Of a stretch of 41,801 nt of DNA, positions 1-41,801 are shown one piece after another. This stretch comes from an uncultured Bacilli bacterium (lineage in GTDB: Bacteria; Bacillota_I; Bacilli_A; RF39; UBA660). The stretch is from assembly GCA_904374795.1 (NCBI GenBank), contig CAJFEV010000003.1, forward strand, positions 1-41,801, written 5' to 3'. A program made the translations under genes and the position numbers. The notes under the pieces were generated by a model that worked only from the letters and a program-made list of their open reading frames with translations, was not told the origin of the DNA and made no database searches. Every line of letters begins with the position of its first letter. The first letter of the stretch is position 1.

Positions 1-27
1 TTTTATAGTCTTCATTGACTTACTTTA

Positions 28-62
28 AGTTCAAAAAAAATTTCTTATTTTTGAACTCTTTT
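28..62 (+). terminator. AT-rich hairpin, possible terminator of a gene left of the window
   Basis: A 10-bp perfect stem (28-37 with 48-57, arms starting AGTTCAAAAA) with a 10-nt loop is followed on the plus strand by CTTTTT. It could end a plus-strand gene lying left of the window. On the minus strand, downstream of the MBOAT gene, no clear T-tract follows. The rest of 1-105 shows no gene. Confidence 0.4.
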
Positions 63-105
63 TGCATGTCTTAATTTAATTATTTTTTTTCAACCTTTTC
101 TCCTT

Positions 106-1497
106 CTAAAATCTAAAATATAAAAATGGGTTGTATGAATCGTCGATGATATATCCTGTTATAATGAAAAGTAAAATCATTAAAATCATTGGTTCGGCAA
201 TGATTAAAACTTTTTTTCCAGTTTTGGAATTCGCAATTTTATTGTATAGATTTTTTATCCATGGACCCATTCCTATAAAGGCTAGAATTAAAATGATTAA
301 ATAATTACTTAAATAAAAGTTTGTTTCTACATTAGTGAATGGTAAGGTAAAATTAAATAAATTTTGGAAGAAAAGTCCAATACCTGTTATCGATTCTGTA
401 CTAAATATTATAAAGCTAAATATAATTAATATAAATGTAGAAATATGGGCAAAGATTTTATGTTTATCAAGAAATTTTTGCCAAACAAATTTTTCTAAAA
501 GTAGAAGAATGGCAAAATAAAGTCCCCATAAAACAAAATTCCAACTTGCTCCGTGCCATAATCCAGTTGTTAACCACACGATTAAAATGTTTCTAATTTG
601 TTTTTTCTTACCTAAACGATTTCCGCCAAGAGGAATGTAGAGATAATCTCTAAACCATGTGGATAAAGAAATATGCCAACGTCTCCAAAAATCCGTTATA
701 CTTTTTGCTGTTAGTGGATAATTGAAGTTTTCTAAGAAATGAAAACCAAATACTAGGCCAAGACCGATTGCCATATCACTGTATCCGGAAAAGTCATAGT
801 AAATTTGGAATGTATAAGCTAGAGCTTTTAGCCAAAAGCTTAGGATAGTTGGGGAGCTTAATGTATCTAGACTAGTCGTGAACGCACCTAGAAGATTAGC
901 GATGAGAACTTTTTTTCCTAGTCCAATAATAAATCTTTTTAATCCAGAAGCAACTAATGGAATAGTGGTTTTTCGATTTTCCATTTCTTCTGCTACGGTT
1001 TCATAACGGACGATTGGACCTGCTATTAATTGAGGAAATAAAGTTAAATAAGTTGCAAAATCAAAAACATTTTTTGCTGGTTTTATTTCTCCTTTATAAA
1101 TATCTATTACATAACTTGTCGCTTGGAAAGTGAAAAAGCTTATACCAATTGGCATGATTATATGTAATAAAGGAAAGTCTGTATTTAATAAATTGTTTAT
1201 GTTTGTAATAAAGAAATTAAAATATTTGAAATAAAATAATAAACCAAAGTTGATAACTAGGTTAGTTATTAACAAAAGCTTTTTCTTTTTAGGATATTTT
1301 ATAATGAGATTTCCTGCGTAGTAATTTAAGAAACAAGAAAAAATTAATACAATGATGTATTTGGATTCACCATAAAAATAAAAAAATAAACTAAAAATTA
1401 ATAATACTTTATTTCGAAATTTTGCTGGTATTAGAAAATAACATAATATGCATAATGGTAAAAAGTAATAAAGAAATGAAATACTTGAAAATACCAT
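106..1497 (-). CDS. MBOAT family O-acyltransferase (AlgI/DltB-like)
   Basis: A 463-residue polytopic membrane protein of the MBOAT family, which moves acyl groups from a cytoplasmic donor to an extracytoplasmic glycan or polymer. Visible hallmarks are the N-terminal FSSxxFLYYFLP start, the central DFWRRWHISLSTWFRDYLYIP block, and TGLWHGASWNF carrying the predicted catalytic histidine; many hydrophobic segments span the length. The length fits AlgI-like members rather than the shorter DltB. An excellent AAAGGAGG site precedes the ATG. It follows a lipoprotein gene on the same strand by 34 bp, with a small terminator between. No dlt genes are present and no AlgX/DHHW partner is in the window; a partner could lie left of position 1. 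The acylated substrate is unknown. Confidence 0.9.
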   Translation of the reverse strand: MVFSSISFLYYFLPLCILCYFLIPAKFRNKVLLIFSLFFYFYGESKYIIVLIFSCFLNYYAGNLIIKYPKKKKLLLITNLVINFGLLFYFKYFNFFITNINNLLNTDFPLLHIIMPIGISFFTFQATSYVIDIYKGEIKPAKNVFDFATYLTLFPQLIAGPIVRYETVAEEMENRKTTIPLVASGLKRFIIGLGKKVLIANLLGAFTTSLDTLSSPTILSFWLKALAYTFQIYYDFSGYSDMAIGLGLVFGFHFLENFNYPLTAKSITDFWRRWHISLSTWFRDYLYIPLGGNRLGKKKQIRNILIVWLTTGLWHGASWNFVLWGLYFAILLLLEKFVWQKFLDKHKIFAHISTFILIIFSFIIFSTESITGIGLFFQNLFNFTLPFTNVETNFYLSNYLIILILAFIGMGPWIKNLYNKIANSKTGKKVLIIAEPMILMILLFIITGYIIDDSYNPFLYFRF

Positions 1498-1511
1498 AAA
1501 AATCCTCCTTT

Positions 1512-1534
1512 AAAAAAAAGCCTTAATAGGCTTA
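1512..1534 (-). terminator. Terminator hairpin between the lipoprotein and MBOAT genes
   Basis: On the minus strand a 6-bp stem AAGCCT/AGGCTT with an ATTA loop (1519-1534) contains the lipoprotein stop codon and is followed by a T-tract. The MBOAT ribosome binding site (1503-1510) comes immediately after. It probably lets only part of the transcription pass into the acyltransferase gene. Confidence 0.65.
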
Positions 1535-1999
1535 TGATAATTTGTCAAAGTTTTCTTCTATTTTTGGAGCTAATTCATTTGCCATGATGACAAGAATTAA
1601 GTTTCCTTTATTTTTGACAACAACATTTTCAGCTGTAACACAAATCCATTTGTTTGGATTGATGTTTTCTTCGATTGTCTTTTTTAGAGCTTCAATATCT
1701 TGACCTTCTTTAGCACGTACTAAGACGATAGAATGAGCGATTGAACCAACCATTGATTCTGATGCTAAAGCACTTTCAAATTCGATATCACTTGTTCCTA
1801 AGTAGTTTTCTACATTTTCGCTTGTGATTTCAATATTTGATAAAGCCATTGGTAGTTCTTCTTCACTAATTCCTTCATATAATTTTGTCATGATATCTTC
1901 TAAAGAACCTTCAATGTTTTGTTCTTTAGTTGTACATCCTGTTAGGAATAAAGCTCCAAGGATAATTAATCCTAAACCAATTTTCTTTAAATGTGTCAT
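1532..1999 (-). CDS. DUF4358-like lipoprotein
   Basis: A 155-residue predicted lipoprotein. A short positive N-terminus and hydrophobic stretch lead to the lipobox LTGC, so the mature protein should be lipid-anchored at the outer membrane face. The body matches my memory of the DUF4358 family: a segment like YEGISEEELPM, then SIAHSIVLVRAKEG, then NPNKWICV. The function is unknown. The family is often found near MBOAT/DHHW acyltransferase genes, as here. The start is the ATG at 1999, which has GGAGGT 8-9 nt upstream; an in-frame codon farther upstream lacks such a site. Confidence 0.75.
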   Translation of the reverse strand: MTHLKKIGLGLIILGALFLTGCTTKEQNIEGSLEDIMTKLYEGISEEELPMALSNIEITSENVENYLGTSDIEFESALASESMVGSIAHSIVLVRAKEGQDIEALKKTIEENINPNKWICVTAENVVVKNKGNLILVIMANELAPKIEENFDKLS

Positions 2000-2204
2000 T
2001 ATTTTTACCTCCGGGCATAAGTGTATCATGGGGCTATGTTTTTGTCTATTAAATTTTTATCTTTAAAAAAAGTAGTATTTTAGATTGACAGAGAAATCTA
2101 TGTGTTTTTCAGAATTTAAAGTGTTAAATGTAAGTTTTTAGATTTACAAGGTATGTAAAGCGAATATTATAGACAAATAAAGATAAAAAAATTTTAAATA
2201 TTGG

Positions 2205-2233
2205 TTTACTTTTTATTTTAATAATGTTAAAAT
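2205..2233 (+). promoter_or_regulatory. Promoter of the rpsF-ssb-rpsR operon
   Basis: TTTACT (2205-2210), 17-bp spacer, TAAAAT (2228-2233) with TG one base upstream of the -10. It is the best SigA-like promoter in the 308-bp gap between the divergent lipoprotein gene and rpsF. The rest of that gap shows no gene. Confidence 0.7.
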
Positions 2234-2240
2234 AACTTTC

Positions 2241-2281
2241 GAGTAAGCAATTACTCCTTGCTTTTTGTGTAATCAAAAAGC
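2241..2281 (+). promoter_or_regulatory. rpsF 5' leader with two hairpins
   Basis: Between promoter and rpsF two stems can form: GAGTAA/TTACTC (2241-2256, 4-nt loop) and GCTTTTTG/CAAAAAGC (2260-2281, 6-nt loop). rpsF leaders in many bacteria bind the S6:S18 complex for autogenous control. I do not see the CCG element of that motif clearly, so this is only a candidate. Confidence 0.35.
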
Positions 2282-2307
2282 CATTAGACCATAAGGAGGT
2301 GTAGAAA

Positions 2308-2598
2308 ATGAACAAATACGAAATCATGTTTATTGTAAAAGCTACTATGGAAAGTGCAGATATTAAAAAATGTGCTGAAAGTTTTAAGTCTTTAATTAGT
2401 GACTTAAAAGGAAAAGTAGTTGAATACAAAGAACTAGGTGAGAAGAAGCTTGCATATCCTATTAAAAAAGAATTAAACGGATATTATTTTGTAATGCAAG
2501 TTGAAGCTAACAAAGATACGATTCAAGAATTTGATCGTAAAATTCGTCTAGATGAAAATGTTTTAAGACATTTAATCATTCGTCAAGAAGAGGAGTAA
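2308..2598 (+). CDS. rpsF: 30S ribosomal protein S6
   Basis: At 96 residues this is the expected length for S6. The N-terminus MNKYEIMFIV and the motif LGEKKLAYPIKK with ELNGYYFV are diagnostic. S6 binds 16S rRNA together with S18 in the platform of the small subunit. It is the first gene of rpsF-ssb-rpsR, an order conserved in Firmicutes. A near-perfect AAGGAGGTG site lies 6-7 nt before the ATG. The stop is 3 bp before ssb, which suggests translational coupling. Confidence 0.98.
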   Translation: MNKYEIMFIVKATMESADIKKCAESFKSLISDLKGKVVEYKELGEKKLAYPIKKELNGYYFVMQVEANKDTIQEFDRKIRLDENVLRHLIIRQEEE

Positions 2599-2601
2599 AA
2601 A

Positions 2602-3081
2602 ATGAATAAAGTTATTTTAATCGGTAGATTAGCTAGAGATCCTGAAATGCGTACTACAGGAAGTGGTATTGCTGTAACACGTTTTACAGTTGCTGTTTCT
2701 CGTCCTTTTAATCCTCAAGGAGGCCAACCACAAACTGATTTTATTGGATGTGTCGCATGGCGTAGACAAGCAGAAAATATTGCTAAATATTGTACGAAAG
2801 GTTCACAAGTGGCTGTTGAAGGTAGAATTCAAACTGGAAGTTACGATGGAGCCGATGGTCAAAAGCATTATACGACAGATATTGTTGCAGATAATGTTAC
2901 GTTCTTAGGTTCTAGAAACGCGTCAGCTGGTGATTCTTCCAACTATGATGCTGCAAGTTTTGCTCAACCAATGCCTAGTTATGAAGAAAGTCAAAGTATA
3001 CCAACAACTGATGTCAGTGAAGATCCTTTTAAAGACTTTGGTGAAGAGATTGCACTCTCTGATGATGATCTACCATTCTAG
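2602..3081 (+). CDS. ssb: Single-stranded DNA-binding protein
   Basis: A 159-residue SSB with an N-terminal OB fold (MNKVILIGRLARDPEMR, later FIGCVAWRRQAENIAKY and VAVEGRIQTGSYD), a flexible linker rich in Ser/Asn/Gln from about residue 108, and the acidic tip DDDLPF that recruits replication and repair partners. The length is typical. It sits between rpsF and rpsR as in Bacillus. In this window it joins dnaB, pcrA and ligA as replication machinery. The ribosome binding site GAGGAG overlaps the end of rpsF. Confidence 0.98.
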   Translation: MNKVILIGRLARDPEMRTTGSGIAVTRFTVAVSRPFNPQGGQPQTDFIGCVAWRRQAENIAKYCTKGSQVAVEGRIQTGSYDGADGQKHYTTDIVADNVTFLGSRNASAGDSSNYDAASFAQPMPSYEESQSIPTTDVSEDPFKDFGEEIALSDDDLPF

Positions 3082-3098
3082 GAAAGGAGATTATATAA

Positions 3099-3314
3099 AT
3101 GGCTGAATTTAGAAGAAAAAAGAAAAAAATATGTCAAATGTGTGCTGGAAAAAGTGTTGATTATAAAGATGTTATGATTATTAATAAATATATTAGCGAA
3201 AAAGGTAAAATTTTACCAAGACGTATGACTGGTGCATGTGCAAAACATCAAAGACATATTGCTGAACAAATTAAATATGCAAGATTTATGGCTTTAATTC
3301 CATATGTTAAATAG
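3099..3314 (+). CDS. rpsR: 30S ribosomal protein S18
   Basis: A 71-residue basic S18 with IDYKDV-like core (here VDYKDVMIINKYISEKGKI) and RRMTGACAKHQRHIAEQIK. It keeps C12 and C15 (CQMC) and the later Cys in GACAKHQRH, so it looks like the zinc-binding form. It partners with S6. A strong AGGAG site precedes the ATG and a terminator follows the stop at once. Confidence 0.98.
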   Translation: MAEFRRKKKKICQMCAGKSVDYKDVMIINKYISEKGKILPRRMTGACAKHQRHIAEQIKYARFMALIPYVK

Positions 3315-3349
3315 GATACTTGTTAAAAAGTATCTTTTTTTGTTATACT
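3315..3349 (+). terminator. rpsR terminator fused to the next gene's extended -10
   Basis: Stem GATACTT/AAGTATC (3315-3321, 3328-3334) then seven T (3335-3341). The last T begins TG-T-TATACT (3341-3349), an extended -10 for the HipA-like gene. Terminator and promoter therefore share bases. Confidence 0.8.
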
Positions 3350-3366
3350 TTTTATAGGTGATTTTT

Positions 3367-4230
3367 TTGGAACGAGAAGATGGGTATATAATTTTGGATT
3401 CTTTAAGAGTCGCACAACATATTCCTAGAGATAAGGGCGGAGAAATTTTAAAATTTTATAAAGGTCAGGAATTATATTTTAAAGATTGTTCGGAATCTTT
3501 AGCTATTTCTCAGTTATTTTGTACTTATGTTTTGCGTGCTTTAGAAATACCAACTGTATCGCTTGATATGGCTAGATATCAAAGCTACAAAGGAATTGTT
3601 TCTACAAGTTATAATCCTCATCATTTAAAAGAGTTTTCTTTAAAAAATATTTTAGATAAGTATTTTTTAGAAGTTGTTTTAAAACGAAAGCATAAATCCT
3701 ATATTCAAAAATCTTTTGATTTATATAATTTGGAAGATATTTATCAAGCTTTATGTTATTTTTTTAGAAATGATTTAAATAATGAAGTGATTGTTTCTTC
3801 TCTTATGCAAGATATTGTGAAATTGTTTTTTTGTCAGTTTTTACTAGGAGATTATGATATGCATTATCGTAACCTTATTGTTTTAAAGGATTCTTCTTTT
3901 CATTTAGCTCCTTTTTTTGATTTTGACGGAAGTTTTTGCTTGGATTTAAATTCAACTCGTTATGTTGTTGCTTTGGAGAATTATGAGCATGATTCTAGAA
4001 AAAGACGTAAACCAATTGAAGTGTTGGAAGAATCAATACCAAAGTATTATGAATTGTTTAAAGAACTTTTTGTGCTCATACCTACTAAGACTGAGGTTTT
4101 AAATGATATTGAGAAGTCTTTAGGAAAAAAGCTTCATCCTAATACTATACGTCATATTTGTTATGATGAATATATTGCTCAGATAGATAACATGTTGAAA
4201 ATGTATGAAAAGCGTTTTTTAAAAAAATAG
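3367..4230 (+). CDS. HipA-like protein kinase domain protein
   Basis: A 287-residue protein resembling the C-terminal kinase region of HipA. The stretch FLLGDYDMHYRNLIVL fits the HipA catalytic loop (Asp, then Asn two turns on), and LAPFFDFDGSF fits the metal-binding Asp after LAP. It lacks the usual N-terminal HipA subdomain, and no HipB-type helix-turn-helix gene is next to it, so it is not a classical toxin-antitoxin pair. The likely start is TTG 3367 with AGGTGA at 3355-3360; the GTG at 3358 lies inside that site. It occupies the place between rpsR and rplI where many Bacilli carry gdpP. The substrate is unknown. Confidence 0.65.
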   Translation: MEREDGYIILDSLRVAQHIPRDKGGEILKFYKGQELYFKDCSESLAISQLFCTYVLRALEIPTVSLDMARYQSYKGIVSTSYNPHHLKEFSLKNILDKYFLEVVLKRKHKSYIQKSFDLYNLEDIYQALCYFFRNDLNNEVIVSSLMQDIVKLFFCQFLLGDYDMHYRNLIVLKDSSFHLAPFFDFDGSFCLDLNSTRYVVALENYEHDSRKRRKPIEVLEESIPKYYELFKELFVLIPTKTEVLNDIEKSLGKKLHPNTIRHICYDEYIAQIDNMLKMYEKRFLKK

Positions 4231-4251
4231 CATTTATTTCTAAAATATTTT

Positions 4252-4260
4252 TGATATAAT
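4252..4260 (+). promoter_or_regulatory. Extended -10 promoter of rplI-dnaB
   Basis: TG-A-TATAAT lies 26 bp before the rplI start. The -35 region is weak (TTTATT, 16 bp upstream), as expected for an extended -10 promoter. Confidence 0.65.
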
Positions 4261-4286
4261 AAGTACTGTGATTGGAGGTCTTTTTA

Positions 4287-4727
4287 ATGAAAGTTATTTT
4301 ATTAAAAGATGTTAAAGGTCAAGGAAAAAAAGATGATATCATTAATGTAAGTGATGGGTATGCAACAAATTATTTAATTAAAAATGGTTTGGCTGTTCCT
4401 GAAACGAAAAAAAGTAAAGAAGTTTTAGATCGTTCTTTACTAGAAAGACATTTAGAAGAGGAAGATCGAGTTAAAGATTTTCAAAATATTCAAAAAGAAT
4501 TAGAAAAAAAACAAATTGTTTTTCAAGTGAAAACCGGAAAAGAGGATAAGGTTTTTGGAGTGATTTCAACAAAACAAATAAGTGATGAATTAAAGAAAAT
4601 GGGATTTTCTATTGATAAAAAATGTATAAAGTTGGATCATCCGATTGATTCGTTAGGAACTCATGAAGTTATCATTGAACTTCATAAAAGAGTTATTTTC
4701 CCTTTAAAAGTTGTTTTAAAGAAGTAG
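4287..4727 (+). CDS. rplI: 50S ribosomal protein L9
   Basis: A 146-residue L9: the N-terminal rRNA-binding domain [26 protein letters not shown] with YLIKNGLA, a long charged connecting helix, and a C-terminal domain ending [13 protein letters not shown]. The start is the ATG at 4287, which has GGAGGT 7 nt upstream; an in-frame ATG 15 bp earlier lacks a site. It is followed by dnaB after 9 bp, the classical rplI-dnaB pair. Confidence 0.98.
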
Positions 4728-4736
4728 GTGATTATT

Positions 4737-6080
4737 ATGGCATCAAGAGTAATGCCTCAAAATTTAGAAGCTGAAATGAGTGTTTTAGGTGTAACTTTTT
4801 TAAATCCATATGCAATGGAAAAAATTATGGAAAATTTAACGGAAGATATGTTTTTTAGTGATGCTCATAAAAAAATCTTTTCAGCATTGGTTTCATTATA
4901 TAAAAGCAATACGCCTATTGATATTACAACTGTGAAAAATGAGTTGGATAAGCAAAAAAATTTGAATGCTATTGGTGGAATTGAGTATTTAAGTGAGATT
5001 ATTGATTCTGTTGCGACTAGTGCTAACTTAGATTATTATATGGATATTGTGAAAGATAAAGCAACTAGAAGAAGACTTATAGATACGGCTACTAATATTG
5101 TTACAGATGCATATGATGAAGAAGAAAATTTGACTACTTTACTTGATACATCTGAACAAAAGCTTTTAAATGTTATTCGAACACGTAAGACGAGTGAATT
5201 TAAACCTATTACTGAAGCTTTACGTGAAGCTCATGAAAATTTAGAGAGAATGAGCAAAAATAAAAGTGTCGTAACAGGTATTACAACTGGTTTTAAAGAT
5301 TTGGATAAAGCGACTGCTGGGTTACATGAGGGTGAACTTATTATTCTTGCAGCTCGTCCTGGTATGGGAAAAACAGCTTTTGCTTTAAATATTGCGACAA
5401 ATGCTGCGATGAGTACAGATAAGGCTGTTGCTATTTTCAATTTGGAAATGAGTGCTGAACAGCTTGTTAATCGAATGATTAGCTCGGTTGGGCAGATTGA
5501 AGGAGAAAAGTTAAAAACTGGAATGTTAAATGATAATGACTGGAAACGATATACAGAAGCAATGAGTGAACTGGCTGATACAAATATATATATTGAAGAT
5601 GATGCTTCTGTAACAGCCCCTGAAATTAAGGCAAAATGTCGTAGACTTGCTTCTAGTCCTAAAGGTTTAGCTTTAGTTGTTATCGATTATTTGCAGCTTG
5701 TTACTACTGGTGGCCGGGTGGAATCTAGACAGGTTGAAGTCTCTGAGATATCGCGTGCTTTTAAAACAATGGCTATGGAATTAAAGGTGCCTGTTATTGC
5801 TCTTGCACAGTTGTCTCGTAATGCTGAAAGGCGAGAGTCAAATCAACCAAGACTTGCTGATTTACGTGAATCCGGTTCAATCGAACAAGATGCTGATTTG
5901 GTTTTGTTTTTGAATCGTCAAGATTATTTTGAAACCAAAACGGCTGAGAATAAAAGTAATATCGTACCTGTTGATGTTATTATTGCTAAGCATCGTCGTG
6001 GTAGTACTGGTTTATTTCAAATCTTGTTTGAATTAAATAAAAGTTGTTTTAAGCCGTATTCACCAATGGAGGAAATGTAG
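4737..6080 (+). CDS. dnaB: Replicative DNA helicase
   Basis: A 447-residue DnaB-type hexameric helicase that unwinds DNA at the fork. The N-terminal helical domain starts at MPQNLEAEMSVLG. The RecA-like motor has Walker A ARPGMGKTAFA (about residues 203-213), LVVIDYLQL as Walker B, and LADLRESGSIEQDAD. No intein is present. The start is ATG 4737 with AGGTGA at 4725-4730 across the rplI stop; the GTG at 4728 is part of that site. It is co-transcribed with rplI and probably with the unrecognised gene that follows. Confidence 0.98.
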   Translation: MASRVMPQNLEAEMSVLGVTFLNPYAMEKIMENLTEDMFFSDAHKKIFSALVSLYKSNTPIDITTVKNELDKQKNLNAIGGIEYLSEIIDSVATSANLDYYMDIVKDKATRRRLIDTATNIVTDAYDEEENLTTLLDTSEQKLLNVIRTRKTSEFKPITEALREAHENLERMSKNKSVVTGITTGFKDLDKATAGLHEGELIILAARPGMGKTAFALNIATNAAMSTDKAVAIFNLEMSAEQLVNRMISSVGQIEGEKLKTGMLNDNDWKRYTEAMSELADTNIYIEDDASVTAPEIKAKCRRLASSPKGLALVVIDYLQLVTTGGRVESRQVEVSEISRAFKTMAMELKVPVIALAQLSRNAERRESNQPRLADLRESGSIEQDADLVLFLNRQDYFETKTAENKSNIVPVDVIIAKHRRGSTGLFQILFELNKSCFKPYSPMEEM

Positions 6081-6102
6081 AAAATTTTAAGGAGGATTCT
6101 AA

Positions 6103-6957
6103 ATGAATAAAATTGATTTACACGAAGATATGAAAAAGAATTCTTGTTTATCTAAAGAAAAACGGTTCACAGAAGATAATTTTGTTAGATTGTTGCTTTC
6201 TTACTTAACTCGAAATGGCGTATATCAAGTTCGTGAATCGGATTTACAAAGAAAGCTATATTACTATTATACAAATCCTGAATTTCAAGAGCTTTTTCAA
6301 GATATTTGTCAAGCTAAAGGAACTTTATATTCTGAAGTAGATATCTCGGATGGTTTGTATCATGAAAAATATTTTGGAGGAAATATTGATTGGAGTTTTA
6401 ATCATGCTGATAAATTAAATTTAATGTATCCTTTTGATTTAGATTTATCTGCTTGTGAAAAGAAATTAAGTAAAAATGGCCTTGAATTAATGAAACGTCT
6501 TGCATGGGAACTCGCTTTAAGTAACAATATTGAATCTCGAAGTACTAAAGAGTTGCACATTTATGGGGCAGATCCTAATCAAGCATATTTTCTAACCTAT
6601 AGTAAGCTCTTAGGAAAAGATGCTGGTTTAGAATTGTTATCGGATGGAGATGTTCAATATAAAAACTTTTTGGATCAACAAACTTTTGGAACTCGTTTTT
6701 TTGATAGTCCTTTTTCATTTCAAGAAAAAATACAAATGGAAAATGCTTTGATGGCTATGGTATTCTTGAAAAATGCTAGTTATGCCATAGTAAGAGGTAT
6801 GTATGATGGACGTATTCAGTATGCCAATGTTTATACAAAGCTCGTTTCGGAACCTGAATTACGCCATATGCAAAAAATTGCAAATACTTCTTTTCATCAG
6901 GATGAATATTTAGCTTTAAAGGGTGAGCCTTTTGTTCGTAAGTTGAACTTAAAATAG
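6103..6957 (+). CDS. Protein of unknown function in the dnaB operon
   Basis: I do not recognise this 284-residue protein. It has a strong AAGGAGG site and the same codon style as its neighbours, and is probably translated from the rplI-dnaB transcript (22-bp gap). It has no signal peptide or clear membrane segment and looks soluble. The N-terminal third has a charged region that could be winged-helix-like (NFVRLLLSYLTRNGVYQ with a basic stretch after it). The C-terminal half is mixed, with GADPNQAYFL and FLKNASYAIVRG. A terminator follows immediately. A regulator or abortive-infection-type protein cannot be excluded, but nothing here shows it. Confidence 0.8.
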   Translation: MNKIDLHEDMKKNSCLSKEKRFTEDNFVRLLLSYLTRNGVYQVRESDLQRKLYYYYTNPEFQELFQDICQAKGTLYSEVDISDGLYHEKYFGGNIDWSFNHADKLNLMYPFDLDLSACEKKLSKNGLELMKRLAWELALSNNIESRSTKELHIYGADPNQAYFLTYSKLLGKDAGLELLSDGDVQYKNFLDQQTFGTRFFDSPFSFQEKIQMENALMAMVFLKNASYAIVRGMYDGRIQYANVYTKLVSEPELRHMQKIANTSFHQDEYLALKGEPFVRKLNLK

Positions 6958-6959
6958 TT

Positions 6960-6998
6960 GAAAGTTCATTTTACGAACTTTCTTTTTTATGATATAAT
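6960..6998 (+). terminator. Terminator overlapping the promoter of the LysM/M23 gene
   Basis: Stem GAAAGTTC/GAACTTTC (6960-6967, 6975-6982) and six T. The -35-like TTTACG (6970-6975) lies inside the hairpin, with a 17-bp spacer to TATAAT (6993-6998) preceded by TG one base upstream. Confidence 0.8.
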
Positions 6999-7021
6999 TG
7001 TAAAAGTTAAAAGGAGTGCTT

Positions 7022-8548
7022 ATGAAAACTAAAGATAAGATACTTTTAGGAATAGTTACAATTTTTTTTGCCCTTATTTTTGTTTGGATAGGTTTTCCAG
7101 ACAAAAATGATACTCCTCAAAATGTTTATCAAGTGTATTTAGATGGAGAAAAACTTGGGATCATACAAGATCAAGATGAACTTTTAAATTTGATTAATGA
7201 AGAACAGCAAGATATTAAAGATACTTATCAGGTAGACCAGGTTTATCCACCTAATGGGTTTAATATTTTAGAGTATGTAACTTATGATGAGGATATTACA
7301 TCAGCTAATGATGTTTATGAGAAAATAAAAGAAAAAAGTGATTTTACTATACAAGGATATTTAGTAACCATAACTTCTCCGGCAACGGAAAATGAAGAAG
7401 AAAAAGTTACGACGATTCAAGTTTTAGATGATGATATTTATTATGAAGCCGAACATAATTTTATTACAACTTTTGTTGATGAAGCAGATTATCAAGCATA
7501 TATTCATAATACTCAGGAAGAGATCGTAGATGTAGGTTCTTTTATTAATCATATGGAATTTGAAGAAACGGTGACCATTAAGAGTGCTTATGTTTCTGTT
7601 CACGATAAAATTTTTACGGATGCCGATGAACTTACTCAATATTTACTTTATGGAACGACTGAACCTACGCGAAGTTATGTGGTCCAAAAGGGTGATACGT
7701 TAGCTAGCATCGCTGAAGCTAGTAAACTTAATGTTCGTGAGTTATTAATTGCTAATCCAAAGTATCGTGGTGAAAATGCTGTTTTAGCTATTGGAGATAC
7801 TTTATCTAATGGAATCATTAATCCGATTTTGACTTTATATCAAGAGGTTCGTATTACTGAAGATGTTGAACAAGCGTTTACGAAATCAACTGTAGTTGAT
7901 TACAGCATGTCACGAGGAGATAGTAAGGTTACACAAGCCGGCGTTACTGGTTTGGAACGAATTACTCAAGAGGTTCGTATTATTAATGGTGAACGTGGAC
8001 AAGATGCGAATGTTATTAGTAGTGTGACTATTAGAGAAGCCGTTGAAGAAATTACTTCGGTAGGACCTTCTTATAGTTATAATATAGGAAGTGCGTATGG
8101 TAATTATATTGATACGGGTATGACTTGGGCTTGGCCGACTCTTACTCCATATATTATAACAACAGATTATGAGTGGCGTTGGGGTTCTTTCCATAATGCG
8201 TTAGATATTTCCGGAACTGGATTTGGGTCACCAATTTATGCTGCTCAAGATGGAACGGTTGTTGCTACAAATGCCACTTGTGCTAATATTGGATGGTATG
8301 GAAGTATGTGTGGTATGAGTTATGGTAACTATATTGTTGTTCAGCACGCAAATAATTTTTATACGTTGTATTCTCATATTACGACTGATTTAATGGTTTC
8401 TGTAGGTGATCATGTTTCAAAAGGACAACAAATTGCTCATATGGGTAGTAGTGGTTCTTCAACTGGAGCTCACTTGCACTTTGGTTTTTCAAGAGGAGAT
8501 CCATTACACGGTGGTACGTGGTATAGTCCATGGAGTTTGTTTAGATGA
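7022..8548 (+). CDS. Membrane-anchored LysM-G5-M23 murein endopeptidase
   Basis: A 508-residue cell-wall hydrolase. An N-terminal signal anchor (about residues 6-26) is followed by a long extracellular region. A LysM module lies near 218-262 (YVVQKGDTLASIAEASKLNV), a G5-like beta domain near 268-346, and a C-terminal M23 zinc endopeptidase from about 365. The M23 metal ligands are visible in FHNALDIS and GAHLHFGF. It should cut peptide cross-links in peptidoglycan. Two cysteines only, close together in the M23 domain (ATCAN and SMCGM), suggest a disulfide. Start ATG 7022 has AAGGAG upstream. It overlaps walJ by 4 bp, so they are coupled. It occupies the region where walRK-yycHI are found in many Bacilli. 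Confidence 0.93.
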   Translation: MKTKDKILLGIVTIFFALIFVWIGFPDKNDTPQNVYQVYLDGEKLGIIQDQDELLNLINEEQQDIKDTYQVDQVYPPNGFNILEYVTYDEDITSANDVYEKIKEKSDFTIQGYLVTITSPATENEEEKVTTIQVLDDDIYYEAEHNFITTFVDEADYQAYIHNTQEEIVDVGSFINHMEFEETVTIKSAYVSVHDKIFTDADELTQYLLYGTTEPTRSYVVQKGDTLASIAEASKLNVRELLIANPKYRGENAVLAIGDTLSNGIINPILTLYQEVRITEDVEQAFTKSTVVDYSMSRGDSKVTQAGVTGLERITQEVRIINGERGQDANVISSVTIREAVEEITSVGPSYSYNIGSAYGNYIDTGMTWAWPTLTPYIITTDYEWRWGSFHNALDISGTGFGSPIYAAQDGTVVATNATCANIGWYGSMCGMSYGNYIVVQHANNFYTLYSHITTDLMVSVGDHVSKGQQIAHMGSSGSSTGAHLHFGFSRGDPLHGGTWYSPWSLFR

Positions 8549-9327
8549 AAGCTGTTGTTTTGGCTAGTGGAAGTGAAGGTAATTCTACCTTCTTTTCATC
8601 TGGAAATGTAAAAATATTAATTGATATAGGAAAGAATGCCAAGTATATTAAAGAAAAAATCAATGAAATTCAGGAAGAACCTACAAATATAGATGCAATT
8701 TTAATTAGTCATACGCATGATGATCATGTGAGTGCTTTAAAAGTTTTTTTAAAAAAATTTCATCCTAAAGTTTATGTGACTGAGAAAATGTTTTATGATT
8801 TGGATTTTTTAAAAGATTATGAAAATGTTGTTATTTATGATGACGATTTTTATATCGATTCGGTTCGTGTTCAAACGATTCGAACTAGTCATGATGTAAC
8901 AGATTCTAGAAATTTCATTTTATCTGACGGTCAAGAATCCTTAGTGTATCTTACTGATACTGGATATTTGAATCGAAAATATTTTTCTCTTTTGAAAGAT
9001 AAAAATTATTATTTAATTGAAAGTAATCATGATATTGAAATGCTTATGGAAGGACCTTATCCTAAATGGTTAAAACAACGTGTATTAGGAACTTTAGGCC
9101 ATTTGTCTAATAAAGATAGTAGTTTTTATTTAACAAAATTGGTTGGTGAAAATACCAAAAAAATTGTTTTAATGCATTTATCTAAACATAATAATACAGA
9201 AGAAAAAGCTTTGGAAACTTTTTTTCAAACTTTTAAAGAATATGAAATGAGTTTTTCTGATGTTGTGTGCGCTAAACAAAATGAAATAACGAAGGTGTGC
9301 GATGATAAAGATTTTGTGTGTCGGTAA
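8545..9327 (+). CDS. walJ: WalJ/YycJ MBL-fold hydrolase
   Basis: A 260-residue metallo-beta-lactamase-fold protein of the YycJ/WalJ group. Motifs are VLASGSEGNSTFF at the N-terminus, ISHTHDDH (metal ligands), VYLTDTGY and LGTLGHLSN. WalJ is normally the last gene of the walRKHIJ cluster and is linked to coordinating wall metabolism and replication; it is thought to be a nuclease. Here its operon lacks the sensor kinase and regulator, and it is translationally coupled to the M23 hydrolase upstream (4-bp ATGA overlap) and to rlmH downstream (26-bp overlap). Confidence 0.93.
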   Translation: MKAVVLASGSEGNSTFFSSGNVKILIDIGKNAKYIKEKINEIQEEPTNIDAILISHTHDDHVSALKVFLKKFHPKVYVTEKMFYDLDFLKDYENVVIYDDDFYIDSVRVQTIRTSHDVTDSRNFILSDGQESLVYLTDTGYLNRKYFSLLKDKNYYLIESNHDIEMLMEGPYPKWLKQRVLGTLGHLSNKDSSFYLTKLVGENTKKIVLMHLSKHNNTEEKALETFFQTFKEYEMSFSDVVCAKQNEITKVCDDKDFVCR

Positions 9328-9739
9328 GATAAAAGAAAATTATTTAAAAGAAATGGTTGAAGATTATAAAAAAAGAATTTCTAAATATCATAAGATTGAA
9401 ATTATTGAAGTTAAGGATGAAGATAATTTAGAAAAGGAAAAGGAACATCTGTTGCCCTTTATTTCTTCTCGCGATTATGTGATTACTTTAGAAATTTTAG
9501 GAAGTGTAATGTCTAGTGAAGATTTGGCTAAGAAGATTGATGAACTTTTTTTAAACTATTCAACTATAACTTTTGTTATTGGTAGTTCTTTGGGATTGCA
9601 TGATGACATTAAAAAAAGAGCCAATTTAGCTATATCTTTTTCTAGATTTACTTTTCCTCATGGATTATTTCGAGGAATTTTATTAGAACAAATTTATCGA
9701 AGTTTTAAAATTTTAAATCATGAGAGCTATCATAAATGA
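9302..9739 (+). CDS. rlmH: 23S rRNA pseudouridine-1915 N3-methyltransferase
   Basis: A 145-residue SPOUT methyltransferase, slightly shorter than the usual 155-159. Diagnostic parts are MIKILCVGKIKENYL, FVIGSSLGLHDDIKKRA (SAM-binding knot) and the C-terminus FPHGLFRGILLEQIYRS with HESYHK. It methylates the pseudouridine at 1915 of 23S rRNA in the assembled ribosome. The walJ-rlmH link matches Bacillus and Staphylococcus. In staphylococci the rlmH 3' end is the SCCmec attachment site; here nothing is inserted, and the next gene starts after a clear promoter. Confidence 0.96.
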   Translation: MIKILCVGKIKENYLKEMVEDYKKRISKYHKIEIIEVKDEDNLEKEKEHLLPFISSRDYVITLEILGSVMSSEDLAKKIDELFLNYSTITFVIGSSLGLHDDIKKRANLAISFSRFTFPHGLFRGILLEQIYRSFKILNHESYHK

Positions 9740-9754
9740 ATTAAACGTTCCTAT

Positions 9755-9783
9755 TTGACTTCTTTTTTATTGTTTGTTAAAAT
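9755..9783 (+). promoter_or_regulatory. SigA-type promoter of the methyltransferase-like gene
   Basis: TTGACT (9755-9760), 17-bp spacer, TAAAAT (9778-9783) with TG one base upstream. One of the best promoters in the window. Confidence 0.8.
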
Positions 9784-9808
9784 ATTTCAACTAAAGAAGG
9801 AATTTGTT

Positions 9809-10483
9809 ATGACGAAAGAACAGAAATTATTACAATATAAAAAAATTTTTAGTGAAGCCTACGAATCGTATCCTGAAATATGGGATATTATTCAAGAGGG
9901 GTTTCAAGAAAGTGACTATCGTATGGATGCAGTAAGGCAAATTGCTTATGCTATTCAAATGCTTCCTGAAAAATATAATTTTTATAAAGGATTTTTAGAA
10001 ATTGTGAAAAGATATCATGCAATCGATCAGAATATTTGTGAGATAGGAGCAGGTTTTTATCCTGCGTTATCACGTGATATTTTGAAAGAACAGCAGCGAT
10101 TACAAAAGGGAACCATTACTGCGATTGATCCTGATATCATTCTTCCGAAGCATTCTAAAATTAAAACGAGGAGAGAATCTATTACTAGTCAAACAAATTT
10201 ACAAGAATATGATTTGTTGTTAGCCTATATGGCATGTGATGCAACCATACCTATAATTGATATAGCAAATAGCTATCATAAGCCTTATGTTATAGGACTT
10301 TGCGGTTGTTTACATGAAAGTTACAATCCTTTTTTGCCTATAAGTTATCAAATTAGAAAACAGCATGAATCAATAATTTGGTATGCTAGAAATAACTTGG
10401 AACCCAATATGGAATTGATTATTGAAACTCTTCCAAAACAGTATGAAATAGATTTTCCCGTTTTAGTAAAAAAAAGAAAATAA
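9809..10483 (+). CDS. SAM-dependent methyltransferase-like protein
   Basis: A 224-residue soluble protein with a Rossmann-like core. CEIGAGFYPAL resembles motif I of class I methyltransferases (E-x-GxG), GTITAIDPDI resembles motif II with an acidic end, and YDLLLAYMACD resembles motif IV. The N-terminal 75 residues are helical and specific to this protein. The substrate cannot be told from sequence. The start ATG 9809 has GAAGGAA upstream; in-frame codons before it lie inside the promoter. It stands alone between rlmH and ung. Confidence 0.6.
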   Translation: MTKEQKLLQYKKIFSEAYESYPEIWDIIQEGFQESDYRMDAVRQIAYAIQMLPEKYNFYKGFLEIVKRYHAIDQNICEIGAGFYPALSRDILKEQQRLQKGTITAIDPDIILPKHSKIKTRRESITSQTNLQEYDLLLAYMACDATIPIIDIANSYHKPYVIGLCGCLHESYNPFLPISYQIRKQHESIIWYARNNLEPNMELIIETLPKQYEIDFPVLVKKRK

Positions 10484-10539
10484 GAATTGTTTTTCCCTAT
10501 TTTTTATGTTAAATTTTTGTAGAGAACGAGGTAGTAATA

Positions 10540-11205
10540 ATGATTGGAAATGATTGGGATGAAAAATTAAAAATTATTTGGGAAAGTCCGGGCTTTCACA
10601 AATTTATGGATATAGTAGATCATGAATATGCAACGAAAACAATTTTTCCACCTCATGATCATATTTTTGAGGCTTTGAAATTAACTCCCTATAGTAATGT
10701 TAAAGTTGTGATTATGGGACAAGATCCGTATCATGGCGTGGGGGAAGCTCATGGATTATCTTTTTCAGTGCAAAAAGGTGTGAAAGTTCCTCCTTCTTTA
10801 CAAAATATTTATAAAGAACTTTATGATGATTTAGGTATTCCACCTCGTAGTGATGGTGATTTAACAGGTTGGGCTAAAGAGGGTGTATTACTTTTAAATG
10901 CTGTTTTAACCGTTGTTAAAGATACACCAGCCTCTCATAGGAAACTTGGTTGGGAGTTATTTACTGATTATATTATTAAATTAGTGAATCAAAAAGATAC
11001 GCCTGTTGTTTTTATTTTGTGGGGTAATTTTGCTAAAGAAAAAGCTAAACTTATTACGAATCCTATTCATCATATTATTACTTCTCCTCATCCAAGTCCT
11101 TTCTCAGCAAGGTATGGCTTTTTTGGAAGTAGACCATTTTCTAAAACGAATGAATTTTTAAAAAAAGATGGGTTAAAAGAAATTGATTGGGGAAGAAAAG
11201 AATAA
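10540..11205 (+). CDS. ung: Uracil-DNA glycosylase
   Basis: A 221-residue family 1 UDG, the usual size, removing uracil from DNA as the first step of base excision repair. The water-activating motif GQDPYHG (D62) and the C-terminal HPSPFSA loop are intact, and LLLNAVLTV matches the family core. A GAGGT site lies before the ATG. Its last codon and stop form the start of a 34-bp sequence repeated 1.9 kb downstream, so the ung 3' end looks like an insertion site. Confidence 0.98.
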   Translation: MIGNDWDEKLKIIWESPGFHKFMDIVDHEYATKTIFPPHDHIFEALKLTPYSNVKVVIMGQDPYHGVGEAHGLSFSVQKGVKVPPSLQNIYKELYDDLGIPPRSDGDLTGWAKEGVLLLNAVLTVVKDTPASHRKLGWELFTDYIIKLVNQKDTPVVFILWGNFAKEKAKLITNPIHHIITSPHPSPFSARYGFFGSRPFSKTNEFLKKDGLKEIDWGRKE

Positions 11206-11233
11206 GATAATTTGTCAAGAATTGTCTTTTTTT
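11200..11233 (+). repeat. Left copy of the 34-bp direct repeat (ung 3' end and terminator)
   Basis: Runs from the last Glu codon and stop of ung through a hairpin (AGATAATT/AATTGTCT, 11205-11212 and 11220-11227, one G-T pair) to its T-tract. It is identical over 34 bases to 13085-13118. Confidence 0.9.
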
Positions 11234-11263
11234 TAGATAACTTATATAACTTTTTCCTTCCAC

Positions 11264-11311
11264 TTGACTCTCCACTTAACTGTAATGATTTAATTACTCT
11301 TAAGGGAGAGT
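11264..11311 (+). promoter_or_regulatory. MerR-type promoter and 45-bp palindromic operator of the cassette
   Basis: TTGACT (11264-11269) and TTTAAT (11289-11294) are separated by 19 bp, the long spacer typical of MerR-controlled promoters. An imperfect palindrome covers 11267-11311: outer arms ACTCTCC-a-CTTAA and TTAAGGGAGAGT, inner arms GTAAT and ATTAC. The right arm contains the ribosome binding site. MerR family operators of the ACTCTCC/GGAGAGT type are known. Confidence 0.6.
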
Positions 11312-11318
11312 GAACTGA

Positions 11319-11592
11319 ATGGCTAAGTTTTGTTCTGACTGTGAATTTTTGCAGTTGAAAGATAAAAAGAAAGATGGAATTTATAAGTGCGCTTTTTGTA
11401 AAAAATATGTTAATACAACAAATTCAATGTGAAAATTTTTCGGAAACTTATTCTCGTAATTGGTATGAAAAACAAAAAATTTATGATGAAGGAAAAAATG
11501 TTTCAGAAAATGATATATCTTTACTTCCTTATGTGGTATTATTAATTATATTAAGTATCATTTGTCTAGTCGCTAAACTTAATGGATATTAA
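11319..11592 (+). pseudogene. Zinc-ribbon small membrane protein with a +1 frameshift
   Basis: The first frame gives 37 residues from ATG 11319 (ribosome site GGGAGAG) with two CxxC pairs, CSDC and CAFC, and ends at TGA 11430. Moving one base forward at about 11427-11430 continues as CENFSETYSRNWYEKQ and then a C-terminal membrane segment (LLPYVVLLIILSIICLV). The joined product would be about 90 residues: four cysteines as a zinc ribbon plus a fifth in CENF, then a tail anchor. A one-base insertion is the simplest cause. Programmed frameshifting is possible but no known slippery site is present. The function is unknown; it is the first gene behind the cassette promoter. Confidence 0.55.
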
Positions 11593-11605
11593 AGTGGGGG
11601 ATAAA

Positions 11606-11989
11606 ATGAAGTACAAAATTGGTGAGTTTTCAAAAATTGTTAATGTCCCCATTAAAACTTTAAGATACTATGATGAAATAGATTTGTTTAATCCGGCAAC
11701 GATTGATTTATATAGCGGTTATCGTTATTACACATCAGATCAAATTAATGATTTACATCTTATCTTAGAGTTAAAAGAAGCTGGTTTTATGCTTGAAGAA
11801 ATTAAAGAAAATTGGAATCAATGGGAAGATGAAGATTTTTTAATTCAAAAAGATAAGATATATAAAGAGCAGGAAAATTTATATAAAAAAATTCGAAAAA
11901 TTGATGAATTAAGAACAAGATTACATGACGGTGTAATTTGTACTAATCCAATATCAAGCACATTAGTTAAAAGAAAGGATTTGAGATAA
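11606..11989 (+). CDS. MerR family transcriptional regulator, short form
   Basis: A 127-residue protein. The N-terminal winged helix-turn-helix is unmistakable: KIGEFSKIVNVPIKTLRYYDE then DLYSGYRYYTSDQ and LILELKEAGF. A coiled coil for dimerisation follows (about residues 80-112), and only about 15 residues remain after it, so it has no sizeable effector-binding domain. It should bend and activate promoters with long spacers, and one such promoter with a palindrome lies at the head of this cassette, which suggests autoregulation. The likely start is ATG 11606 behind GGGGG, a weak site; an in-frame start 24 bp earlier is possible. The stop touches the ATG of the ATPase gene. Confidence 0.9.
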   Translation: MKYKIGEFSKIVNVPIKTLRYYDEIDLFNPATIDLYSGYRYYTSDQINDLHLILELKEAGFMLEEIKENWNQWEDEDFLIQKDKIYKEQENLYKKIRKIDELRTRLHDGVICTNPISSTLVKRKDLR

Positions 11990-13045
11990 ATGAAAAACAC
12001 AAATTTACTTATTGGGAAGCCGGATAGTGGGAAAACTAGAGGATACATGTTTTCTGAAATAGAAAAAATGATTCATGAAAATAAAAATTTTTTTGTTATA
12101 GATAATAAAGAAGAGTATTATCCAAGATTTCAAAAAATTCTAAAAGAAAAAGGATATGATATTTATTTACTTAATTTTAATGATCCAGAAAAATCTCAAG
12201 GATTCAATATTCTTTATTATCCTTATTTATTATATAAAAATGGAAATGTAGAATATGCTATAGAATTATTACAAGGAGTTGCTGAAGTCCTTTGTAAAAG
12301 TAATAATTCTATGGATTCATTTTGGGAAAGTACAGCTGCTGATTTTTTCGTGGCATTACTTCTTATGTTGTTTAAAGAAGGTAAAGAAGAGGAAATTCAT
12401 CTTCAAAGCTTATCTAGTATGTTAAGTTTTATTGATATTGACGGTGAGAAAAATATTTTAAAAATGCGAGAATATTTGACTAAATTAGAAGTAACAGATC
12501 TAATTTATCGCCTAGCTTCAAGCACTGTTTTCGCGCCCATCGATACTCGAGGTGGAATTTTATCTACTTTAAAAACGTTGCTTGCACCTTATTTAGGAAG
12601 ACCTTTAACCTTAAATATTTTATCTACTGTTGATCTTGATTTATCTGAATTAGGAGATAAAACAGCTATTTTCTTTATTGGACATGATAATCGAAATAAG
12701 ATTGGAATTATTTTATTAGAACAATTGTTATTTCAAATCAAAAAGAAAAATCTTGAATTTGTTTTCGTATTTGATAATTTGAATAAATTTCCTAAAATCA
12801 CTTATATAGATGAGTTTATTGAATATGCAAATCAGAATAAAACCATTTCTTATTTTATAACAAATAATTTGGAAGAGTTACAAGAAAAATATCCTAAACA
12901 TACTTTTGATATTATGAAAAATGTTATAGATATAAATTCGTTAGATGTAAAGGTAGATATTTCTAAATATACTGCAGAATATCCGAATTTTACATCAAAT
13001 AAATATGAAAATTTTGATTTATTTAATTTTTTTGATAAAAACTAA
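11990..13045 (+). CDS. VirD4/TraG-like ATPase without membrane anchor
   Basis: A 351-residue P-loop protein. Features in order: Walker A GKPDSGKT (9-16); FFVIDNKEEYY and GYDIYLLNFNDPEKSQGFN, the region that in VirD4/TraG reads as DxKGEL...P..S..NP; and DSFWESTAADFFVALLLMLF near residue 110, matching the coupling-protein helical region. A Walker B-like VFVFDNLNKF lies near 261, but the usual Glu after Asp is replaced by Asn. It is much shorter than true coupling proteins (500-700 residues) and has no N-terminal membrane helices. No relaxase or type IV secretion genes are near, so conjugation is unlikely to be its local role. It may pump or bind DNA for the cassette or in defence; that is inference. 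Confidence 0.7.
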   Translation: MKNTNLLIGKPDSGKTRGYMFSEIEKMIHENKNFFVIDNKEEYYPRFQKILKEKGYDIYLLNFNDPEKSQGFNILYYPYLLYKNGNVEYAIELLQGVAEVLCKSNNSMDSFWESTAADFFVALLLMLFKEGKEEEIHLQSLSSMLSFIDIDGEKNILKMREYLTKLEVTDLIYRLASSTVFAPIDTRGGILSTLKTLLAPYLGRPLTLNILSTVDLDLSELGDKTAIFFIGHDNRNKIGIILLEQLLFQIKKKNLEFVFVFDNLNKFPKITYIDEFIEYANQNKTISYFITNNLEELQEKYPKHTFDIMKNVIDINSLDVKVDISKYTAEYPNFTSNKYENFDLFNFFDKN

Positions 13046-13084
13046 CTTTAATAAAATAATAATGTAAATTAATTGCTTTGAAAT

Positions 13085-13118
13085 GAATAAGATAATTTGT
13101 CAAGAATTGTCTTTTTTT
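13085..13118 (+). repeat. Right copy of the 34-bp direct repeat
   Basis: Identical to 11200-11233, including the GAATAA that ends ung and the terminator hairpin with seven T. It ends the cassette. Downstream bases differ from those after the left copy. Confidence 0.9.
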
Positions 13119-13148
13119 CTTTTCTGAAAAAATAATGGATTTATTTTG

Positions 13149-13157
13149 TGTTATACT
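13149..13157 (+). promoter_or_regulatory. Extended -10 of the P-type ATPase gene
   Basis: TG-T-TATACT, 18 bp before the TTG start; the -35 region is poor. GGTGATG at about 13164-13170 is the ribosome site. Confidence 0.55.
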
Positions 13158-13174
13158 TTATGTGGTGATGCTCA

Positions 13175-15802
13175 TTGAACTTTTATCAAGAAAAGATAGA
13201 AAATGTTTTGCAGTATTTTAAGACTTCTAAAGATGGATTAAGTAAAGCGGAAGCCAAAAGGCGTTTAGAAAAATTTGGAGAAAATGTTATTGAGGGAAAG
13301 AAAAGAAGAAGTAAATTGCAAATTTTTTTAAGTCAATTTAAAAATTTTATGGTGATTTTGCTTTTGGTTGTAGGAATTTTATCTTTCTTTTATGCACTTT
13401 TTGATACGCATGACTATTTAGATTCTTTGGTTATTTTGGGAACTACTTTTGTAAATATTTTGATGGGATATTTACAAGAAGATAAAGCTGAAGATGCAGT
13501 TGAAAAATTAAAACAATACAGTATTACTAAAGTTCAAGTTTATCGAGATGGTAAAATTGAAGAAGTCTCATCTACGAATTTGGTAGTTGGCGATATTATT
13601 GTTTTAGAAGCTGGAGATAGCGTACCTGCTGATGCAAGAATTATTGAAAGCTATTTTGCTAAGGCTGACGAATCTGTTTTAACTGGTGAGAGTAATTCTG
13701 TTTCTAAAAATGATGAAACTCTTGGTTCTGTTGTTTCTTTACACGAAAGAAGCAATATGGTATTTGCTGGAACCAATTTGGTTTCAGGAAAAGTTGTGGC
13801 AGTTGTTGTAGCAACTTCTATGAAAACAGAGATTGGTAAAATTGCCAAAGCGATAAATACAAGCGAGGAGCCTGTGACTTCTTTACAAGTAAAAGTCAAA
13901 AAGGTAAGTACGTTTATTTCTATGGTTGCTATTTTTCTTGTGATGTTTGTCTTACTCTTTAGTATTATCAAAGATTATGATGTTTTAACGGTTATTATGC
14001 TTTGTATTTCTATGATTGTCGCTTCTGTTCCAGAGTGCTTGCCGATTGCAATTACTTCAACTTTGATGATTGGTGTTAAAGCTATGGCTAAGAAAAAAAC
14101 CGTAGTACGAAATATGGCAGCTATTGAAACTCTTGGTGCAACGGAAATTATTTGTACAGATAAAACAGGAACACTTACTATGAATCAAATGGAAGTTGTT
14201 AAAGGATATTTTAATGGTGAGGTAATTTCTTTAGAAGATTTTGATTTGTATAGAAATGATAAAATTGTTTCTATTTTGGCTCTTTGTAATACGGCAATCA
14301 AAGATAAAAAAGATAAATATGTTGGGGATGCGGTAGATGTTGCTTTGTTAAATTTTTTAGAAGAAAAAAATATTTCGATTGAAAAAGTGAAACAAAATTT
14401 TCAAAAGATTGTAGAAATTCCTTTTGATTCAGATAGAAAAATGATGAGTTTTGTTTATGAAAAAAATCAAGATAAAATTTTGTTTACTAAAGGAAGTTCG
14501 GAGGCATTACTAAGTCGGTGTGGCTTTTTACTAGAAGCTCTAGAAGTTAAAAAAATAACTAAAGAGGAGAAAGAAAAGATTTTAGAAATCGAAGAAGCTT
14601 TATCGAAAGAAGCTTTAAAAGTTATTGCCTTGGCTTATAAAGAAGATTTGCCTACTTATGATGAAGAAGAAAAGTATTTACAAGAAGAAAATAAACAATT
14701 GATTTTTGTTGGACTTTTAGCTATGAAAGATCCGGCAAGAAGTGATGTTAAAGCTGCTATTCAAAAATGTAAAAATGCGAAAATTAGACCAATTATGATT
14801 ACAGGAGATAGTTTAGATACTGCTCTTGCTATTGCACGTGAAGTGGGAATTATTGAAGAAGGGGAAGAAGGTATTTTGGGCCTTGAACTTGATAAGATGA
14901 CGCCTAGAGAATTAAAAAAATGTGTCAATGAATATAATGTATTTGCTAGAGTTTCTCCAGATCATAAATATCTTATTGTGGATGCTTTGGAGCGTCAGGG
15001 AAAAGTTGTTGCAATGACGGGTGATGGTGTTAATGATGCTCCAGCTTTACAACTTGCAAATGTTGGAATTGGAATGGGTGCGAGTGGGACAGATGTAACA
15101 AAAAGTGTTTCGGATATTTTGTTACTTGATGATAGTTTCTCTACGATCGTAACTGCTGTTTCAGAAGGAAGAAGAATTTATGATAATGTCATTGCTAACG
15201 TTTTGTATAATTTATCGAGTAATTTTACAGAAATTATTTTAATTATTTTAGGTATGTTTTTAAATAATCAAATTATTTTGGCTTTACATGTTTTATATAT
15301 TGACTTAGTTGCTGATACAATACCTTCTATTTGTTTAGCTTTTGAAAAAGCTAGTAAACAGAATATGAAGAAAAAACCTAATGGATTAAACAAACCAATT
15401 TTTACGCCTTACTTTTTAGCTTTTTTAATTCTTTCTGTTCTTGTTGAAACAGGAGTTTCGTTACTTGTTTATTTTGTTAGTATAAATTCTTTAGGTGTAG
15501 AAATGGCTCAAACTTTAGCTTTACTAAGTGTTGTTTTAAATGAATTTGTTTTTGCATATAATTGTCGTTCTTTAAAAGAAGGAATTTTTCAGAAAGGTCT
15601 TTTTTCAAATAAGCAATTGAATCTTGGAGTTTTCTTCTTACTTCTTGTTCAACTTTTGGTATTCTTAACTCCAATTGGTCAAATCTTTTCTTTACAAATG
15701 GTTAATTTTGGACAATTTTTCTTAGTATTATTGGTTAATTTGATTAGTTTAGTTATTATTGAAATGTTTAAACCGTTGTTAAATCGCTTTTTTAAAGAAT
15801 AA
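13175..15802 (+). CDS. Cation-transporting P-type ATPase (P2A, calcium-pump-like)
   Basis: An 875-residue P-type ATPase with the usual 10 membrane helices: an N-terminal cation ATPase domain, actuator domain with LTGES (about 167-171), phosphorylation motif ICTDKTGTLTMNQ (Asp about 329), nucleotide domain with FTKGSSE, and hinge GDGVNDAPAL (about 614). It belongs to the SERCA/PMCA-like group by overall plan and length. The conserved PEGLP of helix 4 reads PECLP here, which may affect ion choice. Calcium efflux is most likely; Mn or Na/K cannot be excluded. It starts at TTG 13175 behind GGTGATG and ends at a bidirectional terminator shared with lemA. Confidence 0.92.
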   Translation: MNFYQEKIENVLQYFKTSKDGLSKAEAKRRLEKFGENVIEGKKRRSKLQIFLSQFKNFMVILLLVVGILSFFYALFDTHDYLDSLVILGTTFVNILMGYLQEDKAEDAVEKLKQYSITKVQVYRDGKIEEVSSTNLVVGDIIVLEAGDSVPADARIIESYFAKADESVLTGESNSVSKNDETLGSVVSLHERSNMVFAGTNLVSGKVVAVVVATSMKTEIGKIAKAINTSEEPVTSLQVKVKKVSTFISMVAIFLVMFVLLFSIIKDYDVLTVIMLCISMIVASVPECLPIAITSTLMIGVKAMAKKKTVVRNMAAIETLGATEIICTDKTGTLTMNQMEVVKGYFNGEVISLEDFDLYRNDKIVSILALCNTAIKDKKDKYVGDAVDVALLNFLEEKNISIEKVKQNFQKIVEIPFDSDRKMMSFVYEKNQDKILFTKGSSEALLSRCGFLLEALEVKKITKEEKEKILEIEEALSKEALKVIALAYKEDLPTYDEEEKYLQEENKQLIFVGLLAMKDPARSDVKAAIQKCKNAKIRPIMITGDSLDTALAIAREVGIIEEGEEGILGLELDKMTPRELKKCVNEYNVFARVSPDHKYLIVDALERQGKVVAMTGDGVNDAPALQLANVGIGMGASGTDVTKSVSDILLLDDSFSTIVTAVSEGRRIYDNVIANVLYNLSSNFTEIILIILGMFLNNQIILALHVLYIDLVADTIPSICLAFEKASKQNMKKKPNGLNKPIFTPYFLAFLILSVLVETGVSLLVYFVSINSLGVEMAQTLALLSVVLNEFVFAYNCRSLKEGIFQKGLFSNKQLNLGVFFLLLVQLLVFLTPIGQIFSLQMVNFGQFFLVLLVNLISLVIIEMFKPLLNRFFKE

Positions 15803-15816
15803 TTGTTCCATATAAA

Positions 15817-15843
15817 AACTCACATGAATTTGTGAGCATTTTT
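15817..15843. terminator. Bidirectional terminator between the P-type ATPase and lemA
   Basis: Stem CTCACA/TGTGAG (15819-15824, 15831-15836) with T-runs on both strands just outside it. It serves the convergent ATPase and LemA genes. Confidence 0.85.
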
Positions 15844-16387
15844 ATAATTTAAAATCTTCTATATCGGTATCGGTCATATCTTTACCATCAAAAAATGTTT
15901 TGGCTTTTACATGGTGTATTTTAGCAATTATATTGTTTGGAAATTTTCTAATGTAATTGTTGGTATCCGTTACATGTTTATTGTAGTAAGAGATGCCTGC
16001 TACTAGTTTTTCATTTATGTTTTTGAATTCTTCTTTTACTTCCATCATGGTTTCATTTTCATTTAATTCTTTGTTATCTTCATACAGGGTATCAATAATT
16101 GTTTCTGCTTCTTTTAATTTTCTTTCTAAATCAAAGTTGCTTATTTTTTCTTCTTTTAAATTTACAAAATCTTTTAAATAATCTTTTTTGACTTTTAAAT
16201 TATTTTTTATTACATTATCTGCTTTTACGATTAAATCGTATTTTGTTCTTAAATCTTCGTCAATTTGTCCTTCGACTTTTTCAATTTTTGTTTTACTAAA
16301 TTGAATGTGATTATAAATGTTGATATATAATATAGCTAAAATTCCTAATATAATTATTACTAATAAAAGTATAGTAAATGTTTCCAT
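15842..16387 (-). CDS. lemA: LemA family protein
   Basis: A 181-residue protein with one N-terminal membrane helix (about residues 5-24) and an extended helical body. The family signature is visible: YNxIQFSKTKIEKVEGQIDEDLRTKYDLI near the start and VAGISYYNKHVTDTNNYIRKFPNNIIA near the end. LemA proteins are membrane-anchored with a long helical bundle; their function is not settled. Family neighbours such as HtpX or TPM genes are absent. A GAGGCG site precedes the ATG, and its promoter overlaps the divergent promoter of the MBL gene. Confidence 0.92.
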   Translation of the reverse strand: METFTILLLVIIILGILAILYINIYNHIQFSKTKIEKVEGQIDEDLRTKYDLIVKADNVIKNNLKVKKDYLKDFVNLKEEKISNFDLERKLKEAETIIDTLYEDNKELNENETMMEVKEEFKNINEKLVAGISYYNKHVTDTNNYIRKFPNNIIAKIHHVKAKTFFDGKDMTDTDIEDFKL

Positions 16388-16411
16388 TTTGCACGCCTCA
16401 ATTCTATAAGC

Positions 16412-16440
16412 ATTGTATCATATTTTGTTTCTTGTTTAAA
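16412..16440 (-). promoter_or_regulatory. lemA promoter
   Basis: Read on the minus strand: TTTAAA, 17-bp spacer, TACAAT with TG one base upstream. Its -35 overlaps the -35 of the divergent promoter at 16432-16460. Confidence 0.65.
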
Positions 16441-16460
16441 TAATTTTTTTATGTTACATT
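16432..16460 (+). promoter_or_regulatory. Promoter of the MBL-fold hydrolase gene
   Basis: TTGTTT (16432-16437), 17-bp spacer, TACATT (16455-16460) with TG one base upstream. Confidence 0.6.
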
Positions 16461-16477
16461 TAAAATGGTGATAAATT

Positions 16478-16978
16478 ATGAAAGTGTATACTTTAGTTGT
16501 AGGAGAACTTCAAGAAAATTGCTATGTTGTGGTGAATGAAAAAAATGAAGCTCTTGTGATTGATCCAGGGGATGAAAAAGAGAAAATTTTGAATTTTTTA
16601 AAGCCTTATAAAGTTGTTGGTATTTTCGTTACTCATTTTCATCCTGATCATGTTGGAGCTTTAAAAGAACTTGAAGAGTTTTATGGTTTAACTGCTAATC
16701 AAAAAGTAGAAGAGTTTCATTATGAAATTTTTGCTAATCCAGGACATACTCTCGATTCTATTTCTTTTTATTTTCCTGACGAGAAAATTATGTTTGTTGG
16801 CGATTTTATTTTTTATCATACCATTGGAAGGTGTGATTTAGGTGGTAGTGAATCTTTAATGAGGGAATCGATTCGGAAAATTTTGAAAAACATTTCTTTA
16901 GATACTACTTTGTATCCAGGTCATGGAAGAAAAACTGTTCTTGGTGAAGAGAAAGGCTTTTTGGAGCAGTTTTTATAA
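16478..16978 (+). CDS. MBL-fold metallo-hydrolase (glyoxalase II-like)
   Basis: A 166-residue single-domain metallo-beta-lactamase-fold enzyme. Metal ligands are clear: THFHPDH (about 53-59), NPGHT, FVGDFIF and LYPGHGR. The N-terminus (QENCYVV then ALVIDPGDE) is that of the YcbL/hydroxyacylglutathione-hydrolase-like group common in Firmicutes. The short form lacks the C-terminal glutathione-binding domain, so the thioester substrate is not known. Start ATG 16478 has GGTGAT upstream. It forms a single-gene unit, convergent with gerQ. Confidence 0.9.
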   Translation: MKVYTLVVGELQENCYVVVNEKNEALVIDPGDEKEKILNFLKPYKVVGIFVTHFHPDHVGALKELEEFYGLTANQKVEEFHYEIFANPGHTLDSISFYFPDEKIMFVGDFIFYHTIGRCDLGGSESLMRESIRKILKNISLDTTLYPGHGRKTVLGEEKGFLEQFL

Positions 16979-17003
16979 AAAAAGAAGAAACAAAATGTTT
17001 CTT
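16978..17003 (-). terminator. gerQ terminator
   Basis: On the minus strand, stem AAGAAACA/TGTTTCTT (16985-16992, 16996-17003) with a 3-nt loop, then C and seven T. It overlaps the gerQ stop and abuts the MBL gene end. Confidence 0.85.
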
Positions 17004-17355
17004 AATCAAAAGTATCTGAATAATCAGGATTGTAGTTTATTTTTTCACCAAATTCAATGAAGTTTATGTATAGCATTCTAAGTAAGAACCAGTTTCCAGT
17101 TGATGGATCAGAGAGAAGTAAGTGGTCTCTTCCTGATTGTTCAATAATTCCTTCATAAATTCGGTCTCGCCATTCGTTTGAATCTGGATAAGAAGCGTAT
17201 ACTTTTACTTTTTTTCCTTTGTTTAATCTTAAAATATTTTCGATTAAACTTTGCTCTAAGGGTAGAGAGCTTTGGGAACTAATATTTCCTGGTGGAGTCA
17301 TTGGTGTTTGTGTTGTACCTGGAAATGTTGGCGTATTAAAAAAACTGCCGTTCAT
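17002..17355 (-). CDS. gerQ: Spore coat protein GerQ
   Basis: A 117-residue protein recognisable as GerQ (YwdL). The C-terminal conserved domain has SLIENILRLNKGKKVKVY, then YEGIIEQSGRDHLLLSDP and NWFLLRMLYINFIEF. The N-terminal 35 residues are the usual variable Pro/Thr/Gln-rich tail (PGTTQTPMTPPG); lysines in GerQ are cross-linked by transglutaminase in Bacillus. In Bacillus it is a coat component needed for the cortex hydrolase CwlJ and germination. Start ATG 17355 follows GAGGTGAT; the upstream GTG lies in that site. With spo0A at 29623 it is the second sporulation marker in the window. Confidence 0.9.
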   Translation of the reverse strand: MNGSFFNTPTFPGTTQTPMTPPGNISSQSSLPLEQSLIENILRLNKGKKVKVYASYPDSNEWRDRIYEGIIEQSGRDHLLLSDPSTGNWFLLRMLYINFIEFGEKINYNPDYSDTFD

Positions 17356-17374
17356 TAAAATTATCACCTCGTTA

Positions 17375-17383
17375 TATTTTATG
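17375..17383 (-). promoter_or_regulatory. SigK/SigE-like -10 upstream of gerQ
   Basis: On the minus strand CATAAAATA matches the mother-cell SigK -10 pattern CATA-N3-TA. A well-placed AC -35 is not obvious. No good SigA promoter for gerQ is seen in this gap. Confidence 0.4.
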
Positions 17384-17387
17384 TTTG

Positions 17388-17416
17388 TTGCTTTTCATTT
17401 AGAAGTTCGTTATAAT
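17388..17416 (+). promoter_or_regulatory. yitT promoter
   Basis: TTGCTT (17388-17393), 17-bp spacer, TATAAT (17411-17416), 20 bp before the start codon. Confidence 0.7.
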
Positions 17417-17436
17417 CTAAATAAGGATGATGATCT

Positions 17437-18330
17437 ATGGATATTCAAAAAATTAAAGAAACAGTTTTGAAAAAAGATTTTTATAAACGGGTTTTGGTTA
17501 TTTTATTAGGAGTTTTTTTGCTCGCCTTGACATATAATCTATTTTTGTATCCTTATAATTTAGTTATTGGGGGGACTACAGGTTTATCTATTGTTGTTGA
17601 ACCATTATTTGGCTGGGATCCACAGATTTTTTTGTATGTGTGTACTTGTATTTTGTTAGTTGTAAGTTTTTTGCTCCTTGGAGTAAAGCGTACAGGTATT
17701 TCAATTGTTGGCAGTTTAATGTATCCGGTTTTTATTAGTTTAACTAAGCCTTTAGCTTCTTTTTTAAATCAATATATTGTTTTAGATAATATGGTGTTGG
17801 TTGTTTTGGCTGCAGGTTTATTGTATGGTTTGGGCTATGGTTTAGTTTATAAAATGGGATTTGATACGGGTGGTTCAGATATTGTTGTACGTATTTTTAA
17901 TAAATTTTTTCACATGCCCGAAGGTAGATGTGCTTTATTTATTCAAGGGGCTGTTGTTTTAGTTGGAGCTTTTGTTTTTGGAATTAATCAAATGATTTAT
18001 GCTATTTTAATTTTGGTTATATATACGGGAATTATGGATCGGATTATGATAGGTATTTCTAATTCTAAACTCTTTTTTATTCATACTAAAGAACTTAATA
18101 AAGTTGAAGATTTTATTTTACATGAATTGCATACTGGCGTGACGATTTTAGATATGGAAGGTGGTTTTTCTAAAAAGAAAAGTAATATTTTAATGTGTGT
18201 TGTTCCTAATAAAGATTACTATTTGTTTAAAGAAGCCATTTTAGAAGTTGATCCAAATGCTTTTTTCGTTATTAATGATTGCTATGAGGTTCATGGTGGT
18301 GTAAAAGCTCAAAATTTACCATTTATATAG
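17437..18330 (+). CDS. YitT family membrane protein
   Basis: A 297-residue membrane protein with five or six hydrophobic helices (DUF161-type, about residues 15-200) and a cytoplasmic C-terminal DUF2179 domain (KSNILMCVVPNKDYYLFKEAILEVDPNAFF). Signature parts are LYPYNLVIGGTTGLSIV near residue 35 and KMGFDTGGSDIVVRI near 150. The family is widespread in Firmicutes and its transport substrate is not established. Its stop codon lies within the terminator/promoter module that also drives ftsE. Confidence 0.92.
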   Translation: MDIQKIKETVLKKDFYKRVLVILLGVFLLALTYNLFLYPYNLVIGGTTGLSIVVEPLFGWDPQIFLYVCTCILLVVSFLLLGVKRTGISIVGSLMYPVFISLTKPLASFLNQYIVLDNMVLVVLAAGLLYGLGYGLVYKMGFDTGGSDIVVRIFNKFFHMPEGRCALFIQGAVVLVGAFVFGINQMIYAILILVIYTGIMDRIMIGISNSKLFFIHTKELNKVEDFILHELHTGVTILDMEGGFSKKKSNILMCVVPNKDYYLFKEAILEVDPNAFFVINDCYEVHGGVKAQNLPFI

Positions 18331-18350
18331 AGCTTTTTTTATGTTATAAT
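18303..18350 (+). terminator. yitT terminator merged with the ftsE promoter
   Basis: Stem AAAAGCTC/GAGCTTTT (18303-18310, 18330-18337) and T-tract to 18340. TG-T-TATAAT follows at 18342-18350, with TTTATA (18322-18327) 17 bp upstream inside the loop. Confidence 0.75.
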
Positions 18351-18375
18351 AAACTAATAATGCGAGGTGTAGTAA

Positions 18376-19089
18376 GTGAAGTTAATTAAAGTTGAACATG
18401 CTTATAAAATTTATAAAAATGGAACAACTGCAGTTGCTGATTTAAGCGTGTCTATTGATAAAGGCGAATTTGTTTTTGTTATTGGTTCAACTGGTTCAGG
18501 TAAATCTACTTTTATTAAAATGCTTTATCGTGAAGAAAAACCAACTAAAGGTAAAGTGATTGTTGGTGGAATTGATGTTGCTAAACTTAGAAATTCTAAG
18601 GTTTATAAACTTCGTAGAAAGTTAGGGGTTGTTTTCCAAGATTTTAAATTGCTTCCTAAATTAAATGTGTATGAAAATGTTGCTTTTGCTTTAGAAACTT
18701 TAGGATTACCTAATGATGAGATTCGGCCAAAAGTTTTAAAAGCAATTGAAGCGGTTGGATTAAAAGAAAAGACTAGAAATTTACCTAGTGAGCTTTCTGG
18801 CGGTGAACAGCAGCGTGTGGCGATAGCAAGGGCCATTGTTAATGATCCAAAGCTTTTGATTTGTGATGAGCCGACAGGAAACTTAGATCCGGAAACTTCA
18901 AGGGGAATTATGAAGATTTTGGATAAAATTAATCGTGAACTTGGAACGACTATTATCATGGCAACTCATGATAAAGATCTTGTTAATCGGATGAAAAAAC
19001 GAGTTCTTGTTATTGAAAATGGTGTTTTAGCAAGTGATACGAAGAAAGGAAGTTATAAGGTCCATGAGAGCGTTAAGAATACTGACTAG
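18376..19089 (+). CDS. ftsE: Cell division ATP-binding protein FtsE
   Basis: A 237-residue ABC ATPase with Walker A GSTGSGKST (37-45), the FtsE-typical VFQDFKLLPKLNVYENVAFAL, signature LSGGEQQR and Walker B LLICDEPTGNLDPETS. With FtsX it forms a complex that controls periplasmic or wall peptidoglycan hydrolases during growth and division. It starts at GTG 18376 behind GAGGTG. It overlaps ftsX by 26 bp, showing tight coupling, and a hydrolase of the right type follows ftsX. Confidence 0.97.
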   Translation: MKLIKVEHAYKIYKNGTTAVADLSVSIDKGEFVFVIGSTGSGKSTFIKMLYREEKPTKGKVIVGGIDVAKLRNSKVYKLRRKLGVVFQDFKLLPKLNVYENVAFALETLGLPNDEIRPKVLKAIEAVGLKEKTRNLPSELSGGEQQRVAIARAIVNDPKLLICDEPTGNLDPETSRGIMKILDKINRELGTTIIMATHDKDLVNRMKKRVLVIENGVLASDTKKGSYKVHESVKNTD

Positions 19090-19957
19090 AAGTATACGAG
19101 ATTCTTTTAAAAGTGTTTTTCGTAACTTTTCTTTATCAATGGCTTCGATTGCTTGTACAACGATTACTTTGATTTTAGTGGCTATTGCAATTTGTTTGAC
19201 TTATAATGTTCGTCAAGTTACGACGGATCTAGAACATGAACTTACTATTGTTGCTTATTTAAATAAAGATGTAACAGATGAACAAAAAATGGAATTAGAG
19301 AATGCTTTGAAAACTATGGACAATGTTGATTCTTATGAAATGAAAAGTAAGGATGAATGGAAAGCTGAGATGAAAGAAGAAGATCAAAGCTTAGAGAATG
19401 CTTTAGATATTTTTGATGAAAACCCACTTTTAGATTCTGTTATTGTAAAAGTTGATGATGTTAAAAATCTTGGTGAAACGGCTGATCGTCTTCGAAAATT
19501 TGATTTTGTTAGTAGTGCTGAGTATGGCGAGGGAATGGTTGAAAATGTTATTGGCATTTTTGATGCTGTGAGTTTTGGAACCTTTGCAATTGTTGTTGCT
19601 TTGGTTTTAGTAACAGCGTTTTTGATCAGTAATACGATTAAGCTTACTATTTTTTCTAGAAGAACTGAAATTGAAATTATGCGACTTGTTGGAGCTTCTA
19701 ATACTTCGATTAAATTGCCTTTTGTATTTGAAGGATTTGTTTTAGGAATTTTTGGTAGTATTATTCCTATTCTCTTAAGTATTTATGGCTATGTGTTTTT
19801 ATATAACAAAACAGGTGGATATGTATTCACTCAAATTATTACGTTAGTAGAACCTTTTCCATTTGTACTCATTGTTTCTTTATTCTTATTAATTGTCGGT
19901 TCTTTAGTAGGTATGTTAGGTTCATGGAGAGCTGTAAAGAAGTATTTAAAAATTTGA
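19064..19957 (+). CDS. ftsX: Cell division membrane protein FtsX
   Basis: A 297-residue FtsX with four membrane helices: one near residues 23-45, then an extracellular loop (about 48-170) and three C-terminal helices. SFKSVFRNFSLSMASIACTTITLIL and RRTEIEIMRLVGAS are typical. The extracellular loop should bind and activate the hydrolase encoded next. The start ATG 19064 is chosen for its AAGG site and its alignment with the usual short N-terminus; a longer in-frame reading would overlap ftsE further without a site. Confidence 0.97.
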   Translation: MRALRILTRSIRDSFKSVFRNFSLSMASIACTTITLILVAIAICLTYNVRQVTTDLEHELTIVAYLNKDVTDEQKMELENALKTMDNVDSYEMKSKDEWKAEMKEEDQSLENALDIFDENPLLDSVIVKVDDVKNLGETADRLRKFDFVSSAEYGEGMVENVIGIFDAVSFGTFAIVVALVLVTAFLISNTIKLTIFSRRTEIEIMRLVGASNTSIKLPFVFEGFVLGIFGSIIPILLSIYGYVFLYNKTGGYVFTQIITLVEPFPFVLIVSLFLLIVGSLVGMLGSWRAVKKYLKI

Positions 19958-19963
19958 TTTATT

Positions 19964-20000
19964 GCAAAAACTTTATGTTTTTGCTTTTTTATGTTATAAT
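19964..20000 (+). terminator. ftsX terminator joined to the promoter of the M23 hydrolase
   Basis: Stem GCAAAAAC/GTTTTTGC (19964-19971, 19977-19984), six T, then TG-T-TATAAT (19992-20000). A -35-like TTTATG (19972-19977) fills the loop at 17-bp spacing. Confidence 0.8.
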
Positions 20001-20025
20001 GCTTTTCATAAGGTAGGTGGCTTTA

Positions 20026-21231
20026 GTGGGAAAAAAACTTTTTAGCGGTTTTTTGCTGATAGCTTGTTTCTTTTCTTTTTTAACTCCAGTATATGCTCAA
20101 GATGCTGAGACTTTAGGTGATTTACGAGCTATATATAATGACTTATTAAGACAGAAAGCTGAAAATGATAATTTAACTGCAGAAGCAAAGGCTGAAATTG
20201 CGCGTAAAGAAGCAGCAATTAAACAAGCAGAAGCTGATATTCATAAGGCTGAAGAAGATATGGAACAAGCCGAAGAGGATATACGAGTTTCTAATGAGCG
20301 TATTAAAGAAATGAAAGTTAATGCCAGTGATGTTCTTCTTTATTTACAACAGATGAAGGGGACAAATGCATATGTAGAATATGTTTCTGGTGCGACTAGT
20401 ATGACTGATATGATTATGAGAATCGCAGCGATTGAGCAACTTTCTGATAAAATTTATAATACAATTGATGAATTAGAAGCTGAAATTAAAAGAAACGAAG
20501 AATTAAAAGTTGAATTGGAACAAAAGAAAAAAGATTTGGAAGCACAAGCTGTTGAATACCAAAAAGTTATTGAAGCAAACTATGATAAAATAGAAGAGTA
20601 CGATAAATTTGCTTTGGATATTGATACGCAGGTTGAAGTTGCTAGAAAGCAATTAGAGACTTATGAAAAAAAATGCGCCGAAAATGTGGGAAGTACGGCA
20701 GATAGTGTTTTATTAAGTTCTTGTTCAACTGTTCCTTTAAATAGTGGATGGTTAAAGCCTTTAAATTATGGTGTAACAACGAGTACTATTGGTTATCGTT
20801 GGGGAAGTTATCATAATGCTTTGGATATTGGTGGTTCAAGTCCTTTTGAAGGTTCCCCAGTTTATGCTGCTGCTGCTGGAGAAGTAGCTGGTGTCGTTCA
20901 TCATTATAGCTGTGGCGGGAATATGGTTTTTATCAATGTTATTGTTGATGGTAAAAAGTATACTACTTATTATTATCATTTACTTGAGTATTATGTTCAA
21001 GTTGGTGATATTGTTGATCAGAATACCATTATAGGTCTTGTTGGTGGATATTCTACGAGTACTTCGCATGGTGGTTATGATAGTTGTACAACAGGTGCTC
21101 ATTTACATTTTGGGGTTGCTGAAGGATTCTATACTGGATATAGTCCTCATTCAAACGTTATTACTCCTCCTGGTTTTCCAAATGCTAAAGGATATGCATT
21201 TTATTCAAGAACAGATATGTGGAATGGATAG
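20026..21231 (+). CDS. Secreted coiled-coil M23 peptidoglycan hydrolase (FtsEX effector)
   Basis: A 401-residue exported protein. It has a signal peptide with a likely cut after VYA, two long coiled-coil segments (about 20-95 and 125-215, rich in Glu/Lys/Ala heptads), and a C-terminal M23 endopeptidase (YHNALDIGG and TGAHLHFGVAEG hold the zinc ligands). This EnvC/PcsB/CwlO-like plan, just downstream of ftsEX, points to the hydrolase that FtsEX activates through the coiled coil. Mature cysteines number four, two before and two inside the catalytic domain, suggesting disulfides. The start is GTG 20026 with AGGTGG upstream. Its stop codon is inside the terminator stem. Confidence 0.92.
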   Translation: MGKKLFSGFLLIACFFSFLTPVYAQDAETLGDLRAIYNDLLRQKAENDNLTAEAKAEIARKEAAIKQAEADIHKAEEDMEQAEEDIRVSNERIKEMKVNASDVLLYLQQMKGTNAYVEYVSGATSMTDMIMRIAAIEQLSDKIYNTIDELEAEIKRNEELKVELEQKKKDLEAQAVEYQKVIEANYDKIEEYDKFALDIDTQVEVARKQLETYEKKCAENVGSTADSVLLSSCSTVPLNSGWLKPLNYGVTTSTIGYRWGSYHNALDIGGSSPFEGSPVYAAAAGEVAGVVHHYSCGGNMVFINVIVDGKKYTTYYYHLLEYYVQVGDIVDQNTIIGLVGGYSTSTSHGGYDSCTTGAHLHFGVAEGFYTGYSPHSNVITPPGFPNAKGYAFYSRTDMWNG

Positions 21232-21257
21232 ATTTTTCTATCCTTTTTTTGTATAAT
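21226..21257 (+). terminator. Terminator of the M23 gene joined to the whiA -10
   Basis: Stem GGATAGA/TCTATCC (21226-21232, 21237-21243) containing the stop codon, seven T, G, then TATAAT (21252-21257). Confidence 0.8.
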
Positions 21258-21274
21258 AAATGCGGTGATTTTAT

Positions 21275-22204
21275 ATGACTTATTCGATGAAAGTAAAAGA
21301 AGAGATTTGCAGTCGAGATTTAAGTTCGGTAGAAATTTTTGCAGAATTGTCGGCAATACTTCGTTATGATGCCACTATACAGAAAAATCAAATTTCTTTG
21401 ACTTTTGAAAATGCTTCCATTGCTCGTCGAGTTTATAAAGATATTAAAACTCTTTTTAATATATCCGCACATATTACTGTTCGTGATCAAAAAAGGTTTC
21501 GGAGTAAACAAGTGGTTATTTTAGATATTAAAGAAAATGCAACTTCTATTTTAGAAAGATTAAATATTTATAAAAATGGTACTTTTTTAGAAATGAATCG
21601 AAATTATTTAGCTGATCCTGAAGAAATGATTGCTTTTGTACAAGGGGCATTTTTAGTTATTGGCTCTATTAATGATCCGGCTACTGGAGGATATCATTTA
21701 GAATTTGTGTTTGATCAAGAGAAAGATGCTCATTTTTTTAATATACTTCTTCATGAAATGAAGTTTGATACTAAGGTATTAGAACGAAATGGTAGATTTA
21801 TGGTTTATTTGAAAAACTCAGAAGAGATAAGTGATATGATTCGTATGTTTCAAGCTTCTAATTCGTTATTTTATTTTGAGGATATTCGGATATATCGCGA
21901 TCATAAGAATATGGTGAATCGTTTAAATAATTGTGAAATTGCAAATCAAGAAAAAAGCTTACAGGCTGGAATGAAACAAATTAAAGATATTTTGTATTTG
22001 CAAGAACACGATTTAGTTGATTTGTTAGATGAAAAAACAAAAGTGGTTATGGAGTATCGTTTAAAATATCCCGAAAGTTCTTATCAAGAGCTTGCAAGTA
22101 TTATCGCCATAGAGACTGGTTATACCATTGGAAAATCAGGGATTAATCATCATTTTATTAAGATTAAAAAGTTAAGAGAAAGACATGAAAGTAAAAAAAA
22201 TTGA
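21275..22204 (+). CDS. whiA: DNA-binding protein WhiA
   Basis: A 309-residue WhiA with its two parts: an N-terminal degenerate homing-endonuclease-like fold (FAELSAILRYDAT, then FVQGAFLVIGSINDPATGGYHLEF) and a C-terminal helix-turn-helix (YPESSYQELASIIAIETGYTIGKSGINHHFIKI). In Firmicutes WhiA binds DNA and affects division and chromosome segregation. In Bacillus it follows yvcJ-yvcK; here it follows the division hydrolase instead. A GGTGAT site precedes the ATG. Confidence 0.96.
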   Translation: MTYSMKVKEEICSRDLSSVEIFAELSAILRYDATIQKNQISLTFENASIARRVYKDIKTLFNISAHITVRDQKRFRSKQVVILDIKENATSILERLNIYKNGTFLEMNRNYLADPEEMIAFVQGAFLVIGSINDPATGGYHLEFVFDQEKDAHFFNILLHEMKFDTKVLERNGRFMVYLKNSEEISDMIRMFQASNSLFYFEDIRIYRDHKNMVNRLNNCEIANQEKSLQAGMKQIKDILYLQEHDLVDLLDEKTKVVMEYRLKYPESSYQELASIIAIETGYTIGKSGINHHFIKIKKLRERHESKKN

Positions 22205-22227
22205 CATGGTAAGTTCATGTCATTTTT
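22202..22227. terminator. Bidirectional terminator between whiA and clpP
   Basis: Stem TGACATG/CATGTCA (22202-22208, 22216-22222) with T-runs on both strands; the minus-strand run is the longer. Confidence 0.85.
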
Positions 22228-22795
22228 ATATGATTTGGTCAATTAAGCCATATTGTTTGGCTTCGTGACTAGATAGATAATAATCTCGATCTGTATCTTT
22301 TTTGATTTTTGTTAAAGATTGATTGGTGTTTTTGGCTAAGATTTTGTTTAATTTTTCTTTCATTTTTAAAATTCTTTTGCATGCAATTTCCATGTCGGAA
22401 GCTTGTCCTTGCATGCCACCTAAAGGCTGATGAATCATGACGTCCGCGTTTTCCAAAGCAAATCTTTTTCCTTTGGTTCCTGATGATAATAGGAATGCTG
22501 CCATGGATGCAGCAATACCTACACAGATTGTTCTTACATCACTTTTTATGTAATTCATTGTATCATATATGGCCATTCCGCTTGTTACCGATCCTCCAGG
22601 GCTATTAATATACATGTAAATGTCTTCATTATTTTTGGAGTCTAGGTATAAAAGTTCGCTTATAATTAGATTGGCAGTTTGATCCGTTATTTCATCACTT
22701 AAAAAAATGATTCTGTCTTCTAGTAATCTTGAGTATAAATCGTATGCTACTTCATGATTGTTATTTTTTTCTAAAACTGTTGGAATAATATTCAT
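22226..22795 (-). CDS. clpP: ATP-dependent Clp protease proteolytic subunit
   Basis: A 189-residue ClpP with the full catalytic triad: S97 in [10 protein letters not shown]122 in MIHQPLGG and D171 in [23 protein letters not shown] is typical. It forms the tetradecameric chamber used with ClpX/ClpC. The start is ATG 22795 with AGGTGAG upstream; an in-frame upstream start would have no site. No CtsR-box repeat is seen upstream. Confidence 0.97.
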
Positions 22796-22814
22796 TTTCT
22801 CACCTACTATTATC

Positions 22815-22866
22815 ATAGTATGTTAATGGAAAAACTATTCAAAAAATGAAAAATTTGTGTTAAAAT
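22815..22866. promoter_or_regulatory. Interleaved divergent promoters of clpP and the TGS/kinase gene
   Basis: Minus strand: TTGAAT (22837-22842), 16-bp spacer, TACTAT (22815-22820) for clpP. Plus strand: TTCAAA (22838-22843), 17-bp spacer, TAAAAT (22861-22866) with upstream TG. The two -35 elements occupy almost the same bases. Confidence 0.6.
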
Positions 22867-22897
22867 GTTTTAAGAATAGAAAAGGCTAGGAGATATT

Positions 22898-24526
22898 ATG
22901 CAAGAAATTCAAGTTACTTATAAGGGTCAAGTTCTTAAAGTATCTAAAGGAACTACGTATTATGAAATTGCTAAAATGCTTGGTTTAGAAGATACATTGG
23001 CAGCTCAGGTTGGCAATGAGGTTTTTTCTTTAGATACTAAAATTATGGAAAGTTGTGAAATTACTTTTTTAGATGTTACTTCTTTAACTGGATATAAAAT
23101 TTATCAAGGAGCTTTAAAATTTTTATTTTATGTGGCGGTTGTGGAACTTTATAAGGATGCTGAAGTGCAATTTTTGCATAGTGTACCAAAAGGAATATTA
23201 AGTGAAATTAGAACCAGTCATAATTTAACTAGTGATGATGTTTCAAAAATCAAAGGATATATGGCTTCGCTTGTTGAAAAAAAAGAACGTTTTTATCGAT
23301 ATCATTTAGATAATCAAGATGCTTTTCATTATTTTATGAATCGACATGAAGAAGAAAAAGCTTATAACATTCAAAATGTGTCTAAAGAAGTTGTAACTAT
23401 GTATCGATTGCGTAATCACTTGAATTATTTTTATACGATGATGCCTTATGATACAAAGGTTATTAATCGTTTTGAACTTATTTTTTTAGGAAGAAATCGA
23501 ATTGTTTTGGTTTGTCCTAATGTTACAAGTGGAAATCGTGTTCCTGAGTATGTTCATTATGAAAATATTGTAGCTAACTTTATGTCAACAAAAAAATGGC
23601 TTCGAAAAATGCAAGTTCCTTATTTGTCTCAAATGAATTATTTGGTAAGTACTTCTAAAATTCAAGATTTTATTCATTCTAATGAGATTTTATATGAAGA
23701 AGATTTAATAAGCGCATGTGATAAAGTGATTTCTATGCGCGATGTGCGTCTTGTTTTGATTGCTGGGCCTTCTTCTAGTGGAAAAACAACGACAATGAAA
23801 AGAATGAGTGCCATCTTACGAAGTCGAGGATACGATCCGATTGGTTTATCTACAGATGACTTTTTTGTAGATCGTAAGGATACGCCTAAGAATGATAAAG
23901 GTGAATATGATTATGAATGTTTACAAGCTATTGATTTAGAATTGTTTAATAAAACATTACAAAATTTGTTAGCTGGACAAGTTGTTGATGTTCCAGAATA
24001 TGATTTTGTTAATGGCAAGAAAATTTTTAAAGGACGTAAAGTAGAATTAAAGGATAATAGTATACTTCTTATTGAAGGACTTCATTGTTTAAATGATGAT
24101 TTGATACCATATATTGATTCTAAATATAAATTTAAAATTTATTTAAGTCCATTTATTCCTCTTAATATTGATCGTCATAATTATATTTCTACATTGGATT
24201 TACGATTAATTCGGAGAATTGTTCGGGATAATCGAACTAGAGGAAAAAAGGTTGATCAAACCATTGCTGAATGGCAAATTGTTCGTTCAGGTGAAGAAAA
24301 GTACATTTTCCCTTATGTTTATCAAGCAGATATGATTATTAATACAGCTCTTGCTTATGAAATTGGTGTTTTAAAAGTTTATGCGGATCCGTTGTTGTTT
24401 TCTGTTGGTGTGGATAGTATTTATTATAGTGAATCACGAAGATTAATTGATTATTTACAAGTATTTTTTACTATTCCATCCGAATTTGTTCCTAAAGATT
24501 CTGTTTTACGTGAATTTATTGGATAA
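22898..24526 (+). CDS. TGS-domain uridine-kinase-like P-loop protein
   Basis: A 542-residue protein of the family with an N-terminal TGS domain and a threonyl-tRNA-synthetase-like second domain (about 1-220) followed by a phosphoribulokinase/uridine-kinase domain. Walker A is AGPSSSGKTTTMKRM near residue 289; GLSTDDFFVDRKDTPK and PEYDFVNGKKIF fit the uridine kinase fold. It is full length for this family. It probably phosphorylates a nucleoside or a related substrate; the role of the synthetase-like half is unknown. An AGGAG site precedes the ATG. Confidence 0.85.
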   Translation: MQEIQVTYKGQVLKVSKGTTYYEIAKMLGLEDTLAAQVGNEVFSLDTKIMESCEITFLDVTSLTGYKIYQGALKFLFYVAVVELYKDAEVQFLHSVPKGILSEIRTSHNLTSDDVSKIKGYMASLVEKKERFYRYHLDNQDAFHYFMNRHEEEKAYNIQNVSKEVVTMYRLRNHLNYFYTMMPYDTKVINRFELIFLGRNRIVLVCPNVTSGNRVPEYVHYENIVANFMSTKKWLRKMQVPYLSQMNYLVSTSKIQDFIHSNEILYEEDLISACDKVISMRDVRLVLIAGPSSSGKTTTMKRMSAILRSRGYDPIGLSTDDFFVDRKDTPKNDKGEYDYECLQAIDLELFNKTLQNLLAGQVVDVPEYDFVNGKKIFKGRKVELKDNSILLIEGLHCLNDDLIPYIDSKYKFKIYLSPFIPLNIDRHNYISTLDLRLIRRIVRDNRTRGKKVDQTIAEWQIVRSGEEKYIFPYVYQADMIINTALAYEIGVLKVYADPLLFSVGVDSIYYSESRRLIDYLQVFFTIPSEFVPKDSVLREFIG

Positions 24527-24537
24527 GTGTGTTATCC
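24521..24537 (+). other. Hairpin over the stop codon of the TGS/kinase gene
   Basis: GGATAA/TTATCC with a 5-nt loop spans the stop. No T-tract follows, so it is probably not a terminator. It may affect coupling to the small gene downstream. Confidence 0.4.
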
Positions 24538-24554
24538 TTAGTAGGGTGAGTGTG

Positions 24555-24854
24555 TTGAAAGTTTTTAAATTTTATGTTCATGATTTAGCTTATGTTTTGA
24601 ATTATTTAGAACTGTATTGTATAAAAAAAGAAATTTCTTATGTAAAATTACCTAATGAATTTCATTTTTCTGATTATGTTTTTCAGTTTTATTCGCGTGA
24701 AGCTTTTTTAAATGAACAGAGTAATATTAAGGATTTTGATAAAGAATTTTTTGGAATTACTATGTTGGAAAGTCCTTTGGAAGTAGAAGCAGTGGGTTTA
24801 CAATTAAAAAATACGGGAAATTATTTTTTAGGGAAAAAAATCCTAGAAATTTAA
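24555..24854 (+). CDS. Small protein of unknown function
   Basis: A 99-residue soluble protein that I do not recognise. It starts at TTG 24555 (or GTG 24552) behind AGGGTGAG. The reading frame continues upstream into the TGS/kinase gene without a ribosome site, so the short form is preferred. It begins MKVFKFYVHDLAYVLNYL, is rich in aromatic residues and has no membrane segment. It lies 28 bp after the kinase gene and is probably on the same transcript. No terminator is obvious before gap. Confidence 0.6.
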   Translation: MKVFKFYVHDLAYVLNYLELYCIKKEISYVKLPNEFHFSDYVFQFYSREAFLNEQSNIKDFDKEFFGITMLESPLEVEAVGLQLKNTGNYFLGKKILEI

Positions 24855-24921
24855 GGTATAAATCAAATTACAAAGTAAATACTATAGGGTATCCTAAAAG
24901 AATGAGAAGGAGATAGATATT

Positions 24922-25926
24922 ATGATAAAAGTTGCAATTAATGGTTTTGGAAGAATTGGAAGACTTGCTTTTCGGCAAATGATTACAGGAACAGATTTTG
25001 ATGTTGTAGCGATTAATGATTTAACAAGTGCTGAAGATTTGGCGTACTATCTTAAGTATGATACAAATCATAGAAGATTTCATGAGGATAAAATTACAAG
25101 TGTGGATAACTACATAGTTATCAACAATATCAAGAAAATTCCTGTATATGCTGAGAAGGATCCAAGTAATTTACCTTGGAAGGACTTAGATGTTGATTTG
25201 GTTTTGGAATGTACAGGCTTATTTACTAAGTATGAAGATGCGATAAAACATATTGAAGCTGGCGCGAAAAAAGTGTTAATTTCAGCTCCTGGAAAAGGGG
25301 AGATGAAAACAGTTGTTTATGGTGTTAATGATGAAGTTTTAGATGGTAGTGAACAAATTGTTTCAGCTGCATCTTGTACAACGAATTGTTTAGCACCTGT
25401 TGTGCATGTTTTGGATAAAGAATTTGGTATTGTTAAAGGATATATGAGTACGATTCATGCGTATACTAATGATCAAGCTGCTTTAGATATTGCTCATAAA
25501 AAGGGGTATGCATCTCGTCGTGGAAGAGCTTGTGCGATGAATATTATTCCAGCTAGTACGGGCGCTGCTAGTGCGATTGGAAAAGTTTTACCGAATTTAG
25601 CTGGAAAATTGAATGGGGTTGCGTATCGCGTGCCTGTAAGTGATGGCTCAATGATCGATTTAGTGTTAGAACTTAATAAAAATGTAACGAGTGAAGAAAT
25701 TAATCAAGCTTTAGAAAAAAATGCTAATGATACTTTGAAAGTTACAAATGATCCAATTGTGTCTAGTGATGTGATTGGAATGAAATGCGGTTCCTTAGTA
25801 GATTTGCGTTTAACTACTGTTTTAGATGTGGATGGAAAACAGCTTGTTAAAGTTGTTGCTTGGTATGATAATGAAATGGGTTATACTAGTCAAATGATGA
25901 AAACTGCAAAATCTTTATTTCGTTAA
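24922..25926 (+). CDS. gap: Glyceraldehyde-3-phosphate dehydrogenase, type I
   Basis: A 334-residue GAPDH with an NAD-binding N-terminus INGFGRIGR, catalytic C152 in SAASCTTNC, H179 in STIHAY, and NIIPASTGAA. It makes 1,3-bisphosphoglycerate in glycolysis; pgk, tpiA and gpmI are downstream, but separated by other genes. A GAAGGAG site precedes the ATG. TACTAT at 24880-24885 is a possible -10. No CggR gene is next to it. Confidence 0.98.
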   Translation: MIKVAINGFGRIGRLAFRQMITGTDFDVVAINDLTSAEDLAYYLKYDTNHRRFHEDKITSVDNYIVINNIKKIPVYAEKDPSNLPWKDLDVDLVLECTGLFTKYEDAIKHIEAGAKKVLISAPGKGEMKTVVYGVNDEVLDGSEQIVSAASCTTNCLAPVVHVLDKEFGIVKGYMSTIHAYTNDQAALDIAHKKGYASRRGRACAMNIIPASTGAASAIGKVLPNLAGKLNGVAYRVPVSDGSMIDLVLELNKNVTSEEINQALEKNANDTLKVTNDPIVSSDVIGMKCGSLVDLRLTTVLDVDGKQLVKVVAWYDNEMGYTSQMMKTAKSLFR

Positions 25927-26060
25927 AGTTTTTTGCTGATTTTAGAATTATTGGTCATTCCCTTTATTTATTTTTAGGCGCATTGCTTGGCTGGATTGCA
26001 ATGATTTTAACAATTTTATCTGCAATATTTACATTAGAAGATAATAAAATCAACGTTTAA
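25927..26060 (+). pseudogene. C-terminal remnant of a DUF4064-like membrane protein
   Basis: Directly after the gap stop, one frame reads GHSLYLFLGALLGWIAMI and continues to LEDNKINV with stop TAA 26058-26060. This lines up with the C-terminus of the intact gene downstream (GNGIYLLSGAYLGWIAMI). Only about 40 residues remain and there is no start, so it is a truncated paralogue. Confidence 0.75.
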
Positions 26061-26104
26061 AGGCGTTGGTTTTTCTTTTTTCTTTTTAAAAATAATGTTA
26101 TACT
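26047..26104 (+). terminator. Terminator after gap/remnant and promoter of the next gene
   Basis: Stem ATCAACG/CGTTGGT (about 26048-26071, one G-T pair) and T-rich tail. TG-T-TATACT (26096-26104) is the extended -10 of the membrane-protein gene. Confidence 0.6.
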
Positions 26105-26127
26105 TTTATTAGAAGAGAGTGGTTATT

Positions 26128-26505
26128 TTGAAAAAGCTGAAAATAAATATTGCTTGTGGAGTTCTTGATATTTTAGCTTCTTTTTTATACTTTTTTTCGT
26201 TATTTTTAATTGGTACTTTTAATGGAGCAATAGGTGCATCTGATGGAACAGAAACATTAAGTCAAATGCTTTTAATCTTTGCAATTGTAGTTATTGTATT
26301 ACATATCGTGGCTTTTTTTCAATCAAAAAAGGTACATATTCGATTATTAGGCGTGATTTTTGGTTTAGTTGGAAACGGAATTTATTTGCTCTCTGGAGCG
26401 TATTTGGGCTGGATTGCAATGATTTTTACGATAATTGCCTCTGTCTTTATTTTAAGAGATAATCATTACTCTGTTTTAGATACTATTGAAGTAGTAAACA
26501 AATAA
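26128..26505 (+). CDS. DUF4064-like small membrane protein
   Basis: A 125-residue protein with four hydrophobic helices (about residues 5-27, 42-62, 72-90, 94-113), fitting DUF4064-type proteins. The function is unknown. TTG 26128 is preferred as start because AGAGAGTGG lies just before; an in-frame GTG is 9 bp upstream. A truncated copy precedes it, so the locus held a tandem pair. A strong terminator follows. Confidence 0.7.
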   Translation: MKKLKINIACGVLDILASFLYFFSLFLIGTFNGAIGASDGTETLSQMLLIFAIVVIVLHIVAFFQSKKVHIRLLGVIFGLVGNGIYLLSGAYLGWIAMIFTIIASVFILRDNHYSVLDTIEVVNK

Positions 26506-26539
26506 TTTCTTTTTTATGTATTTTGATTAATTGATTTGA

Positions 26540-26563
26540 AGTAGGTACATTACCTACTTTTTT
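26540..26563 (+). terminator. Strong terminator after the DUF4064-like gene
   Basis: Stem AGTAGGTA/TACCTACT (26540-26547, 26551-26558) with a 3-nt loop and six T. Confidence 0.9.
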
Positions 26564-26593
26564 GTCATGTTACTCTTGTCGATAAAATTTAAA

Positions 26594-26624
26594 TTGACGT
26601 GGGGGGGGGGTGTACTGATATAAT
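26594..26624 (+). promoter_or_regulatory. Promoter with a G10 tract in its spacer (probably phase-variable)
   Basis: TTGACG (26594-26599) and TATAAT (26619-26624, TG one base upstream) are 19 bp apart. The spacer is T, ten consecutive G (26601-26610), then TGTACTGA. Loss of two G would give the ideal 17-bp spacing. It drives the surface protein that starts 30 bp downstream. Confidence 0.75.
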
Positions 26625-26653
26625 AAAAATATCAATAGAAGGGAATAGAAAAA

Positions 26654-27523
26654 ATGAAACTTAAAAGATTTAAACAAAAAGATCCAAAGAAAACAGGAAT
26701 AATTTTATTTACTGTAGTTTGTGTACTTTTAGTAGCGGGAGTATTTTTTTATACATCTTTTGCGACATTCCAAGTACAAGAGGAGTTTAATATTATACAG
26801 GGAGAGGTACAAGATCCGGGAGATTTATATTTTGTTTTTTATGTAGATGGTGAGATAAGTAGGACTATGCCTCAAAAGGGTGATGGATATGTATTAGATT
26901 ATGAAAGTACAAATTGTACAAATGGTGCAAGTGTAGAATTAGATGAAAGTGATTGGTTTGTAAAAGTATTAAATATGACTATTACTAGAACTAAATGTAG
27001 TTTATATTTTGAAATTCCTGATGAAGTGATTTTGTATGATAATGGAAATAATTATGCTAATTTTTTTGGCAATAAAGCCATTGATGATTCATATGAGTAC
27101 ATTGGATTTGTTAATGAATATAGCGATAGTGAAGCTAGTCATGTACGTATTTGTACAACTGAAAATTTACATACAGAAAATTATAAATATCTTTATTTTC
27201 AAGTAGACTCTGGATTTCATGTTTCGGGAGGTTATACTGATGGTGTTAAATATTCTGAACCTATTTATTTGTACGAAACACAAGACTTGAATAAAATGTT
27301 TACCGTTGATTTTTCATTTGTTCCAGTTAGAACAGGTAGTTGGATGAGTGATTTAACTGAATTTTCTTCAATAAATCGATTTGATATTAACAATACCATA
27401 ATGGCTAATGGGTTTTGTATAGATTTTCAGGGAATTCTATCTACATTAGCTCCAGCTCCAGGATCTAGTTATCTTCAAATTAATATTTCAAAAATATGGC
27501 TTTCTAATTTAGAATATAGCTAA
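26654..27523 (+). CDS. Membrane-anchored surface protein with Cys-paired repeat domain
   Basis: A 289-residue protein with a cytoplasmic Lys-rich start, one membrane helix (about residues 15-35) and a long extracellular part. Residues about 55-122 form a domain with two cysteines (TNCTNGAS and RTKCSLYF) around GDGYVLDYES and WFVKVLN. The same pattern recurs in the protein at 32065-33590, so they are paralogues. Two more cysteines lie farther on (RICTTEN, NGFCIDF), making four outside the membrane. The ligand or role is unknown; exposure on the surface and the G10 promoter suggest an antigen or adhesin. A GAAGGGA site precedes the ATG. Confidence 0.75.
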   Translation: MKLKRFKQKDPKKTGIILFTVVCVLLVAGVFFYTSFATFQVQEEFNIIQGEVQDPGDLYFVFYVDGEISRTMPQKGDGYVLDYESTNCTNGASVELDESDWFVKVLNMTITRTKCSLYFEIPDEVILYDNGNNYANFFGNKAIDDSYEYIGFVNEYSDSEASHVRICTTENLHTENYKYLYFQVDSGFHVSGGYTDGVKYSEPIYLYETQDLNKMFTVDFSFVPVRTGSWMSDLTEFSSINRFDINNTIMANGFCIDFQGILSTLAPAPGSSYLQINISKIWLSNLEYS

Positions 27524-27532
27524 GAATCTTTT

Positions 27533-27580
27533 AAAAGAAATTGGTAAGTAATTGCTAATTTCTTTTATTTTGGGTATAAT
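27533..27580 (+). terminator. Terminator overlapping the pgk promoter
   Basis: Stem AAAAGAAATT/AATTTCTTTT (27533-27542, 27557-27566). TTGCTA (27552-27557) lies in the loop and gives a 17-bp spacer to TATAAT (27575-27580). Confidence 0.7.
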
Positions 27581-27605
27581 ATTTTTGGATAGTAGGGGAT
27601 GAAAT

Positions 27606-28817
27606 ATGAAACTTTGTTTACAAAATATGAATGTTCGAAATAAACGAGTTATTTTACGTGTAGATTATAATGTTCCAGTTGTAAATAATAAAATTTTAGA
27701 TGATTCAAAAATCAAAGAAACATTAGAAACTATTTTTTATTTACTTAATGAAAATTGTCAAATTGTTATTTTAAGTCATTTTGGTAAAATTCGTAATGAG
27801 CTCGATAAAAAGAAGTATTCTTTAGAGATTGTAGCGAAAAGATTGCAAGAACTTCTTAATCAAGAAGTATATTTTTCTAAAATTAATTTTGGACCTGAAG
27901 TTTTGGAGAGAGTAGAGGCAATGAAACCTAAAGAAATTTTGATGTTAGAAAATACTCGATTTATGGATTATCCTAAAAAACTTGAGAGTAAATGTGATCC
28001 TCAACTTGCTTTATTTTGGTCAAAGTTAGGAAGTGTTTTTGTCAATGATGCGTTTGCTACTGCTCATAGGCGTCATGCTTCTACTTATGGAATTTCTACT
28101 TATATTCCTAGTTGTATTGGCTTTTTGATGCAAAAAGAAATTGGTATGCTTGATAGGTTAGTTGTTCATGCTATACATCCATTTACTGTGATTATGGGTG
28201 GTGCTAAAATGGACGATAAAATCACTTTAATAGAAGCTTTACTTCCTAAATGTGAACATTTGCTTTGTGGAGGAGGAATAGCTAATACTTGCTTAAAAGC
28301 TTTAGGTTTTAATGTTGGGGAATCTATTGTTTCTGAAAATCCTGAAGTGTTAGAAAAAGTCAAAAAAATTCTTTTACAATATAAAGATAAAATCATGCTT
28401 CCATTAGATGTTATTGTTGGGAGCACATATGATAAAAATTACGTAAAATATAAACTTGTTAATCAGGTTGAAGATAATGATGTGATTTATGATATAGGAA
28501 CAAAAACTTTACAAAAATATCAATCCGTTATTGCTGATAGTCAAACCATTTTTCTAAATGGAACTGTTGGTCTTTATGAGGATATGCGTTTTGCAAATGG
28601 TACAAAAGAATTACTAAGAATGATTACTCTTTCTAAAGCTGTTACTGTTTGCGGTGGAGGAGACTCTGCTTCAAGTGTTCGTAATTTTGGTTTTGGAAAT
28701 AAATTTACCTATATATCGTCTGGCGGTGGCGCTACACTTGAATATTTGGCAAGTGGACATTTAGTTGCTTTAGATGCAATTAGAGAGGAGAGTACCATTG
28801 AAACCCTTGATATGTAA
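27606..28817 (+). CDS. pgk: Phosphoglycerate kinase
   Basis: A 403-residue PGK transferring phosphate from 1,3-bisphosphoglycerate to ADP. RVDYNVPV (usual RVDFNVP), VILSHFG, FVNDAFATAHRRHAS, GIGFLMQKEI-like GFLMQKEIGML, VIMGGAKMDDK and GGGDSASSV are all recognisable, so it should be active though somewhat divergent. It overlaps tpiA by 20 bp and forms a pgk-tpiA unit. Confidence 0.96.
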   Translation: MKLCLQNMNVRNKRVILRVDYNVPVVNNKILDDSKIKETLETIFYLLNENCQIVILSHFGKIRNELDKKKYSLEIVAKRLQELLNQEVYFSKINFGPEVLERVEAMKPKEILMLENTRFMDYPKKLESKCDPQLALFWSKLGSVFVNDAFATAHRRHASTYGISTYIPSCIGFLMQKEIGMLDRLVVHAIHPFTVIMGGAKMDDKITLIEALLPKCEHLLCGGGIANTCLKALGFNVGESIVSENPEVLEKVKKILLQYKDKIMLPLDVIVGSTYDKNYVKYKLVNQVEDNDVIYDIGTKTLQKYQSVIADSQTIFLNGTVGLYEDMRFANGTKELLRMITLSKAVTVCGGGDSASSVRNFGFGNKFTYISSGGGATLEYLASGHLVALDAIREESTIETLDM

Positions 28818-29535
28818 TTTAAAAATGGAACATAATTTACAAGATATTTTAAAATATAAACAGGAATTGGAAAATTGTGTTGGAAGTTTTTCTTTAGTTG
28901 TATGTCCACCTTATTGTTATTTGCCTGTTATGCATTCTAGATATTATAAAATTGGTGCTCAAGATGTTTCTCCGTATGGGAATGGAAGTTATACAGGAAG
29001 AGTGTCTGCGGAAACTTTAAAAAGTTTAGATGTATATGGTGTTTTAATTGGCCATAGTGAGATTGAAGAAACTTTTGAAAATAAACTAAAGAAATTACGC
29101 CGAGTTGTCAGCGAAGGAATGCATGCTTATGTTCTGATTAGTGAGACTAAGGAAGAACATGATTATCAATATACCTATGTCAAGCTTATGAACAAAATAC
29201 GGGCATATTTGTCACGAGTTTTACAAAAGGATTATAAAAATATTACGTTTATTTATGAACCATCTTGGTTAATTGGTGGAAATAATGCAATTGATTCTAA
29301 AGAACTTTCTAATTTATTTTATCAAATAAAAAAAGAATTACAATATGAGTATCGTTTTGACTTTCCTTTGTTCTATGGTGGAGGAATATCTTCTTCGAAT
29401 ATACGAGAATTGTATGAAAATGATGTGATTGATGGTTTATTGCTCGGAAATTTTTGTAAAAGAGCTAAAAATGTTGTCAACTTTTTGCAAAATGATGAAA
29501 ATTCGACAAGATTAGACACAAGTATACACAACTAG
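28798..29535 (+). CDS. tpiA: Triosephosphate isomerase
   Basis: A 245-residue TIM-barrel enzyme interconverting glyceraldehyde-3-phosphate and dihydroxyacetone phosphate. The catalytic residues are kept: K9 in NLKM (usual NWKM, so Trp is Leu), H86 in IGHSE and E154 in YEPSWLIGG; FYGGGISSSNI is the phosphate loop. TTG 28798 is the start, with GAGAGGAG upstream inside pgk; this gives the family's usual N-terminus MKPLICNLKM. A longer in-frame reading is not supported. Its 3' end contains the first 0A boxes of spo0A. Confidence 0.95.
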   Translation: MKPLICNLKMEHNLQDILKYKQELENCVGSFSLVVCPPYCYLPVMHSRYYKIGAQDVSPYGNGSYTGRVSAETLKSLDVYGVLIGHSEIEETFENKLKKLRRVVSEGMHAYVLISETKEEHDYQYTYVKLMNKIRAYLSRVLQKDYKNITFIYEPSWLIGGNNAIDSKELSNLFYQIKKELQYEYRFDFPLFYGGGISSSNIRELYENDVIDGLLLGNFCKRAKNVVNFLQNDENSTRLDTSIHN

Positions 29536-29577
29536 ACAATATCTTCTCTAGTAATTTGACAAAATCTCTGTTACTAT
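29502..29577 (+). promoter_or_regulatory. spo0A control region: four 0A-box-like sites and extended -10
   Basis: TTCGACA (29502-29508) is a perfect 0A box in reverse orientation. TTAGACA (29512-29518) and TTTGACA (29555-29561) differ by one base and CTAGACA (29532-29538) by two. Centres are 10, 20 and 23 bp apart. TG-T-TACTAT (29569-29577) is the likely -10. This fits binding of Spo0A at its own promoter. Confidence 0.6.
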
Positions 29578-29622
29578 TAAGGTGCGTGTTGTAAAGAGGA
29601 AGTACTTTAGAGGGAGAGGAAA

Positions 29623-30402
29623 ATGAAAACAAAAATTAACGCATTAGTAGTAGATGACAGTATGGAGTTTACGAGTAGTGTTAAGGAGTATTTCAAAAAC
29701 AACGCAGTAATCAATGTGGTAGATATTATTTCTGATGGAGAAAAGGTTGTTCCTTATATTCTTGAACATCAAGATAGTATTGATATCATTATTATGGATT
29801 TAATTATGCCAGGAAAAGATGGGCTGGCTATATTAGATGAATTGGAAAAAATGAAAATAAAAAAACATGTAATTATTTTATCTAGTTATCGTAAAGATTA
29901 TACGATAAGAATGACCGCTCATTTTGATGTTGATTATTATATGTTAAAGCCATGTGATTTAATATCTTTAGAAAATCGAATAAAAGAGATTATGGTTGAA
30001 AATAAAAATGAACTTTATGCAGATAAAAAGGTGAGTCATGAAGTTCAAATGCGGGTGACAGATTTGTTACATACACTAGGTGTTCCTTCACAAATTAAAG
30101 GATATCAATATTTACGTGAAGGTATATTAATGCTTTATCAATCTACTGGTTTGATTGGTGGAATTACTAAAGAAGTTTATCCGGAGATTGCACTTCGTTA
30201 CAATACAACAGCTTCACGTGTCGAAAGAGCTATTCGTCATGCAATTGAGGTTAGTTGGAATCGGGCTGATTATAATACTATGAATAAAATATTTGGTCAC
30301 AGTATTGATTATGATCGAGCAAAGCCAACAAATTCAGAATTTATGGTTACTTTGTCTGATGCACTTCGTTTAGAAAATAAAGTTTTACCTATTTTTAATT
30401 AG
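29623..30402 (+). CDS. spo0A: Sporulation master regulator Spo0A
   Basis: A 259-residue response regulator. The receiver domain has the acidic pair D11-D12, phospho-acceptor D59 in IIMDLIMPGKDG, S87/S88 and K109 in MLKPCD. The C-terminal Spo0A domain is diagnostic: GVPSQIKGYQYLREGI and TTASRVERAIRHAIEVSW form the recognition region. Phosphorylated Spo0A starts sporulation in Bacilli and Clostridia. In Bacillus it lies near spoIVB/recN; here it lies between tpiA and gpmI. An AGGGAGAGG site precedes the ATG, and a terminator follows. Confidence 0.97.
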   Translation: MKTKINALVVDDSMEFTSSVKEYFKNNAVINVVDIISDGEKVVPYILEHQDSIDIIIMDLIMPGKDGLAILDELEKMKIKKHVIILSSYRKDYTIRMTAHFDVDYYMLKPCDLISLENRIKEIMVENKNELYADKKVSHEVQMRVTDLLHTLGVPSQIKGYQYLREGILMLYQSTGLIGGITKEVYPEIALRYNTTASRVERAIRHAIEVSWNRADYNTMNKIFGHSIDYDRAKPTNSEFMVTLSDALRLENKVLPIFN

Positions 30403-30458
30403 TCCTAGTTAGGACCTTTTTTTGTTTTACGAACTTTTTTTCTATTTTGTGGTAAAAT
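30402..30458 (+). terminator. spo0A terminator and gpmI promoter
   Basis: Stem GTCCT/AGGAC (30402-30406, 30411-30415) with loop AGTT, C and seven T. TG-G-TAAAAT (30450-30458) is the gpmI extended -10. Confidence 0.75.
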
Positions 30459-30476
30459 ATAGTTGGAGAGAGATTT

Positions 30477-31982
30477 ATGAAAAAAATATTAACAGTTATA
30501 TTAGATGGGTTTGGTTGGAGTGATAATACGTTAGGTAATGCTGTGAAAATGGCACCTCCAAATAATTTTTTGGAATTATGGAAAAAGTATCCCCATACTT
30601 TACTTCAAGCTAGTGAAGAAGCTGTTGGTTTAGAACCTGGTCAGTTTGGTAATAGTGAAGTTGGACATATGACAATTGGTGCTGGAAGAAAAATTTTACA
30701 AAGTATTGCTTTAATTCGAGAATTTTTAAATGACGATGTAGAATTAAATGCGAATTTTTTAGATATGCTTGATTATTTACATGATACGGGTAAACCTTTA
30801 CATATAGTAGGATTACTAAGTGATGGTAAAGTACATTCTAGTTTTGATCATTTTTTACAAATGATTGATATTTTGTATAAACAAGAAATATCTAATGTAT
30901 ATTTTCATATTATAAGTGATGGAAGGGACACCGATCCAAAATCTTTATATACTTATGTTTCTAAATTAGAAGAAAAAATGAATGAAACAGGAGTTGGATA
31001 TATCGCTTCTATATGTGGACGTTATTATGCTATGGATCGTGATAAAAATTTTGATCGGACAAAAAGATATTATGATTTACTTGTTAAAGGTGAAGGTCTT
31101 TTTGCGTCTAGTATTCCTTTAATGATTCAAAAATGTTATGGAAATGATTTAACAGATGAGTTTTTGCCTCCGATTAAAACAAAGGATTTTCAGCCCATTC
31201 GAGATGACGATGCTGTTTTATGGATGAATTATCGAACAGATCGTGCAAAGCAAATTGTTAGTTCTTTTGTTCAAAGTAATTTCGAGGATTTTGCAGTCGT
31301 TCCCATGCCGAATTTGAAGGTTTATTCGTTTTTGCCAATTGACCCTAAAATTAAAACAAAGAATTTTTTAGAAAGAGAAAAAATTTCTAATCCTTTGGGG
31401 GTATATTTAGCTGATTTAGGTTTAACTCAAGCAAGAATTGCTGAAACTGAAAAATATGCACATGTTACCTATTTCTTTGATGCAGAAAGTAATGCATCTT
31501 TAGAAGGGTGTCAAAAATTTTTGATTCCATCTCCTAAAGTAGCTACCTACGATTTGAAACCAGAAATGAGTGCCATTGAAGTTACAAAAAAATGTGTAGC
31601 TTGTATGGAAAAGGATTATGATTTTATTTTAGTCAATTATGCTAATCCGGATATGGTAGGTCATACAGGAAATCTTGAGGCGGCAATTAAGGCTTGTGTT
31701 ACGGTAGACTTATGTTTGAAGATGCTTTATGAAAAAGCAGAAGAAAATTTTTATACCTTAATTGTTTTGGCTGATCATGGAAATGCCGATCAAATGTTAG
31801 ATGCTCAAGGAAATCCTGTAACAACACATACAACTAGCTTAGTTCCTTTTATTATAACTGATGAAAAAGTTTCTTTGAAAGAAAAAGGAGATTTAACAAA
31901 TGTTGCTTCAACTATTTTAGAATATATGGATATTACTGTGCCTAAAGAAATGAGAGATTCTGGTAGTTTATTTAAAAAGTAG
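30477..31982 (+). CDS. gpmI: 2,3-bisphosphoglycerate-independent phosphoglycerate mutase
   Basis: A 501-residue alkaline-phosphatase-superfamily mutase. The metal-binding ILDGFG (D10), nucleophile S60 in FGNSEVGHM, ISDGRDTDP, ICGRYYAMDRD, NYANPDMVGHTG and LADHGNAD are intact. It interconverts 3- and 2-phosphoglycerate. In many Firmicutes it sits between tpiA and eno; here spo0A precedes it and eno is absent from the window. The AGAGAG site is modest. Confidence 0.97.
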   Translation: MKKILTVILDGFGWSDNTLGNAVKMAPPNNFLELWKKYPHTLLQASEEAVGLEPGQFGNSEVGHMTIGAGRKILQSIALIREFLNDDVELNANFLDMLDYLHDTGKPLHIVGLLSDGKVHSSFDHFLQMIDILYKQEISNVYFHIISDGRDTDPKSLYTYVSKLEEKMNETGVGYIASICGRYYAMDRDKNFDRTKRYYDLLVKGEGLFASSIPLMIQKCYGNDLTDEFLPPIKTKDFQPIRDDDAVLWMNYRTDRAKQIVSSFVQSNFEDFAVVPMPNLKVYSFLPIDPKIKTKNFLEREKISNPLGVYLADLGLTQARIAETEKYAHVTYFFDAESNASLEGCQKFLIPSPKVATYDLKPEMSAIEVTKKCVACMEKDYDFILVNYANPDMVGHTGNLEAAIKACVTVDLCLKMLYEKAEENFYTLIVLADHGNADQMLDAQGNPVTTHTTSLVPFIITDEKVSLKEKGDLTNVASTILEYMDITVPKEMRDSGSLFKK

Positions 31983-31992
31983 TCGTTTAAAA

Positions 31993-32036
31993 AGGAAGAC
32001 TTTATACTTCTTTTTTTTTACTTCTTTTGATATAAT
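31993..32036 (+). terminator. Weak gpmI terminator and promoter of the second surface-protein gene
   Basis: Stem AGGAAG/CTTCTT (31993-31998, 32007-32012, one G-T pair) running into nine T, then TG-A-TATAAT (32028-32036). Confidence 0.55.
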
Positions 32037-32064
32037 TTTGAATAGTAAAAGGAGAATAGAAAAA

Positions 32065-33590
32065 GTGAAAAAAAGATTGTTTTTTGGAATTCTTCTCGTT
32101 AGTTTAGTTATTTTTTGGGGTATGTTTAGCAAAAAAATACTTTAGAATATTTTATGAATAATGAAAGTATAGAATTAGCTGTGTATGTTAATAATGAAAA
32201 AATTTCGAATATTCCTCTTAAAGAGGATGGATATATTTTTGATAAACAAAATTCTAGTTGTACAAATAATGCTGTAATTTCTTGGGATAATGATACATGG
32301 AGTCCAGTTATTTTTAATATAAATAATTATCCAACTCGTTGTAATTTCTATTTTGGTGATAAAAGTTTTTGTGAAATAAATCCTGATACGACGGCATGTA
32401 CGTTGCTTGCTCAAGGAGCAACAGATGAATTGAGTTTTGATGATACTAAGGATAATAATTTAAGATATAATAACGAATTAGCAAATAATTACATAGATAT
32501 TGGTGAAGAATATTTATCTGATTATGAGGTTCTTTATATAAATATAGATACTTCTTTTATAAAAAATGCAGATGTAGATGCATGTGCTAAGTTTTATTTT
32601 GATCAAAATATTGTGGAAGGAGCCGATTTAGAAGATTATGGGATGATTTGTGAACAAATTCTTTCAAATTCGTTATTGGAAGATATAGTGAGTCAAATTG
32701 ATTATGTAAATAGCGGTGTTAATGGTTTTGATTATGAATTTTTATATGAATTTTTGTCGTCATATATTGATCAGATATATATTACGGCTTTAAATTTAAT
32801 TCAATATAAAAAAGTAGATAAGCCCTTATGGAAAATTGTAGGTGTTATGAATAATGTCGATGATGGTACAGGAAAATTGGAAACAAGATTGAAAGTTACC
32901 CGTGTTCAATCAATAGGTAAGTATAGTTGGGATACCTCAAATTCTACGATAAATAATGGAGATGGAATTAATGAATGGAGTCAAGCTGATTTGATGAAGC
33001 TTTTAAATCCAGGTTATGAGAGTGAAAGTGTTGGTGGAAGTTTATGGTGGAATAATCAATCGGGAAATTGTTATAATGGCTCGAATAATACCTATATTGC
33101 TTGCGATTTTTCAAATAGTTCTTTAGAAAAAGCGAAAGATTATATAAGTGATGCTGTATGGCATATTGGAACTGTTAGTTTGGAAAAATATGCAAATGCT
33201 GATAGTTATTCTATATATAATTTTGAAAGGGATCATACTATAGGAAAATCATGTGGTAGCTCTTTATCTACTTGTAATGATGATGTAGAAAGAACAGCCA
33301 CTTGGATAGGAAAAGTAGGGTTGGTGTATCCTAGTGATTATATGTATTTATCTCATCTCTTTGAAGTTAGCGCTATTCCAACTATAACTCCTATTTATAG
33401 AGATTATTCTAGTACTTCTGTTATCTTAGAGGCTACTGCTTCAGATATAAGTGGTTTCGATGATTTTGTCATTTTACCTTATGCTGCATCTCTGGATTTT
33501 AATATTTTCCCTACTGTTTATTTAGATGCGGATGTTAAATTTCTTTCTGGTAATGGAACTATTGAAGATCCTTATCAAATTGGTTTTTAA
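32065..33590 (+). pseudogene. Surface protein paralogue, out of frame at an A7 tract
   Basis: GTG 32065 behind AAGGAG encodes a signal segment (MKKRLFFGILLVSLVIFW) and stops after 26 codons at 32143. One extra A in the A7 tract (32131-32137) would join it to a 478-codon frame that is open from before 32154 to 33590. The body is related to the protein at 26654: DGYIFDKQNSSCTNN and TRCNFYFG match its Cys-paired domain. The C-terminal part has WIGKVGLVYPSDYMY and ends FLSGNGTIEDPYQIGF. The mature body holds ten cysteines. It is either a switched-off phase variant, expressed by slippage on the A-tract, or a recent pseudogene. The long open frame argues for recent or reversible loss. Confidence 0.7.
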
Positions 33591-33651
33591 AGAAAATTGT
33601 TTTCGTATACGAAATGATTTTCTTTTCTTTTGGAATGCTTTTTTGTATAAT
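33591..33651 (+). terminator. Long hairpin terminator and pcrA -10
   Basis: Arms AGAAAAT/ATTTTCT (33591-33597, 33617-33623) enclose TTTCG/CGAAA (33601-33605, 33610-33614). T-rich tail, then TATAAT (33646-33651). Confidence 0.7.
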
Positions 33652-33669
33652 ATTTATGAGGTAATAGAC

Positions 33670-35757
33670 ATGATTGATTTGACAAGTTTAAATGATTTAC
33701 AAAAAGAAGCAGTAATGCATAAAGAGGGGCCTTGTTTAGTTATCGCAGGTGCTGGTAGTGGAAAGACTAAAGTTTTAACAACAAGAATTGCTGAACTTAT
33801 TGATAGTGGTGTTGATTCCTATCATATTTTGGCTATAACTTTTACAAATAAAGCGGCGAAGGAAATGAAAGAACGTTTATCAAAAATCGTTTCAAACAAT
33901 GAAGCCTTTGTTGGAACTTTTCATTCCTTTGGGATGAGAATTATTCGAGAAAATGTTTTGAAACTTGGAATGGAAAGAAACTTTACTATTTTAGATAGTG
34001 ATGATGTATTAAGTTTGATTAAGAAAATTTTGAAAGAAAAAGGGTATGATGTTAAAGAAGTAAGTCCATCTTATATACGAAATCGAATTAGTTTTATAAA
34101 AAATGAAATGCTTACGAATGCTGAAATTGAAAAGTTTTTTCAAAGTGATGTGGAAAAAATTGCTTATGAGGTTTATTTAGAATATAATTTGAAATTAAAG
34201 AAAAATAATTCTGTAGATTTTGATGATTTATTAAGACTTCCTGTTTTGCTGTTTCAACAACATCCTGAGGTTTTGGAACATTATCAAGATAAATTTCAAT
34301 ATATTTTGATAGATGAATATCAGGATACAAATGAGGTGCAATATAAACTTGTGAAGTTGTTAGCAAGAAAATATCAGAATTTATTTGTTGTTGGAGATCC
34401 TGATCAATCTATTTATCAATTTCGAGGTGCGAATTATAAAAATATTTTAAATTTTGAAAGGGATTATCCAAATGCCAAAGTAGTTTCTTTGGAAGATAAT
34501 TATCGAAGTACAAAGATGATTTTGGATGCTGCAAATAGTGTTATTAAAAATAATAAAGAAAGAAAAGAAAAGAATTTGCGAAGTCATCATGGTGAAGGAT
34601 TAAAAATTAAATATATGCGGGCTTATGATGAAAAAAATGAAATTTCTTTGGTGATTTCTGAAATCCGAAAGTTGTTTGATGAGGGATATCAGAAAAAGGA
34701 TATTGCCGTTTTTTATCGGACAAATGCTCAAGCGAGAGTTGTTGAAGAACAATTTTTAAAAGCTAATATTCCTTATAAAGTTGTTGGAAGTTATTATTTT
34801 TATGCTCGTAAAGAGATTAAAGATTTGATTTGTTATTTACGACTTATTTTAAATCCTCACGATAATGTTTCTTTAGAACGTGTTATTAATGTGCCTAAAC
34901 GTGGGATTGGTGCGAGTAGCATTAGTAAGTTAGCCAGTAAGGCTGCTTTAGAAAATATGAGTATGTTTGATGTGCTAAGTACCCCTAAAGAATTGGAATT
35001 TAAGAATTTGATTTTGGATTTGCAAAAAACGAGTGAGTCCTTATCTTTAACAGAGTTAGTTGATGAAGTTTTAGAAAAATCCGGGATGAAGAATGAACTT
35101 TTCATGGATCCTTCTTTAGAAAGTGAACTTCGGTTAGATAACTTAATGGAATTTCGGAGTATTACAAAAACTTATGAGGATACAACAGGAAGTGTTGATT
35201 TAGGCGATTTCTTGGAAGAAATTAGTTTAGTTGCTGATATTTCTGAACATAAAAATACAGATGATGTAGTTACTTTAATGACTATGCATAGTGCTAAAGG
35301 ACTAGAGTTTCCTGTTGTATTTTTAGTTGGTATGGAAGAAGGGTTATTTCCTCATCAAAATAGTTTTAATGAAGCAGATGGAATTGAAGAAGAACGACGC
35401 CTTTGCTATGTGGCAATTACTCGAGCAAAGGAACGACTTTATTTATCCAATGCAAAATCTAGAATGATGTATGGGCAAATAAATCGGAATATGCCAAGTC
35501 GTTTTATTGAAGAAATTGATGATCAATTACTCGAAAAGGATTTTCCGGAGATTCAAGAAAAAGTGATTCATAAAGAAGAAATGTATACGGATGAAGATGT
35601 TTCTTATAATATTGGTGATGTTGTCATGCATACGATTTATGGCCGAGGAGTTGTAGTCGGTGTTGATAAATCTTTAGTGACTATTGCTTTTTCTAAACAA
35701 TACGGAATTCGTAAACTCATGAAAAATCATAAAAGTCTTCGAAAAATGAATTCATAG
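33670..35757 (+). CDS. pcrA: UvrD/PcrA-family DNA helicase
   Basis: A 695-residue superfamily 1A helicase. Motif I AGAGSGKT (26-33), Ia ITFTNKAAKEMKER, II ILIDEYQDTN, III VVGDPDQSIYQFRGA, IV LEDNYRS, V TMHSAKGLEFPVVF and VI YVAITRAKERLYL are all present. The C-terminal module (GDVVMHTIYGRGVVVGVD) is the PcrA-type RNA-polymerase-binding Tudor-like part. It acts in repair and replication-transcription conflicts. Start ATG 33670 has GAGGT upstream; the frame continues upstream through the promoter and is not coding there. The nucleotidyltransferase and ligA follow in the same direction; pcrA-ligA linkage is common in Firmicutes. Confidence 0.95.
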   Translation: MIDLTSLNDLQKEAVMHKEGPCLVIAGAGSGKTKVLTTRIAELIDSGVDSYHILAITFTNKAAKEMKERLSKIVSNNEAFVGTFHSFGMRIIRENVLKLGMERNFTILDSDDVLSLIKKILKEKGYDVKEVSPSYIRNRISFIKNEMLTNAEIEKFFQSDVEKIAYEVYLEYNLKLKKNNSVDFDDLLRLPVLLFQQHPEVLEHYQDKFQYILIDEYQDTNEVQYKLVKLLARKYQNLFVVGDPDQSIYQFRGANYKNILNFERDYPNAKVVSLEDNYRSTKMILDAANSVIKNNKERKEKNLRSHHGEGLKIKYMRAYDEKNEISLVISEIRKLFDEGYQKKDIAVFYRTNAQARVVEEQFLKANIPYKVVGSYYFYARKEIKDLICYLRLILNPHDNVSLERVINVPKRGIGASSISKLASKAALENMSMFDVLSTPKELEFKNLILDLQKTSESLSLTELVDEVLEKSGMKNELFMDPSLESELRLDNLMEFRSITKTYEDTTGSVDLGDFLEEISLVADISEHKNTDDVVTLMTMHSAKGLEFPVVFLVGMEEGLFPHQNSFNEADGIEEERRLCYVAITRAKERLYLSNAKSRMMYGQINRNMPSRFIEEIDDQLLEKDFPEIQEKVIHKEEMYTDEDVSYNIGDVVMHTIYGRGVVVGVDKSLVTIAFSKQYGIRKLMKNHKSLRKMNS

Positions 35758-35779
35758 ATAAAATGAAAGGAAAAAAATT

Positions 35780-38712
<2,933 letters not shown>

Positions 38713-38713
38713 T

Positions 38714-39331
38714 ATGGCAATTCATTTAGCTCTACATATTATCCAATTTATGATGAAAAGGAATTTGCAAGAGAAATTATGCTCTAGATTTGGTTCAAAA
38801 TAAGGATGAGTCACATTATAACTTAAAGAATCGGGGAAGTTCACTAGAAAGTTATTTAAAAAATAAAGTAAATTTAAGAAAATTTTTAGAAGAAAATAAA
38901 GTGGATTCCGATTATCAACAAGGAGTATTTTTGCATTTATTCACAGATTATGAATTTTTTACAAGCTTTTTTGATAAGGATTATATTCGAAATGTTTCTT
39001 ATGATGATTTTTGTAAAGATTTATATTATAGTTATGATCAAACAAATGAATATTTGAAAAAAAACATGAATTAAATTATTATGATTTTGAAAATCTTCTA
39101 AAACAAAATGTAAAGAAAGATAATCAAGAAAAAGAAATAGAACAAAAAGAAAATTTTACAAATATTTTCCCTTTTGAAAAGATTGATCTGTTTATTGGAC
39201 GAATTGGTAAAGAAGATGTAACTCAATTAAAAGAAAAAGATTATGAAATCAGATATAGAAAATATAAAAAAATTATTTTAAAACCAGTTTGCATAGAAAC
39301 TGGTTTTTATAATTTGTATTTTAATTCGTGA
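38714..39331 (+). pseudogene. Multiply frameshifted hypothetical gene after ligA
   Basis: Three frames are needed. ATG 38714 (GGAGAAG site in ligA) gives MAIHLALHIIQF. A second frame gives IYDEKEFAREIM up to about 38780. A third gives ALDLVQNKDESHYNLKN to about 39060, with FLHLFTDYEFFTSFFDKDY and FCKDLYYSYDQTNEYL. After an A8 tract another frame shift continues with HELNYYDFENLLKQN. The text resembles a Firmicutes family of about 200 residues with a conserved H in SHY and FLHLxTD; its function is not known to me. A terminator lies at the end. It is decayed, not expressed as one protein. Confidence 0.7.
39281..39308. terminator. Bidirectional terminator between the decayed gene and the XRE gene
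   Basis: Stem AAACCAGTTT/AAACTGGTTT (39281-39290, 39297-39306) with a 6-nt loop; T-runs on both strands. Confidence 0.8.
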
Positions 39332-39726
39332 TTGCATTTTGGACAAATAAAGTTGGGTTTAAAATCATTATTTTGATAATTTAAATTATTTACTTTAGAA
39401 ACAATTTCAATAAGTTCTATAGGTATTTCCGTATGATAATCACAATTTGTACAAGAATAAGTTAAAAATTTTGGTTTTAATTTTTCTTGTTCTTCATCAA
39501 TGCATAATTTATACATGTCCACTCCTAAAATTAAAGAAATTCGCCATAGAGCACCTAATGAAAATGTTTGGTGTTTTTTGCTTTCTAGGCCGGATACAAA
39601 TGAAAGAGAATAATCGATTTTTTCAGCTAGTTGTGCCTGTGTATATCCTTTTAATTTTCGATATTTTTTTACATTTTTTCCAATGACACCATATATATAG
39701 TTTTCGTCTTCAAAATTAAACTTCAT
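39307..39726 (-). CDS. XRE-family regulator with C-terminal zinc ribbon
   Basis: A 139-residue protein. An N-terminal lambda-repressor-like helix-turn-helix spans about residues 11-65 (IGKNVKKYRKLKGYTQAQLA then SLSFVSGLE). The C-terminal half has a probable zinc ribbon, CTNC near residue 93 and CPKC near 130. It is intact although the genes on both sides are decayed. Start ATG 39726 follows AGGTGATT; the GTG 9 bp upstream is in that site. A 23-bp palindrome in the upstream gap is a likely operator. Its targets are unknown. Confidence 0.88.
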   Translation of the reverse strand: MKFNFEDENYIYGVIGKNVKKYRKLKGYTQAQLAEKIDYSLSFVSGLESKKHQTFSLGALWRISLILGVDMYKLCIDEEQEKLKPKFLTYSCTNCDYHTEIPIELIEIVSKVNNLNYQNNDFKPNFICPKCNHELKYKL

Positions 39727-39810
39727 TTGAATCACCTAAATATATTATCTAATAAACTTTCCATTTTTATGTATTAGTATTCTTACAATTTATTTTTAGT
39801 TTTTGCTAGT

Positions 39811-39854
39811 ATATTGTAAAAATAATACAATATTTAAAATAAATATGATATAAT
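39811..39854 (+). promoter_or_regulatory. Palindromic operator candidate and promoter in the XRE/SPFH gap
   Basis: ATATTGTA/TACAATAT (39811-39818, 39826-39833) around a 7-bp AT centre. Downstream, TG-A-TATAAT (39846-39854) is a strong extended -10 facing the SPFH pseudogene. The operator overlaps its -35 zone. The remaining bases of 39727-39949 show no gene. Confidence 0.55.
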
Positions 39855-39949
39855 GATACCAATATAGGAGTAATATGTGGTTTTAAGTTGTAAAAATAAT
39901 GTACTTTTTGCCAGTTATTTCTATACGAAAAGGAAAGAGGTAGTTTTAT

Positions 39950-40302
39950 ATGGCATTTCTTAAAGCTTTTTCAGGTGCACTAGGTGGTGCATTTGCTGAT
40001 CAATGGCAAGATTTTTATGAACCTAGAGGAGGTGTGCCTAGTACTGCAGCGTTGTTTCAAGCTGTTCCACATGGCACTAATGCTGGACGTGGGTCGAATA
40101 TAAAGGTTCAGAAAATGTTATTGCAAATGGAAGTAAAATTGTTGTTCCAGAAGGTACAGCTTTAATTACTTTACAAGATGGAGCAATTACAGGTCTTATT
40201 GCTGAGCCGGGTGGTTTTATTTATACTTCTAATGATCCAAATTCTAAATCATTCTTTGCCGGCAATGGCTTTTTGGCTTCTACACTAGGTCAATCTTGGG
40301 AT
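39950..40302 (+). pseudogene. SPFH (YdjI-like) protein, truncated and frameshifted
   Basis: The N-terminus MAFLKAFSGALGGAFADQWQ is typical of the SPFH/virion-core-like YdjI family. At 40102-40104 one A is missing; in the next frame the homology goes on as GSENVIANGSKIVVPEGTAL, then GLIAEPGGFIYTSNDPNSKS and GQSWD at about 40302. There the family would continue RFKFGG, but the sequence changes to unrelated text. Only about 115 of the usual 300-plus residues remain. A GAAAGAGG site precedes the ATG. Confidence 0.8.
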
Positions 40303-40985
40303 TATCTACTAGAAGTGTTCGAATTATTCGAGATGCTTTTATTGAAACGAATATGTTAGAAGAGGAAGAATATAACGTTGAAGGAACTATTACAAGTGGC
40401 GAAGAATTCCTTAGTTCTGTACAAATTTCTGTATACTACTCTGATAGTGAGGATGAACTAGTTACTTCTACTACATCTAGTGAAGAAGGAAAATTTTTCA
40501 TTCCTTTGCGTAGTGGAAGTTATACTTTGAAATTTCAAAAAGAAAATTTTCAAGAATATAGTATTGATATAGTTTTAGATGGCGACCTTTCGTTAGAAAT
40601 TGAGTTAGCCGAAATTGCTTCTACATCTGATACTTCTAATCTTTGCCATAGCAATGATTGTCATAATTTTACTATTTATATGTATGAAGTGGATGGCGAA
40701 TGTATTGTTAAAAAGCCTGAAACATTTGCCGTAGATGATGGAACAGTTTTAAGCATGGATATGTTTATTGATGAATTTGCTGGAGGTCTTGGGGTTACTA
40801 CTGAAGGAGAAACTATGTATATTACTTTTGGAGCAATGCGTATTCCTTTTGAATTTTACTATTATGGTACAAATCAAAAATATAATTGGAATACACCAGT
40901 CACTTCTGATGTAGTTATTGAAATGCCTTCAATGGATTTATCCCTTTTTAATATGATTTCTGGAGCAAATTGTCCTAGTGATTAA
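40303..40985 (+). pseudogene. 5'-truncated beta-sandwich protein remnant
   Basis: An open frame (possible TTG 40296) of about 220 residues begins abruptly at the end of SPFH homology. Residues after VEGTITSGEE resemble a carboxypeptidase-regulatory-like/CNA-B-like beta domain (SSEEGKFFIPLRSGSYTLKF). The second half (FTIYMYEVDGE, VTTEGETMYITFGAM) may be a stalk or copper-amine-oxidase-N-like domain; that is uncertain. It has four cysteines. There is no signal sequence or ribosome site, so it probably is the 3' part of another gene joined to SPFH by deletion. It could be translated from TTG 40296, but weakly. Confidence 0.6.
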
Positions 40986-41009
40986 GTAGAGAATAACCTC
41001 TGCTTTTTT
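40986..41009 (+). terminator. Terminator of the 40303-40985 remnant
   Basis: Stem GTAGAG/CTCTGC (40986-40991, 40998-41003, one G-T pair) followed by six T. Confidence 0.7.
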
Positions 41010-41013
41010 ACTC

Positions 41014-41039
41014 AAAAAAAAATATCCATTGACTGGATA
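41014..41039 (-). terminator. trmB terminator
   Basis: On the minus strand, stem TATCCA/TGGATA (41023-41028, 41034-41039) followed by nine T. Confidence 0.8.
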
Positions 41040-41041
41040 AA

Positions 41042-41680
41042 TTATTCTTCAAATCTTGCATCTACATAGTAAATAGGTCGTCCTTCTTTAAAATATTGTT
41101 TTTCGTAATTTGTCATAATATTTGGGATTGGATTTTCATCATGATGAAGATCTAAACTTACTCTTTTAAATGTATACCAATAATTCGATAAAGTTTCTAG
41201 GGAATAGGCAAAGAAACCTTTATTATCTGTTTTTAAAATAATATGTTTTTGCTTTTTAAAAATTTTATCATATTTTTTTAGAAAATTTATATGTGTAAAT
41301 CTTTTCTTTTCATCAATTTTTTTAGGCCAAGGATCACAGAAAGTAAGATAAATGGTATCAATTTCTTTTTGGAAAATATTATCTACATCTTCTGCATTGC
41401 AATTGATTAGTTTTAAATTTGGTAAATTCTTGTTCGTTAAATTTTCTACTGCTCTTACCATCTGTGAGTCAATTGCTTCTAATCCGATAAAATTGATGTT
41501 TGGATATGTTTTCGCCATGTCAATGATGAAATCTCCTCTTCCCATTCCTAATTCTAAATAAATGGGATTTCTATTTTTAAAAAGTGTTTGCCATTTTCCT
41601 TTATAATTTTTAGGATTATTTACGACGTAAGGACAATTTTTTACAATTTTATCTGCATTTTTAATTTTTATATATTCCAT
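41042..41680 (-). CDS. trmB: tRNA (guanine-N7)-methyltransferase
   Basis: A 212-residue TrmB forming m7G46 in tRNA. The SAM motif LELGMGRGDFI, NFIGLEAIDSQM, the catalytic region LTFCDPWPKKIDEKKRFTH and ILKTDNKGFFAYSLE are conserved; the C-terminal TNYEKQYFKEGRPIYY is typical. The length is normal. AAGGAGCG precedes the ATG, with promoter TG-A-TATAAT on the minus strand at 41702-41710. Confidence 0.97.
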   Translation of the reverse strand: MEYIKIKNADKIVKNCPYVVNNPKNYKGKWQTLFKNRNPIYLELGMGRGDFIIDMAKTYPNINFIGLEAIDSQMVRAVENLTNKNLPNLKLINCNAEDVDNIFQKEIDTIYLTFCDPWPKKIDEKKRFTHINFLKKYDKIFKKQKHIILKTDNKGFFAYSLETLSNYWYTFKRVSLDLHHDENPIPNIMTNYEKQYFKEGRPIYYVDARFEE

Positions 41681-41701
41681 ATAAATTCGCTCCTTGTATT
41701 T

Positions 41702-41718
41702 ATTATATCATGTATAAT
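41702..41718. promoter_or_regulatory. Back-to-back -10 elements upstream of trmB
   Basis: Minus strand TG-A-TATAAT (41702-41710) serves trmB. Two bases away, TATAAT on the plus strand (41713-41718) could serve a gene right of the window. No gene is visible in 41681-41801. Confidence 0.5.
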
Positions 41719-41801
41719 GTTGAACATAAAGATTTCAAGATTAAAGTTTTTATTTCTTTATGTTTTTATTTTTATATTTTTGCTTTTTATTTGTAAATTG
41801 T

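Follow-up and report, generated by a model that had tools for sequence, protein, structure and literature searches.

The Vlp genes of mycoplasmas carry a homopolymer in their promoters, which is a poly-A tract, and they are clustered and encode lipoproteins. Vlp is a multigene surface family with combinatorial expression (reference listed in PMC11868660). Homopolymers placed between the –10 and –35 elements of the Neisseria porA and fetA genes were described as altering both spacing and transcription (PMC5320596, with reference to van der Ende 1995 and Carson 2000), and a 12G porA is listed as high expression (PMC4235727).

The promoter described here was found in a window of 41,801 nucleotides (the whole stretch of DNA that was analysed) and resembles those of porA (poly-G) and fetA (poly-C) in that the homopolymer is located between the –35 and –10 elements, and in that homologous copies with conserved flanks differ in tract length. 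The analogy with Neisseria drawn in a preliminary description of this DNA was apt (PMC5320596; PMC4235727), but the genome-wide and genus-wide extent of the system had been missed. However, porA and fetA are single genes of Gram-negative bacteria, whereas at least a dozen paralogues per genome were found in this AT-rich, reduced-genome relative of Bacilli, whose promoters present an extended –10 element, spacers of 19–22 bp in the genus and a hairpin embedded in the –10 region. The likeness to Vlp of Mycoplasma hyorhinis lies in a multigene surface-protein family with a conserved N-terminus and, by inference, combinatorial expression; the tract, however, is poly-G instead of poly-A, the window protein presents a predicted membrane helix rather than a clear lipobox or lipoprotein signal (no lipobox was evident by eye in its N-terminus), and the loci are scattered over the genome.

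It is proposed that the promoter is of the sigma-70 type and that the G10 tract makes its spacer variable: slipped-strand mispairing during replication would gain or lose Gs, altering how far apart the –35 and –10 elements lie (19 bp here) and hence how strongly a membrane-anchored surface protein is transcribed. With about twelve promoters of this kind in the genome, and the system being common in the genus, surface proteins would vary randomly from cell to cell. It is probable that poly-G slippage promoters vary surface proteins in this way, with the OFF state kept tight by a –10 hairpin or by a terminator; slippage in living populations and this guard function are themselves inferred.

The poly-G promoter and its gene

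At positions 26594–26624 the sequence reads TTGACG-T-GGGGGGGGGG-TGTACTGA-TATAAT, in which a single T (26600) separates the –35 element from the ten Gs and TGTACTGA (26611–26618) lies between the tract and the –10 hexamer (26619–26624). The hexamers, the tract and the 19-bp spacer claimed in the preliminary description were all exact on direct reading, but the extended –10 element had been missing from it (Table 1). A run of ten Gs had also been considered improbable by chance in AT-rich DNA, and both shuffles and an extrapolated expectation agreed on this. The window has 29.8% GC, a second-longest G run of 6 and a longest C run of 4, the G10 tract being its only run of at least 8 G or C; three overlapping matches to eight or more Gs were found against 0.03 expected, a number reached in 0 of 100 dinucleotide shuffles, and extrapolation from shorter runs gave 3e-4 expected runs of at least 10 G or C per window, or about 0.009 per 1.3-Mb genome.

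Table 1. Coordinates of the poly-G promoter, its gene and neighbouring features in the window
Feature	Position	Strand	Basis
–35 element TTGACG	26594–26599	+	Sequence read; TTGACNN-G9 layout also in 22/37 genus genomes
G10 tract, proposed slippage site within the promoter spacer	26601–26610	+	Sequence read, shuffles, genome-wide run counts
Extended –10 element TGATATAAT (TGA-TATAAT), 19-bp spacer to –35	26616–26624	+	Sequence read
Predicted transcription start, 7th base past –10	26631	+	Inferred from the standard –10 to +1 distance, unmapped
Ribosome binding site (Shine-Dalgarno) AGGGA	26640–26644	+	Sequence read
Terminator-like hairpin GAAGTAGGTACATTACCTACTTT and T run	26538–26560	+	1 found vs 0.1 expected in shuffles
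Gene of the 289-aa protein, ATG at 26654	26654–27523	+	ORF, profile and structure searches, structure model
pgk's own promoter, TTGCTA-17-TATAAT	27552–27580	+	Sequence
Second family member, without poly-G	32065–33590	+	ORF reading, comparison with relatives

The N-terminus of the 289-aa protein contains basic residues followed by a hydrophobic stretch, and a membrane helix was predicted at residues 11–37, in line with the earlier claim that the gene behind the promoter encodes a membrane-anchored product. The AlphaFold model (mean pLDDT 53.6) presented this helix and a beta-rich ectodomain, whose beta-rich module extends to about residue 120 (pLDDT ~80), the C-terminal half being of low confidence. 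From these predictions the product is taken to be a membrane-anchored surface protein, its surface exposure being inferred. No Pfam or NCBIfam family was found above cut-off, the comparison with solved structures gave no convincing match for a family name, a Foldseek search of the low-confidence ectodomain model against the PDB retrieved nothing at E≤0.001, and no match was found for the C-terminal region. A phage origin was rejected, since tblastn gave no match in 50,697 phage records.

The gene is located between gap and pgk. Read from the sequence, the predicted terminator-like hairpin shields the switch promoter from the gene preceding it (26119–26505), and because of this terminator and of the separate pgk promoter, the surface gene has the appearance of an autonomous insert. 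At the gap-pgk site of relatives no orthologous tract was found and the insert was absent; among the genomes compared, it looks specific to this one.

Recurrence of the layout in the genome, genus and family

The genome scanned comprised 1.30 Mb in 96 contigs (89% complete; the window is contig 3) and contained 17 separate G-tracts of 9–17 bases, against about 0.01 expected for tracts of at least 10. Eleven to twelve of these were preceded by TTGAC at the –35 position, nearly all of them being then followed by a –10 or extended –10 element (TGN-TANRAT), and the Gs were on the coding strand wherever the downstream frame was readable. The promoter-spacer tracts were mostly placed ahead of paralogues sharing the N-terminal module of the window protein and differing in their ectodomains. 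The genes outside this family were an ABC-transporter ATPase (C27) and a fragment of a cytosine-5 DNA methylase (C33, two tracts; PF00145).

The module, SCTN...W...C.L(Y/H)F, recurs in family members and was found in all 37 genus genomes, at 1–48 copies each and 17 in this genome. The family matches to the window protein end at about residues 120–165, and therefore the outer part differs between copies. As in Vlp, these paralogues combine a conserved N-terminus with divergent ectodomains, and many have their own poly-G promoter; members without one also exist in this genome (C41, C54). The second family member in the window has a GTG signal-peptide start (32065) out of frame with its 478-aa body ORF (32154–33590), and a mere G4 where sister genes carry long G-tracts. 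At the orthologous site downstream of gpmI, the relatives G015 (G11), G014 (G10) and G011 (G9) carry poly-G-promoter surface genes, with upstream flanks 90–98% identical.

The five other tracts belong to reading frames, lying within them or at their 5′ ends, either inside a signal peptide or ahead of it. As assembled, one of them is open (L034, G9) and four are out of frame past the tract (L032, L040, L037 near position 1689, and L039). They recall the reading-frame homopolymers of Campylobacter and Helicobacter in being located in the 5′ part of related coding sequences; here, however, such tracts are minor and are combined with promoter tracts in one gene family. The out-of-frame tract of L032 (C9, 3823) lies in the signal peptide of a protein with the DUF285 repeat (PF03382), which has been described as a Mycoplasma protein family. 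At the orthologous site of G015 (C9; L052/L331), about 30 bp of a poly-G promoter (TGTAAATTGACAT-G11) replaces the signal-peptide start up to the G-tract; either gene conversion over a short tract at the run of Gs or a chimeric assembly may account for this. On C33 (L038, 3823–3882), two tandem poly-G tracts of 17 and 10 bases were found in a 50-bp duplication, each after ATTGACAAT, 190 bp before the methylase gene, which is truncated by the contig end and represents a candidate phase-variable methylase.

The layout TTGACNNGGGGGGGGG (TTGACNNG9) was observed in 22 of the 37 genus genomes, with up to 20 occurrences per genome and no match of the reversed control pattern. In the family, it was present in 25 of 291 genomes and 19 of 150 genera, with up to 33 occurrences in one genome and almost no reversed-pattern controls. 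All 40 positive genomes among the 385 drawn from the order belonged to this same family, and when the rest of the class was scanned, 2 of 131 genomes were positive. A scan of named genomes gave many rabbit-gut assemblies called uncultured Bacilli or Clostridia, as well as scattered Helicobacter, Veillonella and Selenomonadaceae. In other genera of the family, prepilin-like proteins (GFTLxELLAV) were found behind TTGAC-G9/G10 promoters (L077 1507, L088 1508), which suggests, from the sequences, putative phase-variable pili.

Since many tracts are located close to the ends of contigs, the places at which repeats interrupt assemblies, they could be functionless, either mutational leftovers of decay and neutral expansion or assembly artefacts of repeated promoters. 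However, tracts of at least 9 bases are vastly over-represented, with coding-strand Gs and the right spacing, in many independent genomes, and two of them are conserved at orthologous sites between species, so that hardly any weight was given to this explanation.

Tract length and probable phase variation

The comparison of tract lengths across related genomes, which the preliminary description had put forward as a check, revealed differences of one base between orthologues and of 1–3 between paralogues. At an orthologous locus of G018 and G029, with 94% identity across 256 bp upstream, the local promoters were identical save for G9 (L350) in one and G10 (L358) in the other. The ABC-transporter ATPase, which is not a surface-family member, has its poly-G promoter conserved in two species (L036 in this genome, C27; L073 in G015), the spacers being 21 bp here and 20 bp in G015 with upstream flanks 99% identical. 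Among paralogues, the promoters L050 (G9) and L071 (G10) of G013 were near-identical with common flanks, the same-flank promoter sets within single genomes ranged over G8–G10 in G115 and G7–G10 in G387 with none shorter, and the L037, L041 and L043 group of this genome presented 11, 13 and 13 Gs followed by a nearly identical downstream leader. One-base differences between homologous tracts are what one-base slippage predicts. These lengths came from draft assemblies, one genome per species, without reads or transcripts, and homopolymer lengths in assemblies may be wrong by one.

A rival explanation is that poly-G is a fixed element, recognized by a regulator or sigma factor common to the family either as a conserved binding site or through its DNA shape (A-form or quadruplex-prone), its length being selected without phase variation. 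The very uniform tracts within single genomes (mostly G9 in G115 and G387) and the constant tract position relative to TTGAC are compatible with it. However, the lengths differ between orthologues and paralogues with identical flanks, the tracts inside the reading frames of related surface genes would make no sense for a promoter-binding role, and the bases surrounding the tract are free to vary from one genus to another, whereas the long, uninterrupted run of Gs is retained; a fixed element was thus regarded as improbable.

Phase variation is well supported, because of the tract excess, its recurrence in the genus and family and the length differences between homologues, and the earlier proposal of a slippage-tuned surface-protein promoter gains support from these comparative data; switching itself remains unobserved, and the case rests on sequences. 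Spacers peaked at 19–20 bp in promoters with an extended –10 element and at 16 and 19 bp in the others, and since they differ by promoter type, promoter spacing may be under functional constraint, as these values suggest. Tract lengths within one genome are narrow, mostly 9–11, a distribution that selection for one spacing would also give. Moreover, most spacers in this genome (19–25 bp) exceed the usual 17 bp, which may mean that many copies are OFF or only weakly active, or that the optimum is an unusual one. Judged by the usual optimum, tracts shorter than those assembled should be stronger, the ON length being undetermined and any ON/OFF assignment inferred. The absence of mismatch repair as a general cause of instability was ruled out, as 35 of the 37 genomes in the genus, this one among them, contain MutS_I; slippage is therefore not boosted by a missing MutS, and its rates need not be extreme.

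The –10 inverted repeat and its implications

In the IS10 transposase gene, fold-back inhibits translation in read-through RNA. A comparable arrangement was observed downstream of most poly-G promoters of the genus, as an inverted repeat with arms of 9–14 bp whose 5′ arm begins inside the –10 hexamer and whose 3′ arm either terminates with a T run or includes the Shine-Dalgarno sequence, often just ahead of the ATG. It was present at 56 of 80 genus poly-G promoters, compared with 3.5% of leaders after shuffling and 4 of 136 extended –10 sites that lacked G-runs and served as controls, and a similar layout was found in 7 of 46 leaders from other genera. Across 19 distinct leaders, 7 of 13 pairs had changed on both sides, which 0 of 500 shuffles matched. 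These leaders had been chosen as able to pair, which inflates the percentage paired and less so the compensating changes, and both the covariation and the frequency tests used related promoters that are not independent, making the p-values optimistic. The Type-2 hairpin alignment (A2) had too little variation for covariation to be demonstrable.

As in IS10, the 5′ arm is upstream of the gene's own transcription start, here a predicted one, and the hairpin would therefore fold in read-through RNA alone; RNA begun at the expected +1 lacks most of this arm, and the folding energy, averaged over all leaders examined, was –6.6 kcal/mol when the RNA came from read-through, compared with –2.0 kcal/mol when it had the native start. 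Unlike in IS10, the hairpin is attached here to phase-variable surface-gene promoters, a function that is inferred. It is envisaged that the hairpin blocks the translation or transcription of read-through RNA from upstream genes and cannot form in RNA begun at the switch promoter itself, and, acting solely on read-through RNA, it would ensure that OFF stays off. The hairpin is thus inferred to be a read-through guard against leaky expression of OFF genes, its effect on translation being without data. The window gene has no such repeat and is preceded by a terminator instead, which would take over the guard job at this locus. Of the 52 loci with the inverted repeat, 2 had an upstream terminator, compared with 5 of the 20 lacking it (one-sided hypergeometric p ~0.015, hand-worked), a figure merely indicative since the loci are related. 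The dependence of the hairpin on upstream gene orientation was uninformative, because almost all upstream genes are co-directional (65 of 72 genus loci).

The repeat spans the –10 element and the predicted start, the classical position of an operator, and it could accordingly be the DNA site of a repressor shared by the family. However, its arms vary in sequence with compensating changes; the departures from Watson-Crick pairing are mostly G-U, which are common in the repeat (UG in 11 of 19 leaders at one pair) and would not be favoured by an operator; a T run follows the repeat in most cases of this genus; and the repeat tends to be missing where an upstream terminator is present. An operator is therefore unlikely, though not excluded, and the RNA guard was preferred. 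In one group of promoters (L031, L033 at 9410, L037 at 12008, L041 and L043), a conserved leader separates the hairpin from a distant ATG, about 135 bp past the tract, and contains another small inverted repeat (ATGACATAATAAGTCAT) together with what may be a second promoter, with a role that is unexplained.

The chances were considered about even that these elements amount to genome-wide antigenic variation in an uncultured gut lineage of Bacilli type, with at least a dozen scattered surface genes under poly-G slippage promoters and a –10 hairpin that kills read-through alone. Such a principle has been described before, and what appears to be new is the lineage, the scale and the guard hairpin; in the library searched, no paper on phase variation in this lineage was found. 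Among the papers found, work on phase variation in gut commensals centres on invertible DNA (e.g., PMC11892184, PMC10939037), and the poly-G system suggests that an uncultured lineage follows another route, based on slippage. Ordinary metagenome reads would suffice to follow it, as tract-length spectra per host would indicate which surface proteins are likely to be ON. If true, stochastic switching would be combined with a built-in insulator, and even genes inserted downstream of an active operon, the glycolytic cluster for example, would keep a tight OFF state. Should the hairpin in the –10 region be confirmed, it would represent a compact design for an insulated switch and would account for the avoidance of leaky read-through where genomes are small and dense.

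Follow-up and report, generated by a model that had tools for sequence, protein, structure and literature searches.

The gene at 32065-33590 is best explained as one that belongs to a phase-variable surface-protein family and was inactivated recently; a run of seven A residues (A7) probably was the site of slippage in it and is no evolved switch. The probability of this reading is put at about 0.6. The window, i.e. the whole stretch of 41,801 nt analysed here, is contig C3 of a draft MAG (1.3 Mb in 96 contigs; 30% GC). The genus name Candidatus Ventrenecus was taken from the relatives of gpmI, which include Candidatus Ventrenecus stercoripullorum and Ca. V. avicola, while a protein search of genome contigs with the body of the focal gene returned no named relative. 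The genus occurs in gut metagenomes, those of chicken included (PMC8035907), and as grouped here it contains 36 genomes. The features of the focal gene, all on the forward strand, are listed below with the basis of each call (the leader classes are defined further on).

32011-32019 (+): T9 tract upstream of the -10 element (sequence)
32028-32036 (+): extended -10 promoter element TGATATAAT (sequence; aligned in the class-B leader profile match)
32050-32054 (+): Shine-Dalgarno sequence AGGAG, 10 nt ahead of the GTG (sequence)
32065-32145 (+): signal/membrane-segment frame of 26 codons, class-B leader, closed by TAG (frame translation; leader profile)
32111-32120 (+): T6G4, eroded counterpart of the class-B G6-G11 contingency tract (profile alignment; paralogue sequences)
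32130-32145 (+): interval necessarily holding the frame change (stop codons of both frames)
32131-32137 (+): A7 tract (sequence)
32154-33590 (+): body frame of 478 codons (ORF)
32163-32354 (+): N-terminal Cys domain, family-wide (profile A1, E 2.7e-36)
32820-33587 (+): C-terminal domain, common to many family members (sequence comparison; AlphaFold model)

Translation from the GTG at 32065 reaches the TAG at 32143-32145 after 26 codons and yields the peptide VKKRLFFGILLVSLVIFWGMFSKKIL, in which a Lys-rich N-terminus is followed by a single hydrophobic segment. The body frame has no internal stop codon, and its ATG at 32154 has neither a ribosome site nor a signal segment; the signal/membrane segment of the gene is thus present, and the Cys domain lies in another frame. 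The initial annotation, which had described a 26-codon signal frame with a good ribosome site followed by a frame of 478 codons, was confirmed by these starts and stops. It had further placed the break at the A7. Since a TAG at 32127-32129 shuts the long frame on the upstream side, the frame change is confined to 32130-32145, and to the extent that this interval includes the A7 the placement is correct. From the leader G-run to the Cys domain the focal gene has 42 nt, one fewer than the 43 nt of 17 relatives sharing its leader type, which independently supports the loss of one base. A second A7 is located at 32068-32074, just past the start codon. The T9 tract probably represents the tail of the terminator of the upstream gene; a terminator scan around it called no terminator.

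The leader was assigned with a nucleotide profile of class-B leaders (nhmmer), which was built without the focal gene and matches the window at 32021-32140 with an E-value of 1.1e-11, the next match in the window being at 0.015 and the best other leader without a class-B signal segment at 1.7e-5. The focal gene therefore has the leader type whose relatives carry a tract within the coding region. Its -10 element TGATATAAT matches TTTTGTTATAAT of the class-B leaders and a poly-G spacer is absent. The promoter and leader DNA is homologous to that of class B, but the signal codons hold only T6G4 instead of a run of at least six G, so that this leader no longer has a working coding switch. The leader is otherwise well preserved in its promoter, ribosome site and membrane segment.

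For comparison, the 5′ regions of 141 family members were gathered; most of these come from the genome of the window and from those of eight close relatives, all genomes are draft MAGs and all tract lengths are consensus values. Class A (51 genes) carries G7-G13 right after a TTGAC box, between the promoter -35 and -10. Class B (27 genes after removal of L121, a promoter tract that had been sorted into it automatically) has a conserved non-G promoter and G6-G11 within the signal codons, with the consensus GGAATTCTCCTCACCAGTCTAATTGTTCT-Gn-TATACTGAATAAAA. According to an automatic hydrophobicity rule, which left a few ambiguous cases, the hydrophobic segment and the Cys domain share one frame in 48/51 class-A genes and in 55/61 genes without a tract. 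In class B this holds for 10/27 genes vs. 103/112 elsewhere (Fisher p ~5e-9). The class-B fraction does not differ from the one third that random tract lengths predict and, together with the high fraction elsewhere, is the signature of translational phase variation; accordingly, we infer that the G-tracts switch in living cells. Rules based on tract length modulo three are inexact across class B, because further indels or a deviating tract edge occur in L078, L201, L202, L114 and L145. The motif TTGACANGGGGGGG was found in 16/36 genomes of the genus and the class-B motif GTTCTGGGGGG in 8/36, and reversed control patterns gave almost no matches. Nine promoter tracts lie ahead of family leaders in the window's genome, one of them within the window:

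26601-26610 (+): G10 promoter-spacer tract of the class-A paralogue at 26654-27523 (TTGACG, then T-G10-TGTACTGA, then TATAAT)

Both devices have counterparts in other bacteria. Promoter-spacer homopolymers mediate phase variation of Neisseria porA and opc and of Mycoplasma hyorhinis vlp, and the class-A paralogues including the 26654 gene, with G7-G13 between -35 and -10, resemble these; the focal gene differs in having no promoter-spacer tract. The class-B relatives, with G6-G11 in the 5′ coding region and in-frame and out-of-frame members at about chance proportions, resemble meningococcal hmbR and hpuA, which are switched translationally by poly-G. In contrast to hmbR and hpuA, the class-B tract is located within the signal/membrane segment and recurs among the paralogues of one family, which belongs to an uncultured genus of gut Bacilli, and the focal gene, with only G4, has no such switch.

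On the basis of these comparisons, the focal gene would be one member of a large family of phase-variable surface proteins in Candidatus Ventrenecus. In its class-B relatives, gain or loss of G would decide whether leader and body share a frame and thereby act as a translational on/off switch. In the focal copy, the G-tract would have been worn down to T6G4, locking the coding switch, and separately one base would have been lost in the short linker past the membrane segment, most likely within the A7. With this base lost, ribosomes starting at the GTG would halt after 26 codons, leaving a body that itself lacks both a start signal and an anchor. In mechanistic terms the gene would correspond to an OFF allele, and most likely it is a recent pseudogene in which the base loss is presumably fixed. 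It resembles an ordinary frameshifted pseudogene in its single one-base loss, in its body without start signals and in that other family members are broken too, but differs in that the body shows no further decay as yet. The lack of a second lesion counts against inactivation, as it also fits a gene that switches back, and so do the otherwise intact leader and the close parallel of Mycoplasma hominis vaa (A8 vs. A7/A9 near the 5′ end; PMC524362).

The assignment to the family rests on the body. Its N-terminal Cys domain of about 64 aa scored the listed E-value of 2.7e-36 in a profile search of its own genome with a profile that includes the focal body, and in a search with the focal sequence alone paralogues were retrieved at 1e-17 to 1e-22. 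The domain occurs at about 20 places in the window's genome, among them 26822-27010 in the protein behind the G10 promoter (gene 26654-27523). Pairwise comparison of the two proteins gave an E-value of 2.5e-7 and 27% identity, and the earlier statement that they share a Cys-paired domain and belong to one surface family is supported. Relatives of the full protein were found in 33 of the 34 relative genomes of the genus searched and in none of 23 genomes representing other families within the class. Searches of the body sequence against Pfam, NCBIfam and PDB yielded nothing solid, and an AlphaFold model of the body (32154-33587; mean pLDDT 74) had no Foldseek match below E 1. In a second-look alignment, body residues 79-478 of the model were placed on residues 32-304 of the IgA peptidase of Thomasclavelia ramosa, in its N-terminal region (216 residues aligned, rmsd 3.8), with Z 13.3, far above the other rows, and the first 70 body residues aligned weakly to adhesin beta-grasp or mucin-binding-like domains (Z 2.6-4.0). 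These structural matches are regarded as leads rather than assignments. The protein, if made, is likely to be surface-exposed.

Comparison of the site between gpmI and pcrA across the genus revealed differing occupants. Genome G033 has an orthologue of the focal body (59-68% identity) behind an 11-G promoter tract. In G034 and G032 the site is taken by members whose body is of another kind, with promoter tracts of G10 or G9, and in G026 by a third body, which has a class-B leader, while G008, G011 and G020 have no gene at this place; the site is therefore a slot for different members. Family members also adjoin mutL in several species (G000:C29, G008:C75, G013:C62, G033:C14), which is another recurrent slot. 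The genes of the window and of G033 combine orthologous bodies with different promoter-leader types. A wider scenario, in which two poly-G devices, in the promoter spacer and in the signal segment, switch one family, bodies swap promoter-leader modules at fixed sites such as gpmI-pcrA, one body thus comes under transcriptional or translational control depending on the species, and the coding switch of the focal copy was locked and then broken, is put forward tentatively, at slightly below even odds.

Inactivation recurs at the gpmI-pcrA locus, since the only same-site orthologue, that of G033, has a body disrupted by a shift at a T8 and by stop codons; neither orthologue is intact today, and their lesions differ. 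The dN/dS of the body vs. the G033 orthologue is 0.42 (0.28 for the C-terminal part; 0.03 for gpmI), which argues for constraint on the body during most of the divergence. Loss is common in the family as a whole: among genes without a coding G-tract the leader is out of frame in 9/112 (about 8%), in several cases through one-base changes outside homopolymers, and about one fifth of the evaluable members have bodies that end early.

We consider it unlikely that A7/A8 is a reversible contingency switch, in which slippage in the run would bring leader and body into or out of register and of which the assembly caught the OFF length. The idea is sound in kind, since surface genes with runs of 7-8 A close to their 5′ end are direct precedents: vaa of M. 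hominis is ON with A8 and OFF with A7 or A9, at a rate of 1e-3 to 1e-4 (PMC524362), and Mycoplasma fermentans p78 has an A-run in this position as well (PMC2831843). Like both, the focal gene is a surface-protein gene with a short A-run towards the 5′ end, its A7 within the lesion interval leaves the body out of frame, the remainder of the long frame is intact, and homopolymer switching is the way of this family. However, the established switch type of the family is poly-G, and the A-tract is not maintained in relatives, where at least seven A residues occur at the corresponding leader position in only 6/141 family leaders and the length of the run differs by lineage. Near-identical paralogues point in the same direction: of six class-B paralogues in G020, five have near-identical linkers and all six keep an A6 linker run, whereas their G-tracts measure 6, 7, 7, 8, 9 and 9, so that the G-tract is variable and the A-run constant. 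Runs of this kind are also commonplace, with 42 runs of at least seven A and 24 of at least seven T in the window's other predicted genes (37 kb coding), all of which remain open; A7 or longer occurs about once per 900 coding bases in unbroken genes, and an A7 by itself is therefore not unusual. Unlike in the vaa and p78 systems, mismatch repair genes are present, and the focal locus shows a single consensus length. With MutS and MutL encoded (mutS, mutL), hypermutability of the A7 through missing mismatch repair was rejected; for comparison, an A6 tract in Listeria inlA gained a base at a rate of about 1e-7 (PMC2831843). Viral contigs were also searched with the flanking sequence of the focal locus, and no other allele was found. 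Taken together, the A-run that is not conserved among relatives, its commonness, the presence of MutS and MutL, the poly-G switching of relatives and the gene's own G4 leave the A7 unsupported as a contingency element. The initial annotation had suggested contingency loci, which holds insofar as the family is rich in homopolymer loci in promoter or signal segment and does not hold for the A7. Further disabling mutations, which it had named as evidence against its proposal, are found in the same-site orthologue of G033, and the long frame of the window carries none.

Inactivation by slippage also has to be weighed against less probable origins of the frame mismatch. An assembly or consensus error hiding an intact gene is improbable: the window comes from a draft MAG of 96 contigs and the A7 is a homopolymer, but the other long A and T runs counted above keep their frames open and a sister MAG has independent lesions in the same gene. 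Quite improbable, too, is a scar of a leader swap between family members with the join past the membrane segment out of register. The gpmI-pcrA site with differing leader/body pairings in four other species and no gene in three, the different promoters and leaders of the orthologous bodies in the window and G033, and gene L196 of G008, which is frame-broken in the same short linker, are consistent with such an event; however, the linker is off by exactly one base with a homopolymer in the lesion interval, and slippage is simpler. Production of the full protein by programmed -1 ribosomal frameshifting or by transcriptional slippage on the A7, the latter raised in the initial annotation, is very unlikely despite an A-rich site, a weak downstream hairpin (z -1.85) and the G4 about 11 nt upstream, since the in-frame heptamer is C AAA AAA and not X XXY YYZ, A7 is short for polymerase slippage, and the arrangement is absent in all relatives compared.

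The break in the focal gene is itself ordinary and its surroundings are unusual, as they suggest that this host-associated gut genus, which is uncultured, has a poly-G phasome of considerable size that apparently has not been described before, in which many paralogous surface proteins would be under stochastic switches at two levels. A search of one literature collection retrieved no paper that deals with phase variation in Candidatus Ventrenecus. Such a phasome, if real, would imply that the surface varies strongly in gut commensals with small genomes and retained mismatch repair, and variation in tract length is directly testable in existing metagenome reads.

Further poly-G tracts were noted at other loci. 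A TTGACAT-G10 promoter tract precedes an ABC-transporter ATPase gene (L331, G000:C27:14223-14232), hence the promoter device is not restricted to the surface family. Tandem TTGACAAT boxes followed by G17 and G10 are located upstream of a C5 DNA methyltransferase-like ORF (L327, G000:C33:13822-13881), possibly a phase-variable methyltransferase. On the minus strand at G000:C29:15774-15783 (L326), a G10 occurs soon after the start codon of a secreted-looking protein (..VSILGFSYAYW..), whose start and body frames differ in the assembly, and a G11 lies within the coding region of an unnamed protein (L328, G000:C42:8793-8803). Poly-G promoter tracts reach beyond the genus, as G319, G253, G289 and G089, which belong to other genera of the wider family, contain many TTGACANGGGGGGG sites, with up to 24 per genome.
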